Shown here: positions 1 through 64,000 of the stretch, piece after piece
Layout of the letters: each line of letters starts with the position of its first letter
How positions within the stretch are numbered: position 1 is the first letter of the stretch
Assembly: GCA_033584155.1 (NCBI GenBank)
Contig: CP138355.1
Span: 4,677,501-4,741,500, forward strand
DNA from: Candidatus Electrothrix scaldis
GTDB taxonomy: Bacteria > Desulfobacterota > Desulfobulbia > Desulfobulbales > Desulfobulbaceae
Length of the DNA: 64,000 bases
Direction: 5' to 3'
Position numbers and translations under genes: made by a program
Notes under the pieces: generated by a model
The model's database searches: none
What the model was told of the DNA's origin: nothing
What the model saw: only the letters and a program-made list of their open reading frames with translations

Positions 1-3000
1 AGAATACCCCCGTCCCTGTTTGCCCTTTTCCTCCTGCTTGCCGCTGCCGCAGCCTGTGCCGGTGAACCACCCACCGCGCCCATGCTGCGCCTGGAAACCG
101 GCTTCCACACTGCCATGCTTAACCGGATTGCCACGGATGCTCAAGGCCGTTGGCTGGCTACAGCCTCGGATGACAAGACTCTGCGCCTCTGGGATATTCA
201 GGATGCCAAGCACCCCGGCCTGCTGCGCACCTTCCGCCTGCCCAGCGGGCCGGGTGATGAGGGCAAGCTCTATAGCGTGGCTATGGACCCGGCAGGGGAC
301 TGGCTGGCAACGAGTGGATGGAACAAACTCGGATATGACGGCTACGGGAATCACAACATCTTTATCCTTGACCGGGCCACCGGCCAGCTAAGGCAGCGCA
401 TTGAGGGGCTGGGTAATGTGATCAACCATCTCTGCGTGTCCCCGGACGGTCGCTGGCTGGCAGCGGTGTTGGGTGGCGGCGAGGGGCTACGGGTCTACGA
501 TACCGAGCAGGGCTTCCGCCAGGTTTTTGCTGACCGCGACTACGGCAGCAGAAGCTACGGCTGCGCCTTTAGCCCGGACAGCCGCAGCCTGGTCACCACC
601 TGCTATGACGGCAAGATTCGTCGTTATAGCTTGCAGGGAAGCAGCTTCCGCAAAGACCGGCAGATAAAAGCTCAAGGCGGCAAGCAGCCCTCTGCGGTTG
701 CCTTCCATCCATCCAGCGATCAGATTGCGGTCGGCTTTGATGACAGCACCGTAGTAGAAGTTGTGGATGCAAACAAGCTGACCCGGCTCTACGCCGCCGA
801 CACCAGCGGCATTGATAATGGCAACCTTGGTGCGGTGGCTTGGTCAACGGACGGAAGGTTTCTCTTTGCCGGGGGAACCTATGATGACGGCACCGGTAAT
901 AGTCCTGTCCTGCGCTGGGCAGACAAGGGCCAAGGTCAGCGCACAAGCTGGCAGGCAACGGATTCGACAGTGATGGACTTGAAACCATTGCCGGACGGCA
1001 GCCTGCTGGTGGGCACCGGCGGTCCGGCCCTGCTCGGCTATGACAGGCAGGGCAGCAAGCTCTTTGCCCTGCGGCCCACGATCCCGGATATGCGGGGCAA
1101 GCGGGGTGACAGCTTCCAGGTCAGTAGGGACGGCAGGCAGGTCAGCTTTGGTTTGAAGCTATGGGGCAAGGAACCGGTCTGCTTTGATCTGAATCAACGG
1201 CAGTTGCGTAAAGGACAATGCCAGGGCAGTCTGACTGCTCCGCGCACTGCGACGGAGGGCCTCAAGATAGAGAACTGGAACGGTAAGGACAATCCGACCC
1301 TCAACGGTGAAGCACTGGCCTTGAAGGAGGGCGAGATGTCCCGTAGTCTGGCCATTGCCCCGGACAAGCAGCACTTCCTTCTGGGCGCATCCTTCTTACT
1401 GCACTGCTTTGACCGCCAGGGCAGGGAAATCTGGCAGCAGCCCGTGCCGGGTGAAGCCTTTGGCGTGAATATCAGCGGAGACGGCAAGCTGGCCGTGGCC
1501 GCCTTTGGGGACGGTACCATCCGCTGGTACCGCCTCACGGACGGTGAACCCTTACTGGCCCTGTTTGTCACCAGGGACGCAAGCAATTGGGTAGCCTGGA
1601 CACCAAGCGGCTGGTATGCCAGCAGCCCAGGTGGGGACAGCCTGATTGGTTGGCAGGTCAATAACGGCAAAGACCGGCTGGCCGACTTCTTCCCGGCCAG
1701 TCAGTTCCGCCATCGGTTCTACCGCCCGGATGTGGTGGCTGCCGTGCTGGAGACCCTGGACGAAGGCAGGGCCGTGGCCCTGGCGGATGCAGTTTCAGGC
1801 CGAGCCTACAGGCAGGTTTCCGGCCCGGTCAGTTCCTTTCTGCCTCCTGTCATAGAGCTGCTTTCCCCCACAAACGGCAGCGGTTTCAGCAGCCCCACCT
1901 TGAACCTACGCTACCGGGTGAGCACCCAGAGCTCGCCCGTGGTTGCTGTGCAGGTGCGACTGGACGGCGGACTCAATCAGCGTTCCAAGGTACAACAGCG
2001 CAACAAGCCGGAAAAAGAGGAAAGCGTATTCCACCAGCGTTCCGAGGTGCGGCGGCGTAACGCGACGGAGTGGGAAGGGAGTGTGGATGTGACCCTGCCT
2101 GCCAGGGATACGCGCCTTAGTCTGATTGCCGAGAATGCAGATGGAGCCATGTCAGAACCTGCTGTCATTAACCTGCTTTGGCAGGGCAACAAGGATGCGG
2201 GCAGGCCGGTCCTCTACCTACTGGCTGTGGGCGTGGACGACTATGATGCGCCGGAAATCAACTTTGTGGTGGATAAAAAAGGCAAGAGGACGGACAGGAA
2301 GTACCTCAACTATGCTGCTGCCGATGCACAGGCCTTTGCCAAGCTGATGATGCAGCAGGCTGGACCGGGCAAACTCTACCGCGAGATCAGGCACCGTGTG
2401 CGTACCAATGCACAGGCAGACCGCACAACAGTGCTGGAAGGGCTGGAGTGGATTGAACGGGAGACCACAGCCAATGACGTGGCGATGGTCTTTCTCGCCG
2501 GGCATGGCAAGCTGGACACCAAGGAAGACTACTATTTCCTGCCCAGAGACTTCAAGCCTTGGGGTTACCGCAGCAGCGCGGTGTCCTACTATGACATCAA
2601 CAGTGCTGTGTCCAATATTAAGGGCAAGGCCCTGTTCCTGATTGATACCTGCTATTCCGGCCGGGCAGCAGGGATGCGCAGCCCTGCCGATATGCACGGC
2701 AACGGGGAGGTGGATATGACCGGAATCATCAATGACCTGAGCGCGGCAGAGAACGGGGTGATTGTCCTCTCCGCGACCTCCGGCCATCAGCAAGCAGAGG
2801 AGCGGGACGAGTGGAAGCACGGCGTCTTTACCCAGGCTCTGCTGGAAGCCCTGCGCGGCAATGCCAACTATAATACAGACAGGGCACTCACTGTATCCGA
2901 GATCAGAACCTATATCTCCCAGCGAGTAAAGACCCTGACCAACAGCCGCCAGACCCCAGCCGTGGTCATCCCTAAGAACGTGTCAGACTTCCCGGTCTTT

Positions 3001-3012
3001 GCTCTACCGTGA
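1..3012 (+). CDS. WD40-repeat protein with C-terminal caspase-like (peptidase C14) domain, 5' end cut
   Basis: The frame is open from base 1 and encodes a hydrophobic stretch (FALFLLLAAAAACAG) ahead of the first ATG at 82, so the real start lies outside the window and the protein is exported, as a lipoprotein or by a Sec signal. Counted from the Met at 82 there are 976 residues. About residues 1-560 contain repeated WD40-like blades (LRLWDIQ, SPDGRWLA, SPDSRSL). Residues ~700-970 are a caspase-like domain: catalytic His808 in AGHG and Cys857 in DTCYSG. Between them (~620-660) is a small internal duplication of a QRSxVxxRN motif. Family knowledge: bacterial metacaspase-like proteases with WD40 sensors are linked to proteolytic signalling or cell death; the substrate is unknown. 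It appears to be transcribed alone; the next gene is convergent. The domain call is firm, the role is inferred. Confidence 0.88.
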   Translation, partial: RIPPSLFALFLLLAAAAACAGEPPTAPMLRLETGFHTAMLNRIATDAQGRWLATASDDKTLRLWDIQDAKHPGLLRTFRLPSGPGDEGKLYSVAMDPAGDWLATSGWNKLGYDGYGNHNIFILDRATGQLRQRIEGLGNVINHLCVSPDGRWLAAVLGGGEGLRVYDTEQGFRQVFADRDYGSRSYGCAFSPDSRSLVTTCYDGKIRRYSLQGSSFRKDRQIKAQGGKQPSAVAFHPSSDQIAVGFDDSTVVEVVDANKLTRLYAADTSGIDNGNLGAVAWSTDGRFLFAGGTYDDGTGNSPVLRWADKGQGQRTSWQATDSTVMDLKPLPDGSLLVGTGGPALLGYDRQGSKLFALRPTIPDMRGKRGDSFQVSRDGRQVSFGLKLWGKEPVCFDLNQRQLRKGQCQGSLTAPRTATEGLKIENWNGKDNPTLNGEALALKEGEMSRSLAIAPDKQHFLLGASFLLHCFDRQGREIWQQPVPGEAFGVNISGDGKLAVAAFGDGTIRWYRLTDGEPLLALFVTRDASNWVAWTPSGWYASSPGGDSLIGWQVNNGKDRLADFFPASQFRHRFYRPDVVAAVLETLDEGRAVALADAVSGRAYRQVSGPVSSFLPPVIELLSPTNGSGFSSPTLNLRYRVSTQSSPVVAVQVRLDGGLNQRSKVQQRNKPEKEESVFHQRSEVRRRNATEWEGSVDVTLPARDTRLSLIAENADGAMSEPAVINLLWQGNKDAGRPVLYLLAVGVDDYDAPEINFVVDKKGKRTDRKYLNYAAADAQAFAKLMMQQAGPGKLYREIRHRVRTNAQADRTTVLEGLEWIERETTANDVAMVFLAGHGKLDTKEDYYFLPRDFKPWGYRSSAVSYYDINSAVSNIKGKALFLIDTCYSGRAAGMRSPADMHGNGEVDMTGIINDLSAAENGVIVLSATSGHQQAEERDEWKHGVFTQALLEALRGNANYNTDRALTVSEIRTYISQRVKTLTNSRQTPAVVIPKNVSDFPVFALP

Positions 3013-3015
3013 TCT

Positions 3016-3150
3016 GTAGGGGCAAACCCATGTGTTTACCCTTTTATATCGGGTAGACACGCAGGTCTACCCCTACCCGGCCTGTGCCCTACCGTAGGGG
3101 ACGGGATGACGTACGAGGGATAGTAGGGGCACGGCGCGCCGTGCCCCTAC
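3016..3150. repeat. Cluster of three GTAGGGG-type palindromes
   Basis: The gap between two convergent genes is filled by short inverted repeats. At 3016-3042 GGGCAAAC faces GTTTACCC; at 3051-3072 GGGTAGAC and GTCTACCC flank a 6-nt loop; at 3123-3150 there is a perfect 28-nt palindrome starting GTAGGGGCACGGCG. The last one recurs, slightly damaged, at 57071-57098, and a related element is at 21120-21147. They look like REP/MITE-type dispersed palindromes. Placed between convergent genes they may also act as bidirectional transcription stops. Confidence 0.8.
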
Positions 3151-3153
3151 GCA

Positions 3154-3813
3154 TTATTGAGCAAGCCGCGCCGCCTGCTCATACAAATTCAATCGGGCTT
3201 GAAAGGCGGCCTTGCGCTCCGCATCAACCTTGTCCACGGCCAATCGCTGCTCCGCCACCGCATTGCTCGGCTGCCCCTCGGCAAAGAGGAGCCGGGCTAA
3301 TTGGTCATGATAATCCGGGTTATCCTGAGCAAGACTGACGGCTGTCCTGCCGTCCTCAACCGCCTGAGTCAGGGCTTTACGGATGCGGTAATAGCTTACC
3401 GCTCCATCATCCTGCGGCACAGCACTGCGCGGAGGATCGCGCAGATAAACACCCCGCTCCGTCGTGACATCCTGAGTCGTCCCGGCGCCTCGGTCGACAG
3501 TCTGCGGGCGGCCCTGCTGCTTTTCCTTGTACTTCACATCCGGCTGACTCCCGGCCAGCACCGCAATCACAATGATTGCACCAAAGGCGGCAAAGAAGAT
3601 GCCCGGTGCAGTGCTTTTAAGCAGGACACTGCTGCTGCCTCTGCTGATCTGCAATTCACCGCCCTGATCAGGGCTGCCGGTTCTGCTGCCTTCCTGCCCC
3701 AGAGGCGCGAGGAACAGGCGGTAGCCCCAGAAGATGCACAGCCCGCCCAGCAGAAGCACGGCCAGCCGGAAGATGAGCAGATAGATGATGCCGTAGCTGA
3801 TAATGGTTTCCAT
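3154..3813 (-). CDS. Small membrane protein with C-terminal helical tail, unknown function
   Basis: 219 residues. One or two hydrophobic helices lie at residues ~5-35 and another at ~69-89; a charged, Gln/Arg-rich linker follows and the C-terminal ~90 residues are Ala/Leu/Gln-rich helices that resemble TPR-like repeats (SLAQDNPDYHDQLARLLFAE, with AEQRLAVDKVDAERKA after it). A GGGAG ribosome site precedes the ATG at 3813. I do not recognise a family. It is divergent from the efflux operon and shares its upstream region, including the GTAAA boxes at 3915-3930, so co-regulation with that operon is plausible. Confidence 0.65.
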   Translation of the reverse strand: METIISYGIIYLLIFRLAVLLLGGLCIFWGYRLFLAPLGQEGSRTGSPDQGGELQISRGSSSVLLKSTAPGIFFAAFGAIIVIAVLAGSQPDVKYKEKQQGRPQTVDRGAGTTQDVTTERGVYLRDPPRSAVPQDDGAVSYYRIRKALTQAVEDGRTAVSLAQDNPDYHDQLARLLFAEGQPSNAVAEQRLAVDKVDAERKAAFQARLNLYEQAARLAQ

Positions 3814-3914
3814 AGGTTCTCCCTGTTCTTCTTAACAAAATATGAGCCAGAAAGATACCATCGCAGCGGACAAAAAACAACGCCTTTGCCCACAGGCCCA
3901 GGCCTCCAGTCGGT

Positions 3915-3930
3915 TTTACAATCCCTTTAC
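3915..3930. promoter_or_regulatory. Putative CpxR-like operator (GTAAA-N6-GTAAA, read on minus)
   Basis: On the plus strand TTTAC occurs at 3915-3919 and 3926-3930 with 6 nt between, i.e. GTAAA-N6-GTAAA on the minus strand; another TTTAC is at 3959-3963. The E. coli CpxR box is GTAAA-N5-GTAAA. The same N6 spacing occurs upstream of the CpxR-like regulator in this window (30280-30295). The site lies between the small membrane protein and the efflux operon. Inference from motif only. Confidence 0.4.
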
Positions 3931-4164
3931 AATTTTTCTCTCCGACCGACACGTTTCCTTTACATCCTTCAGCTAGAATGAAAAGCATAGGGAGCAGCCA
4001 TGATTATGCAGCATACAGCCCTCCCTGGAAAACATTACTTTCGAACATCGCTTTCCACCCCTTCTGCTGCCGTCTTCTCCTGTAAAAACCACCCTCCTTA
4101 TAGTAGGCAGGTGGCAGTTGGGGTGGAATTTTTAATAAACACGAACAACCTTGGCTCGGCAGCT

Positions 4165-5649
4165 ATGATAATCCATACCATCCAGAGAGAAAACCGCCGC
4201 CTCGCCCCTCTGCTCTGTTGCGGCCTGATGCTCCAGCTCCTCACAGCCTGTGCAGTGGTGGGACCGGAGTATCAAAAGCCCGACTTGCACCTGGCAGCGC
4301 AATGGAACTCCCCACTTCTCAAAGGATTACAGGCAGAGCAGGCTAATCCGCAACAGATGGCGGCATGGTGGGAGTTGCTGGAAGACGAGCAGCTTTCCTC
4401 CCTTATTGAGCGGGCTGTCCAAGGCAATCTTGACATGAGGACCGCCGCAGAACGGGTGGAGCAGGCTCGCCTCCAGCGGGATATTCAAACAACAGGCAAG
4501 CTGCCTTCTGTCGATGCTGGAGGGGCCGCATCCTGGCGCCGCAATGGCAATGATGGTTCCAGCGAGAGCTACAGCAGCAGCCTGGATGCAGGCTGGGAGG
4601 CAGACCTCTTTGGTAGTGTGCAACGCTCCATCGAGGCTGCCGATGCTGATTGGCAGGCAAGCCAAGAAGAGCGGCGGGACGTACTGGTTTCCCTGGTAGC
4701 AGAGGTTGCCCTGAATTATGTTGAAGTCCGCAGCACCCAGGTGCAGCTGGCCAATGTGCGCAAAAGCCTTGCCATGCAGCGCGAGACCCGCCAGCTGGTC
4801 CAATGGCAGTATGAAGCAGGCCTGGATGATGATCTGGCCATTCACCAGGCCCAGTATAACCTGGAAAGCTCAGAGGCCCAGATCCCGGCCCTGGAGACCT
4901 CCCTTGCAGAAGCTATGAATCGGCTGGCAGTGCTGCTCGGCCAATCCCCGGGGAGCCTCCATACAGAGCTCAAGGAAGCACGGGCCATTCCTGCCATCCC
5001 GGCCACAGTGGCTATTGGCGTACCCGCAGAGGTAATCCGCCGCCGCCCGGACATCCGTAAGGCAGAGAATCAACTCATTGCCCAGACTGCCCGGATCGGT
5101 GTGGCCACAGCAGAACTCTACCCGAAACTCCGCCTCAGCGGTGTTATCGGTATCAACGGCAGCTCTGTTGCCCGCTTTGCCGAGAACATCTTCAGTCCTG
5201 CTTTCTGGGTGCAACAGGCAGGGCTCAGCGCCTCCTGGAATATCTTTGATGCCGGGGCGATCCGTAAGAATATCCAGGTCAGAAGCTCACAACAGAAAGA
5301 GGCCCTGATCGCCTACGAGGCTGCTGTCCTGAGGGCAATGGAAGAGGTTGAAAATACCCTGATAGCCTATGTCAATGAACAGGGCAGACGGGATTCCCTG
5401 GAAAGAGCGGTTAAAGAGGCGGAGCAGGCAACTGAACTGGCGGAGAAGAAATACAAGGCAGGCCTGATTGACTTCAGCACAGTCCTGGAAACCCAGCGGA
5501 CCCTGCTTTCCTTTGACAAGCAATTAACAGGCAGTGAAGCGACAATGGCTGCAAATCTTATCCGCCTCTATAAGGCCTTGGGCGGAGGCTGGCCCTGCTG
5601 CCCGGAAGACACAGCAAATGCAACATCCTCTGAGGAAATTGATCAATGA
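4165..5649 (+). CDS. RND/MacAB-type efflux outer membrane factor, NodT family lipoprotein
   Basis: 494 residues from the ATG at 4165. That start gives a clean lipoprotein signal (LLCCGLMLQLLTAC) at the N-terminus. An in-frame ATG at 4000 has a better Shine-Dalgarno (AGGGAG) but would put 55 non-signal residues in front, so it is more likely a leader ORF or unused. The body holds two outer-membrane-efflux-protein repeats: long Ala/Glu-rich helices, the VGPEYQKP N-terminal motif, and PAEVIRRRPDIRKAE in the middle, all typical of NodT/TolC-like trimeric channels. It exports substrates across the outer membrane together with the adaptor and ABC transporter that follow. The stop overlaps the next start (ATGA). 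Confidence 0.9.
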   Translation: MIIHTIQRENRRLAPLLCCGLMLQLLTACAVVGPEYQKPDLHLAAQWNSPLLKGLQAEQANPQQMAAWWELLEDEQLSSLIERAVQGNLDMRTAAERVEQARLQRDIQTTGKLPSVDAGGAASWRRNGNDGSSESYSSSLDAGWEADLFGSVQRSIEAADADWQASQEERRDVLVSLVAEVALNYVEVRSTQVQLANVRKSLAMQRETRQLVQWQYEAGLDDDLAIHQAQYNLESSEAQIPALETSLAEAMNRLAVLLGQSPGSLHTELKEARAIPAIPATVAIGVPAEVIRRRPDIRKAENQLIAQTARIGVATAELYPKLRLSGVIGINGSSVARFAENIFSPAFWVQQAGLSASWNIFDAGAIRKNIQVRSSQQKEALIAYEAAVLRAMEEVENTLIAYVNEQGRRDSLERAVKEAEQATELAEKKYKAGLIDFSTVLETQRTLLSFDKQLTGSEATMAANLIRLYKALGGGWPCCPEDTANATSSEEIDQ

Positions 5650-6935
5650 AAACAAAAGATATTCAACAGCCGGATCTTGCTGCAACCCTGCACGCATCAC
5701 GTAAAAAGGGAGGAACCTGCCGCTTATGCCTGCTCGCCTTCCTGATTTGCTGCGTTGCCGGGGCCGTGTTCTCTTTCCGCCAGCAAGGGTCTGAAGGACC
5801 ACCGCAACAGATGGCCTTTAAAACCGAAGCAGTTACCATTGAGGATCTGATAGTCACAGTCACCGCCACCGGCACCCTGGAGCCCACTAATCAGGTGGAT
5901 GTGGGCAGTGAGCTGTCCGGCAAGGTTGAGGCGATCATGGTGGACTTTAACGATCAAGTCACAGAGGGGCAGCTCCTGGCCCGCCTGGATGTGTCCAAAC
6001 TCAAGGCCCAGGTCAAGCAGACCGAAGCCTCGTTACAGGCGGCCAAGGCAAAGGTCCTCCAGACCAAGGCCACTATTGACGAAACCCGAAGCAAGCTGCG
6101 CCAGCTGCAAAAGGTGCGGAAACTCAGTGGCGGTAAGATGCCCTCAAAAACAGATATGGATGCAGCCCAGGCCGCCTATGCCCGTGCCCAGGCCGATCTG
6201 GCCAGCGCCGAGGCCGGGGTTGCCCAGGTGCAGGCCAGCCTGCATATCACCCAGACAGACTTGGCCAAGGCTGAGATTATCTCGCCGGTCAACGGGGTTG
6301 TGCTGTCCAGAAACATCGAAAAAGGCCAGACCGTAGCTGCCTCCTTTGAGGCCCCGGTCCTCTTTGAGCTGGCTGAGGACCTGAGCAAGATGGAACTGCA
6401 TGTGGGTGTGGATGAGGCCGATATCGGACAGGTCCGGGAAGGACAGGAGGCCATGTTTACTGTTGATGCTTATCCTGAGCAGAAGTTCTCCGCCGAGATC
6501 AGTCAGGTCCGTCTTGCCCCAACCACCACGGACGGCGTGGTGACCTATGAAACCGTGCTCGTTGTTGATAATACAGAGCTGGTCCTGCGCCCCGGCATGA
6601 CCGCCACCGCAGAGATCGTAGTGCAGAAGGTGGAAAAGGCCCTGACCGTCGCCAATGCAGCCCTGCGATTCAAGCCTCCCTCAATGGAACAACAACGGAG
6701 CAAGCCCTCTCTCCTTTCCGCCATTCTCCCGCGACGACCAAGAAGAGGACGAAAGCAGCAGCCCCCCCTGCCCAAGGGTGATCGTCAGCATGTCTGGATA
6801 GAGAGCAAGCAGGGACCGCCCCGGCAGGTCGCCATCAAGACCGGCTTTACTGACGGCATTCGCACAGCTGTCCTTGAAGGGGAGATCCGGGAAGGCGAAC
6901 AGGTGATCACCGCAGCCATGAGTAACCGTGAGTAA
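5646..6935 (+). CDS. macA: MacA-type periplasmic adaptor (HlyD/RND membrane fusion protein)
   Basis: 429 residues. An N-terminal membrane anchor (residues ~27-46) is followed by a biotinyl-lipoyl half (TATGTLEPTNQVDVGSELSG), a helical hairpin (~125-205) rich in Ala/Gln/Lys, the second lipoyl half (AEIISPVNGVVLSRNIEKGQ) and beta-barrel domains. This order is the standard periplasmic adaptor fold, which bridges an inner-membrane ABC transporter and the outer membrane channel. A Pro/Arg/Gln-rich insert near residues 345-380 (RRPRRGRKQQPPLPKGD) is unusual. It overlaps the NodT gene by 4 nt and lies 32 nt before the ATPase gene, so the four genes form one operon. Confidence 0.9.
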   Translation: MKTKDIQQPDLAATLHASRKKGGTCRLCLLAFLICCVAGAVFSFRQQGSEGPPQQMAFKTEAVTIEDLIVTVTATGTLEPTNQVDVGSELSGKVEAIMVDFNDQVTEGQLLARLDVSKLKAQVKQTEASLQAAKAKVLQTKATIDETRSKLRQLQKVRKLSGGKMPSKTDMDAAQAAYARAQADLASAEAGVAQVQASLHITQTDLAKAEIISPVNGVVLSRNIEKGQTVAASFEAPVLFELAEDLSKMELHVGVDEADIGQVREGQEAMFTVDAYPEQKFSAEISQVRLAPTTTDGVVTYETVLVVDNTELVLRPGMTATAEIVVQKVEKALTVANAALRFKPPSMEQQRSKPSLLSAILPRRPRRGRKQQPPLPKGDRQHVWIESKQGPPRQVAIKTGFTDGIRTAVLEGEIREGEQVITAAMSNRE

Positions 6936-6967
6936 CTGTGAGTAACCATGTGTAAGGGGAAAAAAGA

Positions 6968-7684
6968 ATGAGCAAGGATACCCAAGAGCGCAGCGCGCTT
7001 ATCAGCCTGCGAGACATCACCAAGGCCTATGGCATCGGGCAGGCCCGAACCTATGCCCTGCACGGCGTGGACCTGGATATCGAGCGCGGTGACTTTGTCT
7101 CTATCATGGGACCCAGTGGCTCTGGTAAGTCCACCTGCATGAATATCCTGGGCTGCCTGGACACCCCGACCTCGGGTCACTACCGTTTTGATGGGGTAGA
7201 GGTCAGCGACCTGACCCGTAAACAACGAGCCATGCTCCGTCGCTTCTATCTGGGCTTTGTCTTTCAGGGCTTTAACCTCCTGAACCGGACCTCTGCCCTG
7301 GAAAATGTAGAACTGCCCCTGATGTACCGGGGTACTCCGGGCCGGAAAAGGCGAGAGATGGCCCGCGAAGCCCTGCGGGTTGTGGGCCTGGAAGGCAGGG
7401 AGGCCCATACTCCGGGCGAGCTTTCCGGTGGTCAGCAGCAGCGAGTCGCCATTGCCCGGGCCATTGTCACTAATCCCTCGGTCCTTTTTGCCGACGAACC
7501 CACAGGTAACCTGGACACCTCACGCAGCCACGAAATCATGGAGCTCTTGGTCGGGCTGAACCAGGAAAAAGGCATCACCATTGTTATGGTTACCCATGAA
7601 CCGGAAATGGCGGAATATACCAAACGCATTGTCCGCTTTGTTGATGGACAGGTGGCCACAGAGCCTTCTGAGGAGGAAGTATGA
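6968..7684 (+). CDS. MacB-type ABC transporter ATP-binding protein
   Basis: 238 residues, the usual length for a stand-alone LolD/MacB-type ATPase. Walker A GPSGSGKST starts at residue 48, the ABC signature is LSGGQQQR, Walker B is VLFADEPTGNLD, and the switch His is in VTHEP. The sequence GLGFVFQGFNLL-like Q-loop (YLGFVFQGFNLLNRTSALEN) is typical of the MacB/LolD branch. It powers the permease encoded next, which it overlaps (ATGA). In E. coli MacB the two domains are fused; here they are separate genes. Shine-Dalgarno AAGGGGA lies upstream of 6968. Confidence 0.94.
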   Translation: MSKDTQERSALISLRDITKAYGIGQARTYALHGVDLDIERGDFVSIMGPSGSGKSTCMNILGCLDTPTSGHYRFDGVEVSDLTRKQRAMLRRFYLGFVFQGFNLLNRTSALENVELPLMYRGTPGRKRREMAREALRVVGLEGREAHTPGELSGGQQQRVAIARAIVTNPSVLFADEPTGNLDTSRSHEIMELLVGLNQEKGITIVMVTHEPEMAEYTKRIVRFVDGQVATEPSEEEV

Positions 7685-8889
7685 TGTTCCTGAAAATGAT
7701 CCTGCTGGCCCTGCGCGATATCCGGCGCAATGTCATGCGCTCCGTCCTGACCGTGCTCGGTATTATCATCGGTGTGGCCGCCGTCATCACCCTGGTAACC
7801 CTCGGAAATGGCAGTACCGCCCAGGTCACGAACCAGATTGCGGCAATGGGAACCAATGTCCTGATGATTGTTCCGGGCCAGCATCGGGGCCCTAGCAGTT
7901 CCGCAGCCCCCAGCTTCACCCTCCGCGATGTGGAGGCCATCCGCCGGGAGATCCCCAGCCTGAACGGAGTCGCCCCGGTGACCTCAGCCAGTGCAACGGC
8001 TGTGGTGGGCAATAAAAACTGGTCCACCAGCATAACCGGCAGTTCCAATGATTTCTTTACCGTGCGCAACTGGACCATCTCCAATGGCAGGATCTTTGAA
8101 GATACAGAGCAGCATGCTGGCCGGGCCGTCTGTGTGATTGGCCAGACCGTATATAGCAACCTCTTTACGGCCGGTGATGACCCCATTGGTCGTAGTATCC
8201 GGGTGGGCAAGGTCTCCTGCCGGGTGGTTGGTCAACTCCAGAGTAAGGGACAGTCTACGATGGGACGGGATCAGGACGACCTGATCATCATGCCCCTGCC
8301 CGCAGTGCAGCGCAGGTTCACCGGCAACCGGGATGTCTCCTCAATCCAGCTTTCGGTGATGGACGGGGTGTCAACGGAAAAGATTGCCGACGACCTGCGT
8401 TCCTTGCTGCGCAAACGCCGCCATCTGTCGGAAAATGAAGAGGATAATTTCAGCATCAGGGACACCAAGGAGCTGGCTGCCATGCTTACTGGCACCACCA
8501 AGACCATGACCACCCTGCTCAGTGCAGTGGCTGCGGTCAGCCTGTTGGTGGGTGGGATCGGCATCATGAATATCATGCTGGTCTCGGTCACCGAGCGCAC
8601 CAGGGAGATCGGTATCCGCCTGGCCATTGGTGCCTTTGAACACGAAGTCCTGCTCCAGTTCCTGATTGAATCAGTGGTTCTCTCTTCCTTTGGCGGGATC
8701 TTCGGCATTATCCTGGCCCTGAGCATGTCTTTCGGTCTCACCCATATGATGAACATCCCTTTTATCCCGGATCTGAAGATTATCGGCATCGCCTTTCTCT
8801 TCTCGGCGGCGGTTGGTGTGGTGTTCGGGTATTTTCCAGCTTTGAAGGCGGCGCGACTTGATCCTATTGATGCGTTAAGGCATGAGTAA
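7681..8889 (+). CDS. MacB-type ABC transporter permease (MacB_PCD + FtsX domains)
   Basis: 402 residues. One transmembrane helix near residues 17-42 (SVLTVLGIIIGVAAVITLV) is followed by a ~220-residue periplasmic core domain and three C-terminal helices of the FtsX fold, with the conserved stretch SLLVGGIGIMNIMLVSVTER followed by TREIGIRLAIGA. This is the mechanotransmission permease of tripartite MacAB-TolC-like pumps that export macrolides, peptides or lipid-like molecules; the substrate cannot be told from sequence. Last gene of the efflux operon; no clear terminator follows. Confidence 0.93.
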   Translation: MMFLKMILLALRDIRRNVMRSVLTVLGIIIGVAAVITLVTLGNGSTAQVTNQIAAMGTNVLMIVPGQHRGPSSSAAPSFTLRDVEAIRREIPSLNGVAPVTSASATAVVGNKNWSTSITGSSNDFFTVRNWTISNGRIFEDTEQHAGRAVCVIGQTVYSNLFTAGDDPIGRSIRVGKVSCRVVGQLQSKGQSTMGRDQDDLIIMPLPAVQRRFTGNRDVSSIQLSVMDGVSTEKIADDLRSLLRKRRHLSENEEDNFSIRDTKELAAMLTGTTKTMTTLLSAVAAVSLLVGGIGIMNIMLVSVTERTREIGIRLAIGAFEHEVLLQFLIESVVLSSFGGIFGIILALSMSFGLTHMMNIPFIPDLKIIGIAFLFSAAVGVVFGYFPALKAARLDPIDALRHE

Positions 8890-9081
8890 AACCTGCTTTA
8901 TTTACGTTATTTCCCCTTGACATCCTCCCTCCGTAATGTTTGTGTCATTCTATAATGAACAAACCATGACGGCAGCAATATCTCTATAAAAGGGGGCAGT
9001 GCATGGAAGTCATTGCCTGCTCATTTCTGTCCCTTTTTCCAGATAATTTCTGTCATAATTCAAGGGAAGCGAGCAAGGTAT

Positions 9082-10401
9082 ATGAAACCCCATCATCGAA
9101 TAATCTTGTTGAGCTTGATCATGACCGCTGTCGTTCTGACCGTCGAGGCAATCACGATCATCATCCTTTATCAGACTGCAATCAACCAACAGAAATTACG
9201 TCTCATTGACACAATCGATAGTCAAGCCCGTCTTATTGAAGCAGCAGCCCGCTTCAATAAGAAGTATAACACCTCCTTTCCTTTCGGAATAAAAGAAGCT
9301 ACGCTTCAACAACTAACTAATGCCCATTCGACGTACCGAGGCCTTGGCCAAACCGGCGAGTTTACTCTTTCAAAAAAAGAGAATGACCAAATTATCTTCC
9401 TCTTAAGTCACCGCCATTATGACCTTGACCATCCCAAGCCAGTTCCCTGGGATTCCCACTTGGCAGAGCCCATGCGCCAGGCCTTATCAGGGAAGTCCGG
9501 GACAATTACTGGTCTGGACTATAGGGGAGAAAAAGTACTGGCGGCCTATGAACCAATCGTGGAACTGAATCTTGGCATTGTCGCAAAAATTGATCTCGCT
9601 GAGATACGGGAACCTTTTATTCAAGCAGGGATACTGAGCTGTTCTGTTGCGATATCTCTCATTACTATTGGGGTAGCCCTATTTTTTTGGATAACCAACC
9701 CAATCCTAAAAAAATTGGAAAAAAACTCTGAACAGGTCAAACGCTTTGCCTACACAATGGCCCATGATCTGAAGAATCCAACTATTGCACTCTGCGGCTT
9801 GACAAGCCGACTCCGTGCCAACTACAATCATACCCTGGATGAGAAAGGAAAAAAATTCTGCAACCAAATTGTCAAATCCTCTGAGGAACTAGCAACTCTT
9901 ATCGATAATATCAACACCTACATATCAACTCAAAGCCAGATCTTGAAAATTGAGGATGTCCAGTTAGCAGAGCTTATTCAAGAAATAAAGGACGAGTTCA
10001 CAGCGCCCTTAACGCAGCGGGAAATCACCTTAACGGCATCTGCGCTCCTGCCTGTCATTAAGGCTGACCGTTTGGCCTTGTTAAGAGCCTTGAGAAACTT
10101 TGTCCAAAATGCTCTAAAATACGGAGGGGAAGGCCTTGATACAATAGAGGTAACATATGCAGAATCGGACAAGCTCCATATCCTCTCTGTCAAAGATAAC
10201 GGCGTTGGTATCCCGACAGGAGAGCACGAAAAAATCTTTGTTTTTCTGGAACAGGGCACAAACTCTTCACGATCGGAAGGATTCGGTTTTGGGCTTACAA
10301 TCGTTCAAGAGATAGCTGAACAGCATGGAGGCAGGGCATGGTGCGAACCCGGTAAACGGGCCGGAGTGGAATTTTTCATTTCCATTAGCAAGGAATTATA
10401 A
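9082..10401 (+). CDS. Orphan sensor histidine kinase with periplasmic Cache-like sensor
   Basis: 439 residues from the ATG at 9082; a TTG at 9013 would add 23 residues but the membrane helix directly follows the later start. Helix at ~8-32, a ~150-residue extracytoplasmic sensor resembling a single Cache domain (DYRGEKVLAAYEPIVELNLG), a second helix at ~182-205, then HisKA with phosphoacceptor His228 in TMAHDLKNP and an HATPase_c domain (NFVQNALKYGGEG; DNGVGIP; GFGFGLTIVQEIAEQHGG). There is no HAMP between helix and kinase, and no response regulator beside it, so the partner is encoded elsewhere. The ligand is unknown. Confidence 0.88.
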   Translation: MKPHHRIILLSLIMTAVVLTVEAITIIILYQTAINQQKLRLIDTIDSQARLIEAAARFNKKYNTSFPFGIKEATLQQLTNAHSTYRGLGQTGEFTLSKKENDQIIFLLSHRHYDLDHPKPVPWDSHLAEPMRQALSGKSGTITGLDYRGEKVLAAYEPIVELNLGIVAKIDLAEIREPFIQAGILSCSVAISLITIGVALFFWITNPILKKLEKNSEQVKRFAYTMAHDLKNPTIALCGLTSRLRANYNHTLDEKGKKFCNQIVKSSEELATLIDNINTYISTQSQILKIEDVQLAELIQEIKDEFTAPLTQREITLTASALLPVIKADRLALLRALRNFVQNALKYGGEGLDTIEVTYAESDKLHILSVKDNGVGIPTGEHEKIFVFLEQGTNSSRSEGFGFGLTIVQEIAEQHGGRAWCEPGKRAGVEFFISISKEL

Positions 10402-10476
10402 AAGAACTCTCAAGCAAGCTTCCTTCAATATATAGGAAGCCCTAATATCTACAATCTCAAACAGGAGGAAAGCACA

Positions 10477-10977
10477 ATGGCGCAAGTTACATTTCAAGGC
10501 AGCCCAGTCAATACCGTAGGAGATCTGCCAGCTGTGGGACAAACAGCACCTGATTTTACCTTAACCAAGACCGACCTGAGCGATGTTTCATTAGGTGATT
10601 ATAAAGGGAAAAAGCTGGTGCTCAATATCTTTCCCAGCGTGGACACACCCGTTTGCGCGGCCAGTGTTCGCCGTTTTAATGATGAAGCAGGAAAACTGGA
10701 GAACACCGAAGTACTCTGCATTTCCCGGGATCTGCCCTTTGCCCTTGGCCGTTTCTGTGGCGCAGAAGGCCTGGAGAGAGTGACCTCTGCCTCAGAGCTA
10801 CGGTCAGATGCTTTTGGTAAGGACTACGGGGTCCGTCTTGCTGATAGTGCCTTGGCCGGGCTCTTTGCCAGGGCGATTGTGGTTATTGATGAGGAAGGGA
10901 AGGTTATCTATACCCAGCTGGCTCCTGAAATAGCAGAAGAGCCGGATTACGAAGCAGCACTTGCTGCATTGGCATAA
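10477..10977 (+). CDS. tpx: Thiol peroxidase (atypical 2-Cys peroxiredoxin)
   Basis: 166 residues, full length. Peroxidatic Cys60 lies in [12 protein letters not shown] and resolving Cys94 in GRFCGAEG, the spacing typical of Tpx. It reduces hydrogen peroxide and alkyl hydroperoxides with thioredoxin as electron donor, in the cytoplasm. A strong AGGAGG site precedes the ATG at 10477. Monocistronic, with a long-arm inverted repeat 15 nt after the stop. Confidence 0.96.
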
Positions 10978-10991
10978 AAAGCGGTTTTTTT

Positions 10992-11035
10992 TTGCCCGGT
11001 AAAGCCCACACCTATCCCTTGGCGATACCGGGCAA
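10992..11035 (+). terminator. Inverted repeat after tpx, possible terminator
   Basis: TTGCCCGGTA at 10992-11001 pairs perfectly with TACCGGGCAA at 11026-11035 (10 bp, 24-nt loop), followed by TTCTATTTTTCC. It lies between the convergent tpx and the small gene at 11056-11235, so it can stop transcription from the left. Confidence 0.55.
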
Positions 11036-11055
11036 TTCTATTTTTCCTGTGTTGT

Positions 11056-11235
11056 CTATTTTCTCTCTTTTTTCCCCTGCGGAACAACGTGTGCATGGGT
11101 ACTACCTTGAGCTCCGGCACCGGAAACAGCAGCCTGGAAATTACCGGCTTCCTGTGAGCCGAACCGGGCAAAGATTGAAGACATCAGTTTTTTGCTTTCC
11201 TCATTGAGCTTGGTGAAATTCAGTCCGATACACAT
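11056..11235 (-). CDS. 59-residue small protein, unknown function
   Basis: A short ORF with a near-perfect ribosome site (AGGAGGG, 5 nt before the ATG at 11235) and a clean stop. The protein starts MCIGLNFTKLNEESKKLM, has an amphipathic N-terminal helix, a Gly/Ala/Ser/Gln-rich middle and a basic end (QGKKERK). No family recognised and no transmembrane helix. The ribosome site and coding-like codon use support it being a real gene; the function cannot be guessed. It faces tpx across an inverted repeat. Confidence 0.6.
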   Translation of the reverse strand: MCIGLNFTKLNEESKKLMSSIFARFGSQEAGNFQAAVSGAGAQGSTHAHVVPQGKKERK

Positions 11236-11539
11236 AATACCCTCCTGTTCATTGAATGTTTAAGCTTTCTATCTTGCTTTACCTGCTACACAGTAGCAAA
11301 ATATCACACATTAGTATAATGAAAAAAATGTCATTTTCTCTACATATATTAACATTTCGCATTTGCACAGAAGCTACGTCAAGCAGGGCGCCAATTTAAT
11401 ACATCCTGATCGGTTAAAAAATCTTTCGTTCTCAACTGGCCTTCCTCTGTCAATATCCGGCAACTTATTGTATAGTTGCCCACAGTAAGAACTCATCATC
11501 TTTGCTTCACCCACGAACAGGTACGCAGGAGAACCCCAC

Positions 11540-12433
11540 ATGGCCAGACGAAAAAAGAAATCCAGCCCAATAAAAAGCATACTCACCACCCTGCTCTTCC
11601 TCCTTATTGCCGGAGGATTTATGATCTTCAAGGGGAGCACGCCGGAATTCCTGCGGCAGTACATCCCATCCGAGCTCCACGCCATTTTCTATCCTGCACG
11701 CACCGGTACTGGCGGCAGCATCGCTATCAACAATCTACCTGCAACAGCAGGCAATACCACCATCACCTCTTTTTCCACCGCCAAGACCCAGCTGAAAAAA
11801 CTCTATGTCCAGGCCGGTTCCTTCACCACCTTTTACTGCGGTAGCAGCTTTGATGAAGAGTTCAATCTGGATCACAGCACAAGCGGCTTTCACTACCGCA
11901 TGAATGAGACCAGGGCCAACCGGGTAGAGTGGGAGCATATAGTCCCAGCAGAGGCCTTTGGCCAGAGCTTTCCAGAATGGCGTGACGGCCATCCAGACTG
12001 CCTGGACAGCAAGGGCGAGCCCTATGCGGGCCGCAGATGCGCATCCAAGACCAGCCAGCAGTTTAAGCTGATGCAGGCGGACATGTATAACCTTGTCCCG
12101 GCCATCGGTGAGGTCAACGGCGATCGCAGCAACTACAGCTATGCCATGCTGCAGGGCGAGTTACGTGAGTACGGAGCATGCAATATGGAAATTGAAGACC
12201 AAAAGGCCGAGCCGCCGGATGATAAATTTGGCGACATCGCCCGCACCTATATGTACATGGAAGCAGCCTACCAGCGCGGTGTGATCTCCGGGAAGAACGT
12301 CAAGCTCTTTGAGGCCTGGAACAGGATGGACCCAGTAGACAAGTGGGAGTGCGAGCGAGCCCGCTTGATTGAAAAGATCCAGGGCAACAGGAATATGATT
12401 GTGGCGAATGCCTGTCAAAAGGCGGGACTGTAA
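11540..12433 (+). CDS. endA: Secreted endonuclease I (EndA/DNase family)
   Basis: 297 residues. A basic N-terminus and hydrophobic helix (residues ~13-30) form a signal or anchor. The mature part carries the endonuclease I motifs: YCGSSFDEE, then VEWEHIVPAEAFGQ with the catalytic His133 of the beta-beta-alpha-metal fold, and NGDRSNYSYAM. These enzymes cut double-stranded DNA in the periplasm or outside the cell. The ATG at 11540 follows an AGGAGA site. The stop overlaps the next start (TAATG). With the ComEA-like gene at 63.2 kb it suggests DNA uptake or scavenging, which is only an inference. Confidence 0.88.
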   Translation: MARRKKKSSPIKSILTTLLFLLIAGGFMIFKGSTPEFLRQYIPSELHAIFYPARTGTGGSIAINNLPATAGNTTITSFSTAKTQLKKLYVQAGSFTTFYCGSSFDEEFNLDHSTSGFHYRMNETRANRVEWEHIVPAEAFGQSFPEWRDGHPDCLDSKGEPYAGRRCASKTSQQFKLMQADMYNLVPAIGEVNGDRSNYSYAMLQGELREYGACNMEIEDQKAEPPDDKFGDIARTYMYMEAAYQRGVISGKNVKLFEAWNRMDPVDKWECERARLIEKIQGNRNMIVANACQKAGL

Positions 12434-12867
12434 TGCTTGCCCGAGTTATTGCTTGTCAGGAAATGAAGTACACAGTTGAACACGGAAAACCAGCTCAACC
12501 GCTTGCAGGGTGTGCGAGAGAGGTCTATTCAGATGAACATATCGACATCCTGAAGAAACCAGAGAATCACGTATCAGGCACCGGTACTGAGCCGTCAGAA
12601 TCACAAACCTGTCTGGAAATCCGAACCTCCCTTGCTTCCTTTGATATGGTGCCCCGCCATAAAAAGGGCCTGCTCCATATGGTCCGGGACGATCTTTCGC
12701 GGATGGAGAATGTCGCGGAGCAGCAACATATGTTAGCACAGTGTAACGTCTACTGTGCCCGACGTTCGGAGACGCAGATTAAAATTGAGTTCCTTGACAT
12801 GAATAAGCCAGAAGGAAGCCGTATTTGTTTTCGTATGGTCTATGAGTTTGCATCACCACTTGCCTGA
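12433..12867 (+). CDS. Hypothetical protein translationally coupled to endA
   Basis: 144 residues, start overlapping the endA stop as TAATG, which argues for coupled translation. No signal peptide or membrane helix. It contains six Cys residues and a central charged helix (HKKGLLHMVRDDLSRMENVA). I recognise no domain. Because its only support is the coupled start and the length of the open frame, it is less certain than its neighbour. Confidence 0.5.
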   Translation: MLARVIACQEMKYTVEHGKPAQPLAGCAREVYSDEHIDILKKPENHVSGTGTEPSESQTCLEIRTSLASFDMVPRHKKGLLHMVRDDLSRMENVAEQQHMLAQCNVYCARRSETQIKIEFLDMNKPEGSRICFRMVYEFASPLA

Positions 12868-12948
12868 AACACTCCCCTGCATTCAAAAAGAGACACCGGA
12901 CTGGCCTGTCTGAGTGCAACGAAAGTGAACAAGACATTGCGCGCAGGT

Positions 12949-14802
12949 CTAATACTCCCTGTCATTCTCCGCAAACAGAGGAATAGAGTAATTCCCGCCA
13001 AAGGCCTTAAAGATATTATTGATGCCGTCATAATCTGAGGCGTACATATCCTTCCGGCTGTGGACAAGCTCCCTGACCTCCTCGGTAAACCCGCCAGTGG
13101 AGATCAACCAGAAACGGATTCCCGGAACGGATAGGCCCTCTTCATCCTGTTGTTGCTGAAAAACCTCTGCCGCTGCCTCCAGTTTTTCGACTTGGGCAAT
13201 CCCCATAGGCTGGCGGGTATACTTACATTCGCAGAGCCACACCCGATCCTCTGCCGCTTCTTTGCCCAGCACGTCAATCTGATAGGCAGGACGTGCCGAG
13301 GCCTTGACAATCTGGGTTCTGACGTACTGAAACAGCGGCACTTCCACCGTTTCTTCATGTTCGCCCTTATCTGTTCCGGCGGCGAACCAGGCAGCAGGTA
13401 GTTTCTCATAATTGAACTTGAGCATGGAAACCTCAGCCACTATTTCCAAAAACTTCCCCTTCATGGTGTTGATCAAGCCCTGTTGGCTCAGATCTACCTC
13501 ATCGACCCCTTCCAGATCCTGCTCATAGACAAACTTGATAAAACGCATCAGGCAGATATCGTTAAAGGAGTAGAATTTTTCCGCGCTTCGATAAACCAGA
13601 TCCGCTGCATAGAGCTTTTCGATCTTCTTTGCCACCGCCTTTTTCGGTACCCCGAGTTTCTCGGCAATGGCCTTGGTATCCACAGGTTGATTATTATAGC
13701 GGGTAAAATAGTAGATGATCTTTTTGCCCAGTTCTGTGTCATCATCCTGATTGATCAGATCCCGGTTATTATCAAAATGGGTCCGCCAAAAACCGTAGAT
13801 CTTGCCGTTTTCGATCTCGTAGCGAATAACCCGGTTAATAGCCTGCTCGTTCTTAAAATTTTTCCCTTCACACTCAGACACTGCCAGACAATAGAGATAA
13901 TACGGATGCCCTCCCACCTGAGCACTGGCATACATTGCCATTGCCGGACTGATTGTCAGCTCTGGAATGGTATAGTATTTGAGAGAGGTGTGCAGAAGCG
14001 TAGCCCCATCGGGTACAGAAAATGGTTTTAAATATTTAAATCCAAATCGTCCGCCCAAGGGACCGCCCATGACCGTCTTGAACACCATCGTCACCGCAGA
14101 ACCGGACACCAACATGGGGGCCTTGCGGCTCTGGGCCTGCCGGTCATAGGTATTAGCAAGCCGGATAGCTCCTTGGCCAAAGGATCTATCCTTGCTATCC
14201 ATAAGTTCCTCGGGCATGTCGTAGATACAGAGCTGCATATCCTGAAACTCATCAATGATCACCGCTACCCGTGTATCGGTGAATGAGGCCAGCTCTTCTG
14301 GCTCCCGGATAAAGGAATCCCAATGATGGAGCGCATTTTCATCGTTGCCCCGATTATAGCGTTCAAGAAAGATCGCAACACGCTCCAGAGCCAGGCGACC
14401 GGCTGCCGAATCCGCCTTCTGGTTGAGCAATTGCTCCAGATCAATATTTGTATTGCGAAACAGCACCGAATCCTGCTCACAGTAGGCCAGATACTGACGA
14501 TAAAAGGTCGTCGCATATTCCAAAAGGAATTTCCTGAGCGTCCGTTTTTCCCTGGTCATCTTAAAGTAAAACGGAGCCACCTTATACTCGGGCTTAAAAA
14601 AGACCGTGTTGACCAACCGATCCAGAAACACAGTCTTGCCGATTCTTCGGGGCGCGATCAGGGCCGTGCTTGGTGCAGCCATGCGTTGAATTGCCACAAT
14701 CCATTGCTCCATCTCACGCAGGAGTTCCACCCGGTCGGTGAATTCGTCCTCAAAGACCATTTCCTCGACCGGCTGTATTTTTATACTCGACATAGTATCC
14801 AT
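12949..14802 (-). CDS. AAA ATPase of the archaeal-ATPase type with C-terminal PD-(D/E)XK-like nuclease domain
   Basis: 617 residues. N-terminal P-loop APRRIGKTVF (residues ~47-56) and Walker B VAVIIDEFQDMQ; a winged-helix segment follows (~385-425, KAIAEKLGVPKKAVAKKIEKL). The last ~150 residues hold a restriction-like core: Asp in YQIDVLGKE and the E-x-K pair in VWLCECKYTRQP. Such ATPase-nuclease fusions are common in archaea and in mobile or defence contexts, but their targets are unknown. No convincing Shine-Dalgarno lies before either possible start (14802 or 14793). It sits at the left edge of a stretch of decayed toxin-antitoxin genes. Confidence 0.8.
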   Translation of the reverse strand: MDTMSSIKIQPVEEMVFEDEFTDRVELLREMEQWIVAIQRMAAPSTALIAPRRIGKTVFLDRLVNTVFFKPEYKVAPFYFKMTREKRTLRKFLLEYATTFYRQYLAYCEQDSVLFRNTNIDLEQLLNQKADSAAGRLALERVAIFLERYNRGNDENALHHWDSFIREPEELASFTDTRVAVIIDEFQDMQLCIYDMPEELMDSKDRSFGQGAIRLANTYDRQAQSRKAPMLVSGSAVTMVFKTVMGGPLGGRFGFKYLKPFSVPDGATLLHTSLKYYTIPELTISPAMAMYASAQVGGHPYYLYCLAVSECEGKNFKNEQAINRVIRYEIENGKIYGFWRTHFDNNRDLINQDDDTELGKKIIYYFTRYNNQPVDTKAIAEKLGVPKKAVAKKIEKLYAADLVYRSAEKFYSFNDICLMRFIKFVYEQDLEGVDEVDLSQQGLINTMKGKFLEIVAEVSMLKFNYEKLPAAWFAAGTDKGEHEETVEVPLFQYVRTQIVKASARPAYQIDVLGKEAAEDRVWLCECKYTRQPMGIAQVEKLEAAAEVFQQQQDEEGLSVPGIRFWLISTGGFTEEVRELVHSRKDMYASDYDGINNIFKAFGGNYSIPLFAENDREY

Positions 14803-14917
14803 TTTGAAAGCTTAGGCAGCAGGCCAAGATTGCCGGTGAGACGAGAGGGCAATAAATGGTGTGGTGTTAGAAAAGACAATCAGAGTAGCTTTATTTCCCG
14901 GAGAAAATCATCCGCCT

Positions 14918-15259
14918 TCAGGAAGCCTTGAGCATAAAATCCACATGCACGGCATCAAAGGGAAACTCTATCTCATCGTTGTTCTTTTTTCGGAGAATGC
15001 CCGCCAGTAATAGCGCGTCCACATCATCCTGCACAACCCGGATGTCCTTCTCTACCCTTTCCGCCGCTTCCCGTACCGTTATTGCTCCGGCACCGGTCAT
15101 CATTTTCAGCAAATCCCATCGCTCGGCTGTCAGCAGAGTAAAAAGGAGGGAAGGTGATTCAAAGGTGAGCAGGTTTCCCTGTGGCTTTCCCTCAAATGCC
15201 TGAAGGAAGCGTCGGGTCGTCTCTTCGCGGGAAGAAACAGCTAAAGTAAGAGTACGCAT
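14918..15259 (-). CDS. Winged-helix antitoxin-like regulator (HVO_A0114/TumA type)
   Basis: 113 residues with a winged HTH (SLLFTLLTAERWDLLKMM, then ITVREAAERVEKDIRVVQDD). This family usually follows a TumE (DUF6516) toxin gene. The AGGAGGAAT-like ribosome site (CTGGAGGAATAATC) lies inside the end of a short upstream remnant that could be the toxin's C-terminus, so this looks like an orphan antitoxin. It would bind and repress its own promoter. The fold call is fairly safe; the pairing is inference. Confidence 0.7.
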   Translation of the reverse strand: MRTLTLAVSSREETTRRFLQAFEGKPQGNLLTFESPSLLFTLLTAERWDLLKMMTGAGAITVREAAERVEKDIRVVQDDVDALLLAGILRKKNNDEIEFPFDAVHVDFMLKAS

Positions 15260-15261
15260 GA

Positions 15262-15321
15262 TTATTCCTCCAGGTTGTTCTCATAATTCCAAAAATCACA
15301 AAGCCGTACCGCTCCGTTCAC
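15262..15321 (-). pseudogene. Possible C-terminal remnant of a TumE-type toxin
   Basis: In the frame ending at 15262 the minus strand encodes VRLCDFWNYENNLEE and a stop, just before the antitoxin gene. The LxxDFWxxxEN pattern resembles the C-terminus of DUF6516/TumE toxins. An in-frame stop directly upstream shows the rest is gone. Short, so uncertain. Confidence 0.3.
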
Positions 15322-15386
15322 TCACTGCCTCATCACGAAATTATCCGAACACTTGGCGCAGTACATCAGGACGCTTGCCCGCCTGA

Positions 15387-15596
15387 TTATCGACAAGCAA
15401 AGCGGGTCCGCTGCAATGCCAAATCAGGCTCCTGCGGCGGAAGGATGGGCGGCGGAGGTACAACCGCCCATCCTTCCGCCGCATGCTTTCTCTCTCCGGC
15501 TTTCAGGTCGTCATAAATCCGATCTAAATCATAACTCATGCCAGCTGCATGTTGTTCTCGAACTCTGCGTACTTCTTTGATAATACTGTCACTCAT
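15387..15596 (-). CDS. VapB-like small antitoxin with repeat-altered C-terminus
   Basis: 69 residues. The first 38 (MSDSIIKEVRRVREQHAAGM, then SYDLDRIYDDLKAGERKH) match a widespread small protein encoded next to PIN-domain toxins. The rest (AAEGWAVVPPPPILPPQ and on) is encoded by a 20-bp-arm palindrome inserted in the 3' part, which replaces the usual short tail. Its start overlaps the 3' end of the broken PIN gene (GATGAGTGA), as in intact loci. Whether it still folds is unclear. Confidence 0.6.
   Translation of the reverse strand: MSDSIIKEVRRVREQHAAGMSYDLDRIYDDLKAGERKHAAEGWAVVPPPPILPPQEPDLALQRTRFACR
15433..15483. repeat. Long palindrome inserted in antitoxin gene
   Basis: TGCGGCGGAAGGATGGGCGG at 15433-15452 is perfectly complementary to 15464-15483 (20 bp, 11-nt loop). 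It lies inside the 3' end of the small antitoxin gene and supplies its last codons. It looks like a REP/MITE-type hairpin. Confidence 0.85.
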
Positions 15597-15860
15597 CTTC
15601 GCCTCCTAATAGCTCTTCGGGTGTGCAGATAAACGGCAGGAACAAGCCCTTGAGTCGGAAATGCTCCGCAATGCGAGCCTGAATTTCCGGATTGGCTATG
15701 TGCTTGCAATTCCACGTCAGCAAATAATCGACAAAATGAACTGTTGCTATCGCAATATGCAATGCGTGCTCTGTTGATGACCTGCCTCAATCACATTCCT
15801 GCTTGGGCGGTCCGTCAGGTAACTGACAACAGAGGTTTCAATATAGACCTTGCGTTTCAT
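15589..15860 (-). pseudogene. PIN-domain (VapC-type) toxin, internally deleted and frameshifted
   Basis: From the ATG at 15860 the minus strand reads MKRKVYIETSVVSYLTDRPS and on to VIEAGHQQST, the start of a PIN toxin with its first acidic residue (IET). The frame then shifts and continues as HALHIAIATVHFVDYLLTWN, then CKHIANPEIQARIAEHF and ends CTPEELLGGEDE. Both halves match one known toxin family, but roughly 80 residues in the middle, with other catalytic acids, are missing. The junction is close to 15770-15785. The toxin is therefore dead although its small antitoxin partner downstream remains open. Confidence 0.75.
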
Positions 15861-16011
15861 AATAATCATACTATACCAAGATCCGCCTGATTTCTCAATC
15901 AAGTCGATACACGAACTTGTGTCAGGGGGAGATAGCTGCCTGCCGGAAAGCCGAACGCAATCAGCAGGCAGGTTCCGGCAAGGTGTGCGGGAGGGGCGGA
16001 AGCTGCTCCCC

Positions 16012-16206
16012 CTGGGGATCATCCTTCGTCACGAGGGGATTGCCTTCCTCCTCTTGGGAATCATCGTGCGTCACAAGGGGATTGTCTTGCGCCCCTTGGG
16101 GATCATCGTGCGTCACGAGGGGATTGCCTTTCGCTCCTTGGGGATTATCGTGCGTCACAAGGGGATTGCCCTTCGCCCTCTGTGACGGAACATGCGCCCC
16201 TTGGGG
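16012..16206. repeat. 42-bp tandem repeat, four units plus degenerate tail
   Basis: Units start at 16012, 16054, 16096 and 16138, exactly 42 nt apart; each begins (T/C)TGGGGATCATCGTGCGTCA. A degenerate part follows to 16206. As 42 is divisible by three, both strands stay open through it (14-residue repeats GNPLVTHDDPQGA on minus), but no ribosome site or flanking coding sequence supports a gene. It separates the broken PIN gene from the ParA/HEPN pair. The stretch 16207-16480 after it is AT-rich and holds only the ParA leader. Confidence 0.85.
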
Positions 16207-16480
16207 AGAACTGCTCAGAGCAGGGAGATGAGAAAGGGCGGCTGTTTTTCGTGCTTCCGTGATTTGCTATCGGCAGGAGGATAGGCTGGGGAGAGATGTG
16301 GTGCGGGATTATTGAGGAGAGAGTATATTTAACACGTTTAAATACTTGCAAGATAGATTGAAGAGCATTATCTTGCTCTATCTGGATATATACTGGCAAG
16401 AAGAAATATTACACAGAAACCCCGTAGAAGATTTATTCGGCAACAACTCATAGAGAGAGTTAAGGTAGGAACTAAATAAG

Positions 16481-17503
16481 ATGAGCAAAAGAATCGTTTT
16501 TTTCAACCACAAAGGTGGAGTGAGCAAAACAACGACCGCCTATAACGTAGGCTGGAAATTAGCAAAAAAAGCACGAGTTCTTCTCGTTGACGGGGATCCT
16601 CAATGCAATTTAACCAGCTTAATAATTAATGATTTTGATGGTTATTATTTTAATGATGAAACTAAACATCAGAATCTTAGAGACGGAGTCGAAGTTGCAT
16701 TTAAAGGTCGTCCAGAACCGATCACGTCAATTAATTGCTATTCCCCTGAAAGAAACAACAATATCTACTTGATTCCGGGGCATCAGAACCTTTCTGAATT
16801 TGAGGCAGCTTTAACCTTTGCATTAACATCGAACAATGCTATTGCCACCCTGGAAAATCTTCCCGGTGCTTTCAATGCATTTATCAGAGAAGTTGAAGAA
16901 AAATACTCGATTGATTACACAATAATTGATCTGAATCCCGGTTTAAGTTCTATCAATCAGAACTTAGTATTGGCTTCCGACTATATAATCGTTCCCACTA
17001 ATCCGGACCCTTTCTCATTAATGGCTATAGATACGCTTTGCAATATACTTCCCCGATGGTCAGCATGGTTAAGGCAGAGCGGGCCGCTATTCTCTGCTTC
17101 ATCTTACCCGATAGATAAAGACCCTCCTAAATTACTGGGAACAGTTGTTCAGAGATTCAATGTAAGAAAAGGAAAGGCTGCTCGCCCGTACAGAGATAAC
17201 ATAGATGAAATAAAGCAGAAAATAACCAGAGACTTTAAGCCTGCGTTAAGTAGATGCTCTATGGTGCTGCCGGATGAGACGTATGGTGATGACCTTATTC
17301 AGAACGGCTTGTGTTTATCAGAGATTCCGGATTTTCAGGGGCTATTGCCAAAATCTTTAGATGCGGGAGTACCGGTTTTTGTTCTGGATGTAGATGAAAT
17401 ACACGAAACAGGAACAGTTCTGGAAGGAATGCTGGCCAACCGGGATAAATTTAATACTTTTTTTGATGAGCTGGCAGGCGAGATCAAAAGACTGACCGAA
17501 TAG
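16481..17503 (+). CDS. ParA/MinD-like ATPase paired with a HEPN protein
   Basis: 340 residues. Deviant Walker A KGGVSKTT at residues 11-18, switch I-like VLLVDGDPQCNLTS, and Walker B YTIIDLNPGLSSINQ, with Asn where plasmid ParA proteins often have Pro-Pro. There is no ParB, no iteron or parS-like array and no replication gene nearby, so plasmid partition is unlikely. The next gene, 11 nt away, encodes a HEPN-like protein. AT-rich codon use, unlike uvrA next to it, suggests acquisition. A TAAGGTAGGA site precedes the ATG. I infer a two-gene accessory module. Confidence 0.85.
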   Translation: MSKRIVFFNHKGGVSKTTTAYNVGWKLAKKARVLLVDGDPQCNLTSLIINDFDGYYFNDETKHQNLRDGVEVAFKGRPEPITSINCYSPERNNNIYLIPGHQNLSEFEAALTFALTSNNAIATLENLPGAFNAFIREVEEKYSIDYTIIDLNPGLSSINQNLVLASDYIIVPTNPDPFSLMAIDTLCNILPRWSAWLRQSGPLFSASSYPIDKDPPKLLGTVVQRFNVRKGKAARPYRDNIDEIKQKITRDFKPALSRCSMVLPDETYGDDLIQNGLCLSEIPDFQGLLPKSLDAGVPVFVLDVDEIHETGTVLEGMLANRDKFNTFFDELAGEIKRLTE

Positions 17504-17514
17504 AGTTGTACGTT

Positions 17515-18114
17515 ATGATTCGTGATTTTCAGGACAGCATAAATGATTCTCGTCAGCTGCGTTTTTTATACCATCACTGTGCAGAAGAACTCAGGCTTCC
17601 AGGAGAATACAGTGATTTATTGCGGATGAGCGTTGTTTACTGCATGAGTGCTTTTGACAAGCTTGTTCACGATATGGTTATCTACGGAATGGTCGAAACA
17701 TTTGCAGGCAGACGGCAGGGCACTCTTACGTATCTTAAAGAAAGTATTTCGTTGGAAAATCATCTTGAGCTGATGAGCTGCTCAGTACCGCCGCCGGAAA
17801 TTGTTTTTAGAGACATTGTGCAAAGGAAACTCAGCCATCAGAGTTTTATGGACCCCAATAAACTTGCAGCAGCTTTAAGCCTTATTTGGTCGGAGAACCA
17901 CAAGTGGCAGGTTATTGCAGATGCTATGGGGCGTAACCAGAAACAAGTTGCCAAAGAATTACGCAACATCTATCAACGGAGGAATGCTATAGTCCATGAA
18001 ACGGATAAGAACCCTTCCACAAGCCAAAAGATGCCGATTTTGACAGTCGATTCTGAAAGAATAGAGAGCTTCATCCTTGAATTGGGAGAAACAATATATC
18101 GGTTAGTCATGTAG
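17515..18114 (+). CDS. HEPN-like protein (RiboL-PSP/MAE_28990 type)
   Basis: 199 residues from ATG 17515 (a TTG at 17506 is possible). All-alpha, with an N-terminal four-helix core (SVVYCMSAFDKLVHDMVIYG) and a C-terminal Rx4H motif RNAIVH, Arg156 and His161, which is the ribonuclease signature of HEPN domains. HEPN proteins act as RNases in toxin-antitoxin and abortive infection systems. It is 11 nt downstream of the ParA-like gene and surely co-transcribed with it. Fold by motif; activity is inferred. Confidence 0.72.
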   Translation: MIRDFQDSINDSRQLRFLYHHCAEELRLPGEYSDLLRMSVVYCMSAFDKLVHDMVIYGMVETFAGRRQGTLTYLKESISLENHLELMSCSVPPPEIVFRDIVQRKLSHQSFMDPNKLAAALSLIWSENHKWQVIADAMGRNQKQVAKELRNIYQRRNAIVHETDKNPSTSQKMPILTVDSERIESFILELGETIYRLVM

Positions 18115-18124
18115 GACGCATCCC

Positions 18125-20968
18125 TCACCCCTCCCCCAAAACCTGCCGTAAAAACCGCCCGGTAAAGGACTCCGGCACCTCCGCAACCTCCTCCGGCGTG
18201 CCGCAGGCAACCACCTGCCCGCCCCCGTCTCCGCCTTCCGGGCCGATATCAATAATATGATCCGCCGTCTTGATCACATCCAGGTTATGCTCAATCACCA
18301 CCACGGTATTGCCGCTGTCCACCAGTCGGTTGAGGACCAGCAGCAGGTGCTGGATATCCGCCGGATGCAGGCCGGTGGTGGGTTCGTCCAGGATGTACAG
18401 GGTCTGTCCGGTGGAGCGTTTGCTCAGTTCACGGGCCAGCTTGACCCGTTGGGCCTCGCCCCCGGACAGGGTTACTGAGGACTGGCCCAGAGTGATGTAG
18501 CCCAGCCCCACATCCAGCACGGTCTGGAGCCGGTTCTTGATGGGCGGGATATTCTGGAAAAAGTCCAGGGCCTCTTCCACGGTCATCTCCAGGATGTCAG
18601 CGATATTCTTGCCCCGATACTTGATCTCCAGGGTCTCCCGATTATAGCGTCTGCCCTGACAGGTCTCGCAGGTGACGTAGATATCCGGCAGGAAATGCAT
18701 GGCAATACGCAGCACCCCGTCGCCCTCACATGCCTCGCAGCGGCCGCCCTTCATGTTAAAGCTGAAGCGTCCCAGCTTATAGCCCCGCGCCCTGGACTCG
18801 GGCAGGCGGGCCAGCAGTTCCCGGATGGGCGTAAGCACGCCGGTATAGGTGGCCGGGTTGGAGCGCGGTGTCCTGCCGATGGGACTTTGATCAATATCAA
18901 TAACCTTATCGACATGCTCCAGCCCGTGCAGCAGCCTGGGCCTGTCGCCGTCCTGAAGCACGGCGTGGGCCTCCTTGTACAGGGTCTCCATGACCAGCGA
19001 ACTCTTGCCCGAACCAGACACCCCGGTGACGCAGGTCATCACGCCCAGAGGAAAGCGGACGGTCATATCACAAAGATTATTGATGGTCGCGCCCTTGACC
19101 GTCAGACCGTACTTGGCTCCCTTGCGTATCTTCCGCCGTTTCTTCGGAATGGCGATGGACAGCCTGCCGGAAAGGTAGCCACCAGTGAGGGAGTCCGCAC
19201 AATCCAGCAGGCCCGCAACCGGGCCGGAGTAGAGGATTTCCCCGCCATGCACACCCGCACCGGGACCGATATCCAGGATATGATCCGCCGCTGCAATGGT
19301 GTCGGTGTCGTGCTCCACCACGATGACCGTGTTACCCAGATCACGGAGACTGAGCAGGGTCTTGATCAACTTATTATTATCACGCTGGTGCAGGCCGATA
19401 CTGGGTTCATCCAGAATATAAAGCACCCCGGCCAGCCGCGAGCCGATCTGGGAGGCCAGCCTGATCCGCTGGGCCTCGCCGCCGGAGAGTGTGCCCGCCT
19501 TGCGCTCCAGAGAGAGATAGCCCAGGCCCACCCCGTGCAGAAAACCCAGCCGCTCCTGCACTTCCTTGAGTACGGGTTCGGCAATCATCTGATAATGCCC
19601 GCTGAAGGTCATGCTGTGCAGCTCTGCAATCAGGTGGTCAATGGACATCCGGGTGAGATCAATAATGCTCCGCCCCCCGACCCGCACCGCCAGGGCCTCG
19701 GGCTTGAGCCGGTCCCCGTGACAGACCGGGCAGGGCTGCTCCTTCATAAAACGGGCGGTCTCTTCCCGCACCCTGGACGAGGTGGTCTCCCGGAACAGGC
19801 GATCCATGCGGGGGATAATACCCTCAAAGGGAATCTGAGAAACCAGGCGTCGGTTGCCCCGGCTGTAGCGGAACTCAATACGCTGCTGACCAGTACCGTA
19901 CAGCAAGGCCTGCTTGACTTCGTCCGAGAGCTTGTGAAAGGGCGTTGCCGGATCAAAATCGTAATGGGCGGCCAGGGCCTGTATCCACTGGGCATTATGG
20001 GTGGCCAGCTTGCGCCGCGACCACGGGGCAATGGCCCCCTGATCCAGCGGGAGGCTCGGGTCAGGCACGATGAGTTGCTCGGCAAAGACCTGCTTGACCC
20101 CAAGACCGCTGCATTCCGGGCAGGCCCCCTGAGGGTTGTTAAAGGAGAACAACTGGGTGGACAGCTCCTGCACCGAGATCCCGCAGGCATGGCAGGCTGC
20201 CGACTCGGAGAACAACACCTCCTCGCCGCTGTCCGGGAACTGGACCAGCATGGTGCCCTCACTCAGGCCCACTGCTGTGGACACCGACTCATCCAGCCGT
20301 CTGCGGATGCCCGGCTTGAGCACCACTCGATCCACCACTACCTCAATGGAGTGGAAGGTATTCTTGTTCAGCTTGATCTCTTCACTGAGAGGCCGAACCT
20401 CGCCGTCCACCCGCACCCGGACATAGCCGTCCTTGCGCAGCTCCTGAAGGATCTGCTCGTGACTGCCCTTTTTGCGAACCACCAGCGGAGAGAGCAGGAT
20501 GACCTTCTCCGGTCGCTCCGCCCCCTCAAAACGATTCAGCAGGGTATTGACCATGTCCTCAATGGACTGGGAGCTGATAGGCTCGCCACATTTCGGGCAA
20601 TGGGGCTGCCCGGCCCTGGCAAAGAGCAGGCGGAGATGGTCGTAGATCTCGGTGACCGTGCCCACGGTGGAGCGGGGATTCTTCGAGGTAGTCTTCTGCT
20701 CAATGGAGACCGCTGGGGAGAGGCCCTCCAGCAAGTCCACGTCCGGCTTGTCCATCTGCCCCAGGAACTGACGGGCATAAGTGGACAGGGATTCCACGTA
20801 GCGGCGTTGGCCCTCGGCGTACAGGGTGTCAAAGGCCAGGGTGGACTTGCCGGAGCCGGACAGGCCGGTGAAGACCACCAGTTGGTTGCGGGGCAGATCG
20901 ACCGAGATGTTCTTCAGGTTGTGCATCCGTGCGCCACGCACGGAGATGTATTTGGGTTCGGAGGTCAC
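18125..20968 (-). CDS. uvrA: UvrABC excinuclease subunit A
   Basis: 947 residues, full length. Two ABC ATPase modules: Walker [11 protein letters not shown] near residue 35 and [10 protein letters not shown] near 650; signature motifs [12 protein letters not shown] and [12 protein letters not shown]; zinc-binding Cys pairs [26 protein letters not shown] and CETCQGRRY. It recognises bulky DNA lesions with UvrB in nucleotide excision repair. High-GC, conserved codon use compared with the AT-rich genes on both sides. A long antisense frame over it (18695-21040) is a shadow. Confidence 0.98.
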
Positions 20969-21119
20969 GGGTATTACCGGGGTAATCTTGCTGACAGGGC
21001 AGCAAGGTGTATGGTACAGTTGCGTACAGAAACAGGTTGATAAACCGGTACATCATACTGGTGAGGAGGCATTTGCTCAAGGATGTTCTTCATGATCTGG
21101 CGATTCATCGCGGGGCAGC

Positions 21120-21147
21120 GTAGGGGCAGTTCGTGAACCGCCCTATC
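21120..21147. repeat. GTAGGGG-type palindrome
   Basis: GGGC.GTTC faces GAAC.GCCC around a 2-nt loop, preceded by GTAGG. Same family as the cluster at 3016-3150, located between the divergent uvrA and hydrolase genes. Confidence 0.6.
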
Positions 21148-21257
21148 CTCGGCCTTTCATCCGCCCTTCCCGCCATCTTTCCTCCTTGTTTCATGGGGAT
21201 GATCAGGGTACCATAGAAAAATCTATCTACAGAACAACTCAGCATACGGAGGGCAAT

Positions 21258-22790
21258 ATGGACCCCATCACAGCAGCGTTATTGGCAGGAGCCGCTACCA
21301 CGGCAGTCAACGAGACCATCAAGCCGGCAGTCAAGGATGCATACGAAGGCTTGAAGGCCAAGGTGAAGCAGTGGTTTACGGAACGCAAGAGGCCGGAGGG
21401 CGAGATGGCCCTGACCATGATTGAGCAGAAGCCGGAGGTGTGGCAGGCGCCGCTGGCAGAGGCAATCAAGGATTCCGGTGCGGGAGACAATGCAGAGCTG
21501 CTTCAGAGGGCAGAGGCATTGCTCGAAATGCTGGAGAAGCCCAAGCCGCAGGTTCATGTTACGCAGAAGGTGAAGGGTGACCACAACATCTTTTCCGGTA
21601 CTGGCAATGTGGAGGTCGTTCACGGCGATAACTTTAAGAGCGATGGTGGATATCAATACTGTACTAAAGTTGGCGGTGGTATTATTATTCCTGATTCTGC
21701 CAAAGAAAAACCGGCTGAAGGCGAAATTGTCGCTGTTGGTCCCGGCAAGATGAACGATGCCTATTATTGCATAGTTCATGAACCTGTTATTTATCCAGTT
21801 TGGTTTGGAACAAATAGAGAACCAAACGATAAAAATGATCTATCCAAAGGCTTTAGTGGAAACAGAGCAAAAAAATTAGGAACTGTATATTATGGCAGAT
21901 GTGATGTTGCTATACCAAAAACTCATCGTTTTGGAGAGACAGGAAGAGCGTGGTGGAAGAGATGGGTTTCTTTAGATTTCAGAGGAAATGATCATCTAAC
22001 AGTAGAAAAGATAGAATGCTGTAAAGACAGTGATGACTTTTGGCACCAATTAAGAAGCCATTTCTTGGAAAGAGAGATTACTGAAAGAGACGCTGTTGTT
22101 TTTTTGCATGGTTTCAATAATTCCTTTGAAGATGCTGCAATACGAGCGGCTCAAATTGGTTTCGACTTGAAGATTCGTGGTTACACCGCTTTTTTCAGTT
22201 GGCCGTCAAAAGCAAAAGTATTCAAGTATACAGTGGATGAGAGCAGCATCTCTGCAAGCGAGGATGCCATTACGGATTTCTTGCTTGATTTCACCAAGAA
22301 GTCTGGATCAGAACGAGTTCATATAATTGCCCATAGTATGGGCAATCGTGGCTTGTTGCAGGCATTGAAAAATATAGCGGGAAAAGTTCAATCTTCTGAT
22401 TCTCCTGTTGAATTTGGCCAAATTATACTTGCCGCACCGGACTTAGATGTAGAGGTGTTCAGAAGAGCCAAAGATGCTTACCTCTCATTATCAAAATTAA
22501 CCACTATCTATTCATCATCAAAAGATATTCCTGTTTTTCTATCAAAAAGACTACATGAATATCCAAGATTAGGTATCATTCCGCCTATTACAATTGAGGA
22601 GGGGATAGATACTGTGCAAGTCAATAATTTTAACTTATTTAATCTTGGACACGGTTATTTCGCTGAAGCGGAGGCCCTCCTACATGATATCTTTAATCTA
22701 ATTCGGTATAGTGAATCGCCAAGGCATCGACAGAGGCTCAGTGAACAACAAACGGAAGACGGTAAAATTTACTGGTTAATCGATACATAA
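21258..22790 (+). CDS. DUF900-type alpha/beta hydrolase with N-terminal signalling domain, amyloid-like motif and GroES-derived segment
   Basis: 510 residues from ATG 21258, behind a GGAGGG site. Residues 1-45 ([20 protein letters not shown]) match the helical N-terminus often seen on bacterial NACHT, TIR or protease effectors. Residues ~100-120 contain [16 protein letters not shown], like RHIM-type bacterial amyloid signalling motifs. Residues ~138-165 ([20 protein letters not shown] and on to AVGPGK) are almost the GroES consensus, covering the GroEL-binding mobile loop. Residues ~190-500 form an alpha/beta hydrolase: [14 protein letters not shown] and nucleophile Ser360 in AHSMGN. I infer an effector hydrolase or lipase with an assembly domain. 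The GroES part may be a recombination scar or a chaperonin docking loop. Codon use turns AT-rich in the second half. Confidence 0.85.
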
Positions 22791-22946
22791 TCTTCAATAT
22801 CTTGGGAGTGCAACAGTAGTAACCTTTGGGGCTAGTTGGTTAAGCCAGCCAACTATATAAATTTGCAGGAATATAGCTTCTGATCTCTCGGAAAGCCAGA
22901 TAATTTTGCCCCTACAATACCCAACCTGACCAAAGTACCCCTGCCG

Positions 22947-23010
22947 GTTGCACCGGAGTACAACCCATCGTTGCACTCTAGTGGAACTCATCGTTGCACT
23001 CTAATGGAAC
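22947..23010. repeat. 23-bp periodic palindromic array (three units) at the 3' end of hipA
   Basis: Three 18-nt imperfect palindromes start at 22947, 22970 and 22993, each followed by a 5-nt spacer: GTTGCACCGGAGTACAAC, GTTGCACTCTAGTGGAAC, GTTGCACTCTAATGGAAC. The last overlaps the end of hipA and encodes its final residues. The 18+5 layout matches the array at 55599-55805 although the sequences differ. Confidence 0.7.
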
Positions 23011-24253
23011 CGATCATTGCCAGTGGCAAACGCCGAGAAATCTTCGCACTAACCACCCCTCTGACCCCAGCAACCCGAGCAAACTCCGGCCAGCGTTCCA
23101 CAGCAGCGGCAACCTCATCAAGTATCACTTCCACCTCTTTCTCCGCAACACCATACTCCCCTGCCAGTTCAACAACATGCCTGTACGCAGGAGCCCGGCC
23201 TTCACCGGCCACGGTCATACTGTGTTCCCCTCCGGGGCCGTCAGCAAAGGTGAGATCGTATGCCGGGGCCAAAGACCATTTCCCTGTGCGATCATCCAGA
23301 ATAAAACTGAAATTCTTCACATGGTCGTCGCGATTATGGGTCAGGATGTTGAACAGCATCAGCCGGAAGGCCCGCAGCAGGTCCTCATGGTTGCGGGTCA
23401 GCAGGGTGGTCACCTTGAAGAGATCAGCATAATCACAGGACGGGATACGAAAATTCGCCTGGATAAGATTACCAAAAGTGTGGATATGGTAACGGCGGTT
23501 CTCCGGGCCGCGATCAAAACGTTTGATCCCGAAAAAAGACTCTCCCTGCTCGGTTGTAAACAACCTTGTTTCCGGTATTGTAATACCGGCAGCACGGGCC
23601 ATGAGGGCATAGGCATACTCCACCGGCCCTGCATCACGGCTGTCTTCTTTGGCTGAAAACTTGACCAGCCAATGTTCAAATCCGGGAGGCAGGTCATCGT
23701 CACCGGCAATAATGCTCCTGTCCTGCCCATTCCAGCCCACAAGCACCTTAGGCCGTGCTCCGCCCGGACTGCCGCCGGTGCGTAATAAGAGGGGCAGTAT
23801 CTCGGTCTCATCACCGGCAAAAATTCGTTGCGAACGAGCAGCCAGATCATGCAGATCCAGCAACGTTGTCTCCGAAGCCCGGGCCTCCGGAGGATAATAG
23901 GTCAATGCCCCTATAGTGGAGCGGCCCAGATACAGCAGACGGTCAAGGGGAGAAAGGATGCCCGGTTCACGGCCCAGACTACGAAAATGGCGATCCATGA
24001 GCAGCAGCCCCCAGCCATCAGGCAGGGAATCGTCAAACAAACCAAAGAGCGGACCGAAATTCCGCTGCTGATGCTCCACAAGACCGGCTTTCGCAGGCAG
24101 AATAAAGGGGGAGAGTTCCAACCCCCTTTGCAGCCAGGAAGGGTGGTACTCAAAAAAGAGACGATGTCCCTGTGTCGCCAGCGTGCCAACCTTCCATAAC
24201 TTTCCCGGCGAGACAGTAAACCGCACCTCGACCTCCTGCAAAGCTGCGGCCAT
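22988..24253 (-). CDS. hipA: HipA-type serine/threonine kinase toxin
   Basis: 421 residues. Residues ~10-100 are the HipA N-terminal subdomain (FGLFDDSLPDGWG); the P-loop-like Ser motif is GGSPGGARPK; the catalytic loop is HNRDDHVKNFSF and the metal-binding Asp is in YDLTFAD. HipA kinases phosphorylate aminoacyl-tRNA synthetases and stop growth; HipB neutralises them. The last codons (SIRVQR) come from a unit of a 23-bp repeat array, so the natural C-terminus has been replaced or extended. Its start is 1 nt after the hipB stop, typical of hipBA operons. All catalytic motifs are intact. Confidence 0.93.
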   Translation of the reverse strand: MAAALQEVEVRFTVSPGKLWKVGTLATQGHRLFFEYHPSWLQRGLELSPFILPAKAGLVEHQQRNFGPLFGLFDDSLPDGWGLLLMDRHFRSLGREPGILSPLDRLLYLGRSTIGALTYYPPEARASETTLLDLHDLAARSQRIFAGDETEILPLLLRTGGSPGGARPKVLVGWNGQDRSIIAGDDDLPPGFEHWLVKFSAKEDSRDAGPVEYAYALMARAAGITIPETRLFTTEQGESFFGIKRFDRGPENRRYHIHTFGNLIQANFRIPSCDYADLFKVTTLLTRNHEDLLRAFRLMLFNILTHNRDDHVKNFSFILDDRTGKWSLAPAYDLTFADGPGGEHSMTVAGEGRAPAYRHVVELAGEYGVAEKEVEVILDEVAAAVERWPEFARVAGVRGVVSAKISRRLPLAMIGSIRVQR

Positions 24254-24254
24254 A

Positions 24255-24566
24255 TCAGATTCTGCCCCGTTTAGGCGTATCTTGGCGACTCATCTCTTTT
24301 AGCTCAGCTAGAGAGCGAGCTTCCTGGGGAGCCAAAAGATCAGCAAATTCCGGTAAACGACCCAGAGCATGGGCCAGACGCAAAAGATTTTTCAGGGAAA
24401 CCTGCCCAGTTGTTTCAAAGCGTTTCAAGGATGCCGGAGACACTCCGGCCCGAGCAGCCAGGGTGGTCCGTTTATACCCTGCCTGAAGGCGCAGGGTCTT
24501 ACAACGTTCAGCCAGCAACTGTTCTGTTTCCTGCGGGGTGAGTAATGCGGGAATGGAGGTAAACAT
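24255..24566 (-). CDS. hipB: HipB-type XRE-family antitoxin
   Basis: 103 residues with a Cro/C1 helix-turn-helix (LRLQAGYKRTTLAARAGVSP, then ASLKRFETTGQVSLKNLLRL) at ~28-80. It would bind HipA and autorepress the operon. First gene of hipBA. The AT-rich region 24567-24804 upstream contains its promoter. Confidence 0.93.
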   Translation of the reverse strand: MFTSIPALLTPQETEQLLAERCKTLRLQAGYKRTTLAARAGVSPASLKRFETTGQVSLKNLLRLAHALGRLPEFADLLAPQEARSLAELKEMSRQDTPKRGRI

Positions 24567-24804
24567 ATTCTTATCTTAGCTGACAGAGCTCCAAAAAACA
24601 AATGACAATATATTAGCTATAGACAATACAAAATTACACTTAAAGATACTATATCACCTCTTAATAAAAATCTCATTTCAAGAATAATCCGGCCAAAAAA
24701 AATCCCATAAAAGAAAGACTGCCACCCGCTTGACCAGAAAGCCTTTTCAGACTATTATTCCAAAATACTTACACATTCATTCCACCAACCAGGAGAAAAC
24801 GCTG

Positions 24805-25701
24805 ATGAAAAAGACGATATGGGTCTGCACCTTCCTTATGGGGAGTCTTTTCTGCCTCAGTCAACAAACTGCCAACGCAGAAACAGAGTGCTATGTCTTT
24901 GGCAACTCACGACGAGGCGGAGAACAGATGTACAACAGCTGTGATGACTGCTTCCGTCAGAGCCGCCGTTGTGAGCAACGTTGTTTTGATACAAACACGA
25001 CCTGCACAGCTATGGGCAATGATCGATACGGATCTCGCATCACCGTACAGGGTCCCCCGGCAAAACGAAAAAAACGGGCAAGAAAAAAGGCCCTCCAACA
25101 GTGTAGACGGCAAGGTTTAATGAATTGCACAGTGCTTCGCTGCACAGACTCAAGGAATCGACAACCGATCAGTATGGAGGTATGCCGTTCCCAGCCAACC
25201 AGGGGCGACAGAAACTCACGGGATTGGGACAGAGGAAGAAATTCGCGGGTTTGGGATGGAAATTCACGAGATAGAGGCGTGGATTCGATGATTTGGGACA
25301 ACAATCCACGGGACAACAGGAATTCAGAAAATAGGAATAGGACAAGAACAGAACGACCGAGGAACCGCAATAATAATAGAAACACAGCGGCAAGAAGACC
25401 TCAACCTCAACCTCAACCGACCCAACGATATGTAAAATCCTGGCAGCACCTCAAGGGACGTTGTGAAGGACATTCATATCCTAAAGTCGCCCAACAATGT
25501 GGGGGCCGTGGGGTCTGGCATGGAATCTATTGCAGGGTGACCTGGAGTGACGGGCGCACAGAGGATCTACACGGGAAAGTTGACCTGAAAGATCCTTACG
25601 GACGCGCCTACTGCACTCGACGCACCCGCCCAGCCAACTTCAACTGCGTCAGCCGCTGTGACAACACCAATGGTCCGCTGATGAACTTGCCTCGACCATA
25701 G
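24805..25701 (+). CDS. Secreted Cys-rich protein with Arg/Asn/Asp low-complexity middle
   Basis: 298 residues from ATG 24805 (an in-frame TTG at 24730 lies before the signal sequence). Signal peptide MKKTIWVCTFLMGSLFCLSQ, cleaved near ANAE. Residues ~25-125 are Cys-rich (CYVF, CDDCFRQSRRCEQRC, CTAM), ~130-205 are built of RNSRDWDRG-like repeats rich in Arg, Asn and Asp with a PQPQPQP run, and ~210-298 is a second Cys-containing globular part (CRVTWSDGRTEDLHG). No known family; it looks like an extracellular or periplasmic structural or binding protein with disulfides. Monocistronic, followed by a strong hairpin. Confidence 0.75.
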   Translation: MKKTIWVCTFLMGSLFCLSQQTANAETECYVFGNSRRGGEQMYNSCDDCFRQSRRCEQRCFDTNTTCTAMGNDRYGSRITVQGPPAKRKKRARKKALQQCRRQGLMNCTVLRCTDSRNRQPISMEVCRSQPTRGDRNSRDWDRGRNSRVWDGNSRDRGVDSMIWDNNPRDNRNSENRNRTRTERPRNRNNNRNTAARRPQPQPQPTQRYVKSWQHLKGRCEGHSYPKVAQQCGGRGVWHGIYCRVTWSDGRTEDLHGKVDLKDPYGRAYCTRRTRPANFNCVSRCDNTNGPLMNLPRP

Positions 25702-25749
25702 CCAACTAACATCACGGCTAGCACCACAACCAAAATCATAAAACCACAA

Positions 25750-25777
25750 AGCCCGGATGTCTTCTAACATCCGGGCT
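25750..25777. terminator. Hairpin terminator after the Cys-rich protein gene
   Basis: AGCCCGGATGT at 25750-25760 and its complement at 25767-25777 form an 11-bp stem with a 6-nt loop. Flanked by ATTTGAAATTT on the right and, on the minus strand, TTGTGGTTTT. It can serve both convergent genes. Confidence 0.75.
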
Positions 25778-25883
25778 ATTTGAAATTTATCCTCACTACA
25801 TCCTCATCTAAACAAGAACAGCGGCTTATAAGTCGTCCTCCCCTTCATCCTCACTGGGACCTTCCACCAGTCAGTCACCCCTG

Positions 25884-26900
25884 CTACTCACCCCGTTTTT
25901 TCACGTCTCCTTTATCTACAGGCCGGACAAGCCGGGCAGCAGCAACCAACTGCTGGCGTCCGTTACCGAACGGTGGGTAAGCGGCCCGAGTCGGCGTACG
26001 TTGATGCCATCGGGTCCTAGATGCCTTTGTTCTTCCTTTGCGGCCATGCCCGTGAAAAAGCTCGTACCCTGCCACCTTCCCGGCTTTGTCTCTATACACT
26101 CGTGCAACAATACCCACATGATAAATTCCGTGCCGTGAGGACAACAAGGTGTTGACAGAGGGATTCCTATACACAACACCGGTGCGCCCATAGAACAACA
26201 CAACTCCGGGCCTGATCAGTTCAGCCTGTGCCAAGGCGTTTTTGATAAGGATCAACTCTCCCCGCTCATGGTACCAGCGGGCAAGATCTCTGGAATCACG
26301 ATAGTGTTCAGGCGTAGGATATTCATAATCGGGGCAGCGTTTCTTCACTCCCATCAAAACCCTATGTAAAATCCCTGAACAATCGCTGAGCGGACCGACA
26401 CCATAGAGGATAGAACGGGCCTCCAAAGACGCAACCGTTGTTCGCACAGCAGGAAGCAGCCCCTCTGTATAGGCGGCCTGATCGTCTCCGCTGAGATGAC
26501 CAGAGAAATCCATTTGCACCGATTTTTCCGGCGGCGCAATGCGCTGTTTTTTTCGCAAAGGACGTAGCGAGACAATGGCCTGGGGCTTAGTTACCTCCTG
26601 TTCGCTGTCTGCTGCGTGCCCCTCTTCTTTACCAGCAGCAGGCAGGGGGAAAGAGGGCATACAGTACTGCATCTCATACAGAACATCCCGACACTGTCTT
26701 GCAAAAATACTCTCACCGTCCTCCTCCGCCTCTACTCTTGCCAGCTCCGGTCGAGGGGACACGTTAGTCGACTCATCAGGAAACTCCCCCTTTGTTGAGT
26801 ATTTTCTACCCCAAAAGGCCCCGATCAGAAGAGAGGCAATCAGTAGGACAAGCCACACAGATTTCAGATGTAGCAGCTTAATGAGTTTCATCCGTTCCAT
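25884..26900 (-). CDS. Membrane-anchored NlpC/P60-like cysteine peptidase or amidase
   Basis: 338 residues. N-terminal membrane helix at ~12-29, an acidic linker, then a papain-like NlpC/P60-type domain: Cys174 in LSDCSG, His261 in GIYHVGIVA and a polar residue near LFHGHG (His283/His285). Domains of this kind cut peptides in peptidoglycan or are amidases. The C-terminal ~50 residues are basic. The start at 26900 has no strong ribosome site; Met4 is an alternative. It is upstream of nothing co-directional except amrS on the same strand, which starts before it. Confidence 0.65.
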   Translation of the reverse strand: MERMKLIKLLHLKSVWLVLLIASLLIGAFWGRKYSTKGEFPDESTNVSPRPELARVEAEEDGESIFARQCRDVLYEMQYCMPSFPLPAAGKEEGHAADSEQEVTKPQAIVSLRPLRKKQRIAPPEKSVQMDFSGHLSGDDQAAYTEGLLPAVRTTVASLEARSILYGVGPLSDCSGILHRVLMGVKKRCPDYEYPTPEHYRDSRDLARWYHERGELILIKNALAQAELIRPGVVLFYGRTGVVYRNPSVNTLLSSRHGIYHVGIVARVYRDKAGKVAGYELFHGHGRKGRTKASRTRWHQRTPTRAAYPPFGNGRQQLVAAARLVRPVDKGDVKKRGE

Positions 26901-26922
26901 CCCGAATTATCACACAAAAAAG

Positions 26923-27936
26923 CTATTTCCAACGTCCTTCTATGCGCTCCTGACACAGAGGGCATCTTCCCCCTTCAATCCTATTGTTCTGGACAAAAAA
27001 ACCGGTTCGAGCGATTAACTTCGTATGACAAGAGGGGCAAAACGTATGTTCGCCATCGTCAGAATGCACATTGCCCTGATAGACAAAACGTAGCCCTGCA
27101 TCCAAGCCTATCTGCCGAGCCATCTGCAAGGAAGCCACCGTAGTCGGCGAGCGATCAAGCATGGTATACGTGGGATGAAAACCGGTAACATGCCAGGGAA
27201 TGGCGGGATCAACCTGGGCAAGAAAAGAGGCTATCCCCTCAAGTTCTTCAGCTGAATCATTCAGGCCGGGAATCACCAAGGTGGTAACCTCTACCCAAAC
27301 ACCGAGCTCCCGCATCAGGCGGACCGTATCCAGAACAGGTTGCAACGAGGCTTTGCAGACCTTGCGATAAAAGTCTTCAGAAAAGGACTTGATATCTATG
27401 TTGATTCCATCCAGCAGAGGTGCCAACTCCCTGCTGCACTCCGGGGTCATATAGCCGTTACTGACAAAAAGATTGGCCAGCCCCCTTTCCCGTGCCAGCG
27501 CCATACAATCATAGGCAAACTCATAAAAGATGGTCGGCTCCACATAGGTATAGCTGATACTCTGACAACCGCTCTGCTCGGCAGCATTCACAACCTGCTC
27601 AGGAGTTCGCTGACTGCCAATAATTTCTCCCTGATGCATATGCGGATACCGGGATATCTGGTAATTCTGGCAATGCTTGCAGGAAAAATTACACCCTATC
27701 GTAGAGATAGAAGCGGAACGAGAGGAGGGAAGAAAATGGTAAAAGGGCTTTTTCTCGATAGGATCGATATTCTCTGCCACCACCCTGCCATACACAAGGG
27801 AAACCAACAAACCATCCTGATTTTCCCGTACCTCACAAAGGCCTCTTCTACCCGGTTTGATGCGGCAACGATGATGGCAGAGCGCGCAGGACACAGTAAG
27901 ATCTTCTTCTCGGTTATACAAACGGGCCTCTTTCAT
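26923..27936 (-). CDS. amrS: AmmeMemoRadiSam system radical SAM enzyme
   Basis: 337 residues from the ATG at 27936, chosen because GAGGAAGG lies 7 nt before it and family members begin MKEARLY; a longer frame starting at 28029 would add 31 hydrophobic residues. The radical SAM cluster is CNFSCKHC, Cys82, Cys86 and Cys89; an N-terminal CALCHHRC and a C-terminal CPSC/CPLC add zinc-type Cys pairs. The enzyme belongs to a three-part system with AMMECR1 (AmrA) and MEMO (AmrB) proteins of unknown reaction; neither is in the window. Its 5' end overlaps the leader of the divergent gene at 28058. Confidence 0.9.
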   Translation of the reverse strand: MKEARLYNREEDLTVSCALCHHRCRIKPGRRGLCEVRENQDGLLVSLVYGRVVAENIDPIEKKPFYHFLPSSRSASISTIGCNFSCKHCQNYQISRYPHMHQGEIIGSQRTPEQVVNAAEQSGCQSISYTYVEPTIFYEFAYDCMALARERGLANLFVSNGYMTPECSRELAPLLDGINIDIKSFSEDFYRKVCKASLQPVLDTVRLMRELGVWVEVTTLVIPGLNDSAEELEGIASFLAQVDPAIPWHVTGFHPTYTMLDRSPTTVASLQMARQIGLDAGLRFVYQGNVHSDDGEHTFCPSCHTKLIARTGFFVQNNRIEGGRCPLCQERIEGRWK

Positions 27937-28057
27937 GGACAGACCTTCCTCATCAAAGGTATTAACGGTTGCAGGACAAGAGAGAACTGCGTATAACAAA
28001 AGAATAAAAGAATATTTCCATTTTGCCAAGCTGGATCAGAGAGAATCGGAAAGAAAA

Positions 28058-28522
28058 ATGATCAAGATAATTTCAGGGGGCCAGACAGGCGCGGATCAGG
28101 GGGCTCTGGATGCTGCTATCCAACGCGGCATCCCCTATGGTGGCTGGCTCCCCAAGGGAAGAGCAACCGAAGAAGGACCTTTGGGGCGAGAGTACAGGCT
28201 TCAGGAACTGGACTCCCACCGCTACCGGGACCGTACCGAAAAAAATGTAAAGGACAGTGACGGCACCCTGATCGTCTCTTACGGTCCGCTCACAGGTGGT
28301 TCCGCCCTCACCGAGGCCTTGGCTATTCGCCATGATCGCCCCTGTCTCCACCTCAACATGGACTACTTCACCCTGGATGATGCGGTCAAAACCGTTGACA
28401 AGTGGCTCCAGAAACACGCCATCAATATCCTCAACGTTGCTGGTCCACGTGCCAGCAGTGACGAACGGATCTACGAGACCGTCCGGGGAATCGTCCTTGC
28501 TCTCAACCTGGAAGCAGACTAA
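28058..28522 (+). CDS. Putative molybdenum-carrier (MoCo-carrier-like) protein
   Basis: 154 residues from ATG 28058, the start that gives the conserved N-terminus IKIISGGQTGADQGALDAAI. A Rossmann-like Gly-rich fold with GTLIVSYGPLTGGSALTEAL in the middle. The family is annotated as putative molybdenum carrier or as TIGR00725/YpsA-like nucleotide-binding proteins; the true ligand is not established. Divergent from amrS, convergent with galE. Confidence 0.82.
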   Translation: MIKIISGGQTGADQGALDAAIQRGIPYGGWLPKGRATEEGPLGREYRLQELDSHRYRDRTEKNVKDSDGTLIVSYGPLTGGSALTEALAIRHDRPCLHLNMDYFTLDDAVKTVDKWLQKHAINILNVAGPRASSDERIYETVRGIVLALNLEAD

Positions 28523-28573
28523 GGGCCGCTCCTGTTACTCGTTCTCCCCCGTCAACAGCATTCTACTTGTCCC

Positions 28574-29554
28574 CTACCTATTCTCACGAGCAGTATGCCA
28601 GGCCAAAGCCGAGCGAATAATGGTCTCGATAGCAGAGCACTGGGGACGCCAACCCAGGAGTTTCTCAGCTTTATCTGCTGAGGCGATCAGGGTAGGTGGA
28701 TCACCTGGTCGCCGTGGCCCCAGCTTAACCGGCACCTTGCGCCCGGACAACTCCTCTACAGCCTGAATAATACGCTGCACCGAGGTACCAGTGCCCGTGC
28801 CCAGATTAACAGCTAAGGACTTCTTTTCTTTTTCCAAAAATTCCAGGGCCCGGACATGGGCATCTGCCAGGTCGGCAACATGGATATAATCACGGATGGC
28901 CGTGCCGTCTGGAGTATCGTAATCTGTGCCAAAGATCTCAATGGCTGAACGACGCCCTAAAGCGGCCTGAATAACCAGGGGGACCAGATGGGTTTCAGGA
29001 TCATGCTCCTCGCCTACATGCCCCTCTAAGTCAGCACCGGCAGCATTAAAATAACGCAGAGAAATTGAAGCAAGTTCGTAGGCCGAGCTGTAATCCTCCA
29101 GGATCTGCTCAATCATCAATTTGCTCCGGCCATAGGGATTGATAGGCTGCTGCGGATGTGCCTCGGTCAAAGGCAGGGTCTGGGGATTACCATAGGTCGC
29201 ACAGGTACTGGAAAAGATAAGTTGCTGACAATCATATCGACGCATCACCTCAAGCAGAGCCAAGGTACCAGCAACATTATTTTGATAATATTTTTCCGGC
29301 TGCTGGACAGACTCCCCCACATAGGCAAAAGCAGCAAAATGGATCACCGCCTCAGGCTGATGCTCGGCAAAGACCTTATCCAAAAGGGCTGTGTCAGCGA
29401 TATCCCCCTGGATAAAGGGCCCCCATTGCACGGCCCAGCTATGTCCATAGACCAAATTATCATAGGTAATGGGGAGGTAGCCCCGCTGAGCAAGGAGCTT
29501 ACAGGTATGGCTACCGATATAACCAGCACCACCAGTTACCAGAATTTTTTTCAT
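28574..29554 (-). CDS. galE: UDP-glucose 4-epimerase
   Basis: 326 residues, normal length. NAD-binding GGAGYIGSH at residues 7-15, catalytic YGRSK near 148-152 and Ser/Thr in FSSTCATYG. Extended SDR fold with the GalE-typical RYFNAAGAD and TPDGTAIRDYIHVADLA. Interconverts UDP-glucose and UDP-galactose for cell-surface polysaccharide. Apparently a single-gene unit. Confidence 0.96.
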   Translation of the reverse strand: MKKILVTGGAGYIGSHTCKLLAQRGYLPITYDNLVYGHSWAVQWGPFIQGDIADTALLDKVFAEHQPEAVIHFAAFAYVGESVQQPEKYYQNNVAGTLALLEVMRRYDCQQLIFSSTCATYGNPQTLPLTEAHPQQPINPYGRSKLMIEQILEDYSSAYELASISLRYFNAAGADLEGHVGEEHDPETHLVPLVIQAALGRRSAIEIFGTDYDTPDGTAIRDYIHVADLADAHVRALEFLEKEKKSLAVNLGTGTGTSVQRIIQAVEELSGRKVPVKLGPRRPGDPPTLIASADKAEKLLGWRPQCSAIETIIRSALAWHTARENR

Positions 29555-29725
29555 AGCAAAGAGGGAAGGAGAAACTGAACATTACCCGCAACACCCTTGA
29601 ACAATCGTAAATAATAACGGTGCTCATTCTTGTCCCTGGATAGGGCGTGCATTTTCTTGAGATGCAAGATAGCAGAAATCCCGCAGCATCTCAACGCAAG
29701 AGCAAAAATACGGGCCAGATTTCCT

Positions 29726-30172
29726 CTACCCTTCCAGGTCCTTCTGTACCTGCTCCAATTTCTCCTTTTGCTCAGGCTGCAAAATTCTGCCCACGATCAG
29801 GCGTTCCTCAGCCATCTGCAAAATCATTTTCTCTCTGACCCCGGCTTTTGTCCTGGTTAGGATCTTCACAGCCCGCTCATTGATCACATCAGCAGCCAAA
29901 ATCCGGTATAATTTTTGGTCAATCTCTTCCATCTTCGCCCATAAGTCTGTTCTTTTTTTCCGGGCCTCCTCATCGGCTTCCTGGATCTCTTTCACCTGCT
30001 CCGGTGTCAATTCCAGGCTGGCAACTATATTCTTATCCTGCCAAATAGCCAAGACAGATAACTGCTTCTCGGATTCGGCGTAAGCTGTTCCAGCAATGCT
30101 GAAAAAGAAAAACAGCAAGAGCAATAACGCAATGACTCTTCTTCCTTTTTTGAGAGTATATACTGTTTTCAT
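29726..30172 (-). CDS. CpxP/Spy-like periplasmic protein
   Basis: 148 residues. Signal peptide (VIALLLLLFFFFSIAGTAYA, cleaved before ESEK), then an all-helical basic/acidic protein with the two LTxxQ-type motifs of the CpxP/Spy fold: LELTPEQVKEIQ near residue 57 and ILQPEQKEKLEQ near 131. CpxP represses the CpxA sensor and Spy is a chaperone. It is divergent from a CpxR/CpxA-like pair with GTAAA boxes between, the same layout as the enterobacterial cpxP-cpxRA locus. Confidence 0.8.
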   Translation of the reverse strand: MKTVYTLKKGRRVIALLLLLFFFFSIAGTAYAESEKQLSVLAIWQDKNIVASLELTPEQVKEIQEADEEARKKRTDLWAKMEEIDQKLYRILAADVINERAVKILTRTKAGVREKMILQMAEERLIVGRILQPEQKEKLEQVQKDLEG

Positions 30173-30272
30173 ACTATTCTCTTTACGGCCTTCTCTTGAT
30201 CACAGGGAAATGATATCTTCACTTGGCCCTTACAATACTCAATGAATGTAAAGATTTTTTTTTCATCAGAAT

Positions 30273-30295
30273 GTAAATTGTAAAGGCTTTGTAAA
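30273..30295. promoter_or_regulatory. Putative CpxR-like boxes between cpxP-like and cpxR-like genes
   Basis: GTAAA is repeated at 30273-30277, 30280-30284 and 30291-30295, with a further copy at 30248-30252. The last two have 6-nt spacing, identical to the efflux operon boxes at 3915-3930. Position between divergent genes suggests autoregulation by the response regulator. Confidence 0.5.
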
Positions 30296-30360
30296 AGTGA
30301 TTGCCGGAAGCCCCCCTGGGCAGCAAGAATAAAAAGAGGACGAGCCAAGGATACCGCAAA

Positions 30361-31080
30361 ATGAAGATACTTATGATTGATGACGACCGGAAACTTTGCC
30401 GTTTAGTTAGCGATTATCTGGAGCCTATGGGCTATGAAGTGGAAGCAGCCCATAACGGCACCCAAGGCCTGGAGATGATCAGGGCGGGGGAATATCATGC
30501 TGCCATCCTGGATGTTATGATGCCGGAGATGGATGGTTTTGAGGTATTGAAGCAGCTACGACAGGAATCTGATATCCCGGTACTGATGCTCAGTGCCCGG
30601 GGAGATGAAACAGACAGGATTGTGGGCCTGGAAATGGGCGCAGATGATTATCTGCCCAAGACCTTTTCCTCCCGGGAATTGCTTGCCCGCCTGCGGGCAG
30701 TGACCCGCCGCTACCAAAAGGTTGAAGAGCTTTCCAAGGCTGCGCCCGAGGACTCCACAGATAAGGACATCCTCTGTTTTGCCGACCTGCGCATTGAACA
30801 GGGCTCACGGACCGTTCAACTCAACGAGCAACTCCTCAACCTGACCCCGGTGGAATACGACCTCCTGGTCACGTTGGCCCATTCTGCGGGTCGGGTCCTG
30901 AATCGTGACCAGCTCCTTGATGCTGTTGCCGGACGAAACTATGAGGTTTTTGACCGCTCAGTGGATGTCCACATTTCCTCCTTGCGGAAAAAACTCGGGG
31001 AGAACCCGCGAACGCCCCGTTTTATACGTACAATCCGAACCGCCGGATACATGTTCCAATTACCGGATAAAAAAGAATGA
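30361..31080 (+). CDS. OmpR/PhoB-family response regulator, CpxR-like
   Basis: 239 residues from ATG 30361, which gives the canonical N-terminus MKILMIDDD. Receiver domain with acidic pair in IDDD and phosphoacceptor Asp51 in AAILDVMMPEMDGF, then a linker and a winged-helix DNA-binding domain (LNLTPVEYDLLVTLA; RSVDVHISSLRKKLG). The CpxP-like neighbour and the order with the kinase make CpxR the nearest analogue. Stop overlaps the kinase start (ATGA). Confidence 0.93.
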   Translation: MKILMIDDDRKLCRLVSDYLEPMGYEVEAAHNGTQGLEMIRAGEYHAAILDVMMPEMDGFEVLKQLRQESDIPVLMLSARGDETDRIVGLEMGADDYLPKTFSSRELLARLRAVTRRYQKVEELSKAAPEDSTDKDILCFADLRIEQGSRTVQLNEQLLNLTPVEYDLLVTLAHSAGRVLNRDQLLDAVAGRNYEVFDRSVDVHISSLRKKLGENPRTPRFIRTIRTAGYMFQLPDKKE

Positions 31081-32576
31081 TTAAGCTGAACTCCACCCTC
31101 TTTACCAAGATTCTGTCTTGGTTTTTTCTCAATATGCTGCTTGTGCTGGCAGCACTCACGCTATTTTTTGCCTTTCAGCCCCAGTTTCATTTGCAAGAAC
31201 TTTTTGGTCAGCAGGGCTCGGATCGCCTGCGCGTCGCAGGCATGCTGATCTCCCATGACCTCAATCAGGCCAAAGAAGAGGAATGGCCTGACATCCTTGC
31301 CCGTCACGGTTCAATAAACGGCGTCAACTTTGTCGTTATCCTTCGAGACGGGACCCTTATTTCCTCTACCCTGAAAAGCCTGCCCAAGGAGATTGAACGC
31401 AGGACCCAAGAGGCCTTGCACCACCGTGGATCTGGCTCCTGGCGAGAACGTCTCCTGCGCAGAAATGCCGAGCTAAGTAAAAACTGCTCCAACGACGAAA
31501 TAAAAAATTGTCCTAAGAATTTCCTGCCCCCTCAATGGCACGGCAAGAGACCGCATCTGTTCATCCACACCAAGGATCCAAGCCAGTACTGGTTCGGAAC
31601 CAAAATTCCCATATTCTTTGCCCCAGACAAGCGACCCGTATTCGGTGTGCTGTTGGCATACTCTGATTCCATCACCGGCAATGGTTTTTTCTTTGACCCC
31701 TTGCCCTGGATGGTTGTTGTCGCTGCGGTGCTGCTGATCACGATTCTACTCTGGATTCCCCTGGTACGTCATATCACCAAACCGCTGGTCCGCATGACCC
31801 AGGCTACCGAGGAAATCGCCAAGGGCAACTTCAACGTCTCTATCAATGAGCCACGGGCCGATGAGATCGGTCGACTGGCAACGAGCATTAATCACATGAC
31901 CACCCGCCTGGATGAGTTTGTCAAAGGCCAGAAGCGTTTTCTCGGCGATGCCGCCCATGAGCTCGGCTCTCCGGTAGCACGGATTCAGTTCGGCCTGGGC
32001 GTGCTGGAACAGCGCCTGGAAGGTGGAAATCAGGAGCGGGTGCAGGATGTAATGGAGGATGTGGAGGAGATGTCCAAGCTGATCCGTGAGCTCCTGGCCT
32101 TTTCCCGGGCAGAGATGAACTCTGATGCGGTTGAGCTGGAGGAGATTCTTCTGCTGCCCGTGGTGGAAGCAGCGGTACGGCGGGAAATAACACCTGCGGT
32201 CCAGATTGATGTCCAGGTTGATCCAGAGCTTTCCGCCCTTGCTTCGGCTGACCTGATGACCCGCGCGGTGGCGAATCTGCTCCGTAATGCGGTGAAGTAT
32301 GCTGGCGATGCCGGACCAATTACGGTGACGGCCCAGAAAGAGGATGAGCAGGCCATTCTCATGGTCAAGGATTCCGGGCCAGGGGTGGCAGAGGAATATC
32401 TTGATCGCCTCTTTGATCCCTTCTTCCGGCCCGAGCCCTCCCGTGACCGGGATTCCGGCGGGGTGGGCCTGGGCATGGCTATCGTTAAGACCTGCGTCTC
32501 TGCCTGTCAGGGGACTGTTTCGGCCCGCAACCGGGAGCCGAAGGGCTTTGCGGTGACGATTAGTTTGAATAGCTGA
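31077..32576 (+). CDS. CpxA-like sensor histidine kinase
   Basis: 499 residues. Helix at ~14-30, a ~180-residue periplasmic sensor, helix at ~210-233, HAMP (~234-286, ITKPLVRMTQATEEIAKGNF), HisKA with His294 in DAAHELGSPVARIQ, and HATPase_c (NLLRNAVKYAG; DSGPGV; GVGLGMAIVKTCV). Usual kinases read HELRTP; here it is HELGSP. It would phosphorylate the regulator encoded just before and respond to envelope stress. The 20-residue insert with NCSNDEIKNCPKN in the sensor carries two Cys that could form a disulfide. Confidence 0.93.
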   Translation: MIKLNSTLFTKILSWFFLNMLLVLAALTLFFAFQPQFHLQELFGQQGSDRLRVAGMLISHDLNQAKEEEWPDILARHGSINGVNFVVILRDGTLISSTLKSLPKEIERRTQEALHHRGSGSWRERLLRRNAELSKNCSNDEIKNCPKNFLPPQWHGKRPHLFIHTKDPSQYWFGTKIPIFFAPDKRPVFGVLLAYSDSITGNGFFFDPLPWMVVVAAVLLITILLWIPLVRHITKPLVRMTQATEEIAKGNFNVSINEPRADEIGRLATSINHMTTRLDEFVKGQKRFLGDAAHELGSPVARIQFGLGVLEQRLEGGNQERVQDVMEDVEEMSKLIRELLAFSRAEMNSDAVELEEILLLPVVEAAVRREITPAVQIDVQVDPELSALASADLMTRAVANLLRNAVKYAGDAGPITVTAQKEDEQAILMVKDSGPGVAEEYLDRLFDPFFRPEPSRDRDSGGVGLGMAIVKTCVSACQGTVSARNREPKGFAVTISLNS

Positions 32577-32616
32577 TACCCGGACCTCAATCTTCGGGCA
32601 TAGAAGCGAAGAGAAA

Positions 32617-32883
32617 TCATCCAAGATTTTGATACACGTCCTTTCTGTGCCCTATTTTCACGATCAGAATAACCAGACGCTCTTCCTCTATGGTGTAGAT
32701 TATTCGGTAGTTGCCGGATCGAACTTTATGAAAGGGATTACTCCCCTTCATCTTGGTGTGATCGGGATTCGGCAAATTTTCCGCCAGTCCCTCTATCTTC
32801 TTCTTGATGCGCACTAAGTCACGTTTCGGAAAACGCTTCAGGGACTTGAGAACCGCCGGACGAAATTCTATATCGTAACGCAT
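32617..32883 (-). CDS. RelE/ParE-family toxin
   Basis: 88 residues, typical of the family. RelE fold sequence IEFRPAVLKSLKRFPKRDLV and HKVRSGNYRIIYTIEEERLV, ending in the IGHRKDVYQ motif common to mRNA-cleaving RelE toxins. Three nt downstream of its antitoxin gene. All expected motifs are present, so the pair appears functional, unlike the toxin loci at 15-16 kb. Confidence 0.92.
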   Translation of the reverse strand: MRYDIEFRPAVLKSLKRFPKRDLVRIKKKIEGLAENLPNPDHTKMKGSNPFHKVRSGNYRIIYTIEEERLVILIVKIGHRKDVYQNLG

Positions 32884-32886
32884 TCC

Positions 32887-33138
32887 CTACAGCCCAAGCT
32901 CTTTCCAAACCTCCTGAGCAGGAATATTTTCTGCCGGATCTGCAAGGGCTTTTTCCGCATCTTCAATGTCCATACGTTCTTCCAGCTGACGGAGCAGTTC
33001 AAACTCCCGCATAGAAATCAAGGCCGCGATTTCCTGGCCTCTTCGTGTCAAGACAACGGGTTCTGAACCGTAAGCCACCCTATTGACAATATCAGCAAAT
33101 TTTTTTCTAGCATCCGCTGTTGAGATAGTCGTATTCAT
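32887..33138 (-). CDS. Phd/YefM-family antitoxin
   Basis: 83 residues. N-terminal DNA-binding fold STADARKKFADIVNRVAYGS followed by EPVVLTRRGQEIAALISMRE, and an acidic C-terminal tail for toxin binding. Would autorepress the operon; an AT-rich promoter region with repeated GTACAT/TGTAC lies at 33160-33186 (ATGTACAAATTGTACATAAA), a plausible operator. Confidence 0.92.
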   Translation of the reverse strand: MNTTISTADARKKFADIVNRVAYGSEPVVLTRRGQEIAALISMREFELLRQLEERMDIEDAEKALADPAENIPAQEVWKELGL

Positions 33139-33159
33139 GTATACTCTCCTGTTAAGGTT

Positions 33160-33186
33160 ATGTACAAATTGTACATAAAGTACATG
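33160..33186 (-). promoter_or_regulatory. Operator-like TGTACA repeats before phd/relE
   Basis: ATGTACAA-TTGTACAT is a near-perfect 16-nt palindrome, followed by AAAGTACATGT. It lies 20-50 nt upstream of the antitoxin ATG, where Phd-type repressors bind. Inferred from position and symmetry. Confidence 0.45.
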
Positions 33187-33603
33187 TAAAAATCAACTTA
33201 CTCGGAAAATCCAGGCAAAAAAACATTAACTCAATTAATTCCGCAATATCAATTCTATCTATTTTTCTATTGACATATAAAAATATACTTCGTAGATTCA
33301 ATATGTTCTTCAGCTTATTTACCTATATTTTTCTTTGCATTGGCAAGAAACTATGAATTCTTTAATAGGGTTTTATCATCACGCTGCGAAGCTCCGTTTG
33401 GCAATCATCACAGCGCACATTCATTCATTGTAAGTAGCTAGCGCTCTGTAAAAGTTAAAGTTTAGGGTTGACCGTCTCCGTAATTGTTTATTTTTTCGAT
33501 TTGGTCTTGAGATCGTAACCCTAAAATTTAGTCATGACTTAGCACTAGTCTCCCACTTAACACCTCTCGGTAATCAACCCAAAAAACACTCTCTATTATT
33601 CAC
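33187..33603. other. AT-rich intergenic region with one inverted repeat
   Basis: No gene seen in 417 nt. TTTAGGGTT at 33461-33469 pairs with AACCCTAAA at 33517-33525 (9 bp, 47-nt loop). The rest is AT-rich promoter-like DNA shared by the divergent phd gene and the membrane protein gene. Confidence 0.5.
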
Positions 33604-34500
33604 ATGGAATGGCTTATTGAAAACCTGAGGTATTTTATAGATCACCCTGAGGTAACTTGGAGCGGAGCAGGAGTGACCGCTGCTACTATCTCATTTTTAT
33701 TTATAAAAAATTTTTTCTCTTTCTTTGCAGGCAAAAAAAAATCCTTTTCTACCGATAGTACCCCACAGATTAATATAATAACCTCTACTCACCAAAAAGA
33801 TAAGGCAGAGAAAAAACAATCATTTAAAAGCACATCGAACAATTTTAAGCTATATGGAATTCTTGTCATAACTATCGGAATTGCAATTTTAATCATTTTT
33901 CCGAGGTACGCATCTCATGCCAAAGAGTTACATAAAGCCATTGGATTATTCAACCTCTTTGCATTTTTTTTGGGCATTATAATTTTCACCTTATCCCACA
34001 GAGAAAGCCATTCTTCTTTATTAAAATCTCGTGAATTATTCATCTTACAAAAATATTCGGCCAGCCGCTTGGTCATATTATTTCTTTGCTCTAGCTTGTT
34101 ACTTTATGCCCACATAAGATTTAATACGCAACTTATAGAAATAGCCCAACAAAATACATTCCTATCGTTTCTTGATAAATATTTAAGTGGCTATGGCGTT
34201 AGATTTATAACAATCCACATTTTTGGCTTTGTGATTATATGTTCTTTAAGCATAATTTCCTTCATAGCATTACTCTATTATTTATTTGCATTACTGAGCT
34301 TAAAAGACAAAAATAGCAACAGATTGATATTTTTTGATTTTTTTACAGAAATTACAGAACCTTTTTCTGGAAAATCCTTTTTCTTTGTTTCATTAGTACT
34401 TTTATTTTCTTTTACATATCTATGGATTTCAACCCCATACAAACGTAATGTTATCGAGAAGAAAGAAAATACTACTAAACAATTCAACGTGATCTTTTAG
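33604..34500 (+). CDS. AT-rich multi-pass membrane protein, unknown
   Basis: 298 residues. Hydrophobic helices near residues 17-38, 84-101, 112-133, 148-166, 200-233 and 259-278, with a Lys/Ser-rich cytoplasmic-looking loop at 40-80. No known family. Base composition is clearly more AT-rich than the flanking core genes, as for the two genes that follow, suggesting a transferred block (33.2-36.7 kb). No strong ribosome site. Confidence 0.65.
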   Translation: MEWLIENLRYFIDHPEVTWSGAGVTAATISFLFIKNFFSFFAGKKKSFSTDSTPQINIITSTHQKDKAEKKQSFKSTSNNFKLYGILVITIGIAILIIFPRYASHAKELHKAIGLFNLFAFFLGIIIFTLSHRESHSSLLKSRELFILQKYSASRLVILFLCSSLLLYAHIRFNTQLIEIAQQNTFLSFLDKYLSGYGVRFITIHIFGFVIICSLSIISFIALLYYLFALLSLKDKNSNRLIFFDFFTEITEPFSGKSFFFVSLVLLFSFTYLWISTPYKRNVIEKKENTTKQFNVIF

Positions 34501-34501
34501 A

Positions 34502-34636
34502 GGCTACCAACTTAAGGCGGAACGACCTGCAAAGTCAAGCAATTACCCAAACAGATGCAGACTGGTTATAGCGGGGCTTTTGGTGCGTTCGGAGACCTCA
34601 AAATCCGAACTTTTGTCCCGGCTTAAGCTGGTAGCC
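34502..34636. repeat. 135-nt element bounded by 19-nt inverted repeats
   Basis: GGCTACCAACTTAAGGCGG at 34502-34520 is complementary, with two mismatches, to 34618-34636. Inside is a second 7-bp hairpin (GTTCGGA 34587-34593, TCCGAAC 34604-34610). GC-rich compared with the AT-rich genes around it. It may be a MITE, a structured RNA or a processing or termination element between the two genes. Confidence 0.65.
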
Positions 34637-34688
34637 CTTTTAGATATACAGAAATCAACATCTTAATAAAATTATACAGAGAAATGGC

Positions 34689-35798
34689 ATGAAACAACTT
34701 ATATTATTATTGGCCGGAATCATTCTATGTTTGTCAAACGCAATTGCCCAGCAGCATCCTGATCCAGCTCCTGATGCAAACTCAGATTACGAACAGCGTG
34801 CTCGCCAAGCCTTGGAGCGTATTACCCAAGAACAAATCGAAAAAATTTCGGATACTGCCAATTCCACTAAATCGGGCGACGAACATAACATTAAAGGCTA
34901 TGTTCTCAGTACCCATATTCGCACCTTTTCTGATATACCAAAAAATATTGATAATGAGATAAAAGAAATTAAAGAGCAAGCCCGGTTGTTAATCCGCACG
35001 GTAGCCACTGATATCGAAATTAATGGAGGTAAAAGTGGCACATTATCTATTGATAAGGATGGTAAAGTACAATACACGCCTAATCCGTCTTTACCTGAAG
35101 AGCTTAATAAAAAAAGAGAAAAGCTACTTAAAGCTAAACTGGACAATAACGTATCAATACGATCGGCGGCTATGGCGCTCCATTTGTTAGTAGGAATAAA
35201 TGATTCACTGAAAGAACAGGCTACTAAAGCAACAAGTCGACAAGAAAAAGAAAAAGTTTTTATGAAACAAGCTATTTTTGTCTACGAGATGGCGGATATC
35301 ACCTTAGAGTTACTTAATGGGCTGACTTTAGAGGGAAAAAATATCATTGAAGATTTACATAAGGATGCCCAAGAAAGAGTGGAAACACGTATTGCTGATA
35401 TTGAGAAACAAAAGAAAGAAGCTCGAAAATTGAAAGACCAAGAACTGATGTCTGAAGAAGATTACACTAACGAATTGCATACATACGATTTAATGGAGGA
35501 AGCCAATCGGCGCAGCCTAGATGCTTGGAAAAAAGTTATTGAACAAATGGGTACTCAAGAAAAATTTATACTGAATTTACAAAAGAAAACGGCATTGATT
35601 AGGTATAAACGCGACAAAGCTAAAGTTCAGCTAGAAACTCTTCGCGACCTGCGCCAAATAGCGGAACTGAGAGATTCTATAGGAAGCTTAGATGATTTAG
35701 TGACATCTATTGCCGACCTTGACCTGTTGCGCCTTGATGAGGATACAGTCAGCGACCTCCTTGGCTATGGTGTCAAAAATGATCCAAGCCGTGATTAA
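34689..35798 (+). CDS. Exported coiled-coil protein, unknown
   Basis: 369 residues. Signal peptide MKQLILLLAGIILCLSNAIA with cleavage before QQHP. The mature protein is almost wholly helical and highly charged (Lys/Glu/Asp), with long predicted coiled coils at ~55-150 and ~205-310. A short beta-like insert SGTLSIDKDGKVQYTP is at ~115-130. No family recognised. Same AT-rich composition as its neighbours. Confidence 0.7.
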   Translation: MKQLILLLAGIILCLSNAIAQQHPDPAPDANSDYEQRARQALERITQEQIEKISDTANSTKSGDEHNIKGYVLSTHIRTFSDIPKNIDNEIKEIKEQARLLIRTVATDIEINGGKSGTLSIDKDGKVQYTPNPSLPEELNKKREKLLKAKLDNNVSIRSAAMALHLLVGINDSLKEQATKATSRQEKEKVFMKQAIFVYEMADITLELLNGLTLEGKNIIEDLHKDAQERVETRIADIEKQKKEARKLKDQELMSEEDYTNELHTYDLMEEANRRSLDAWKKVIEQMGTQEKFILNLQKKTALIRYKRDKAKVQLETLRDLRQIAELRDSIGSLDDLVTSIADLDLLRLDEDTVSDLLGYGVKNDPSRD

Positions 35799-35959
35799 CC
35801 TCTGTCTGTCCAAAAATCCAAGCTAGATCTTTTCACAAGAAAGCTTGATTGACAAGAAGATTCAATATTCAATTATTTTATTATTTTTCCACATTGAAAT
35901 ATAGAGTTACTACCTCCTCGCAGTAGTAACTCTAGTTAGTAATCTTATTAAGAGATCAC

Positions 35960-36715
35960 ATGAAGAAACTCCTCTTACATATCCCGCTTTATTTTATTTG
36001 CTTCTTACCAAAAAACTCCGGTGCATTTTCCCCTTGGGAAAAATATCAGCAAGAAATGGGGTGCCAACAGCAACTGCAACAACAAAAGCAGATGCAACAG
36101 GAGCAAAAAAAAAGACTTATAACAATAAGGCCAAAGAGGAAAAAGAGAGCTATTACCAGAAAGAAAGCCATAGAACCCTCTTTATCCAGCACTACCATCC
36201 AGCCCCCCCCCATAGCTACCACTGACACACCAGCTCCTCCGGCGCCTTTGCCAATTGCTAAAGTCCCGGGTAGTCCCATACATCCTCCTATCCACAAACC
36301 ATCGTTTCCCCCATCAATTAGCTCTCCTCCAATAAAACGGGTACCTGTTATTAATAGGCCACCAGTAATTGTTTCCCCACCAAATCCTTCCCCCCCCGCA
36401 GTTACCTATATCAAAAAGGGCACTCGCCCCCCTCTCCCTTCCCAAGAGCGCTCCCTCCAATCTCCAAGGAGGAATAACCCCGAACTTAACAGGATAAAAG
36501 CCAAGATGAGCCCTGAAGATTTCAAAAAAATAAGAGATCTACAAGTTCTTTCGGAACCTATGAACCCTGTTGCATGGATCAATGATACTTCAGGACAATT
36601 TTTTGAAGTAACCTTTTATGCTTTTCCAAGTAGGAATAAAAAATGCCGAGAATACTCCATTCGCTTTAAGGGGCGCAATGGAGAAGAGCTACGAGCCCAA
36701 GAAAGCTGTTTATGA
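35960..36715 (+). CDS. Exported Gln- and Pro-rich protein, unknown
   Basis: 251 residues. Signal peptide-like start MKKLLLHIPLYFICFLPKNS, then a Gln-rich stretch (QQQLQQQKQMQQEQ), a basic stretch, and ~100 residues of Pro-rich repeats (PPIATTDTPAPPAPLP; SPPNPSPP). The C-terminal ~70 residues look globular, with two Cys (CREYS and the terminal CL). The Pro-rich part suggests a periplasm-spanning linker as in TonB-like proteins, though there is no TonB C-terminal motif. Function unknown. Confidence 0.65.
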   Translation: MKKLLLHIPLYFICFLPKNSGAFSPWEKYQQEMGCQQQLQQQKQMQQEQKKRLITIRPKRKKRAITRKKAIEPSLSSTTIQPPPIATTDTPAPPAPLPIAKVPGSPIHPPIHKPSFPPSISSPPIKRVPVINRPPVIVSPPNPSPPAVTYIKKGTRPPLPSQERSLQSPRRNNPELNRIKAKMSPEDFKKIRDLQVLSEPMNPVAWINDTSGQFFEVTFYAFPSRNKKCREYSIRFKGRNGEELRAQESCL

Positions 36716-36721
36716 CTCTGC

Positions 36722-36967
36722 ATGGCAGACCAATCACAATTTTCTTACAAAGAACTTCATCCCCATTTATCACCTATCAGCACCTCCTCTCTGAAAACTG
36801 TTGCGCATCCTCTTGGAACGCAGAGAGGATGCTTTAAGGCTCTGGATCAACTCACCCAGGAAGAGCAGCTGACCTATGCCGATGGTGGCTACAGCTTTAT
36901 GGTCGCCCTGTACCGCCGCTGGATTTCCTGGTATTATCCACCGGAACGGTTCAGAGAAAGCCTGTAG
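36722..36967 (+). CDS. Small hypothetical protein
   Basis: 81 residues, 6 nt after the previous stop. Contains an aromatic stretch MVALYRRWISWYYPPERFRE at the end. No ribosome site worth naming and no family recognised; codon use is closer to the core genes than to the AT-rich block before it. It could be a remnant of a larger gene. Confidence 0.35.
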   Translation: MADQSQFSYKELHPHLSPISTSSLKTVAHPLGTQRGCFKALDQLTQEEQLTYADGGYSFMVALYRRWISWYYPPERFRESL

Positions 36968-37233
36968 AAGACTGTTCCAAGCACCCCCCTCACCCCGCAA
37001 TGTAGCAAAACAAACATTATAATCACGCTTCCCTTTAAGTAGCTTTTCTCACAAAATGCCACCATTTCGTCTCCAAGATTCACTTTTGTTATGTTAATTT
37101 TTCCAAAGAGTTATAATATTTTTCTTTACTTTTTACAATAAGCCCCTCGTTCTCTTTTATGCTACAGTGTTCTCGAAACACCCAGCCTAAGGGCTGAAAA
37201 GAACAACTTTACGAAGGACTCGAGAAGAAAAGA

Positions 37234-38556
37234 ATGGAAGATCAATTCAAGAAAGAACCGATTCAAGCCTGGATTACAACCTTTGCTGGCGTGGCAATCA
37301 ATATGTGCCTCGGCATCCTCTATGCCTGGAGCATGTGGTCCGCAGCCCTGGCCAATACAGACAAAGCTGGCCACCCCATGACCGGAATCAACGAGGGCTG
37401 GATCTACCTGACCAATGGCCAGGCAGCAACCCCCTTTTCCATAAGCATGGTTATCTTTGCCCTGATGATGATCCCCGGTGGACGAATTCAGGACAAGATC
37501 AGCCCCAGATTCGGCGCCACTGTTGGCGGCCTGTTTCTTGGTCTTGGCTGCATCGTTGCCGGACTGCTGCAAAGCTATATCGGCCTGATTATAGGCTTTG
37601 GCATCCTCGGCGGCATCGGCATGGGAATTGGCTATGCCGCCCCAACCCCGGCAGCCTTAAAATGGTTTGGCGGCCATCGCAAGGGTCTGGTGGCTGGCTT
37701 GGTTGTGGGTGGCTACGGTGGTGCGGCCCTCTACATCAGCCCCCTGGCCAAACACCTGATAACAAACTACGGCATATCAAGCAGCTTTATTTACCTTGGC
37801 ATCTTTTTTGCCACCGTCATCACCATTGCCAGCCGCCTGCTCAAAACACCGGATGAGGTCTATCCTGATGGCTCTTATGTTCCCCCTGGACCGAAAGCTG
37901 GTCAAACAAAGAAAGTCGTCAACACCTCTGCCAAGCATGAGTGGCGGGCCGGAGAGATGCTGAAGACCTGGCAGTTCTACGTACTGACCTTCATGTTCAT
38001 ACTCACCACCCAGTCTGGCATGCTGATCATCGCCAATGCGGCCGGGATGCTGAAAAGCGCAGGTTCAAGCATTCCTTTTTTTGCAGAAAATGCCTGGATC
38101 CTGGTTGCCTTTGGCGGACTGGTCAATGCATCAGGTAGGGTGGGAACCGGTTATTATTCGGACAAACTGGGTAGAGCAAATGCATACACCTTTAACTGTA
38201 TCCTCTCCGCCCTCTGCCTTCTCTTGGTCCCCTTTGCTATGGGATCAGGTAGCATCTTGTTACTGTTCATCGTGGTGGGTAATGCCTACTGGCAATATGG
38301 TGGCGGGCTTTCTCTGATGCTGCTGTTCACTGGCGATTACTACGGCAGCAAGCACCTGGGCATAAATTACGGGCTCGTTTTTATCGGCTGGGGATTAGGA
38401 TTCTTCATGGCCAAGCTGGGCGGTATCATTAAAGACATGACCGGCAGCCTTGATTACGCCTTTTATATCTCAGCAGGCCTATTGGTGATCGGCGCAGTCC
38501 TGGCTCAGATCGTGAAAAGACCCCTCTGGGAAAAAGAACAATTGGCAGCTGCGTAA
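37234..38556 (+). CDS. OFA-family MFS transporter (oxalate/formate antiporter-like)
   Basis: 440 residues, 12 predicted helices. The N-terminal AWITTFAGVAINMCLGILYA and the GIGMGIGYAAPTPAALKWF segment are hallmarks of the OxlT/OFA family, which exchanges small carboxylates such as oxalate and formate. The substrate here is not known. No decarboxylase or formyl-CoA gene is near. The upstream region 36968-37233 holds no other gene; TTTAC repeats (37125-37136) are present but spaced by 2 nt. Confidence 0.9.
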   Translation: MEDQFKKEPIQAWITTFAGVAINMCLGILYAWSMWSAALANTDKAGHPMTGINEGWIYLTNGQAATPFSISMVIFALMMIPGGRIQDKISPRFGATVGGLFLGLGCIVAGLLQSYIGLIIGFGILGGIGMGIGYAAPTPAALKWFGGHRKGLVAGLVVGGYGGAALYISPLAKHLITNYGISSSFIYLGIFFATVITIASRLLKTPDEVYPDGSYVPPGPKAGQTKKVVNTSAKHEWRAGEMLKTWQFYVLTFMFILTTQSGMLIIANAAGMLKSAGSSIPFFAENAWILVAFGGLVNASGRVGTGYYSDKLGRANAYTFNCILSALCLLLVPFAMGSGSILLLFIVVGNAYWQYGGGLSLMLLFTGDYYGSKHLGINYGLVFIGWGLGFFMAKLGGIIKDMTGSLDYAFYISAGLLVIGAVLAQIVKRPLWEKEQLAAA

Positions 38557-38568
38557 AACAGCTCACCA

Positions 38569-38634
38569 TTCCTGAGAGCAATAGAGCATCAGCAGGAAAA
38601 ATCTCCCTTTTCCTCCCCTGATTGCTCTCAGGAA
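38569..38634 (+). terminator. Nested hairpin after the OFA transporter
   Basis: TTCCTGAGAGCAAT at 38569-38582 pairs perfectly with 38621-38634 (14 bp). The loop holds a second hairpin, AGGAAAA with TTTTCCT. The structure is followed by ACAAAAAAACAA, without a T tract, so it may be a terminator or an RNA-stabilising element. Confidence 0.6.
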
Positions 38635-38786
38635 AAACAAAAAAACAAGCACCTCAAAAGCATCATCTCCTTGCTTTTTTCCTCATCCCTGCCTCATCTT
38701 TTCTCAAGAAAATCATTTGCAAACAAGGAAAATTCAGCTAAAAAGTAATAATATCATTTTATCATTCATTCACTCGCTCAAGAGAC

Positions 38787-39773
38787 ATGAACAGATACCT
38801 CGGCCTTTTTTTTCTCATCTTGTTCCTTATCCCCCTTAAGGCCTTCGCCTCTTGGCAGGACCATGAGAATGCTCCGGCCCTGCCTGCCACGGAGCATATT
38901 CGCCCCAAGCATGTCTATGCATTAGCCAGCTTACTTACTGAGGAAATAGAGTCTGTTCGCTACCTCATGGGGATCACAAAAATCAATGATTCCTTACTCC
39001 AGGTGGTTGATGCCGAACCACGGGAGGTCTATTTCCAGGCCGTTAATCTGTATGGTAAAATCAACCGATTACACCATAACCTGACAGCCCGCTCCCTTGC
39101 AGATCACGACCTCCCCGCCATACAACAAAACATCCGACCTGCTGACGTCTGGGGAGTCCTCGCAGTCACCCTTGACCAGCTTGATGAAATAAAAGATGAA
39201 TACGGCATCTCCACCCACTCACCATTTCCAGACCTCAGGGAAAAAATTCTTCCTACAGATGTCTATCAATCCCTACTGGTAACCATCCGGCAAACCAACC
39301 AAATGCTGGAGGAGCGCCCCTACACCCATAGCGATGTCTACCAGGAGATCTCCACAGCCCTGTATTGCACCCTGAACATCTATAACAGTTTTCCCGGCAT
39401 GCCCATCCAAAAGCAGCCTGCGCTCCAGCCGGGCAAGACTGCCACAGATGTTTTCATCGAACTGATTTACACCTACCAGACCATTCGCAATATCATGCGG
39501 GCTTCCGGTCTAAAAACCCTGGAACTCTCTGCGACTCCGAGCCCGAACATCAAACCAGGAGATGTGTACGATCTGGCCGTCCTGATCACCTCAGAGCTCA
39601 AATTTCTTCACTCCAAGGTAGCCTTGCAAAAGACGCTCCATGATGCGGCCTACCCTGGCATCCAATTTCCCTCCCATGTTTTCCAACGCCTCACCTACCT
39701 GCATAAACATCTTCATGTCATCCAGGAGAAGATGCTCAAGCCCCCCCACAGGACCTGGGAGCAACAGCCATGA
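38787..39773 (+). CDS. Exported helical-repeat protein coupled to a diguanylate cyclase
   Basis: 328 residues. Signal peptide (YLGLFFLILFLIPLKAFA). The mature protein is built from about eight helical repeats of ~35-45 residues, each opening with a P-x-(D/H/E)-V-(Y/W/F) motif: RPKHVYALASLL, EPREVYFQAV, RPADVWGVLAVT, LPTDVYQSLLVT, HSDVYQEIST, TATDVFIELIYT, KPGDVYDLAVLI, FPSHVFQRLTYL. I know no family name for it. The stop overlaps the start of the following cyclase (ATGA), so it is probably a periplasmic partner or ligand-binding part of that sensor. Confidence 0.75.
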   Translation: MNRYLGLFFLILFLIPLKAFASWQDHENAPALPATEHIRPKHVYALASLLTEEIESVRYLMGITKINDSLLQVVDAEPREVYFQAVNLYGKINRLHHNLTARSLADHDLPAIQQNIRPADVWGVLAVTLDQLDEIKDEYGISTHSPFPDLREKILPTDVYQSLLVTIRQTNQMLEERPYTHSDVYQEISTALYCTLNIYNSFPGMPIQKQPALQPGKTATDVFIELIYTYQTIRNIMRASGLKTLELSATPSPNIKPGDVYDLAVLITSELKFLHSKVALQKTLHDAAYPGIQFPSHVFQRLTYLHKHLHVIQEKMLKPPHRTWEQQP

Positions 39774-41317
39774 GTCAGCAAGCGCCTATAAAATCCTTTA
39801 AAACGCAGCTCAAAAGAACCTATATCTTTATATCTATCCAGTTCTTTGTTACTATCTTTATTGGTATTATGACCCTGATCGGCATAAGCTATCTTGCCAA
39901 AGAACACCTCAAACAGGTAGGCCCCTTAGTAACAACAATTAATCAGCTCGTCAAAGGGGTCAGCGACACCATGCTCCTGCTTGATGAATGGATGCTGACC
40001 GGACCGAAAGAGAACAAAATTAAACGCGAGGAAATCTGGGACTCTATTATTTACCCCATCACCCGCCAATTACATGTACAGCTTAAAGACAACAACAACG
40101 ATAATATTTCCCTGCTGCAGGACCTCCAGCACCTCCAGACAGAGCAGTGGATCATCGAAGATATGGCCCATACCCAGGGCAATAATCAGGCATTGAACCT
40201 CTACTTAGTCGATATCAATGATATTGAACGAAAGATCCTGTCTGTCATCACCCAAATAATGCATGTGGTTTCCTCAGTGCATGGAGATAAACTCAAAGAC
40301 CCAAAAACCCTCTCCTTATTCAGCCATTCAGCAGACATCCGAGGTTCTTTTTCTCTTGCCAGTACCAATCTGCTCCAATTCATCCTCACCGGGGCGGAAG
40401 AGTGCGAGAAAAATTTCCAGAAGAATTTCGCCACCGCAAAAAATAGTCTGACAAACTTTAAACAATCCCACAATCTTTCCCAGGAAGAGATCAACATGGT
40501 CAACACCTTGATCACACTCTTTTCCCGCTATACATATCAAACAGAAAAAGCTATGCAGCTGCGCTATTCCCCGAAATGGAACCTGGCCATATATAATTAC
40601 ATCCATGTGCTTGAGCCGCTCCAGAAAAGGGTAACCAGCGAGCTCAACCTGATACTGGAGAACAAAACAGAAAAGCTCCGGGAATCATCGACCCGACTCA
40701 TGGAGGTCGGGCATCTGGTCATCCTGCTTTCTACCTTACTGGGAGCCTCAACCGCCTCTCTCCTCATTTTACGTGCCCGCCGGGACATCCGTCTCGCAGG
40801 TAGACTGGAAGAAAATATTCATAACCACACCAACCAATTGAAAGAGCTCTCCAGGACAGACCAGCTCACCAAGCTGTACAACCGCCGCGCCATGATTTCC
40901 ATTCTCAACCAGGAACTCAACACTGCGCTTATCAATAATACCCCCCTCTCCTTTGTCTACTTTGATGTTGATAAATTTAAACACATCAACGACACCCAGG
41001 GGCATATCGTGGGGGATCAAATCCTCCAGAAGGTAGCTCATGCCCTACGGACAAGTATCCGCAAATCAGACTTTCCCTGTCGATACGGAGGCGATGAATT
41101 TTGTATCATCCTTCCGGGCTGTATCCGTGAAAACGCCAAAAAGGTCTGTGATCAACTCATTACAGCGTTCCGCAAAGAAGCACCAGGGGTATCACTGAGC
41201 ATTGGTATCACTGAGGTATCCCCTTCAGAAAAGATAGAACCAGAGGAGCTGATTAAGCGGACAGATCAGAAGATGTATCTGGGGAAAAAGAAAAACGGCT
41301 TTCAGATTAACTGCTGA
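39770..41317 (+). CDS. Membrane diguanylate cyclase (GGDEF)
   Basis: 515 residues. Helix at ~22-42, a ~290-residue all-helical periplasmic sensor, helix at ~310-330, then a GGDEF domain: active site RYGGDEF around residue 440 and substrate motif KHINDTQGH. The inhibitory I-site RxxD is present (RKSD, five residues before GGDEF), so the enzyme should make c-di-GMP with product inhibition. Translationally coupled to the upstream helical-repeat protein. Its end overlaps the convergent M23-like gene by 11 nt. Confidence 0.93.
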   Translation: MSQQAPIKSFKTQLKRTYIFISIQFFVTIFIGIMTLIGISYLAKEHLKQVGPLVTTINQLVKGVSDTMLLLDEWMLTGPKENKIKREEIWDSIIYPITRQLHVQLKDNNNDNISLLQDLQHLQTEQWIIEDMAHTQGNNQALNLYLVDINDIERKILSVITQIMHVVSSVHGDKLKDPKTLSLFSHSADIRGSFSLASTNLLQFILTGAEECEKNFQKNFATAKNSLTNFKQSHNLSQEEINMVNTLITLFSRYTYQTEKAMQLRYSPKWNLAIYNYIHVLEPLQKRVTSELNLILENKTEKLRESSTRLMEVGHLVILLSTLLGASTASLLILRARRDIRLAGRLEENIHNHTNQLKELSRTDQLTKLYNRRAMISILNQELNTALINNTPLSFVYFDVDKFKHINDTQGHIVGDQILQKVAHALRTSIRKSDFPCRYGGDEFCIILPGCIRENAKKVCDQLITAFRKEAPGVSLSIGITEVSPSEKIEPEELIKRTDQKMYLGKKKNGFQINC

Positions 41318-41882
41318 GTTCCACCTCGCACTCTGCCAAAGGATCAACCAGAGTAATGTGCTCATGTTCATTGAGCATCTGCCAGCTGAGCTCCTGAGAA
41401 GGAAGATCCTTGGGGACCCAAGCGATAGTGAAATGGAGATGAACAGGCGCAGTGCTCTGTGCATATTCTTCCAGCAGAGCCACGGATTCGCCTGTCCCGA
41501 ACTCCTGGCCTCTATCAAGCCCCTCATTCGGCTGCACATGACCATAGACCGTATGCAACACTGCATCGTCCCGACAAAATTGCTCATGCCGGATATAGAC
41601 GGACCAATTAAGAAAATCCTGATGCAGCTGCACCGCCATCCCCGCAAAGAGCGTCGGGATGCGCAGGCCCGGATCAACCTGTTGTTTTCTCCCTTTCTTG
41701 TCCATATAATAGGCCAAGTCCACCCCTTCATGAGGGGTATGGCGCTTCTTTTGCTTTCCCCACCACAGCTGCTTATCTCCTAAGCAGGTACCGATGGGCC
41801 AAAACCAGAGGCGAAACGTCTCCTCCAGGGCAGGATTACAGCGAGTTAATCTCTCTGTGAACAGTAAAATCCAGGAACTCAT
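41307..41882 (-). CDS. M23/LytM-like peptidase-fold protein
   Basis: 191 residues. The zinc-site pattern of M23 metallopeptidases is visible: His51-x3-Asp55 in HEGVDLAY, His114 in VYGHVQP and His148-x-His150 in VHLHFTIAW. No signal peptide is evident, which is odd for a peptidoglycan hydrolase; a hydrophobic N-terminal stretch SSWILLFT is short. It could be a cytoplasmic or non-classical member. GGAGAAAG precedes the ATG. Confidence 0.65.
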   Translation of the reverse strand: MSSWILLFTERLTRCNPALEETFRLWFWPIGTCLGDKQLWWGKQKKRHTPHEGVDLAYYMDKKGRKQQVDPGLRIPTLFAGMAVQLHQDFLNWSVYIRHEQFCRDDAVLHTVYGHVQPNEGLDRGQEFGTGESVALLEEYAQSTAPVHLHFTIAWVPKDLPSQELSWQMLNEHEHITLVDPLAECEVELSS

Positions 41883-42051
41883 ATTTCTTTCTCCAACAAG
41901 AACGCAGGGGATCTATAAAAAAAACTTACAAGAATGTATACTATCTCGATTCCCCTTGACAGGGAAGCAAAACATGAGAAATATAGCGAACTATAAGCAA
42001 AAAAACATCGATAAATCCGATTGAATTATTACATTATAACTAGGGAGTATC

Positions 42052-43257
42052 ATGAAGAAGAAGGCTGCTAAATTTATAGTAAGTTTCTTACAGCTGGAGG
42101 CCTCCGGCGGTATCCTGCTGATGGTGGCTGCAACCTTGGCGATTATCTGTGCGAACCTACCTGGAATCCATCACATATATGAAGAGTTTTTTCACCTTCA
42201 CTTTTTTGGCTGGATTCCAGGTCTTGAAAAAATTCACCTTGACCTTTCACTCCATGAGATCATCAACGATGCCCTGATGGTCATCTTCTTTTTCCTGGTT
42301 GGCCTTGAGCTCAAACGTGAAATCCTGGAAGGAGAACTTTCTAATCCACGGAACGTTATGCTGCCCGTAGTCGGTGCCATCGGTGGTATGATCCTGCCAG
42401 CTATCATCTATGTCATATTGAACTGGGGCGATGCCCTGTCCATGCGTGGTTGGGCTGTTCCCACCGCAACCGATATCGCCTTTGCTCTGGGGGTCCTGAC
42501 CCTGCTCGGCTCACGGGTTCCCAATACCCTAAAGATCTTCCTGACCTCGCTGGCTATTTTTGACGATCTGGGCGCGGTTCTTATCATTGCTTTTTTCTAC
42601 ACCAGCAAGATAGCCTTGCTGCCCCTTGCGGTGGTTGCAGGTTGCGCCGCTATTCTCTGGGCAATGAACAAGGTCAATGTTGTCGAAAAGAAACCGTACC
42701 TTCTGGTTGGCATCGTGATGTGGTATGCCACCCTGCTCTCTGGTATTCACGCCACCATCTCAGGTGTTCTGCTGGCCATGTTCATCCCCCTGTTCAAGGA
42801 AAATCCCGAGGTCTCACCGCTCAAAAAACTTGAGCACCAGTTGCATCCCTGGGTGGTTTACAGCATTCTGCCGATCTTTGCCTTTGCCAACTCTGGCCTG
42901 CATATCCAAAGCACCGGTATAGAGCAGCTGCTCCATCCGGTCCCGGTAGGTATCGCTCTGGGTCTCTTTCTCGGCAAACAGCTGGGCGTCTTCGGACTCA
43001 GCTTTGTTGCTATCAAGATGAAAATCGCTCAATTACCGACAGGAGTAAATTTCAAAAAGCTTTACGGAGCCTCCATCCTCTGCGGTATAGGTTTCACCAT
43101 GAGCCTCTTTGTCGGCGGCTTGGCTTTTCATAAAAACGGCATGCAGGTCGACTTTGATGAACGCCTCGGCATCATCCTCGGTTCACTGATATCCGGTCTC
43201 GCTGGCTATTTTGTTTTACGCGTTTTCACCAAACCCGTCGCAAATTCAGACGCATAA
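42052..43257 (+). CDS. nhaA: Na+/H+ antiporter NhaA
   Basis: 401 residues, 11-12 helices. The essential Asp pair is Asp171-Asp172 in AIFDDLGAVLIIAFFYT; the family stretch GWAVPTATDIAFALGVL is present. Exchanges sodium for protons at alkaline pH or high salt, which fits a marine or brackish organism. TAGGGAG ribosome site. Monocistronic; followed by a hairpin with the end of the hybrid kinase. Confidence 0.97.
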   Translation: MKKKAAKFIVSFLQLEASGGILLMVAATLAIICANLPGIHHIYEEFFHLHFFGWIPGLEKIHLDLSLHEIINDALMVIFFFLVGLELKREILEGELSNPRNVMLPVVGAIGGMILPAIIYVILNWGDALSMRGWAVPTATDIAFALGVLTLLGSRVPNTLKIFLTSLAIFDDLGAVLIIAFFYTSKIALLPLAVVAGCAAILWAMNKVNVVEKKPYLLVGIVMWYATLLSGIHATISGVLLAMFIPLFKENPEVSPLKKLEHQLHPWVVYSILPIFAFANSGLHIQSTGIEQLLHPVPVGIALGLFLGKQLGVFGLSFVAIKMKIAQLPTGVNFKKLYGASILCGIGFTMSLFVGGLAFHKNGMQVDFDERLGIILGSLISGLAGYFVLRVFTKPVANSDA

Positions 43258-43342
43258 GCACCAATAAAACAGCAATAAACATTACTCTCACGCGATCTTC
43301 GGACGAGCCAACGTAACTGAACACAACTTGAGCATAATCAGA

Positions 43343-43382
43343 GTGCTGGATCAGGAACATCTTATTTTTCCTGATCCAGCAC
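43343..43382. terminator. 15-bp hairpin between nhaA and the hybrid kinase
   Basis: GTGCTGGATCAGGAA at 43343-43357 pairs perfectly with 43368-43382. The right arm encodes the last codons of the convergent kinase gene. Likely shared stop signal; no T tract on either side. Confidence 0.65.
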
Positions 43383-46331
43383 CTGCCGGACGGCCCAGGC
43401 CAACTCCTTCTTGGTCAAAGGTTTCATCAGCAAGGCACGGGCCCCAAGCTTCCGTGCCTTGTCCTCATCAATCAGTTCACTAAAACCGGTACAAATAAGC
43501 ACAGGCAGCTCCGGGCGCAAGGCTAGCAGCCTTCGGGTCAGCTCATCGCCGGTCATCTTTGGCATGGTCATATCTGTTATAACCAGGTCCACCGCATCAG
43601 GATCCTGCTGAAAATCGGCAAATGCCTCAAGGCTCTCTGTCCAGGCGCGCACCTGATAACCGAGCATCTCCAGAATCCTTTGATTCATCAGGACGATATC
43701 CCTATCATCATCAACAACAAGAATCCGCTCATCCCCTCTCGGCAAACTCGCTTTCTCTTGCGGCAGGACCGTCTCTTCCTCCGTCTGAATCACGGGAAAA
43801 TACACATCAAATACAGTCCCCTGTCCCGGCACACTGGAGACCGTAATATCTCCGCCAAAATCAAGCACGATGCTCTGGACAACTGCGAGCCCCAGCCCTG
43901 TCCCTTCTCCCTGGGACTTGGTTGTAAAATAGGGCTCAAAAATCTTTTCAAGGAGCTCTTTGGGAATGCCGGTTCCATTATCCCGCACTGTCAGCTGCAA
44001 ATAAGCCCCCTCCTGGAGCCGTATCTTATCATACAGTTCCTCCTGACGTAACATCACCTGCTGTAAAGAAACCTCAAGGATGCCGCCGTTCTCCCGCATG
44101 GCATAATAGGCATTGGTACACAGATTCATAATGATCTGGTGAATCCGGGTGGGATCTGCCAAAACAGGCTTACAATCAGGGGCAAGCTGCTGCCTGATTT
44201 CAATATTGCTCGGGATGGAAAAACGCAGAAGTTTGAGCGCCTCTTTAATCAGGAGCTGGATCCTCAGCGGTTGCACATCCTTATCCGCCTTGCGACTGAT
44301 GGTCAGGATCTGCCGAACAAGCTCCCTGGCCCGATGACTGGCCTGTAGGACCTCTTGCAGCCATGAAGTGATTCTGTTGTCCTCAGGCAAGACATCCAAA
44401 GCCAACTCTGTATAGCCAAAAATCGGTCCGAGAATATTATTAAAGTCATGGGCAATCCCACCGGCAAGGGTGCCGACTGCTTCCATCTTCTGGGAATGGC
44501 GGAGCTGCACTTCCAGGTTCTTCTTTTCCCGCTCCTCTCTTTTACGATCAGTAATATTGCGCATAATCGCCCGAACCGAAACCACCTGTCCCTGCTCCAA
44601 TTGCGGAACAGCACTCACTTCTATATTGACCGACACTCCGTCCTGGGTAACCAAGGCGGTTTCATAATTTTTTACGCTCTCCCCTGTAAGAAATATATGC
44701 TCCAGGTTTTGCTTTGTCCTTTCCTGATAATCAGGGTGAACGATATCCAGCAAGGACATCCCGACAAGCTGCTCTTCCCTGTACCCCAAGGTCTTGAGTT
44801 CTACCGGATTAACCCGAGTAATCTTCTTCTGCGCATCCACGATATGGATCATATCTAAGGCCTCATCAAAAAGGCTTCGATATTCAAACTCACTCCTACT
44901 CAGGGCGTCTTCCATCTCCCGACGATGGACAAACAGGGCAAAGAGGGCTGCAAGTCGCTCTATGGCAAGCAGATCATGCCGGGAAAAGCCACCCGGTTTA
45001 TCGGCAAGGGCAATCTGCCCGACCACCTTATTATCAAGTAAAGCCGGGGCATTGAGAAAATTCCGTTGCGGCTCAAGGCTGGCAGGAAGCCCCCCATCCT
45101 CCTGGATCTGCGAGGAAATAAAATCAACACAAAAGCCCTGCTGCGTATTCAGGGTCTGCCCCCATAAACCGGGAAACTGTCCATCCTCTTGCGCGGACAA
45201 AACAAAAACAGGCATTTCCTTTCCCGATGCAAGGGGGTCTGTTCCAGGATAAATGCTTGCTGTCGCATTTTCATGATCAACTATGCTCACAAAGCCCTGA
45301 TGACAACCGGTCAAACGCTGCGCAGCATCAAACAGAGCGCCAGCAATTTCCTGCATGGAATACGAACGAGAAATCAAGGCATCAGAGAGACTGGCCAGAG
45401 CCTTATTCACAGAGAGCTCCCAGACCAGTTCCTTTTCCACCTTCACTCGTTCTATAACCTCTTTTTCCAGCTGCTCAGTGCTTTGCTGAAGGGCAGCGGT
45501 CCGCTCTCGGATCTTATCCTCCAACTGTTCTTCATGGGCCCTTAATTTACTGATAAGAATATTATAGGGTCTGATCAGGCTTGACTCAAAAATTGCCTTG
45601 GCAAGACAGTAGAGGGAAAAAAGCTTGCCGAAAATTCCGGCAGTGGTATCCAAAGGTGTGTTGTAGAATTCAGCAGAAAAAACCGCTGTCAATTCGGCCA
45701 GGACTGTTAAACTTACTGAAACTTGCAGAAAACGCAGCGTTCTCTTCTCAAACTGATGTTGTTTTTTATAAAAAAAGAAGAGGGTCAGCAGGTATAAGAA
45801 ACAAACCGCACACTCACTCCCCTTCTTAAAAACCGTCAGGCCCTGTCCAGTCACAAAGCATACCGGGAAGCTCCCTCCCAGAATACTCTGAAACAACAGC
45901 ACTGTGAGCAGTAAGTACAGCAGGACCAACAGATATTCATTGATCTTTTTATGAAGAAAGAGAAAGGCGAGGAGTAAGGAGGTCCCTTCCATATAACGGG
46001 CCGCAACCCAGAACTGAATGGAAGAATTCATCGTGATTTCAGAAAGCATATCCCCACCGTCCTTATAGGTCAGGATATGGACAAAATCAATAGAACCAAT
46101 GAAGAGATAGGCTATACCGAGGAAGAGGAAATAATGATTCTCCTGAAAACGACGGGTATTCCAGGTAAAAAGAAAGATACTGCTGATGAAAATGATACTG
46201 AACAGCTCCGCCAGGGCATGGAATAGAAGGTGATTATAGACATTCGCCAGATAAAGGCCGAAAATGATAGCAAAGGGAACAAGACAGGCCGGTGAAAATC
46301 GCCTTCTCACAGGTGCAGGATCGGCTTTCAT
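43362..46331 (-). CDS. Hybrid sensor histidine kinase: MASE3-GAF-PAS-HisKA-HATPase-REC
   Basis: 989 residues. The first ~250 form a seven-helix MASE3 membrane sensor (DFVHILTYKDGGDMLSE), followed by a coiled coil (HEEQLEDKIRERTAALQQST), a GAF domain (~310-470), a PAS domain (~490-600, FDEALDMIHIVDAQKKITRV), HisKA with His in GGIAHDFNNILGP, HATPase_c (DNGTGIP; GTGLGLAVVQSIV) and a C-terminal receiver with Asp in DLVITDMTMPKMTG. The receiver probably passes phosphate to a separate histidine phosphotransferase or regulates the kinase itself. No partner is beside it. The MASE3 signal is unknown. Confidence 0.93.
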   Translation of the reverse strand: MKADPAPVRRRFSPACLVPFAIIFGLYLANVYNHLLFHALAELFSIIFISSIFLFTWNTRRFQENHYFLFLGIAYLFIGSIDFVHILTYKDGGDMLSEITMNSSIQFWVAARYMEGTSLLLAFLFLHKKINEYLLVLLYLLLTVLLFQSILGGSFPVCFVTGQGLTVFKKGSECAVCFLYLLTLFFFYKKQHQFEKRTLRFLQVSVSLTVLAELTAVFSAEFYNTPLDTTAGIFGKLFSLYCLAKAIFESSLIRPYNILISKLRAHEEQLEDKIRERTAALQQSTEQLEKEVIERVKVEKELVWELSVNKALASLSDALISRSYSMQEIAGALFDAAQRLTGCHQGFVSIVDHENATASIYPGTDPLASGKEMPVFVLSAQEDGQFPGLWGQTLNTQQGFCVDFISSQIQEDGGLPASLEPQRNFLNAPALLDNKVVGQIALADKPGGFSRHDLLAIERLAALFALFVHRREMEDALSRSEFEYRSLFDEALDMIHIVDAQKKITRVNPVELKTLGYREEQLVGMSLLDIVHPDYQERTKQNLEHIFLTGESVKNYETALVTQDGVSVNIEVSAVPQLEQGQVVSVRAIMRNITDRKREEREKKNLEVQLRHSQKMEAVGTLAGGIAHDFNNILGPIFGYTELALDVLPEDNRITSWLQEVLQASHRARELVRQILTISRKADKDVQPLRIQLLIKEALKLLRFSIPSNIEIRQQLAPDCKPVLADPTRIHQIIMNLCTNAYYAMRENGGILEVSLQQVMLRQEELYDKIRLQEGAYLQLTVRDNGTGIPKELLEKIFEPYFTTKSQGEGTGLGLAVVQSIVLDFGGDITVSSVPGQGTVFDVYFPVIQTEEETVLPQEKASLPRGDERILVVDDDRDIVLMNQRILEMLGYQVRAWTESLEAFADFQQDPDAVDLVITDMTMPKMTGDELTRRLLALRPELPVLICTGFSELIDEDKARKLGARALLMKPLTKKELAWAVRQVLDQEK

Positions 46332-46363
46332 TCGCTGGTTAGCAGGCTCGGAAAATTTTATTT

Positions 46364-47383
46364 TCAGGAATAACGAAAAGTCAAAGCCGGCACCTTCTCA
46401 CCTTGACTAACTACACAATTCTCAAGCACAGAATTCGCACCAATAATAGCGCCATCGCCGATCTGACAATCATGAAGCACTACCCCAGACGCGATCTGCA
46501 CCTTGCTACCGACCTTGCTCTTTCCGATGATCGTCACACCTGCATGGAGCACCGCATCTTTCCCGATCTGACAATCCGGAGCAAGCAGGATGGTCTCAGG
46601 TCCGTACAGCGTCACCCCGGAGAGCATAACCTGCCGGTTATGACGCAGCTGCAATTCCCTATGGGCCTGGGCCAGCTCCACCCGTGAATTCACCCCCAAC
46701 ACATCAATGGCCGGGGTGTGAACAAACTTCTCCACCCGATGCCCCTGTCGGGTCGCGATAGAGACAATATCTGTGAGATAGACCTCTCCCTGGCTATTAT
46801 CCGTACCCACCTGTCGCAAGGCGGAAAAAAGAAATTCCCGATCAACAAGATAGATACCAGCGTTAATTTCCTGAATAGCTCGCTGCTCTTCTGTTGCATC
46901 TTTCTGCTCCACGATAGCAAAGACGCCGCCCTCTGCATCGGTGAGGATCCGGCCATAACCAAAGGGCTCAGCCAGCACTGTGGTCATCAGAGTAACCACG
47001 GCTCCGTTTTCCTGGTGCCGATCAATCATAGTTTGCAGGGTCTCAGGACGAATCAGCGGGGTATCGCCGCAGAGGATCATCACCAGATCAGCAGTAGCGC
47101 AGGCCGACTCTGCACAGAGCACTGCATGCCCGGTCCCTAACTGTTCTTCCTGCACCACTGGCGAGAATTGATAACCGGCCTCTTCCAGGGAAGTAAGCAC
47201 CTTTTCCCGCTGATGCCCGACAATCACTGCCAACTCTCCGACATCCGTTGCCGCCACTGCATCCAGCACATGATGAAGCATGGACTTGAAAAAAAGCTCG
47301 TGCAGCACCTTGGCCTGGTCAGATTTCATACGAGTGCCTTTACCGGCAGCAAGGATAACAGCTGAAATATTCGGGGTGTTCAT
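46364..47383 (-). CDS. glmU: GlmU-like UDP-GlcNAc pyrophosphorylase lacking most of the acetyltransferase domain
   Basis: 339 residues against about 450 for bifunctional GlmU. The N-terminal uridyltransferase is complete: VILAAGKGTRMKSDQAKVLH, CGDTPLI, INAGIYL and EVYLTDI. The C-terminal part has only a few left-handed beta-helix hexapeptide turns (ILLAPDCQIGKDAVLHAGVT) and lacks the acetyltransferase catalytic His region. It should make UDP-GlcNAc from GlcNAc-1-phosphate; the acetylation must come from another enzyme or gene. The end is a clean stop with no frameshifted continuation that I can see. Confidence 0.85.
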   Translation of the reverse strand: MNTPNISAVILAAGKGTRMKSDQAKVLHELFFKSMLHHVLDAVAATDVGELAVIVGHQREKVLTSLEEAGYQFSPVVQEEQLGTGHAVLCAESACATADLVMILCGDTPLIRPETLQTMIDRHQENGAVVTLMTTVLAEPFGYGRILTDAEGGVFAIVEQKDATEEQRAIQEINAGIYLVDREFLFSALRQVGTDNSQGEVYLTDIVSIATRQGHRVEKFVHTPAIDVLGVNSRVELAQAHRELQLRHNRQVMLSGVTLYGPETILLAPDCQIGKDAVLHAGVTIIGKSKVGSKVQIASGVVLHDCQIGDGAIIGANSVLENCVVSQGEKVPALTFRYS

Positions 47384-47585
47384 TACAACGGGACTCCTGG
47401 AAAAAATGGTCGTAGGGGGCGCAAATATCTTTCCCTGAAGGCAGGTACCGCAGGGCGAACCTCTGTGTTCTCCCTTTGCTGCCGGACAAAGAACTCTTTC
47501 AGGTCAATTTGAGACAAATAGACGGATTGCAATAGGGCGTAGTATAACAGAATTCGCAGGCAAGAGGCAATTCATGGATGCCTTT

Positions 47586-50500
47586 TTATTCATATTTCAC
47601 CAGCGAAGAGAGGACTGGATAAAAGAGTTCTGCCAGTTCGGCAAAACCTTGGTCCAGAGGATTTTGCGCACGCAAGGCAAGCTCGTAGGAAGGGTCGTCT
47701 TCTTCGCCGCGATAATAATCTGAATACCAGATTCTGCGGGCGGCATTCCACTTGGCTGCCTCTGATTTCGCCTTGGCCCAGGCATGACTGGTTTTGGGAT
47801 AAAAATGCAATGGTTCCATAGTCCCCTGCTGAAAAAAACGGAGCAAGACCGCAAGCTCTTCTTCTGGCCGATCCACCTCCTGAAAGGAGATCTTCGTATC
47901 CAGGCCTGCATGCACGGAGAGCGGCTGCACGCTTGACGGCGCCTGAAGGAGAAGCACCAGATGATGAATCCATAATTGGAGAATATCTCCTGCCTTCAGA
48001 TTGGCCGGACGAAAGGTGACCCTGCCGCTGCGATACAGGGAAGAAAGCTGACCGGTGAGAAGGATATCCTCAACCACTAGCTGCACCTCCTCCGGCTCTG
48101 CCCGCTCCTGGATCAGGGCTTCCAAATCCTCAACCAGCATGGCCGTCTTCCGTTCCATTTCCTGATAAAGGATATGACCGAAGCGACCGCCGGGCAGATG
48201 GCCTGCGGCCTGCATCCGATACAGAGGAGGAAGGATATGCGAAGGCGTTTTTTCCTCAAGGCGCTGCTGCTTCATGATCTCCTGACTAAGCAGGTATTTC
48301 TGCAAATGATCCAGGCAAAAGGCCTCGCTTTCCGGGATAACCTCCTCTTCATAACGAGTGCGCAGGCCCATCCGCTGTTCCAGAAAAAAACGCACCGGAT
48401 GATTCCAGAAACGAACCAGGCGACCAAGATCCACCTGTTGACAGGGTTCCGGCGGAGGCAAGGGAGCCGGAACAAAGGCAAGGGCACGGTCCGAAGAAGA
48501 GAGCGGTTGGGGAAGCCATTCCGAGGCATAACTGGCTGTTTTCTGAGCACCCGAGAAACAATGCCTGCTGAAAGGTTGCAAGGGATATTCCACAGTCAGC
48601 AGGTCAGCAGCTGTTTGCTTTCCCTTCCCTTCCTTGCCCATTTCATTACAAGCTGCCCAGGCGCGATTGATATAATCCCGCAACTCCGCCACCACCACGG
48701 AGGGCGGCAGTGAGGAGTTATCCTGCTGGTCACGGCCCACCCAGGAGATAGCCAGCAGCTTTCGGGCCGAAAGCAGGGCCTCAAGAAAGAGATAGCGATC
48801 ATCATCGCGGCGGCTCCGGTCCCCGAGGCGGGGCTGCCGGGCCATCAGGTCAAAGGCCGGAGTGCGTTGGGCACGGGGATAATCCAGGTCATTCATGCCC
48901 AACAACCAGATCACCTTGAAGGGCACAGACCGCATGGGCACCATATTGCAAAAGGTCACCCGCCCGGCAAGAAAGGCCTGTCCGCCTGCCGGTTCAGCAA
49001 GCTGCTCCTCAAACCAATGGCGGATGATGGGCAGACTGAGCTCCTGGACAAAGCCAGCTAAGCGGCAATGCTCCACAAAGTCGGCAATGCTCCGTCGCAG
49101 GATGAGCAGACCGTCCTGACTTTCCCGACCTCCTCCGTCACCGGCAAGAAAATCATCTATCATGTCCAGCAAGAGCTCAGCCCATTGCTCCGGCAGATGC
49201 GTCACCTTCATCTTGCGCCGCAGCTCCTGCAAGGAACGAATAAAACCGATCAGTCCACCGAGCCAGGAGCCCAGAGCACTGACTGTGTAGGAACAAGGCA
49301 TGATCCCTTGCCAAGGCTCAGCAAGCGAGCCGGTCAGATAGCCCAGCAGGAGACGATCCAGGCCAAAATCCCAGGTATGCTGCTGCACCTCGGCAAGTCC
49401 CTGCTCGCAGCGCTGTTCCTGATCCAGTCCCCAACGGATACCGGCCTCCAGAATAGCCGAACGCATGACAGCCACATCCTCGGCAGCAAGCCCGAAGTGC
49501 CGGAGGATGGCCTGATTTTCCAGCAGGGCCATGACATCCGGGGCCGTGAATCGACTTTCCTGTAGTTCCAGGAGTTGGAGAAAGCCTTCCACAATGGGTT
49601 GTTCCAGGCGTGAGGACTGGTCCGCAATGGACCAGGGGATAAAACGACGAGTCGGGGCAGAGCCAAAGACCCCAGCCACTGCCGGAGTGTATGTCGTGAT
49701 ATCCGGGGCCATGACCAGGATATCCGCTGGTTTCAGACCCGGATCCTGCTGAAAGAGATCAAGGAGGCGATCATGGAGCACCTGGACCTCCCGGATATGG
49801 CTATGACAGCAATGAAAACGGATCGAAGAGTCATCCGGGGGGAGCGGGGTTTTACCTTGAGCCATCCCCTCCCCCTGCCCTCCCCGGTCCTGGAGATTGA
49901 GAATATCGCCCTGGATCTGCTCCAGCAATGTTCCTCCTTCTGGCTCCTCATAAAGCCGGATCTCCTGCGGATCCATGCACATGAGCAGGGAGAAGAACTC
50001 CTGGCCCACCGTACCCATCGAGGCCAGGAGAGGATTGCCCGCTGTAAAATAGGCGCTGAGATCATCAATCCCCTGTTCCCGCCAACTCTGCCGCTTCAGG
50101 GCCAGCAGGCGCTCAGACAGGATATCGTCCCAGGCCTGTTGGCAGGGACTGAGATGAAAAACACGGACATCAACCAGCTGGCTGATCCGCTCAATCACCT
50201 CCAGGTAGGCCGGGGCCAGGGAGTTGATACCAAAGACCGAGACCCGCTCCGGTAAGGCATCGCGCTGGAGCTCACCCACTTCAGCGGCCTGGATGAATCG
50301 TTGCAGGACTGCGGCCCGATGCTGCCGATTCTCCGCAGTCAGACGCCGCCAGAGCCGGGCCTGCCAATGCCCCTCCCCGCCCTGTTCCCAGTGCAGAAGC
50401 ATAGCTGGTCGGTAGACCTGGTACTGATCAAAGAGATCACTGATCTTTTCCGCCAGCTGAAAACGCTTTCTGCCGTCATTATCCTCGGCCAGATAGGTTC

Positions 50501-50828
50501 TGATCTCTGCCATGCCGGGATGGTTTAACAGCGTATCCAACTCTCCCTGAATACGCCAGAGTAAGACTTTGCGATCAAAGAGGGTTAGGTCAGGCAGCGC
50601 CCCCAGGGTCTGCTCAAAGACCTGCCAGATAAAACTGGCTGGAAGGGGAAAGGCAAAGTTGGCACAGATCCCAGTGCGCAGGGCGATCTGCTGGGAAAGC
50701 CAGCGGGCCATGCCCGGATTCTGGACCACGATAATCTCCGGGGCCAAGGGATTGCTGACCGGCTCGGCAAGGGTTGCGCAGAGGGCATCGAAGAGGCTTT
50801 CCAGCCGGTTGGATTGGAAGAGGTACAA
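47586..50828 (-). CDS. recC: Exodeoxyribonuclease V subunit gamma
   Basis: 1080 residues, full length for RecC. Typical motifs are VVQNPGMARWLSQQIALRTG near the N-terminus, LLVQADDITT-like PADILVMAPDITTYTPAVAG, and VTFCNMVPMRSVPFKVIWLL followed by GMNDLDYPR. RecC lacks ATPase motifs and scans for Chi in the RecBCD complex, which processes double-strand ends and degrades foreign DNA. recB and recD are not in the window; the operon probably continues elsewhere or they are unlinked. Region 47384-47585 downstream holds no gene. Confidence 0.93.
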   Translation of the reverse strand: MYLFQSNRLESLFDALCATLAEPVSNPLAPEIIVVQNPGMARWLSQQIALRTGICANFAFPLPASFIWQVFEQTLGALPDLTLFDRKVLLWRIQGELDTLLNHPGMAEIRTYLAEDNDGRKRFQLAEKISDLFDQYQVYRPAMLLHWEQGGEGHWQARLWRRLTAENRQHRAAVLQRFIQAAEVGELQRDALPERVSVFGINSLAPAYLEVIERISQLVDVRVFHLSPCQQAWDDILSERLLALKRQSWREQGIDDLSAYFTAGNPLLASMGTVGQEFFSLLMCMDPQEIRLYEEPEGGTLLEQIQGDILNLQDRGGQGEGMAQGKTPLPPDDSSIRFHCCHSHIREVQVLHDRLLDLFQQDPGLKPADILVMAPDITTYTPAVAGVFGSAPTRRFIPWSIADQSSRLEQPIVEGFLQLLELQESRFTAPDVMALLENQAILRHFGLAAEDVAVMRSAILEAGIRWGLDQEQRCEQGLAEVQQHTWDFGLDRLLLGYLTGSLAEPWQGIMPCSYTVSALGSWLGGLIGFIRSLQELRRKMKVTHLPEQWAELLLDMIDDFLAGDGGGRESQDGLLILRRSIADFVEHCRLAGFVQELSLPIIRHWFEEQLAEPAGGQAFLAGRVTFCNMVPMRSVPFKVIWLLGMNDLDYPRAQRTPAFDLMARQPRLGDRSRRDDDRYLFLEALLSARKLLAISWVGRDQQDNSSLPPSVVVAELRDYINRAWAACNEMGKEGKGKQTAADLLTVEYPLQPFSRHCFSGAQKTASYASEWLPQPLSSSDRALAFVPAPLPPPEPCQQVDLGRLVRFWNHPVRFFLEQRMGLRTRYEEEVIPESEAFCLDHLQKYLLSQEIMKQQRLEEKTPSHILPPLYRMQAAGHLPGGRFGHILYQEMERKTAMLVEDLEALIQERAEPEEVQLVVEDILLTGQLSSLYRSGRVTFRPANLKAGDILQLWIHHLVLLLQAPSSVQPLSVHAGLDTKISFQEVDRPEEELAVLLRFFQQGTMEPLHFYPKTSHAWAKAKSEAAKWNAARRIWYSDYYRGEEDDPSYELALRAQNPLDQGFAELAELFYPVLSSLVKYE

Positions 50829-50884
50829 GGGTTTATCTCCTGGGAATGGTCTGGTTGCAAGGCAAGGTCATAGGGACGGTCGAA

Positions 50885-53044
50885 TCACTTCTTCCCTTTG
50901 TTTAGCCAGTCATCAATCAGGGCATTGAGATTCACTCCCATGCCAGCAACATTGGGCTTCAATTCCGTGCGCTCATTGACCCGCCGCACCAAGGCCTTCA
51001 ACCGTCCCTCCCGCTTATCCGCCTGGATTGCAACCCGCATCAGCTCCCCCTCCTGCTCATTATCAGGATGCACCGCAGCAAGCAGACCCTCGACGCTGTA
51101 GACCTGGTCCGAGTCCTCGGGGATGTACTGTTCCAGACCCTTTTCCCGGTAGGTGAGCAGGGTCTTGTACGGCACGCTGTGCCGGGGATCATCAGGCATG
51201 GGCACCCGCTCGCTCACCCGCAGGCCCTCAAAGCCGGTATTGATCTCCCGCAGGGAGAGCCAGATCAGGGCCAGATAGACCTTACGCTCCTTGCCCGTGA
51301 CCGCGATATGGATGCGCCGGGCCTCGTTGTCCGCCCGCACCACGGCGGTGGCCTCCAGCTGAGGATGGGCCAGCACCACCCCGCTGCGCCAGCGCAACCT
51401 GTCTTTTATCTCCTTATGCCGCTTGACAATAAAACGGGGCATGACTGAGGGGGGCAGAAAGTCTTCATACTTCAGAAGGAAACGGAGCGCATCCTGGTCA
51501 TCAAAGGTAAAGGGAGGCTCTGAGACCTCCAGCAGGTCCGGGATAAGCACCTCGCCGTTTTCCAGTTCGTAACACAGCTCGAACTTACGCATCAGCTCAA
51601 TGAAATAGCCGTGATCCCGCCACTGGTAGCGGTAGCTGTCGCCTTCCTGAAAGCGGAGAATCTCCCGCAAATCATCCTTGCGGAACAGGCCCTTGCGCTC
51701 GGCAATGGAGGGGGCATTGATAATCTTATACACGGCCTCGGTCACCCATTTAGGGTCCAGGACATGATTATCCGCCAGATCGAACTCGGTAAAGTGGATG
51801 ACGATGCCCAGATCGTGGAGAAAGTCCACCAGCACCTGCTGGCTGATCTCGCCCGACACCCCGGCCTCCCGGCACAGGGCCTCGCAGTCTTCATAGCTGA
51901 TGCAGGGATGGTTCAGCTTCTCCAGCCGCTCCTTTGCCCGGAACCAACTTTCCGGCCATTCATTGCGGGTCAGCGGTACTTTGGTCAGCTCCTCCTCCAG
52001 GGCCTGGCGGAAGTCCCGGATGCCGTTGCCTGTGCGGCAGGATGTGCGAAAGAAGTCCACGATGAACGGGTATTTCTTCTTGAGGAAAGGGCGGTTGAGA
52101 TCAAAGCCGGGATTAGTGTCGTACTTGTTCAGCACCACCAGCACCGGCGACCCACCTCCGAAGGACTCTATATAGCGCAGCCAGTACTCAGGCCGCTCGT
52201 CCCGCCTGCCATCCAGGACAAGGACATAGAGGCTGCGTCGGGAGAGAAAGAACTGGTGGGTGGCGTGCATGATCTCCTGACCGCCAAAGTCCCAGAGGTT
52301 GCAGCGCAGTCCTTGGTCGCCGGTTTTGAGCTTCCAGTTCTTGATGCGGATACCGTGGGTGGTTTCCTCGTGGGCGTTGAACCGCTCCTCCCGGAGGCAG
52401 CGGGTGAGGGAGGTCTTGCCGGATGCTCCTTCTCCTACAAGGATTACCTTGACCTCGGAGACTGTCCGGGTGCCTTCTTCGGCGGAGGCAAAGTATTCGC
52501 GTATGGCTTCGATGCCTTGGACTGCGAGTTCTATGGGTGGGGAGGTGAGGGGGTTGTTGTCAAGTACAATTCTTTTTAAGTTTGGCAGTTGAGCGATTTC
52601 TGGCGGAAGAGTGGTAAGGTGGTTGCTGTTAAGGGCAAGATTAGTCAGATTCTTCAGCTTAAAGAGTTCTATCGGCAGTGTGGAAAGCCTATTGAGGGTA
52701 AGGAAAAGAATAGTTAAATTATTTAGTTGAACTATCTCTGGCGGTAGGCGGAAAAGGCGGTTGTTGATGAGGTTAAGCGAGCTAAGTTCCTTCAGTTCAA
52801 AGAGTTCGGGCGGCAGGCTGGTAAGCTGGTTGCTGCTAAGGCCAAGCTCAGTCAGTTTCCTGAGTTGAAAGAGCTTTGGCGGCAGCGAAGTAAGATGATT
52901 GCTACTCAAATCAAGCCTAGTTAGTTGCTTCAGTTCAAAGAGCTCATGCGGCAATTCTGTCAAGTCTTGCCAATTAAGATCGAGTCTTGTGGCTCCTGTT
53001 TTCGCAGCCCATTCAATTCTCCGCAACGCCTCTTCATACCCCAT
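50885..53044 (-). CDS. LRR-Roco protein (leucine-rich repeats, Roc GTPase, COR domain)
   Basis: 719 residues. Residues ~18-175 are seven leucine-rich repeats of 23 residues (LTRLDLSSNHLTSLPPKLF type). Roc GTPase at ~195-350: P-loop GEGASGKTSL, DxxG in WDFGGQEIMHATHQFF, NKYD specificity motif. COR domain at ~380-560 (VKWVTEAVYKIINAP-like), then a C-terminal ~150 residues of unclear fold. Bacterial Roco proteins are dimeric GTPases; their roles are poorly known and the kinase of eukaryotic LRRK2 is absent. Ribosome site AGGAAAGGAGGAAC. Its leader and first codons are duplicated at 55534-55569. Confidence 0.93.
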   Translation of the reverse strand: MGYEEALRRIEWAAKTGATRLDLNWQDLTELPHELFELKQLTRLDLSSNHLTSLPPKLFQLRKLTELGLSSNQLTSLPPELFELKELSSLNLINNRLFRLPPEIVQLNNLTILFLTLNRLSTLPIELFKLKNLTNLALNSNHLTTLPPEIAQLPNLKRIVLDNNPLTSPPIELAVQGIEAIREYFASAEEGTRTVSEVKVILVGEGASGKTSLTRCLREERFNAHEETTHGIRIKNWKLKTGDQGLRCNLWDFGGQEIMHATHQFFLSRRSLYVLVLDGRRDERPEYWLRYIESFGGGSPVLVVLNKYDTNPGFDLNRPFLKKKYPFIVDFFRTSCRTGNGIRDFRQALEEELTKVPLTRNEWPESWFRAKERLEKLNHPCISYEDCEALCREAGVSGEISQQVLVDFLHDLGIVIHFTEFDLADNHVLDPKWVTEAVYKIINAPSIAERKGLFRKDDLREILRFQEGDSYRYQWRDHGYFIELMRKFELCYELENGEVLIPDLLEVSEPPFTFDDQDALRFLLKYEDFLPPSVMPRFIVKRHKEIKDRLRWRSGVVLAHPQLEATAVVRADNEARRIHIAVTGKERKVYLALIWLSLREINTGFEGLRVSERVPMPDDPRHSVPYKTLLTYREKGLEQYIPEDSDQVYSVEGLLAAVHPDNEQEGELMRVAIQADKREGRLKALVRRVNERTELKPNVAGMGVNLNALIDDWLNKGKK

Positions 53045-53063
53045 CGCCCGTTCCTCCTTTCCT
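53028..53063. repeat. Direct repeat copy 1 (Roco leader and first codons)
   Basis: 36 nt covering the Roco ribosome site, ATG and first six codons; 35 of 36 bases are identical to 55534-55569. The two copies flank a 2.5-kb segment that carries an array and the AAA/RloB operon. Confidence 0.85.
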
Positions 53064-53185
53064 GTCCCCCGGCGCGTTGCACCGGGCTGATATATATTGT
53101 CCCTTCAGGACATGCCTTCCCGTACCCTTGCCCCAACGGGGCTATATCTATCCAGCGCAGGGTAACACCCTGTGCGAACCTGTTA
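53064..53185. other. Roco leader region with small palindromes
   Basis: No gene. Contains CGCAGGGT-aac-ACCCTGTGCG (53151-53171), CCCCAACGGGG and other short GC palindromes, leading into the 23-bp array. A minus-strand open frame (52960-53238) runs through it but reads only through repeats. Confidence 0.5.
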
Positions 53186-53364
53186 GTACCATCTAGGTAA
53201 GTCCGAGAGACATACCTAGGTAAGTCCGTCAGTACCATCTAGGTAAGTCCGAGAGACATACCTGGGTAAGTCCGTCAGTACCATCTAGGTAAGTCCGGGA
53301 GACATACCTGGGTAAGTCCGACAGTATCATCTAGGTAAGTCCGACAGACATATTACCATAGGTC
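53186..53364. repeat. 23-bp periodic array upstream of the Roco gene, seven units plus one degenerate
   Basis: Units begin at 53186, 53209, 53232, 53255, 53278, 53301 and 53324; a degenerate eighth runs from 53347. All contain (T/C)(A/G)GGTAAGTCCG. Even units hold an 18-nt palindrome with one mismatch (GACATACCTAGGTAAGTC) plus a 5-nt spacer; odd units are less symmetric, giving a 46-nt super-period. Lies 120 nt upstream of the Roco ribosome site. Region 53365-53582 after it has no gene. Confidence 0.85.
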
Positions 53365-53582
53365 AGCAGGACATACGAGTATACCTCTGCAAAAGGAGAC
53401 TTTGAGCATCCTGAAGAGGAAACAGTGTTGGAGAAAAATCAGCAGGCCCGAAGCAGGGCAGGGGTACCAGCAGCAAAGAGCAAGAAAGCGCATACGAACA
53501 TCTTTCCCCTTGATTTTCATAGCCTGACTTTCTAAGGTGAGGCTTGGATACAAGAGCATTTCCACACCTGAGAGAGCATACC

Positions 53583-54896
53583 ATGATCATAAGCTTTTCG
53601 CTTGAAAACTGGATGTCCTTCCGCGACCCGGTCACCTTTTCAATGCTTGCAACAGAGGAGCGTCGGCATAGCGGACGGATTGCCAAACTTGGCAAGTACC
53701 AAACAAAGGTTCTGCCCATTGCAGCAGTCTATGGCGGCAATGCTTCCGGCAAGAGCAACCTGTTCAAGGCCCTGAACTTTGCTAAGTCCCTGGTTGTTAA
53801 TATTACCCAGCTTGACGAAGCGATTCCTGTGCAGACCTTTTGTCTGGATGCGGACAGAGCAGCGCAACCTGCCCGGTTCGCCTTTGAACTGCTGATTGAT
53901 GAGGTCATCTATGATTTCAGCTTTGCTGTGACCGGAACCGCTGTTGTGGAAGAGCAGCTTGTGAAGATTACAGGCGAGCAGGAGGAAGTCCTGTACAGCA
54001 GACCGGGAAGACCGCCGGAAGACCCCTCGCTTCAGGTCGTGTTTCACGGCACCAGGGATAACCAGCTCTTTCTCACCAACTCTGTTTCACAGAAGGTCAG
54101 TGCCTTCAGGCCGGTGTATGACTGGTTCAAGGATACGCTTAAACTCGTCTCGCCTGATTCTTCTCCCGACCTCTTTCCTGTTGTTGAGGATGGTTCCTTA
54201 TCCCAAACTATGAATGAGCTGCTGCAACAGCTGGACACAGGTATCCTTCAATTGGAAGGAGAGGAGCTTCCCTTTGAACATGTCCCTGTAGAATTTATAA
54301 GGCATGTCTTTCATAGAAACATGAAAGAAGGCGCAACAGTCACTGTACGGGATACGCATCTATCGAACGGCCCAGGCATAATCCTCATCACCCTGCAAGG
54401 AGACAGGCTGACAGCAAAGAAACTGATGGCCTCTCATCGGAAAGCAGACGGTACAGAGGCAAAGTTTGAGATGCATCAGGAATCGGACGGTACTTTGCGG
54501 GTTATTGAACTCCTGCCGGTCTTTCTGCGCCTTGCCGAGTCAAGCGCAAAGCAGGTGTATGTTATCGACGAAATTGACCGCAGCCTGCATACCCTGCTAA
54601 CCAGAAGACTGCTTCAAGGCTATCTTTCCGGCTGCTCGGCAAAGACCCGCTCACAGCTCCTGCTGACCACCCACGATCTGCTGCTCATGGACAAAGAACT
54701 CCTGCGCCATGATGAAATGTGGGTAACGGAGCGGGATGCGGCAGGCGCATCAACACTCTTTTCCTTTAGTGAGTACAAAGAGGCGGGCAAAGATAAAGAT
54801 ATTCGGAAAAGCTATCTTCAGGGACGGCTGGGCGGTATCCCGCATATTCTGCTGCACAGTCCTTTGCAACACTCTGGGGCTGAGGAGGCGGAATAA
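53583..54896 (+). CDS. AAA ATPase of an AbiL/Rlo-type defence pair
   Basis: 437 residues from ATG 53583 (MIISFSLENWMSFRD is the family start; an upstream TTG at 53544 is unlikely). SMC/ABC-like ATPase: Walker A GGNASGKSNL at residue 51, and Walker B VYVIDEIDRSLHTLLTRRLL followed by an LTTHDLLLMD switch. Such AAA_15/AAA_21 proteins are paired with TOPRIM-like RloB or DUF4435 nucleases in abortive infection (AbiL, PARIS). The stop overlaps the RloB start (TAATG). Stands between two 23-bp arrays on the strand opposite to Roco. Confidence 0.9.
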   Translation: MIISFSLENWMSFRDPVTFSMLATEERRHSGRIAKLGKYQTKVLPIAAVYGGNASGKSNLFKALNFAKSLVVNITQLDEAIPVQTFCLDADRAAQPARFAFELLIDEVIYDFSFAVTGTAVVEEQLVKITGEQEEVLYSRPGRPPEDPSLQVVFHGTRDNQLFLTNSVSQKVSAFRPVYDWFKDTLKLVSPDSSPDLFPVVEDGSLSQTMNELLQQLDTGILQLEGEELPFEHVPVEFIRHVFHRNMKEGATVTVRDTHLSNGPGIILITLQGDRLTAKKLMASHRKADGTEAKFEMHQESDGTLRVIELLPVFLRLAESSAKQVYVIDEIDRSLHTLLTRRLLQGYLSGCSAKTRSQLLLTTHDLLLMDKELLRHDEMWVTERDAAGASTLFSFSEYKEAGKDKDIRKSYLQGRLGGIPHILLHSPLQHSGAEEAE

Positions 54897-55504
54897 TGGC
54901 CCGGAAAGCACGCAGGTTTGTACGACAGACCGGGCAGCGACCATATCGCAAACTGTTCCTCATTGCTGCGGAAGGAGCAAAGACGGAACCGCAGTATTTC
55001 TCCATGTTCAACAGCCCACACGCAACGATTCAGGTAAACTGCCTGAAATGCGGGCATGACAGTGCGCCTCCTCAAGTACTGCGGCGTATGAAAACCTGGC
55101 TGAAAAAGAACGGGTTAAAGGATTCAGACGAGGCGTGGCTGGTTGTTGACAAAGATCAGTGGACCGATACGCAGCTCAAGGAACTGCTCACTTGGTCGCA
55201 GAGCAAGGAGAATTACGGTTTTGCTCTCAGTAATCCCAAGTTTGAATACTGGCTGCTCCTGCATTTTGAAGACGGCAAAGGTGTGGATACCGCGCGTAAA
55301 TGTTCAGAGCACCTGAGAAGGTATCTCAAAAACTACGACAAAGGGATTGATCTGCGAAAATTCACCCAAGACAGCATCAGCAAGGCTGTTCATCAGGCCA
55401 GATTGCGTGATACTCCGCCATGCACAGGCTGGCCCAAATCCTTCGGCACAACAGTGTACAGACTGGTTGAGAAATTCATTGCACCGGAAACCGGTTACCG
55501 TTGA
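54896..55504 (+). CDS. rloB: RloB-family TOPRIM-like nuclease of the AbiL/Rlo-type pair
   Basis: 202 residues. RloB motifs: AAEGAKTEPQYFSMF (TOPRIM-like acidic residue), VVDKDQW and SNPKFEYWLLLHFEDG. Cys in CLKCGHD add a possible metal site. In AbiL and related systems the ATPase senses infection and the RloB partner is the toxic effector that halts growth or cleaves nucleic acid. Its 3' end overlaps, on the other strand, a short remnant of a Roco gene start. Confidence 0.9.
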   Translation: MARKARRFVRQTGQRPYRKLFLIAAEGAKTEPQYFSMFNSPHATIQVNCLKCGHDSAPPQVLRRMKTWLKKNGLKDSDEAWLVVDKDQWTDTQLKELLTWSQSKENYGFALSNPKFEYWLLLHFEDGKGVDTARKCSEHLRRYLKNYDKGIDLRKFTQDSISKAVHQARLRDTPPCTGWPKSFGTTVYRLVEKFIAPETGYR

Positions 55505-55550
55505 GGTCAAAATTCGTTTCCCCTGTCTTTCTTGCCTCTTCATACCCCAT
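55476..55550 (-). pseudogene. Remnant of the 5' end of a second Roco/LRR gene
   Basis: The minus strand reads ATG and then MGYEEARKTGETNFDLNGN before a stop at 55476. It aligns with the intact Roco N-terminus MGYEEALRRIEWAAKTGATR (then LDLNWQD) with a 7-residue gap. The same AGGAAAGGAGGAAC ribosome site is kept. The rest of the gene is gone, replaced by the rloB 3' end. Confidence 0.7.
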
Positions 55551-55569
55551 CGCCTGTTCCTCCTTTCCT
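55534..55569. repeat. Direct repeat copy 2 (Roco leader and first codons)
   Basis: Second copy of the 36-nt sequence at 53028-53063, one mismatch, same orientation. Marks the duplicated Roco start. Confidence 0.85.
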
Positions 55570-55598
55570 ATTCTTGCCTTTCACCCATACCCCGCCGG

Positions 55599-55805
55599 GA
55601 GTATAACGCTATACTCCGTCCGAGCATAACACCATGCTCCACACGAGCATAACACTATGCTCCATCCGAGTATAATGCTTTACTCCTCATGAGCAACCAT
55701 CGTTCCTCTCCATGAGAAACCGTAGTCCCTCTATCAGAGCAACCAAGGTTCCTCTACAAGAGCCACAACGGTTCCTCCATCGGAGCAACCCAGGTTGCTC
55801 TGCAT
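55599..55805. repeat. 23-bp periodic palindromic array, nine units with covarying arms
   Basis: Nine units exactly 23 nt apart (55599, 55622, 55645, 55668, 55691, 55714, 55737, 55760, 55783). Each is an 18-nt imperfect palindrome starting GAG and ending CTC, plus a 5-nt spacer. Arms covary: GAGTATA/TATACTC in unit 1, GAGCATA/TATGCTC in unit 3, GAGCAACC/GGTTGCTC in unit 9. Spacers are all different (CGTCC, CACAC, CATCC, CTCAT and others). Located 30 nt upstream of the Roco remnant's ribosome site. No gene in 55505-55843. Confidence 0.88.
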
Positions 55806-55843
55806 AAAGATAGCATGTACCTCTTTGCTGATCCCCCTCCTGA

Positions 55844-57043
55844 TTAGGGTCGTTCCTCCTCCCTGATCTTCACCCGCACCCAGGGCAGAGCCGAAACCTT
55901 GTGCCGCCGCAGCTCATCCAAAGGATAAAAGGTGCCGCGCCAGTCAACCCCACCCCGGAGCAGGGTCAGCAACACAGCCCGCCAGATAATAAAGAGCTTG
56001 ATATACGGGGTCACGGGAAACCAGTACAGGCAGCGGAGATCCATGTGAAAGAAGCGAAGCGACAGGAACAGACCGAGCACATTGACCGCAACGATGGTCC
56101 CGCAGAGAAGCCGGGGCAGGCCATCAGCCAGCAGCAGGCCCCAGAGCGGGAGGATCTGGGTGGAGAAGACAGCCACAATCGTGGCAAGGAAGAAGGACAG
56201 GCGGTAGTCCAGCAGGGCATAGGTGTTCTTTTCCAGGCCGCGCATCATCTGGCCCACAGTTTGGTACCAATCCACGCTGACAAAGTGGCCCCCGAGCAGG
56301 CAATCGCACCTGCCACCGCTGATCTTGACCATGCGCCCCAGCAGCACGTCATCCACCGGACAAAGGCGGATGGGATGATGCCCGCCAAAGCTGTGATAGA
56401 AACTCTTCCGTATCATGTTGAAGGCGCCTGCCCCGACATAGAAGCGGGGTCCAGGCTTGCTGACCAGCCAGGGCCTCAGCAGAGAGAAAAGACTGGCAAG
56501 GCTGTCTGCAACCAGCAAGGGCAGCAGTGAGCCGGGCGCGCTCATGCGGAAAAAGAGACAGAGGTGATCCAGGGTTTGGCTCTGCATCCGTGCCACGGCA
56601 CGCCTGAGGGTATCCGGGGCAAAGTGAACATCGGCATCGGTAAAAAGGAGGTATTCTCCCTGGGCTTGGGCTGCTCCCAGGTGCAGGGCATGATTCTTCC
56701 CCAGCCAACCCGCTGGCAGCTCTGTGATGTGGATCACCCGCAGGCGGTCATGCTGACTTGCCACCCGGTCAAGGATCTCCGGCGTGGCATCAGTGGAACG
56801 ATCATCAAGGACGATGATCTCCAGGTTGGGATAATCCAGGGCCAGGACCGAGGTCAAGGCCTGCTCTATCTCCTGCTCCTCATTGCAGGCCGGGATAATG
56901 ACCGAGATTGAAGGCAGGGTATCTCCATCCAGAGGCGTAACATCCTCCAAGCGCACCATACGGCGATGGGCCAGATACATATTCCGCAGCACAGCCAGGG
57001 CAATAACAAGGAGACAGAACAGAAACAGGGTAAACACGAACAT
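55844..57043 (-). CDS. Membrane-associated family 2 glycosyltransferase
   Basis: 399 residues. N-terminal helix at ~4-20, GT-A core with SVIIPACNEEQEIEQALTSV, DDRSTD and the DAD metal site in LFTDADVHFA, then a RxxRW-like region (YQTVGQMMRGLEKNTYALLD) and three C-terminal helices. The layout resembles HpnB- and ceramide-glucosyltransferase-like enzymes acting on lipids. Substrate unknown. Same strand as truA and separated from it by a GTAGGGG palindrome. Confidence 0.88.
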   Translation of the reverse strand: MFVFTLFLFCLLVIALAVLRNMYLAHRRMVRLEDVTPLDGDTLPSISVIIPACNEEQEIEQALTSVLALDYPNLEIIVLDDRSTDATPEILDRVASQHDRLRVIHITELPAGWLGKNHALHLGAAQAQGEYLLFTDADVHFAPDTLRRAVARMQSQTLDHLCLFFRMSAPGSLLPLLVADSLASLFSLLRPWLVSKPGPRFYVGAGAFNMIRKSFYHSFGGHHPIRLCPVDDVLLGRMVKISGGRCDCLLGGHFVSVDWYQTVGQMMRGLEKNTYALLDYRLSFFLATIVAVFSTQILPLWGLLLADGLPRLLCGTIVAVNVLGLFLSLRFFHMDLRCLYWFPVTPYIKLFIIWRAVLLTLLRGGVDWRGTFYPLDELRRHKVSALPWVRVKIREEERP

Positions 57044-57070
57044 GATTCCTCCCTTGGTTGAATATAGTTT

Positions 57071-57098
57071 GTAGGGGCACGGCGCGCCGTGGCCCTAG
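57071..57098. repeat. GTAGGGG-type palindrome, second perfect-family copy
   Basis: Begins GTAGGGGCACGGCGCGCCGT like the perfect palindrome at 3123-3150, with the right arm changed to GGCCCTAG. It touches the 3' end of truA. Confidence 0.8.
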
Positions 57099-57877
57099 GC
57101 CATGACCTCCTCATAATGGACCTGCTCCAGAAAGAGACCGCAGGCCGGGGCGGTGGGCCCTGCCTTTTTCCTATCCCCGGCCTTTACGATATCCCTGAAT
57201 TGCTCGCTGCTCAGACGGCCCGAGCCGACCAGAAACAGGGTGCCAGCAAGGTTGCGCACCATGTGGCGGAGGAAGCCGTCACCGGTAAAACGGAAGGAGA
57301 AATGCTCCGGTCGGCCAGGATCAACAAGGCAGTCAGCCCGGAACAGGGTTCGTACTGCCCCTCTTCCCTCGGTCCGGGTACGGTCCCGAGAACCTACAGC
57401 CTCAAAGGAGGCAAAGTCATGGGTGCCCACCAGGTAGTCTAAGCTCGCTTGGAGGCGATCCGACTGAAAGGAGCATGGGTAATGGGTGCGGTAGAGGCGT
57501 TCTGCGGGAAGCTGGAGGGGCCCGGTAAAGAAATCGTAGCGGTAGGTCTTACCCTGGGCAGAAAAGCGGGCATGGAAATCCGGGGCAGCCTCCTCGGCTG
57601 CAAGGATGCGGATATCCTTGGGCAGCATGGAGTTGAGGGCCTTGGCAAAGGCCAGAGCAGGCATGGTCACCCCGGTGCTGAAATGGGCCACCATGCCCAG
57701 GGCATGCACCCCGGCATCGGTGCGCCCCGCCCCATGCACAGCAACCTGCGTCGTGGTGATGAGGCGGAGTTTTTCTTCCAGCGTGCCCTGAATACTCGGC
57801 CCGTTCTGCTGCCGTTGCCAGCCGCAAAAGTTGGTGCCATCAAAGGCAATACAGAGGCGGATGGTACGTTGTGACAT
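57095..57877 (-). CDS. truA: tRNA pseudouridine(38-40) synthase
   Basis: 260 residues. Catalytic Asp in GAGRTDAGVHALGMVAHF, plus RLCIAFDGTNFCGWQRQ at the N-terminus and FRFTGDGFLRHMVRNLAGTL near the C-terminus. Isomerises uridines 38-40 in the anticodon arm. Starts 4 nt after the argC stop, so the two are co-transcribed. Confidence 0.97.
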   Translation of the reverse strand: MSQRTIRLCIAFDGTNFCGWQRQQNGPSIQGTLEEKLRLITTTQVAVHGAGRTDAGVHALGMVAHFSTGVTMPALAFAKALNSMLPKDIRILAAEEAAPDFHARFSAQGKTYRYDFFTGPLQLPAERLYRTHYPCSFQSDRLQASLDYLVGTHDFASFEAVGSRDRTRTEGRGAVRTLFRADCLVDPGRPEHFSFRFTGDGFLRHMVRNLAGTLFLVGSGRLSSEQFRDIVKAGDRKKAGPTAPACGLFLEQVHYEEVMA

Positions 57878-57881
57878 GAAC

Positions 57882-58922
57882 TTAGGGGAAGAAGGGCGCC
57901 CCCATCAGGGCACAGGTCTCGTCAAAGCCGTTCATCAGATTCATGTTCTGCACAGCCTGCCCCGAAGCCCCCTTGGCAACGTTATCAATGGCCGACATGA
58001 CGATGACCCGTCCAGTGCGGCTATCCACCTTGATCCCTATATCGCAGCAGTTGCTGCCCCTGACATACTGGGTGGCCGGAAAGCTGCCCGCCGGACAGAC
58101 CCGGACAAAGGGTTCGTCGGCATAGGTGCTCTCGTACAGCGCCTGAATAGCCTCCTCGCTGGTTCCCTCTTGTAATGGGGCGTACATGGTACTGAGGATA
58201 CCCCGCGAGATGGGGAGGAGATGGGGAGTAAAGGAGATGGTCACCGGCTTGCCAGCCAGCACAGACAACTCCTGTTCGATCTCTGGGATATGACGGTGCG
58301 CCCCCCCGACCTTATAGGCACGGAAACCGTCCGTGACCTCACAGAACAGAGTACCCACTGCCGCGCTGCGCCCTGCCCCGGATGTTCCAGACTTGGAGTC
58401 GATGATCAGGTGCGCCGGGTCAATCAAGCCCTGGCGCAGCAAAGGCGCCAAACCAAGGATGATGGAGGTGGGGTAACAACCCGGATTGGCGGTCAGGCGG
58501 GCATCCTTGACCTGATCCCGGTACAGTTCCGGCAGACCGTACACCGCCTCACCAAGCAGTTCCGCACTGGAATGGGGCTGGTACCATTCCTCGTAAACCG
58601 CTGCATCACGAATTCGGAAGTCTGCACTGAGATCCACCACCTTCTTTCCTGCCTTCAACAAGACAGGCACCAAGTCCATTGCTGTCTTATGGGGCACAGC
58701 GGCAAAGAAAAAGTCTGCCCGCTCTGCCAGTTCTTCCGGCCCCAGGTTCTCACAGACCAGATCCACCCGCTTGCGCAGGTTAGGGAAGACTTCAGAGAGG
58801 GGTTTACCTGCATATTGACGGGAGGTAGCCACGGTGAGCTCCACCTCTGGGTGGGTGGAAAGAATGCGGGCCAGTTCAACCCCGGTATAGCCGGAGGCCC
58901 CGATGATTCCTACTTTGAGCAT
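57882..58922 (-). CDS. argC: N-acetyl-gamma-glutamyl-phosphate reductase
   Basis: 346 residues from the ATG at 58922, which begins [20 protein letters not shown]; a TTG 15 nt earlier is not needed. Catalytic Cys in ANPGCYPTS, and GTSGAGRSA further on. NADPH-dependent reduction in arginine synthesis, cytoplasmic. No other arg genes nearby. Ribosome site GAGGA. Confidence 0.97.
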
Positions 58923-59072
58923 GGTTTTTATCCTCAATCTATAAGCTCTCGGCCCGAAGAAGACCTGAGATGGGAGTTAGTTAGACATAAAAAAAGGGGA
59001 ATAACGAATCGCTTCGTCATTCCCCTTGGAAAACAATATGAACTGTGCTGAAGAACAGCCGGTTCCTTCTCC

Positions 59073-59465
59073 TTAACGTTTGGAGAACTGGAAGCGGGCA
59101 CGAGCACCGCGCAGACCGTATTTTTTACGCTCCTTAGTACGGGAGTCACGGGTCAGCAGGCCTGCTTTTTTCAGAGAATCACGAAGTTCAGAATTCATTT
59201 CCTGCAAAGCTCGGGAGATCCCGTGAACCAAAGCATCAACCTGTGCAGACTTGCCACCGCCTTTTACGGTAGCCATTACATCAAACTGCTCAGCTGTCTC
59301 AGTTACTGCAAAGGGTTTTTCAACCTTCTGCTCAAAGAAGATATTACCGAAATAGTTCTCTGCTGGTTGTTTATTAACAACCACATTGCCGCTTCCCGGA
59401 GTAATCCAGACCCGAGCAATAGCGCTTTTTCTTTTTCCGGTTGCGTATGTCTGTTCCTGCGCCAT
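59073..59465 (-). CDS. rpsI: 30S ribosomal protein S9
   Basis: 130 residues, complete, with the family end KKYGLRGARARFQFSKR and start YATGKRKSAIARVWI. The basic C-terminal tail reaches the ribosomal P site. Follows rplM by 11 nt in the usual operon. Confidence 0.99.
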   Translation of the reverse strand: MAQEQTYATGKRKSAIARVWITPGSGNVVVNKQPAENYFGNIFFEQKVEKPFAVTETAEQFDVMATVKGGGKSAQVDALVHGISRALQEMNSELRDSLKKAGLLTRDSRTKERKKYGLRGARARFQFSKR

Positions 59466-59476
59466 GATAAGCTCCG

Positions 59477-59905
59477 TTATATATCGAGAAGTTCAGGCTG
59501 CTGGGCCGCATGAGGATGGTCAGCACCTGCATAAACTTTTAATTTCTTCAGCTGAGCCCGACCAAGTTTATTCTTGGGCAGCATACCTTTTACCGCCATC
59601 ATGATCAGATCTTCTGGAGATTTCTCACGAACCTCTTTCGCGGTCTGTTCTTTGATCCCGCCCATGTATCCAGTATGGCGATAATACTTCTTATCATCCC
59701 ATTTGGCACCGGTCAGATGCACACGGTCTGCATTAACAACAACGACAAAATCACCATTATCCTGAAAATTACAAAAGGTCGGCTTATGTTTGCCGCGCAG
59801 TCGACGGGCTATCTCTGTCGCGATACGGCCAAGGACCTTACCGTCGGCATTAACCACGAACCACTTGCGATCAATTTCGTCTACCGGCGTATAATATGTT
59901 TTCAT
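59477..59905 (-). CDS. rplM: 50S ribosomal protein L13
   Basis: 142 residues, complete. [32 protein letters not shown] and [11 protein letters not shown] are conserved. First gene of rplM-rpsI. Confidence 0.99.
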
Positions 59906-59923
59906 GCATGCGCCCCAATGAGT

Positions 59924-59956
59924 AATAAAAAAAGGTTCGAACAGGGTTCGAACCTT
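59924..59956 (-). terminator. Rho-independent terminator after tRNA-Gly
   Basis: On the minus strand AAGGTTCGAAC, a 3-nt loop and GTTCGAACCTT form an 11-bp stem (59932-59956) followed by TTTTTTTA. It lies between the tRNA and rplM. Its sequence echoes the T-arm of the tRNA (GTTCGAA). Confidence 0.85.
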
Positions 59957-59969
59957 GAATTGTCTAAAA

Positions 59970-60044
<75 letters not shown>

Positions 60045-60296
60045 TCACTTGTGTTGTGAAACGAGCAGTTATTTACCACGCAGCGACGTTGCCTGTCAAT
60101 AAAAAAATTACAGATTAACATCTTTTTTCGTTTACGCCCTTCACGAAGCACAATACCCTCTATAATCAACATGCTGAGTTTTCAAAAAAAACACTTAACA
60201 GCCAGAAAATTCCCATTATTTTCTCTTCTCCTTTTCTGTCTCATGCCGTAATATTATAATGGGCTTAGATTGTTAGTTCTTAGAGAGGATTCTCGT

Positions 60297-61220
60297 ATGA
60301 AAAAAAAAATTCTGGTAGCGGTAGACGGATCAATATACAGCTCAAATAGCCTGGACTACCTGATACGTCTGTTTCGACAGGATCAAAATTTCAACGCTGA
60401 TCTGCTTGCTTTGGTCTCCAATTGCTGTGGAGACCAAAGCTGGATGGCGGACCTTGATGGTCAGCGCCCGGAAAGCACGGCTGTACTCCAACGTAAAGCC
60501 AAGGCGAAAAAATATCTCAGGGACGCAAAGGATCGACTGGTCCGCAACGGTCTTCCTGAAGAAAATATAGCCACGTTTGTTCATGCATCAAATGAAGGCG
60601 TGACAAATGCCATTTATCATTTTGCTCAAGACAAAATGTATGACAGCCTGCTGGTCGGCAGAAGAGGCGTGGGGCGAGTTGGTGAAATGCTCTTAGGTAG
60701 CGTCTCTGCCGATTTGGTGCGAAAATGCCATGACATTCCTCTTTGGATTATAGATGGCAATGTCACCTCTAACCGTTTTCTTCTTGCTGTGCATACCAGC
60801 ACGCATTCGCTCATGGCTGCGGATCATTTGGCTTTCATCCTGCGAGGCAACCCAAAGGTTGAATTCTACATCTACCATTCCCTTGCGGCTTTTGGCACAA
60901 TACCACCTGCTGAGGAAAAAGAGTTCCATGATCGCTGGGGAGCAAAGTGGTGCGAACAACACCTTGATATGGAGACATGTCTCTACAGAGCCCATAGCCA
61001 GATCTTGATTGACAATGGTATCCCGGAAAAACAGATCGTGCAGATTCCTCCTCGCCGGGGAATCCACCCGAGCCATGACCTGCTCCGCCAAGCCAAGAGA
61101 AGTAAATGCGGAACTATTGCTATCGGACGCAGGCCTCAAGTAGACAAAGGGCTTCTCGGTGGCGTTTCTGATCGAATAACTAAAAACGCTCAGAACATGG
61201 CAATTTGGTTGATCGGCTAA
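60297..61220 (+). CDS. Tandem universal stress protein (two UspA domains)
   Basis: 307 residues from ATG 60297 (AGAGAGGA ribosome site; a TTG at 60270 is disfavoured). First domain ~1-150: KILVAVDGSIYSSNSLDYLI with the ATP-type motif VGRRGVGRVGEMLLGSVS. Second domain ~155-307 is shorter and more divergent, ending IAIGRRPQVDKGLLGGVSDR. Head of a three-gene unit with an ODP-type protein and a receiver-PATAN protein, suggesting a redox or oxygen stress module. Confidence 0.9.
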   Translation: MKKKILVAVDGSIYSSNSLDYLIRLFRQDQNFNADLLALVSNCCGDQSWMADLDGQRPESTAVLQRKAKAKKYLRDAKDRLVRNGLPEENIATFVHASNEGVTNAIYHFAQDKMYDSLLVGRRGVGRVGEMLLGSVSADLVRKCHDIPLWIIDGNVTSNRFLLAVHTSTHSLMAADHLAFILRGNPKVEFYIYHSLAAFGTIPPAEEKEFHDRWGAKWCEQHLDMETCLYRAHSQILIDNGIPEKQIVQIPPRRGIHPSHDLLRQAKRSKCGTIAIGRRPQVDKGLLGGVSDRITKNAQNMAIWLIG

Positions 61221-61254
61221 TCCAAAGGCTAGCGCAACCCAAAAGAGGATGTTA

Positions 61255-62334
61255 ATGGAACCTGTTGAGTTAAAAAAAAATGTATGGTGGATCGCTAACC
61301 GCTCAGATTCCCTGCTTGAAGTAAATATATACCTCCTTTGTTATCAGCACGAAAAAGGACAGGCCAATATTATTATTGATCCCGGCCCTGGCGAACTCCT
61401 CACGACTTTGCAGAAGGCAGTACGCCCTATCATTGGTGGCCTGGAAAATGTTCACGCTGTCCTCATTAATCATCAGGACCCGGATGTTGCCCCTAACGCT
61501 GCTTTTCTACAAAAGCTGAATCCACAATGTCTGGTGGTCGCCTCAGAAGATACCTGGCGCCTGATTCATTTTCTCGGACTGAAGGCATCACGCTTTAAGG
61601 CTGTAGAGACCTATAGGAACAACCGCGCGCTTATGCCCGGAGGCAACAGGCTGGTCTTTGTTCCATCGCCCTTCTGTCATTTTCGCGGGGCCATGATGTA
61701 CTATGATGTTGCCAGCAGGATTCTCTTTTCCGGTGATCTCTTCGGAGGCTTGTCCTACACCCATGACCTCTACGCCGACGAAAGGTCATGGGAGGGCATC
61801 AAGACCTTTCACCAGCTCTATATGCCTTCCCGTGATGCGCTAAAACTGGCGGTTTCCCGGATCAGAAACCTTAACCCGCCCCCAGAGATGATCGCCCCAC
61901 AGCATGGTTCTATTATTAAAGGAGACCTGATTCGCGACTTCACAGATCGCATGTATAATCTGGATGTAGGGCTGGATCTGCTCATGGCTGGAGAAAAAGA
62001 AGAAAACTATCTTGGAGCAGTCAATGAAATTCTGACCGAGTTGGAAAAAGAGGATTCTTCAGAAGCGATTTCGAAAGGAATTGCCACACTGAACAAAGAT
62101 CAATCCTTTACGAACATTCTGACTGTTGAAAAAAACCGGGTCACGTCCTTTAAGGTTGATCCGCCTATTGCGATCAAAAACCTTTTAACGCACCTTCGTG
62201 AAGGCGGGGGAACTGACTTGGAAAGCCTTGTCAATCTTGTCGCCCTGAAGACTCTGATTGGACGCAATATCCCCATAGGAGATATCCTGCCCCAGGCCGG
62301 AGACACCCAGGACCTGCCGGATTATTTCGAATAA
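61255..62334 (+). CDS. ODP-type metallo-beta-lactamase fold protein (flavodiiron-related, no flavodoxin)
   Basis: 359 residues from ATG 61255, 6 nt after AGAGG. Metallo-beta-lactamase core with diiron-type ligands: NHQDPD, His in SPFCHFRGAMMYY, Asp in LFSGDLFGG and His in APQHGSIIKG. This is the oxygen-binding diiron domain of flavodiiron proteins and of the ODP chemotaxis oxygen sensor. There is no flavodoxin domain; instead the C-terminal ~130 residues are helical. An oxygen or NO sensor is the best guess. Followed after 9 nt by the receiver-like gene. Confidence 0.87.
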   Translation: MEPVELKKNVWWIANRSDSLLEVNIYLLCYQHEKGQANIIIDPGPGELLTTLQKAVRPIIGGLENVHAVLINHQDPDVAPNAAFLQKLNPQCLVVASEDTWRLIHFLGLKASRFKAVETYRNNRALMPGGNRLVFVPSPFCHFRGAMMYYDVASRILFSGDLFGGLSYTHDLYADERSWEGIKTFHQLYMPSRDALKLAVSRIRNLNPPPEMIAPQHGSIIKGDLIRDFTDRMYNLDVGLDLLMAGEKEENYLGAVNEILTELEKEDSSEAISKGIATLNKDQSFTNILTVEKNRVTSFKVDPPIAIKNLLTHLREGGGTDLESLVNLVALKTLIGRNIPIGDILPQAGDTQDLPDYFE

Positions 62335-62343
62335 CAGGAACTC

Positions 62344-63042
62344 ATGAGCCGCAAAAACATCCTGATAGTAGACCGGGACAAGGACTTCCTACTGGAATTA
62401 CGGGATTCTTTTCTTCCCTTCAAAAACGTCTATCAACTCGCCTTTGTTTCCACTCTTTCCAAGGCTCAGGAAATCCTGCGTAAATTTACAGTCCACATGG
62501 TCATTGCCAATGTGCAGCTTTCAGGAGAAAGCGGTCTGGAGCTCCTTCTCTCTGTCCGGCGCTGGCATGCAGAAACCCATATTGTCCTCTACAGCGAGGA
62601 GCTCAATGAAGAAATAAAACGATCTGCCTATCATAGCGGCGTCGCTGCTATCCTTCCTTACCCCTTTAAGTTTGAGGAACTCCTTAAAGTTCTGGCAAGT
62701 ATCTTTGCCAAAGAATCCGGCAACACGACTATTCCAGATACAATTCCTTTGGCAGATCTGCTCCAACTCATAGGCATGGGACACCATTCCACAGACATCG
62801 TTGTTATTAATGCTAAAAGAGAACGAGGAATCATTCGCATCCGGAAGGGAAATCTTCTTGAAGCCGAGGCTGCCGGTTTGCAAGGCGTGCAGGCTGTGAC
62901 CGAAATGCTTTCCTGGGAGTCGCCGACCATCAAAACCTGTAAGGGAGGACATGGCGTCCCCTTATCAGCCCATCCCGTGCCTTTGCATGATGCTCTGATC
63001 CAGGCTGCTGCACGATTAGACGAGAAATCCCATAAAAATTAA
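62344..63042 (+). CDS. Degenerate receiver domain fused to a PATAN (DUF4388)-like domain
   Basis: 232 residues. Residues 1-118 have the receiver fold (NILIVDRDKD; VHMVIANVQLSGESGLEL), but the phosphoacceptor position is Asn56 instead of Asp, so classical phosphorylation is unlikely. Residues ~130-225 (IPLADLLQLIGMGHHSTDIV, then RGIIRIRKGNLLEAEAAG) resemble PATAN/DUF4388 domains that mediate protein contacts in gliding and twitching regulators. Likely takes its signal from the ODP protein directly upstream. Confidence 0.85.
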   Translation: MSRKNILIVDRDKDFLLELRDSFLPFKNVYQLAFVSTLSKAQEILRKFTVHMVIANVQLSGESGLELLLSVRRWHAETHIVLYSEELNEEIKRSAYHSGVAAILPYPFKFEELLKVLASIFAKESGNTTIPDTIPLADLLQLIGMGHHSTDIVVINAKRERGIIRIRKGNLLEAEAAGLQGVQAVTEMLSWESPTIKTCKGGHGVPLSAHPVPLHDALIQAAARLDEKSHKN

Positions 63043-63159
63043 ACCACAAAGACACGAGAAGACACAAGGGAACCCGATCATCTTTCAGTACCCAATATAA
63101 CCAGTAGCACAAAGATACAAGCTGACAGGCTCCCTACACATTTCACCCTTTATCTCGGG

Positions 63160-63510
63160 TCATTTTTGAGCAGAAGACGCTGAATTGCCGCTTTCTTTTT
63201 CCATTTTTCCCGCTGTTTTCTTCTTCACAGCAGTTGCGGTGCCCGTAGCAGCAGGCGCCTCACTCACGGTGATATCATTTTTTAAGCGGGCAACCGTCTT
63301 TTCACCAATTCCATACACATTACTCAGGTCTTCCACCTTGGCAAAAGAGCCCTTCTCACTCCTATACTTGATGATAGACTCCGCCTTAACTCGCCCAATA
63401 CCCGGCAACGAGGTCAGCTCTTCTAAATTCGCTGTGTTAATATTGATGACAGCCGCTGCCGAAGCCGTCAGGAAAAAAACAAAGAACAGGGTAAGGTAGA
63501 ATGATCTCAT
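63160..63510 (-). CDS. ComEA-like helix-hairpin-helix DNA-binding protein
   Basis: 116 residues. Signal peptide (FYLTLFFVFFLTASAAA), then two HhH motifs: INTANLEELTSLPGIGRVKA and VEDLSNVYGIGEKTVARL. The tail is Ala/Lys/Ser-rich. ComEA proteins bind incoming DNA in the periplasm during transformation. Monocistronic. Confidence 0.88.
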   Translation of the reverse strand: MRSFYLTLFFVFFLTASAAAVININTANLEELTSLPGIGRVKAESIIKYRSEKGSFAKVEDLSNVYGIGEKTVARLKNDITVSEAPAATGTATAVKKKTAGKMEKESGNSASSAQK

Positions 63511-63844
63511 AACTCCCTCCTTCTCAAGTTTTTAATCTATCACCTACTCACGCAGGTATTCTTATCTGAGCTTCGAAGCTCACCAACTATAGGCCTGTTC
63601 ATCGTCGCAAGTCAATAAAAAAATACTGCCTTTACAACTCGTTATCCAGTAAACACTTATTTTCATTGTCGCACAACAAAATTTCTTTTTTACACTTTCA
63701 ACTTTTTTTTCCAGAAGATACCCTGTACAGTTTACAAGATCATTACGCGGTTCCCTTGCACCGCAGAGTTAACAGCATAAGTATCTTTATATCTTCCAAA
63801 GAAGATTCTTTTCAATCCTATAGCATCGACACAATATACCTCCC
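63511..63844. other. Intergenic region without a recognisable gene
   Basis: 334 nt between the divergent comEA-like gene and the partial gene. A TTG-started 60-residue frame (63666-63848) has no ribosome site and no coding-like composition. Promoters for both genes must lie here but I cannot place them with confidence. Confidence 0.4.
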
Positions 63845-64000
63845 ATGAAGGATAACCTTTCCCACAGCATTTCCTACTCAGAAAGTCTGATCGTTCATTC
63901 TTGCCGAGCCAAGGAATTACGATCCGAGGCTGTCCACCTTGTCTCCCGCGACCTGAATAGGCGTCAAATCCGCGACCTTGAATCTCTGCTCAACCGCGCC
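63845..64000 (+). CDS. Partial CDS, unknown, cut by the window end
   Basis: ATG at 63845 opens a frame that runs off the window (52 codons). It begins MKDNLSHSISYSESLIVHSC and continues with charged helical sequence (RAKELRSEAVHLVSRDLNR). No domain can be named from so little. Confidence 0.5.
   Translation, partial: MKDNLSHSISYSESLIVHSCRAKELRSEAVHLVSRDLNRRQIRDLESLLNRA

Follow-up and report, generated by a model that had tools for sequence, protein, structure and literature searches.

Tandem palindrome arrays with a 23-bp period as probable operators of HU-HIG (DUF4469) proteins

Some DNA-binding proteins are encoded next to an array of their own sites, as in the parS/parC centromeres and the iterons of Rep proteins. 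The arrays that we describe here resemble these systems in that a DNA-binding protein is encoded beside a tandem array of its presumed sites. They differ in the protein involved, since the HU-HIG proteins have an HU fold, many paralogues per chromosome and private motifs, and in the presence of additional, solitary arrays. HU proteins are non-specific or weakly specific packagers of DNA, and the known members of the IHF/HU group bind singly or with little sequence preference. HU-HIG proteins share the HU superfamily with them but have private tandem arrays beside their genes, and we know of no such arrays for IHF/HU. The HU-HIG family (HU-DNA_bdg plus DUF4469; PF18291, PF14848 and PF14734), to which the array-side genes belong by profile match, was reportedly described by Burroughs and colleagues in 2017. 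To our knowledge, neither cognate tandem arrays of HU-HIG proteins nor binding of these proteins to such arrays has been reported, and, among the matches listed, literature searches yielded nothing on these arrays or on HU-HIG protein sites.

The window, which is the whole 64-kb stretch of DNA that was analysed, lies in a closed 5.09-Mb genome (G000). At positions 55599-55805 it carries nine units whose starts are exactly 23 bp apart (TRF period 23), each consisting of an 18-bp imperfect palindrome, GAG-N12-CTC, plus 5 bp; the coordinates, period and 18 + 5 layout of the original prediction were thus found again. The array splits into two blocks in a single register, block A (units 1-4, 55599-55690, 23-bp period; GAGYATAAYRCYWTRCTC, of the type GAGTATAACGCTATACTC) and block B (units 5-9, 55691-55805; GAGCAAC-N4-GTTSCTC-like, of the type GAGCAACCAAGGTTCCTC), the latter in exact 23-bp register with the former. 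Positions 1-3/16-18 are invariant in all nine units and, in sets of 43 and 68 arrays, symmetry is strong at positions 1-3 and 5-7 and much weaker at position 4 and in the centre. The window array is built from 7-bp half-sites that alternate in direction at distances of about 11 and about 12 bp, which is the make-up of a protein-binding site. Palindromic units at a regular spacing are reminiscent of CRISPR, but a CRISPR has a near-constant repeat and long unique spacers, whereas here the 18-bp units drift and the 'spacers' have only 5 bp, as had already been argued from the sequence.

This geometry is more frequent than chance would give. G000 contains 45 matches to GAG-N12-CTC-N5-GAG-N12-CTC, the pattern of two successive units, against 5 for a reversed control pattern. 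We also scanned 42 periods in 1.164 Mb, made up of 55 stretches of 20 kb placed blind to arrays and the window. Three palindromes in a row were above the threshold 14 times at period 23, against a mean of 2.4 at other periods, and five in a row, with a stricter threshold, seven times against 0.25. Nine of the 14 hits are arrays by eye, three of them in the window, and the remainder look like chance. A separate array score rises with the period, so that counts obtained with it beyond about 30 bp cannot be compared.

Around the first 32 arrays, one gene for a protein of about 355 aa recurs at seven, where it follows the array at a distance of 40-170 bp, and by profile match it encodes a DUF4469 protein with an HU-like N-terminus (HU-HIG, for HU fold and Ig domain). 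Both the HU-like N-terminal part and the Ig-like DUF4469 part of the array neighbours were recognised by profile. Among 27 of these proteins, PF14734 was found in 23, PF14848 in 15 and PF18291 in 13 at an E value of 0.1 or better, the best values being 9.2e-7 for PF14848 and 8e-8 for PF18291; in another profile search, five proteins gave four PF18291 hits, all under the curated cut-off. Against the PDB, the family matches 4fmr at 7.7e-6 over profile positions 25-223 and HU chains at 0.09-0.45. AlphaFold modelled neither the full-length protein nor its HU part well (pLDDT 51 and 54), and a PDB fold search with the first of these models gave no match at 0.001.

HU-HIG genes are narrowly distributed around the window's genome. 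With fragments included, there are 16, 18, 14, 14, 5, 19, 0 and 2 matches in genomes G000 to G007 of the window's genus (g1) and 33, 23 and 15 in three genomes of the sister genus (g10); most likely, g1 is Ca. Electrothrix and g10 is Ca. Electronema, i.e. both are cable bacteria. In total, 10 of 57 relatives carry HU-HIG genes, and none of the 46 relatives outside g1 and g10 has one at 1e-20. The 47 relatives without HU-HIG have 0-2 matches to the array pattern, and frequent occurrence of the GAG pair pattern is confined to g10 and some of the g1 genomes. Two genomes weigh against HU-HIG proteins as readers of the arrays: G007 has two HU-HIG matches and no match to the GAG pattern, and G004, whose array is the same as that of Ca. 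Electrothrix aarhusensis MCF, has three pattern matches, as many as its control. Among 297 genomes drawn evenly from the phylum, a draw that contained no other recognised cable bacterium, HU-HIG was found in one, the window's own. Over one genome per species in 84,980 species, the four-unit pattern marks 51 stretches, of which 25 are in Desulfobulbaceae-type records and have varied half-sites, and 26 are elsewhere, many of them plain repeats; L049, L061 and L097 among these 26 turned out to belong to the system described here. The 64-kb window itself contains no HU-HIG gene.

For the window's clade we counted 96 distinct HU-HIG genes from eleven sources, leaving out matches shorter than 300 aa, genes with less than 250 bp of sequence ahead of them and duplicates, defined by identity over residues 11-200. 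A 23-bp palindromic array lies upstream of 78 of the 96, against none of the 96 after shuffling and at most four at other periods from 19 to 31; the 18 genes without an array at this threshold speak against HU-HIG proteins as the readers. In the first set, the array was upstream in 31 of 39 genes and downstream in 1 of 38. The geometry is shared among paralogues, while their motifs differ (CCCGATAACGGTATCGGG, GTTGATAGCACTATGAAC, TTTCCACTATAGTGCAAA and others). The arrays are followed by sigma-70-type promoters: with a model of TTGACA, 16-18 bp and TATAAT, 70 of 75 score at least 9 of 12, compared with 12 of 75 after shuffling, and the -35 element is mostly 82-91 bp ahead of the ATG. The distance between the array end and the -35 element clusters near 16-17, 39, 62 and 108 bp and is 15-18 modulo 23 in 54 of 70 (12 expected), a fixed place relative to the promoter such as an autoregulatory array would have in this clade.

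The last array unit would be centred near -61 of the HU-HIG promoter, a position at which class I activators bind; CRP has its class I activator site at -61.5. HU-HIG arrays of the window's clade are like such sites in that they stop 16-17 bp short of the -35 element, or farther away by multiples of 23 bp, and unlike them in being rows of 3-11 units and in lying 3' of the gene in a second phylum. Since the end of the row coincides with the place from which a class I activator would contact RNA polymerase, autoregulation of HU-HIG through the array beside its own gene is likely in cable bacteria. Two loci of this type have further repeats or genes next to the array. At L019:5900-6130, CRISPR-like repeats (GTCTTAATACCCTCTTCATAGGGTAGG) stop about 100 bp ahead of the HU-HIG array at 6221, and at L163:700-2360 an ORF that looks like a transposase by eye (1026-1946, minus strand) separates a weak array from a divergent HU-HIG gene.

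The association is also found in a second phylum. In Bacteroidales-type genomes we reached 46 HU-HIG loci in eleven genomes from L061 (Marinifilum flexuosum), L068 (an uncultured Bacteroides), L097 (Odoribacteraceae) and relatives of L097, which are probably Bacteroidales, judging from the centre of the search. A 23-bp palindromic array accompanies 28 of the 46 loci, other periods at most 3 and shuffled sequences none. The 18 loci without an array again weigh against HU-HIG proteins as readers, and the genome of L092 contains no DUF4469. Here the arrays lie on the other side of the gene: 26 of the 28 are 20-308 bp 3' of it and two are 5', and where gene starts could be placed the array is upstream in 1 of 33. 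For L061 in genome G346 and L097 in genome G349, an HU-HIG gene and an array were found at the same place, and the gene and array of L049 are near-identical to those of L061. The loci L302/L319, L304/L325 and L306/L327, paired between G346 and G358, share their motifs by eye; G346, the genome of Marinifilum flexuosum DSM 21950, has nine DUF4469 matches, and its HU-HIG gene of L304 has the array AGAGCAGGGGTGTGCTC. Considering L049, L061 and L097 as plain minisatellites was rejected, as their arrays adjoin HU-HIG genes. With 26 of the 28 arrays on the 3' side, the arrays cannot in general serve for class I activation; the constants are the geometry, the adjacency and the private motif, and the promoter position belongs specifically to the window's clade.

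The motif follows the protein. Motif similarity is 0.26-0.29 at protein identities below 0.55 and 0.71 at identities above 0.80, and it correlates with HU-HIG protein similarity (Mantel r 0.15, p 5e-4). In partial Mantel tests the correlation belongs to the HU part given the Ig part (r 0.13, p 5e-4) and not to the Ig part given the HU part (r 0.04, p 0.11), and clustering at 80% (59 proteins) leaves values of 0.097 (p 0.005) and 0.026 (p 0.24), respectively. In ten cross-genus reciprocal pairs, however, the motif is not better conserved than the promoter flank (z 2.4 and 2.5), and two of the ten have unlike motifs; the similarity of orthologue motifs may partly reflect shared descent of the upstream DNA. 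Specificity is also called into question by the L174 and L182 proteins, which are 83% identical and whose half-sites share, by eye, only the outer GTT. A search for specificity residues placed 14 of its 20 best columns in the HU part, which holds 37% of the tested columns, with no control for multiple tests. For 114 orthologous units, taken from 24 pairs that overlap in part, the change per site is 0.077 in half-site cores, 0.105 at positions 4/15, 0.151 in the centre and 0.209 in the spacer.

Arrays also occur away from HU-HIG genes, and some of them match the array of a distant HU-HIG gene. Seven of 19 such blocks in G000, a set that is not unbiased because several arrays were found via the GAG pattern or beside ROCO genes, carry the motif of an HU-HIG promoter array located elsewhere in this genome, with agreement at 16-18 of 18 positions against a null mean of about 10. 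These are block B, the window arrays at 22947 and 53186, the array at 1627508, two ROCO arrays (1926455 and 1422169) and 3483345. Block B agrees at 17 of 18 positions with the array that precedes the HU-HIG gene G000:1829049; the null mean is 10.4, and 0 of 300 permutations reach 17. The second array of the window (53186-53346), seven units in which GTACCATCTAGGTAAGTC and GACATACCTAGGTAAGTC alternate, is flanked by the ROCO gene and the RloA-like gene, both with their 5' ends towards it, and matches the array of G000:37717 at 17 of 18; it continues into a divergent tail (53347-53392; GACATATTACCATAGGTC, GACATACGAGTATACCTC) to which a tail in G006 is related. The third array (22947-23015), three GTTGCACTCTAGTGGAAC-like units that overlap a HipA gene at its 3' end, matches the array of G000:4298950 at 16 of 18. 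The other 12 blocks remain under 16 of 18, which weighs against HU-HIG proteins as readers. Block A has no clear partner, its best HU-HIG promoter array in G000 agreeing at 15 of 18, and by eye it shares its motif class with the array beside an HU-HIG gene of S24.Bin023 (L086/L168). L020:1592 and L021 are likewise at 15 and nine further blocks at 11-14; 459600, 2907961 and the ROCO array 5029298 reach only 11-12 of 18.

A registered promoter was seen on 2 of 66 sides of solitary arrays, compared with 4 of 7 HU-HIG arrays in the same test, and on neither side of the window array. By our own reading, 6 of 15 solitary arrays in G000 lie between convergent genes. The scarcity of registered promoters together with this convergent placement argues for an architectural role of the solitary arrays. 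Two distant arrays, L025:19577-19967 and L037:11514-11743, have the same two-motif composite (TCAAATGC.. + CGCTGAC..) in reverse-complement order, and no HU-HIG partner was found for either.

The rows that stand beside HU-Ig genes each have their own sequence and all share one spacing, so that they resemble addresses for these proteins to read more than RNA hairpins. We consider it probable that the window array is a tandem operator for a dimeric protein, with one site every 23 bp, whose readers are HU-HIG (DUF4469) proteins. HU-HIG proteins would bind their own arrays directly, each palindrome taking one HU-Ig dimer and each array forming a cooperative row, and the solitary arrays would be remote addresses of the same proteins. 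In the window array, block B would then serve the protein of G000:1829049 and block A a relative of it. Solitary arrays may serve silencing, insulation or bridging to other arrays; as a first guess, they may be bridged or coated via the Ig domains. It is tempting to go further, although here we would rather lean against than for, and to speculate that HU-Ig paralogues form an expandable set of private chromosome addresses, in which each protein reads its own 23-bp array, sets its own level and gathers or coats solitary arrays, and in which composites like the solitary window array join two addresses in a single register. If such private addresses were read, the HU fold would have become a diversifying, sequence-specific family in at least Desulfobacterota and Bacteroidota. 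Private sites would also supply about 100 natural pairs of protein and site for a recognition code (78 in one clade, 28 in the other phylum), and a domain still named DUF4469 would gain a testable role. Some HU-HIG members belong to a cultured type strain, Marinifilum flexuosum DSM 21950.

The original prediction left the choice between a hairpin and a dimeric binding site; the dimeric site is supported, while for the hairpin no covariation appears at the level of the unit. An array of RNA or single-strand DNA hairpins, in which the region is transcribed, the units fold and the arms are free to vary as long as they pair, is in our opinion very unlikely, even though the units are palindromes with a variable, loop-like 4-nt centre. 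Taken alone, the nine units do beat a shuffled model, with a covariation score of 0.286 against 0.090 and none of 500 shuffles reaching it, but no unit-level covariation emerges from the larger tests, whether within arrays or between species. Three stem pairs of the window array have changes on both sides (4/15, 6/13 and 7/12), and those at 6/13 and 7/12 are the single difference between blocks A and B, one event counted repeatedly, to which we mainly attribute the excess. Nor is complementarity kept throughout, as had been claimed, since pairs are open at 4/15 in four of the nine units, at 5/14 in two, at 6/13 in one and at 7/12 in one. The 4/15 pair is formed in all four block A units and in one of five in block B, whose unpaired letters there are identical in the close relative G005; in G005, one block A unit carries T at 4 and G at 15. 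Across 243 units from 43 arrays, halves pair no better within the unit (0.696) than after re-pairing with non-adjacent halves of the same array (0.697; Wilcoxon p 0.64), and slightly better than with the neighbouring half across the spacer (0.677; p 0.018), the last of which favours a hairpin. The window array alone gives 0.73, 0.57 and 0.68 for these three because it has two blocks, and 68 HU-HIG arrays, those with fewer than four units left out, give 0.654 within the unit against 0.649 re-paired (p 0.50). We compared 100 pairs of orthologous units, drawn from 21 array pairs that are not all independent. Of their 700 stem pairs 102 have changed, 91 on one side (35 breaking a pair, 34 making one, 22 neither) and 11 on both, against 4.6 by chance, a small excess that weighs against our preferred reading. 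Only three of these 11 are compensatory, so that the proposed count of compensatory changes comes to 3 of 102, and Rfam has no match at the window array. That the arrays are ordinary minisatellites, functionless products of tandem duplication, we regard as very unlikely too. Unit number does differ between close relatives, nine in G000 and 11 in G005 (six of type A, five of type B), and G001 has RloB and the glycosyltransferase and no array at the orthologous place. Against this stand the single geometry of 23 bp and an 18-bp palindrome with unrelated sequences in two phyla, the slower change of half-sites than of spacers and the register of arrays to the promoter. The homologous array of G005 has retained symmetry as well as period, so that the loss of symmetry named in the original prediction as refuting it was not seen there. 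Over the nine aligned units there are 12 differences, seven in the centre, four in the spacer and one in a half-site core, and all five units of block B are present in G005, changed in centre and spacer only; nearby, 277 of 295 positions to the right and 484 of 500 in RloB are identical. Unit centres, with 7 of 36 positions changed (L262), have evolved faster than these surroundings (18/295 and 16/500).

A regulator other than HU-HIG, or several, might own these operators and happen to control HU-HIG and other genes, which seems rather unlikely to us. Such a regulator would suit the promoter position of the arrays in the window's clade, and binding by HU-HIG proteins is itself inferred. On the other hand, the motif tracks the HU domain of the neighbouring protein and the association persists with 3' arrays in the second phylum; because the array classes differ in motif, a single regulator could hardly read them all. 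Similarly unlikely is that the arrays are mainly landing pads for recombination, where cassettes such as RloAB enter and with which the arrays spread. In the window, a ROCO (LRR-Roc-COR) gene (50885-53044, minus strand; PF16095 1.1e-36, PF08477 8.9e-28, PF25497 2.3e-27 and LRR families) lies by the second array and is followed by genes for an RloA-like AAA_21 ATPase (53544-54896, plus; PF13304 5.5e-37) and an RloB-like protein (54896-55504, plus; PF13707 5.5e-35) whose 3' end is 95 bp left of the window array; to the right is the 3' end of a family 2 glycosyltransferase gene (55844-57043, minus; PF00535 9.9e-31). RloAB therefore stands between two arrays, and beside the window array is a 36-nt relic of a ROCO gene start (55534-55569, minus; ribosome site, ATG and first codons), which recurs at 53028-53063 (97%) and at G000:1926206 and is absent in G005. 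In G006, which has no RloAB, the ROCO gene, a short array related to the 53347 tail and the glycosyltransferase gene are contiguous. Genes of conflict type make up 14 of 29 scanned array neighbours, many of them chosen by eye, against 1 of 19 random genes (20 less L127:6881-7672, which lies beside an array), and arrays are found at 4 of 6 ROCO genes of G000; the neighbours of solitary arrays include ROCO, TIR, NACHT/NB-ARC, MmeI, HipA, HepT, Abi and RloAB genes. However, a single insertion was seen, G001 has RloB without an array, the neighbours came partly by eye from several genomes and the controls from one, and among ten less selected neighbours two are of conflict type (p 0.27).

At the place of the window array, G003 has an array of another class, which matches HU-HIG arrays of other genomes at 17 of 18 at best (L243), and G003's own HU-HIG gene, L256, shares the class of L243 by its protein (82% to L250). 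No comparable array was seen at that end in G002 and two g10 hits. The place thus holds an array in three of these genomes, with different addresses. The RloAB cassette (53044-55843) appears to have been inserted between the ROCO gene with its array and the glycosyltransferase gene. Elsewhere in the window, positions 16008-16178 hold a tandem repeat of 42 bp (4.1 copies, 85% matches), and by the third array and HipA an ORF at 21186-22790 combines a DUF900 alpha/beta hydrolase with a Cpn10-like stretch (PF05990, PF00166).
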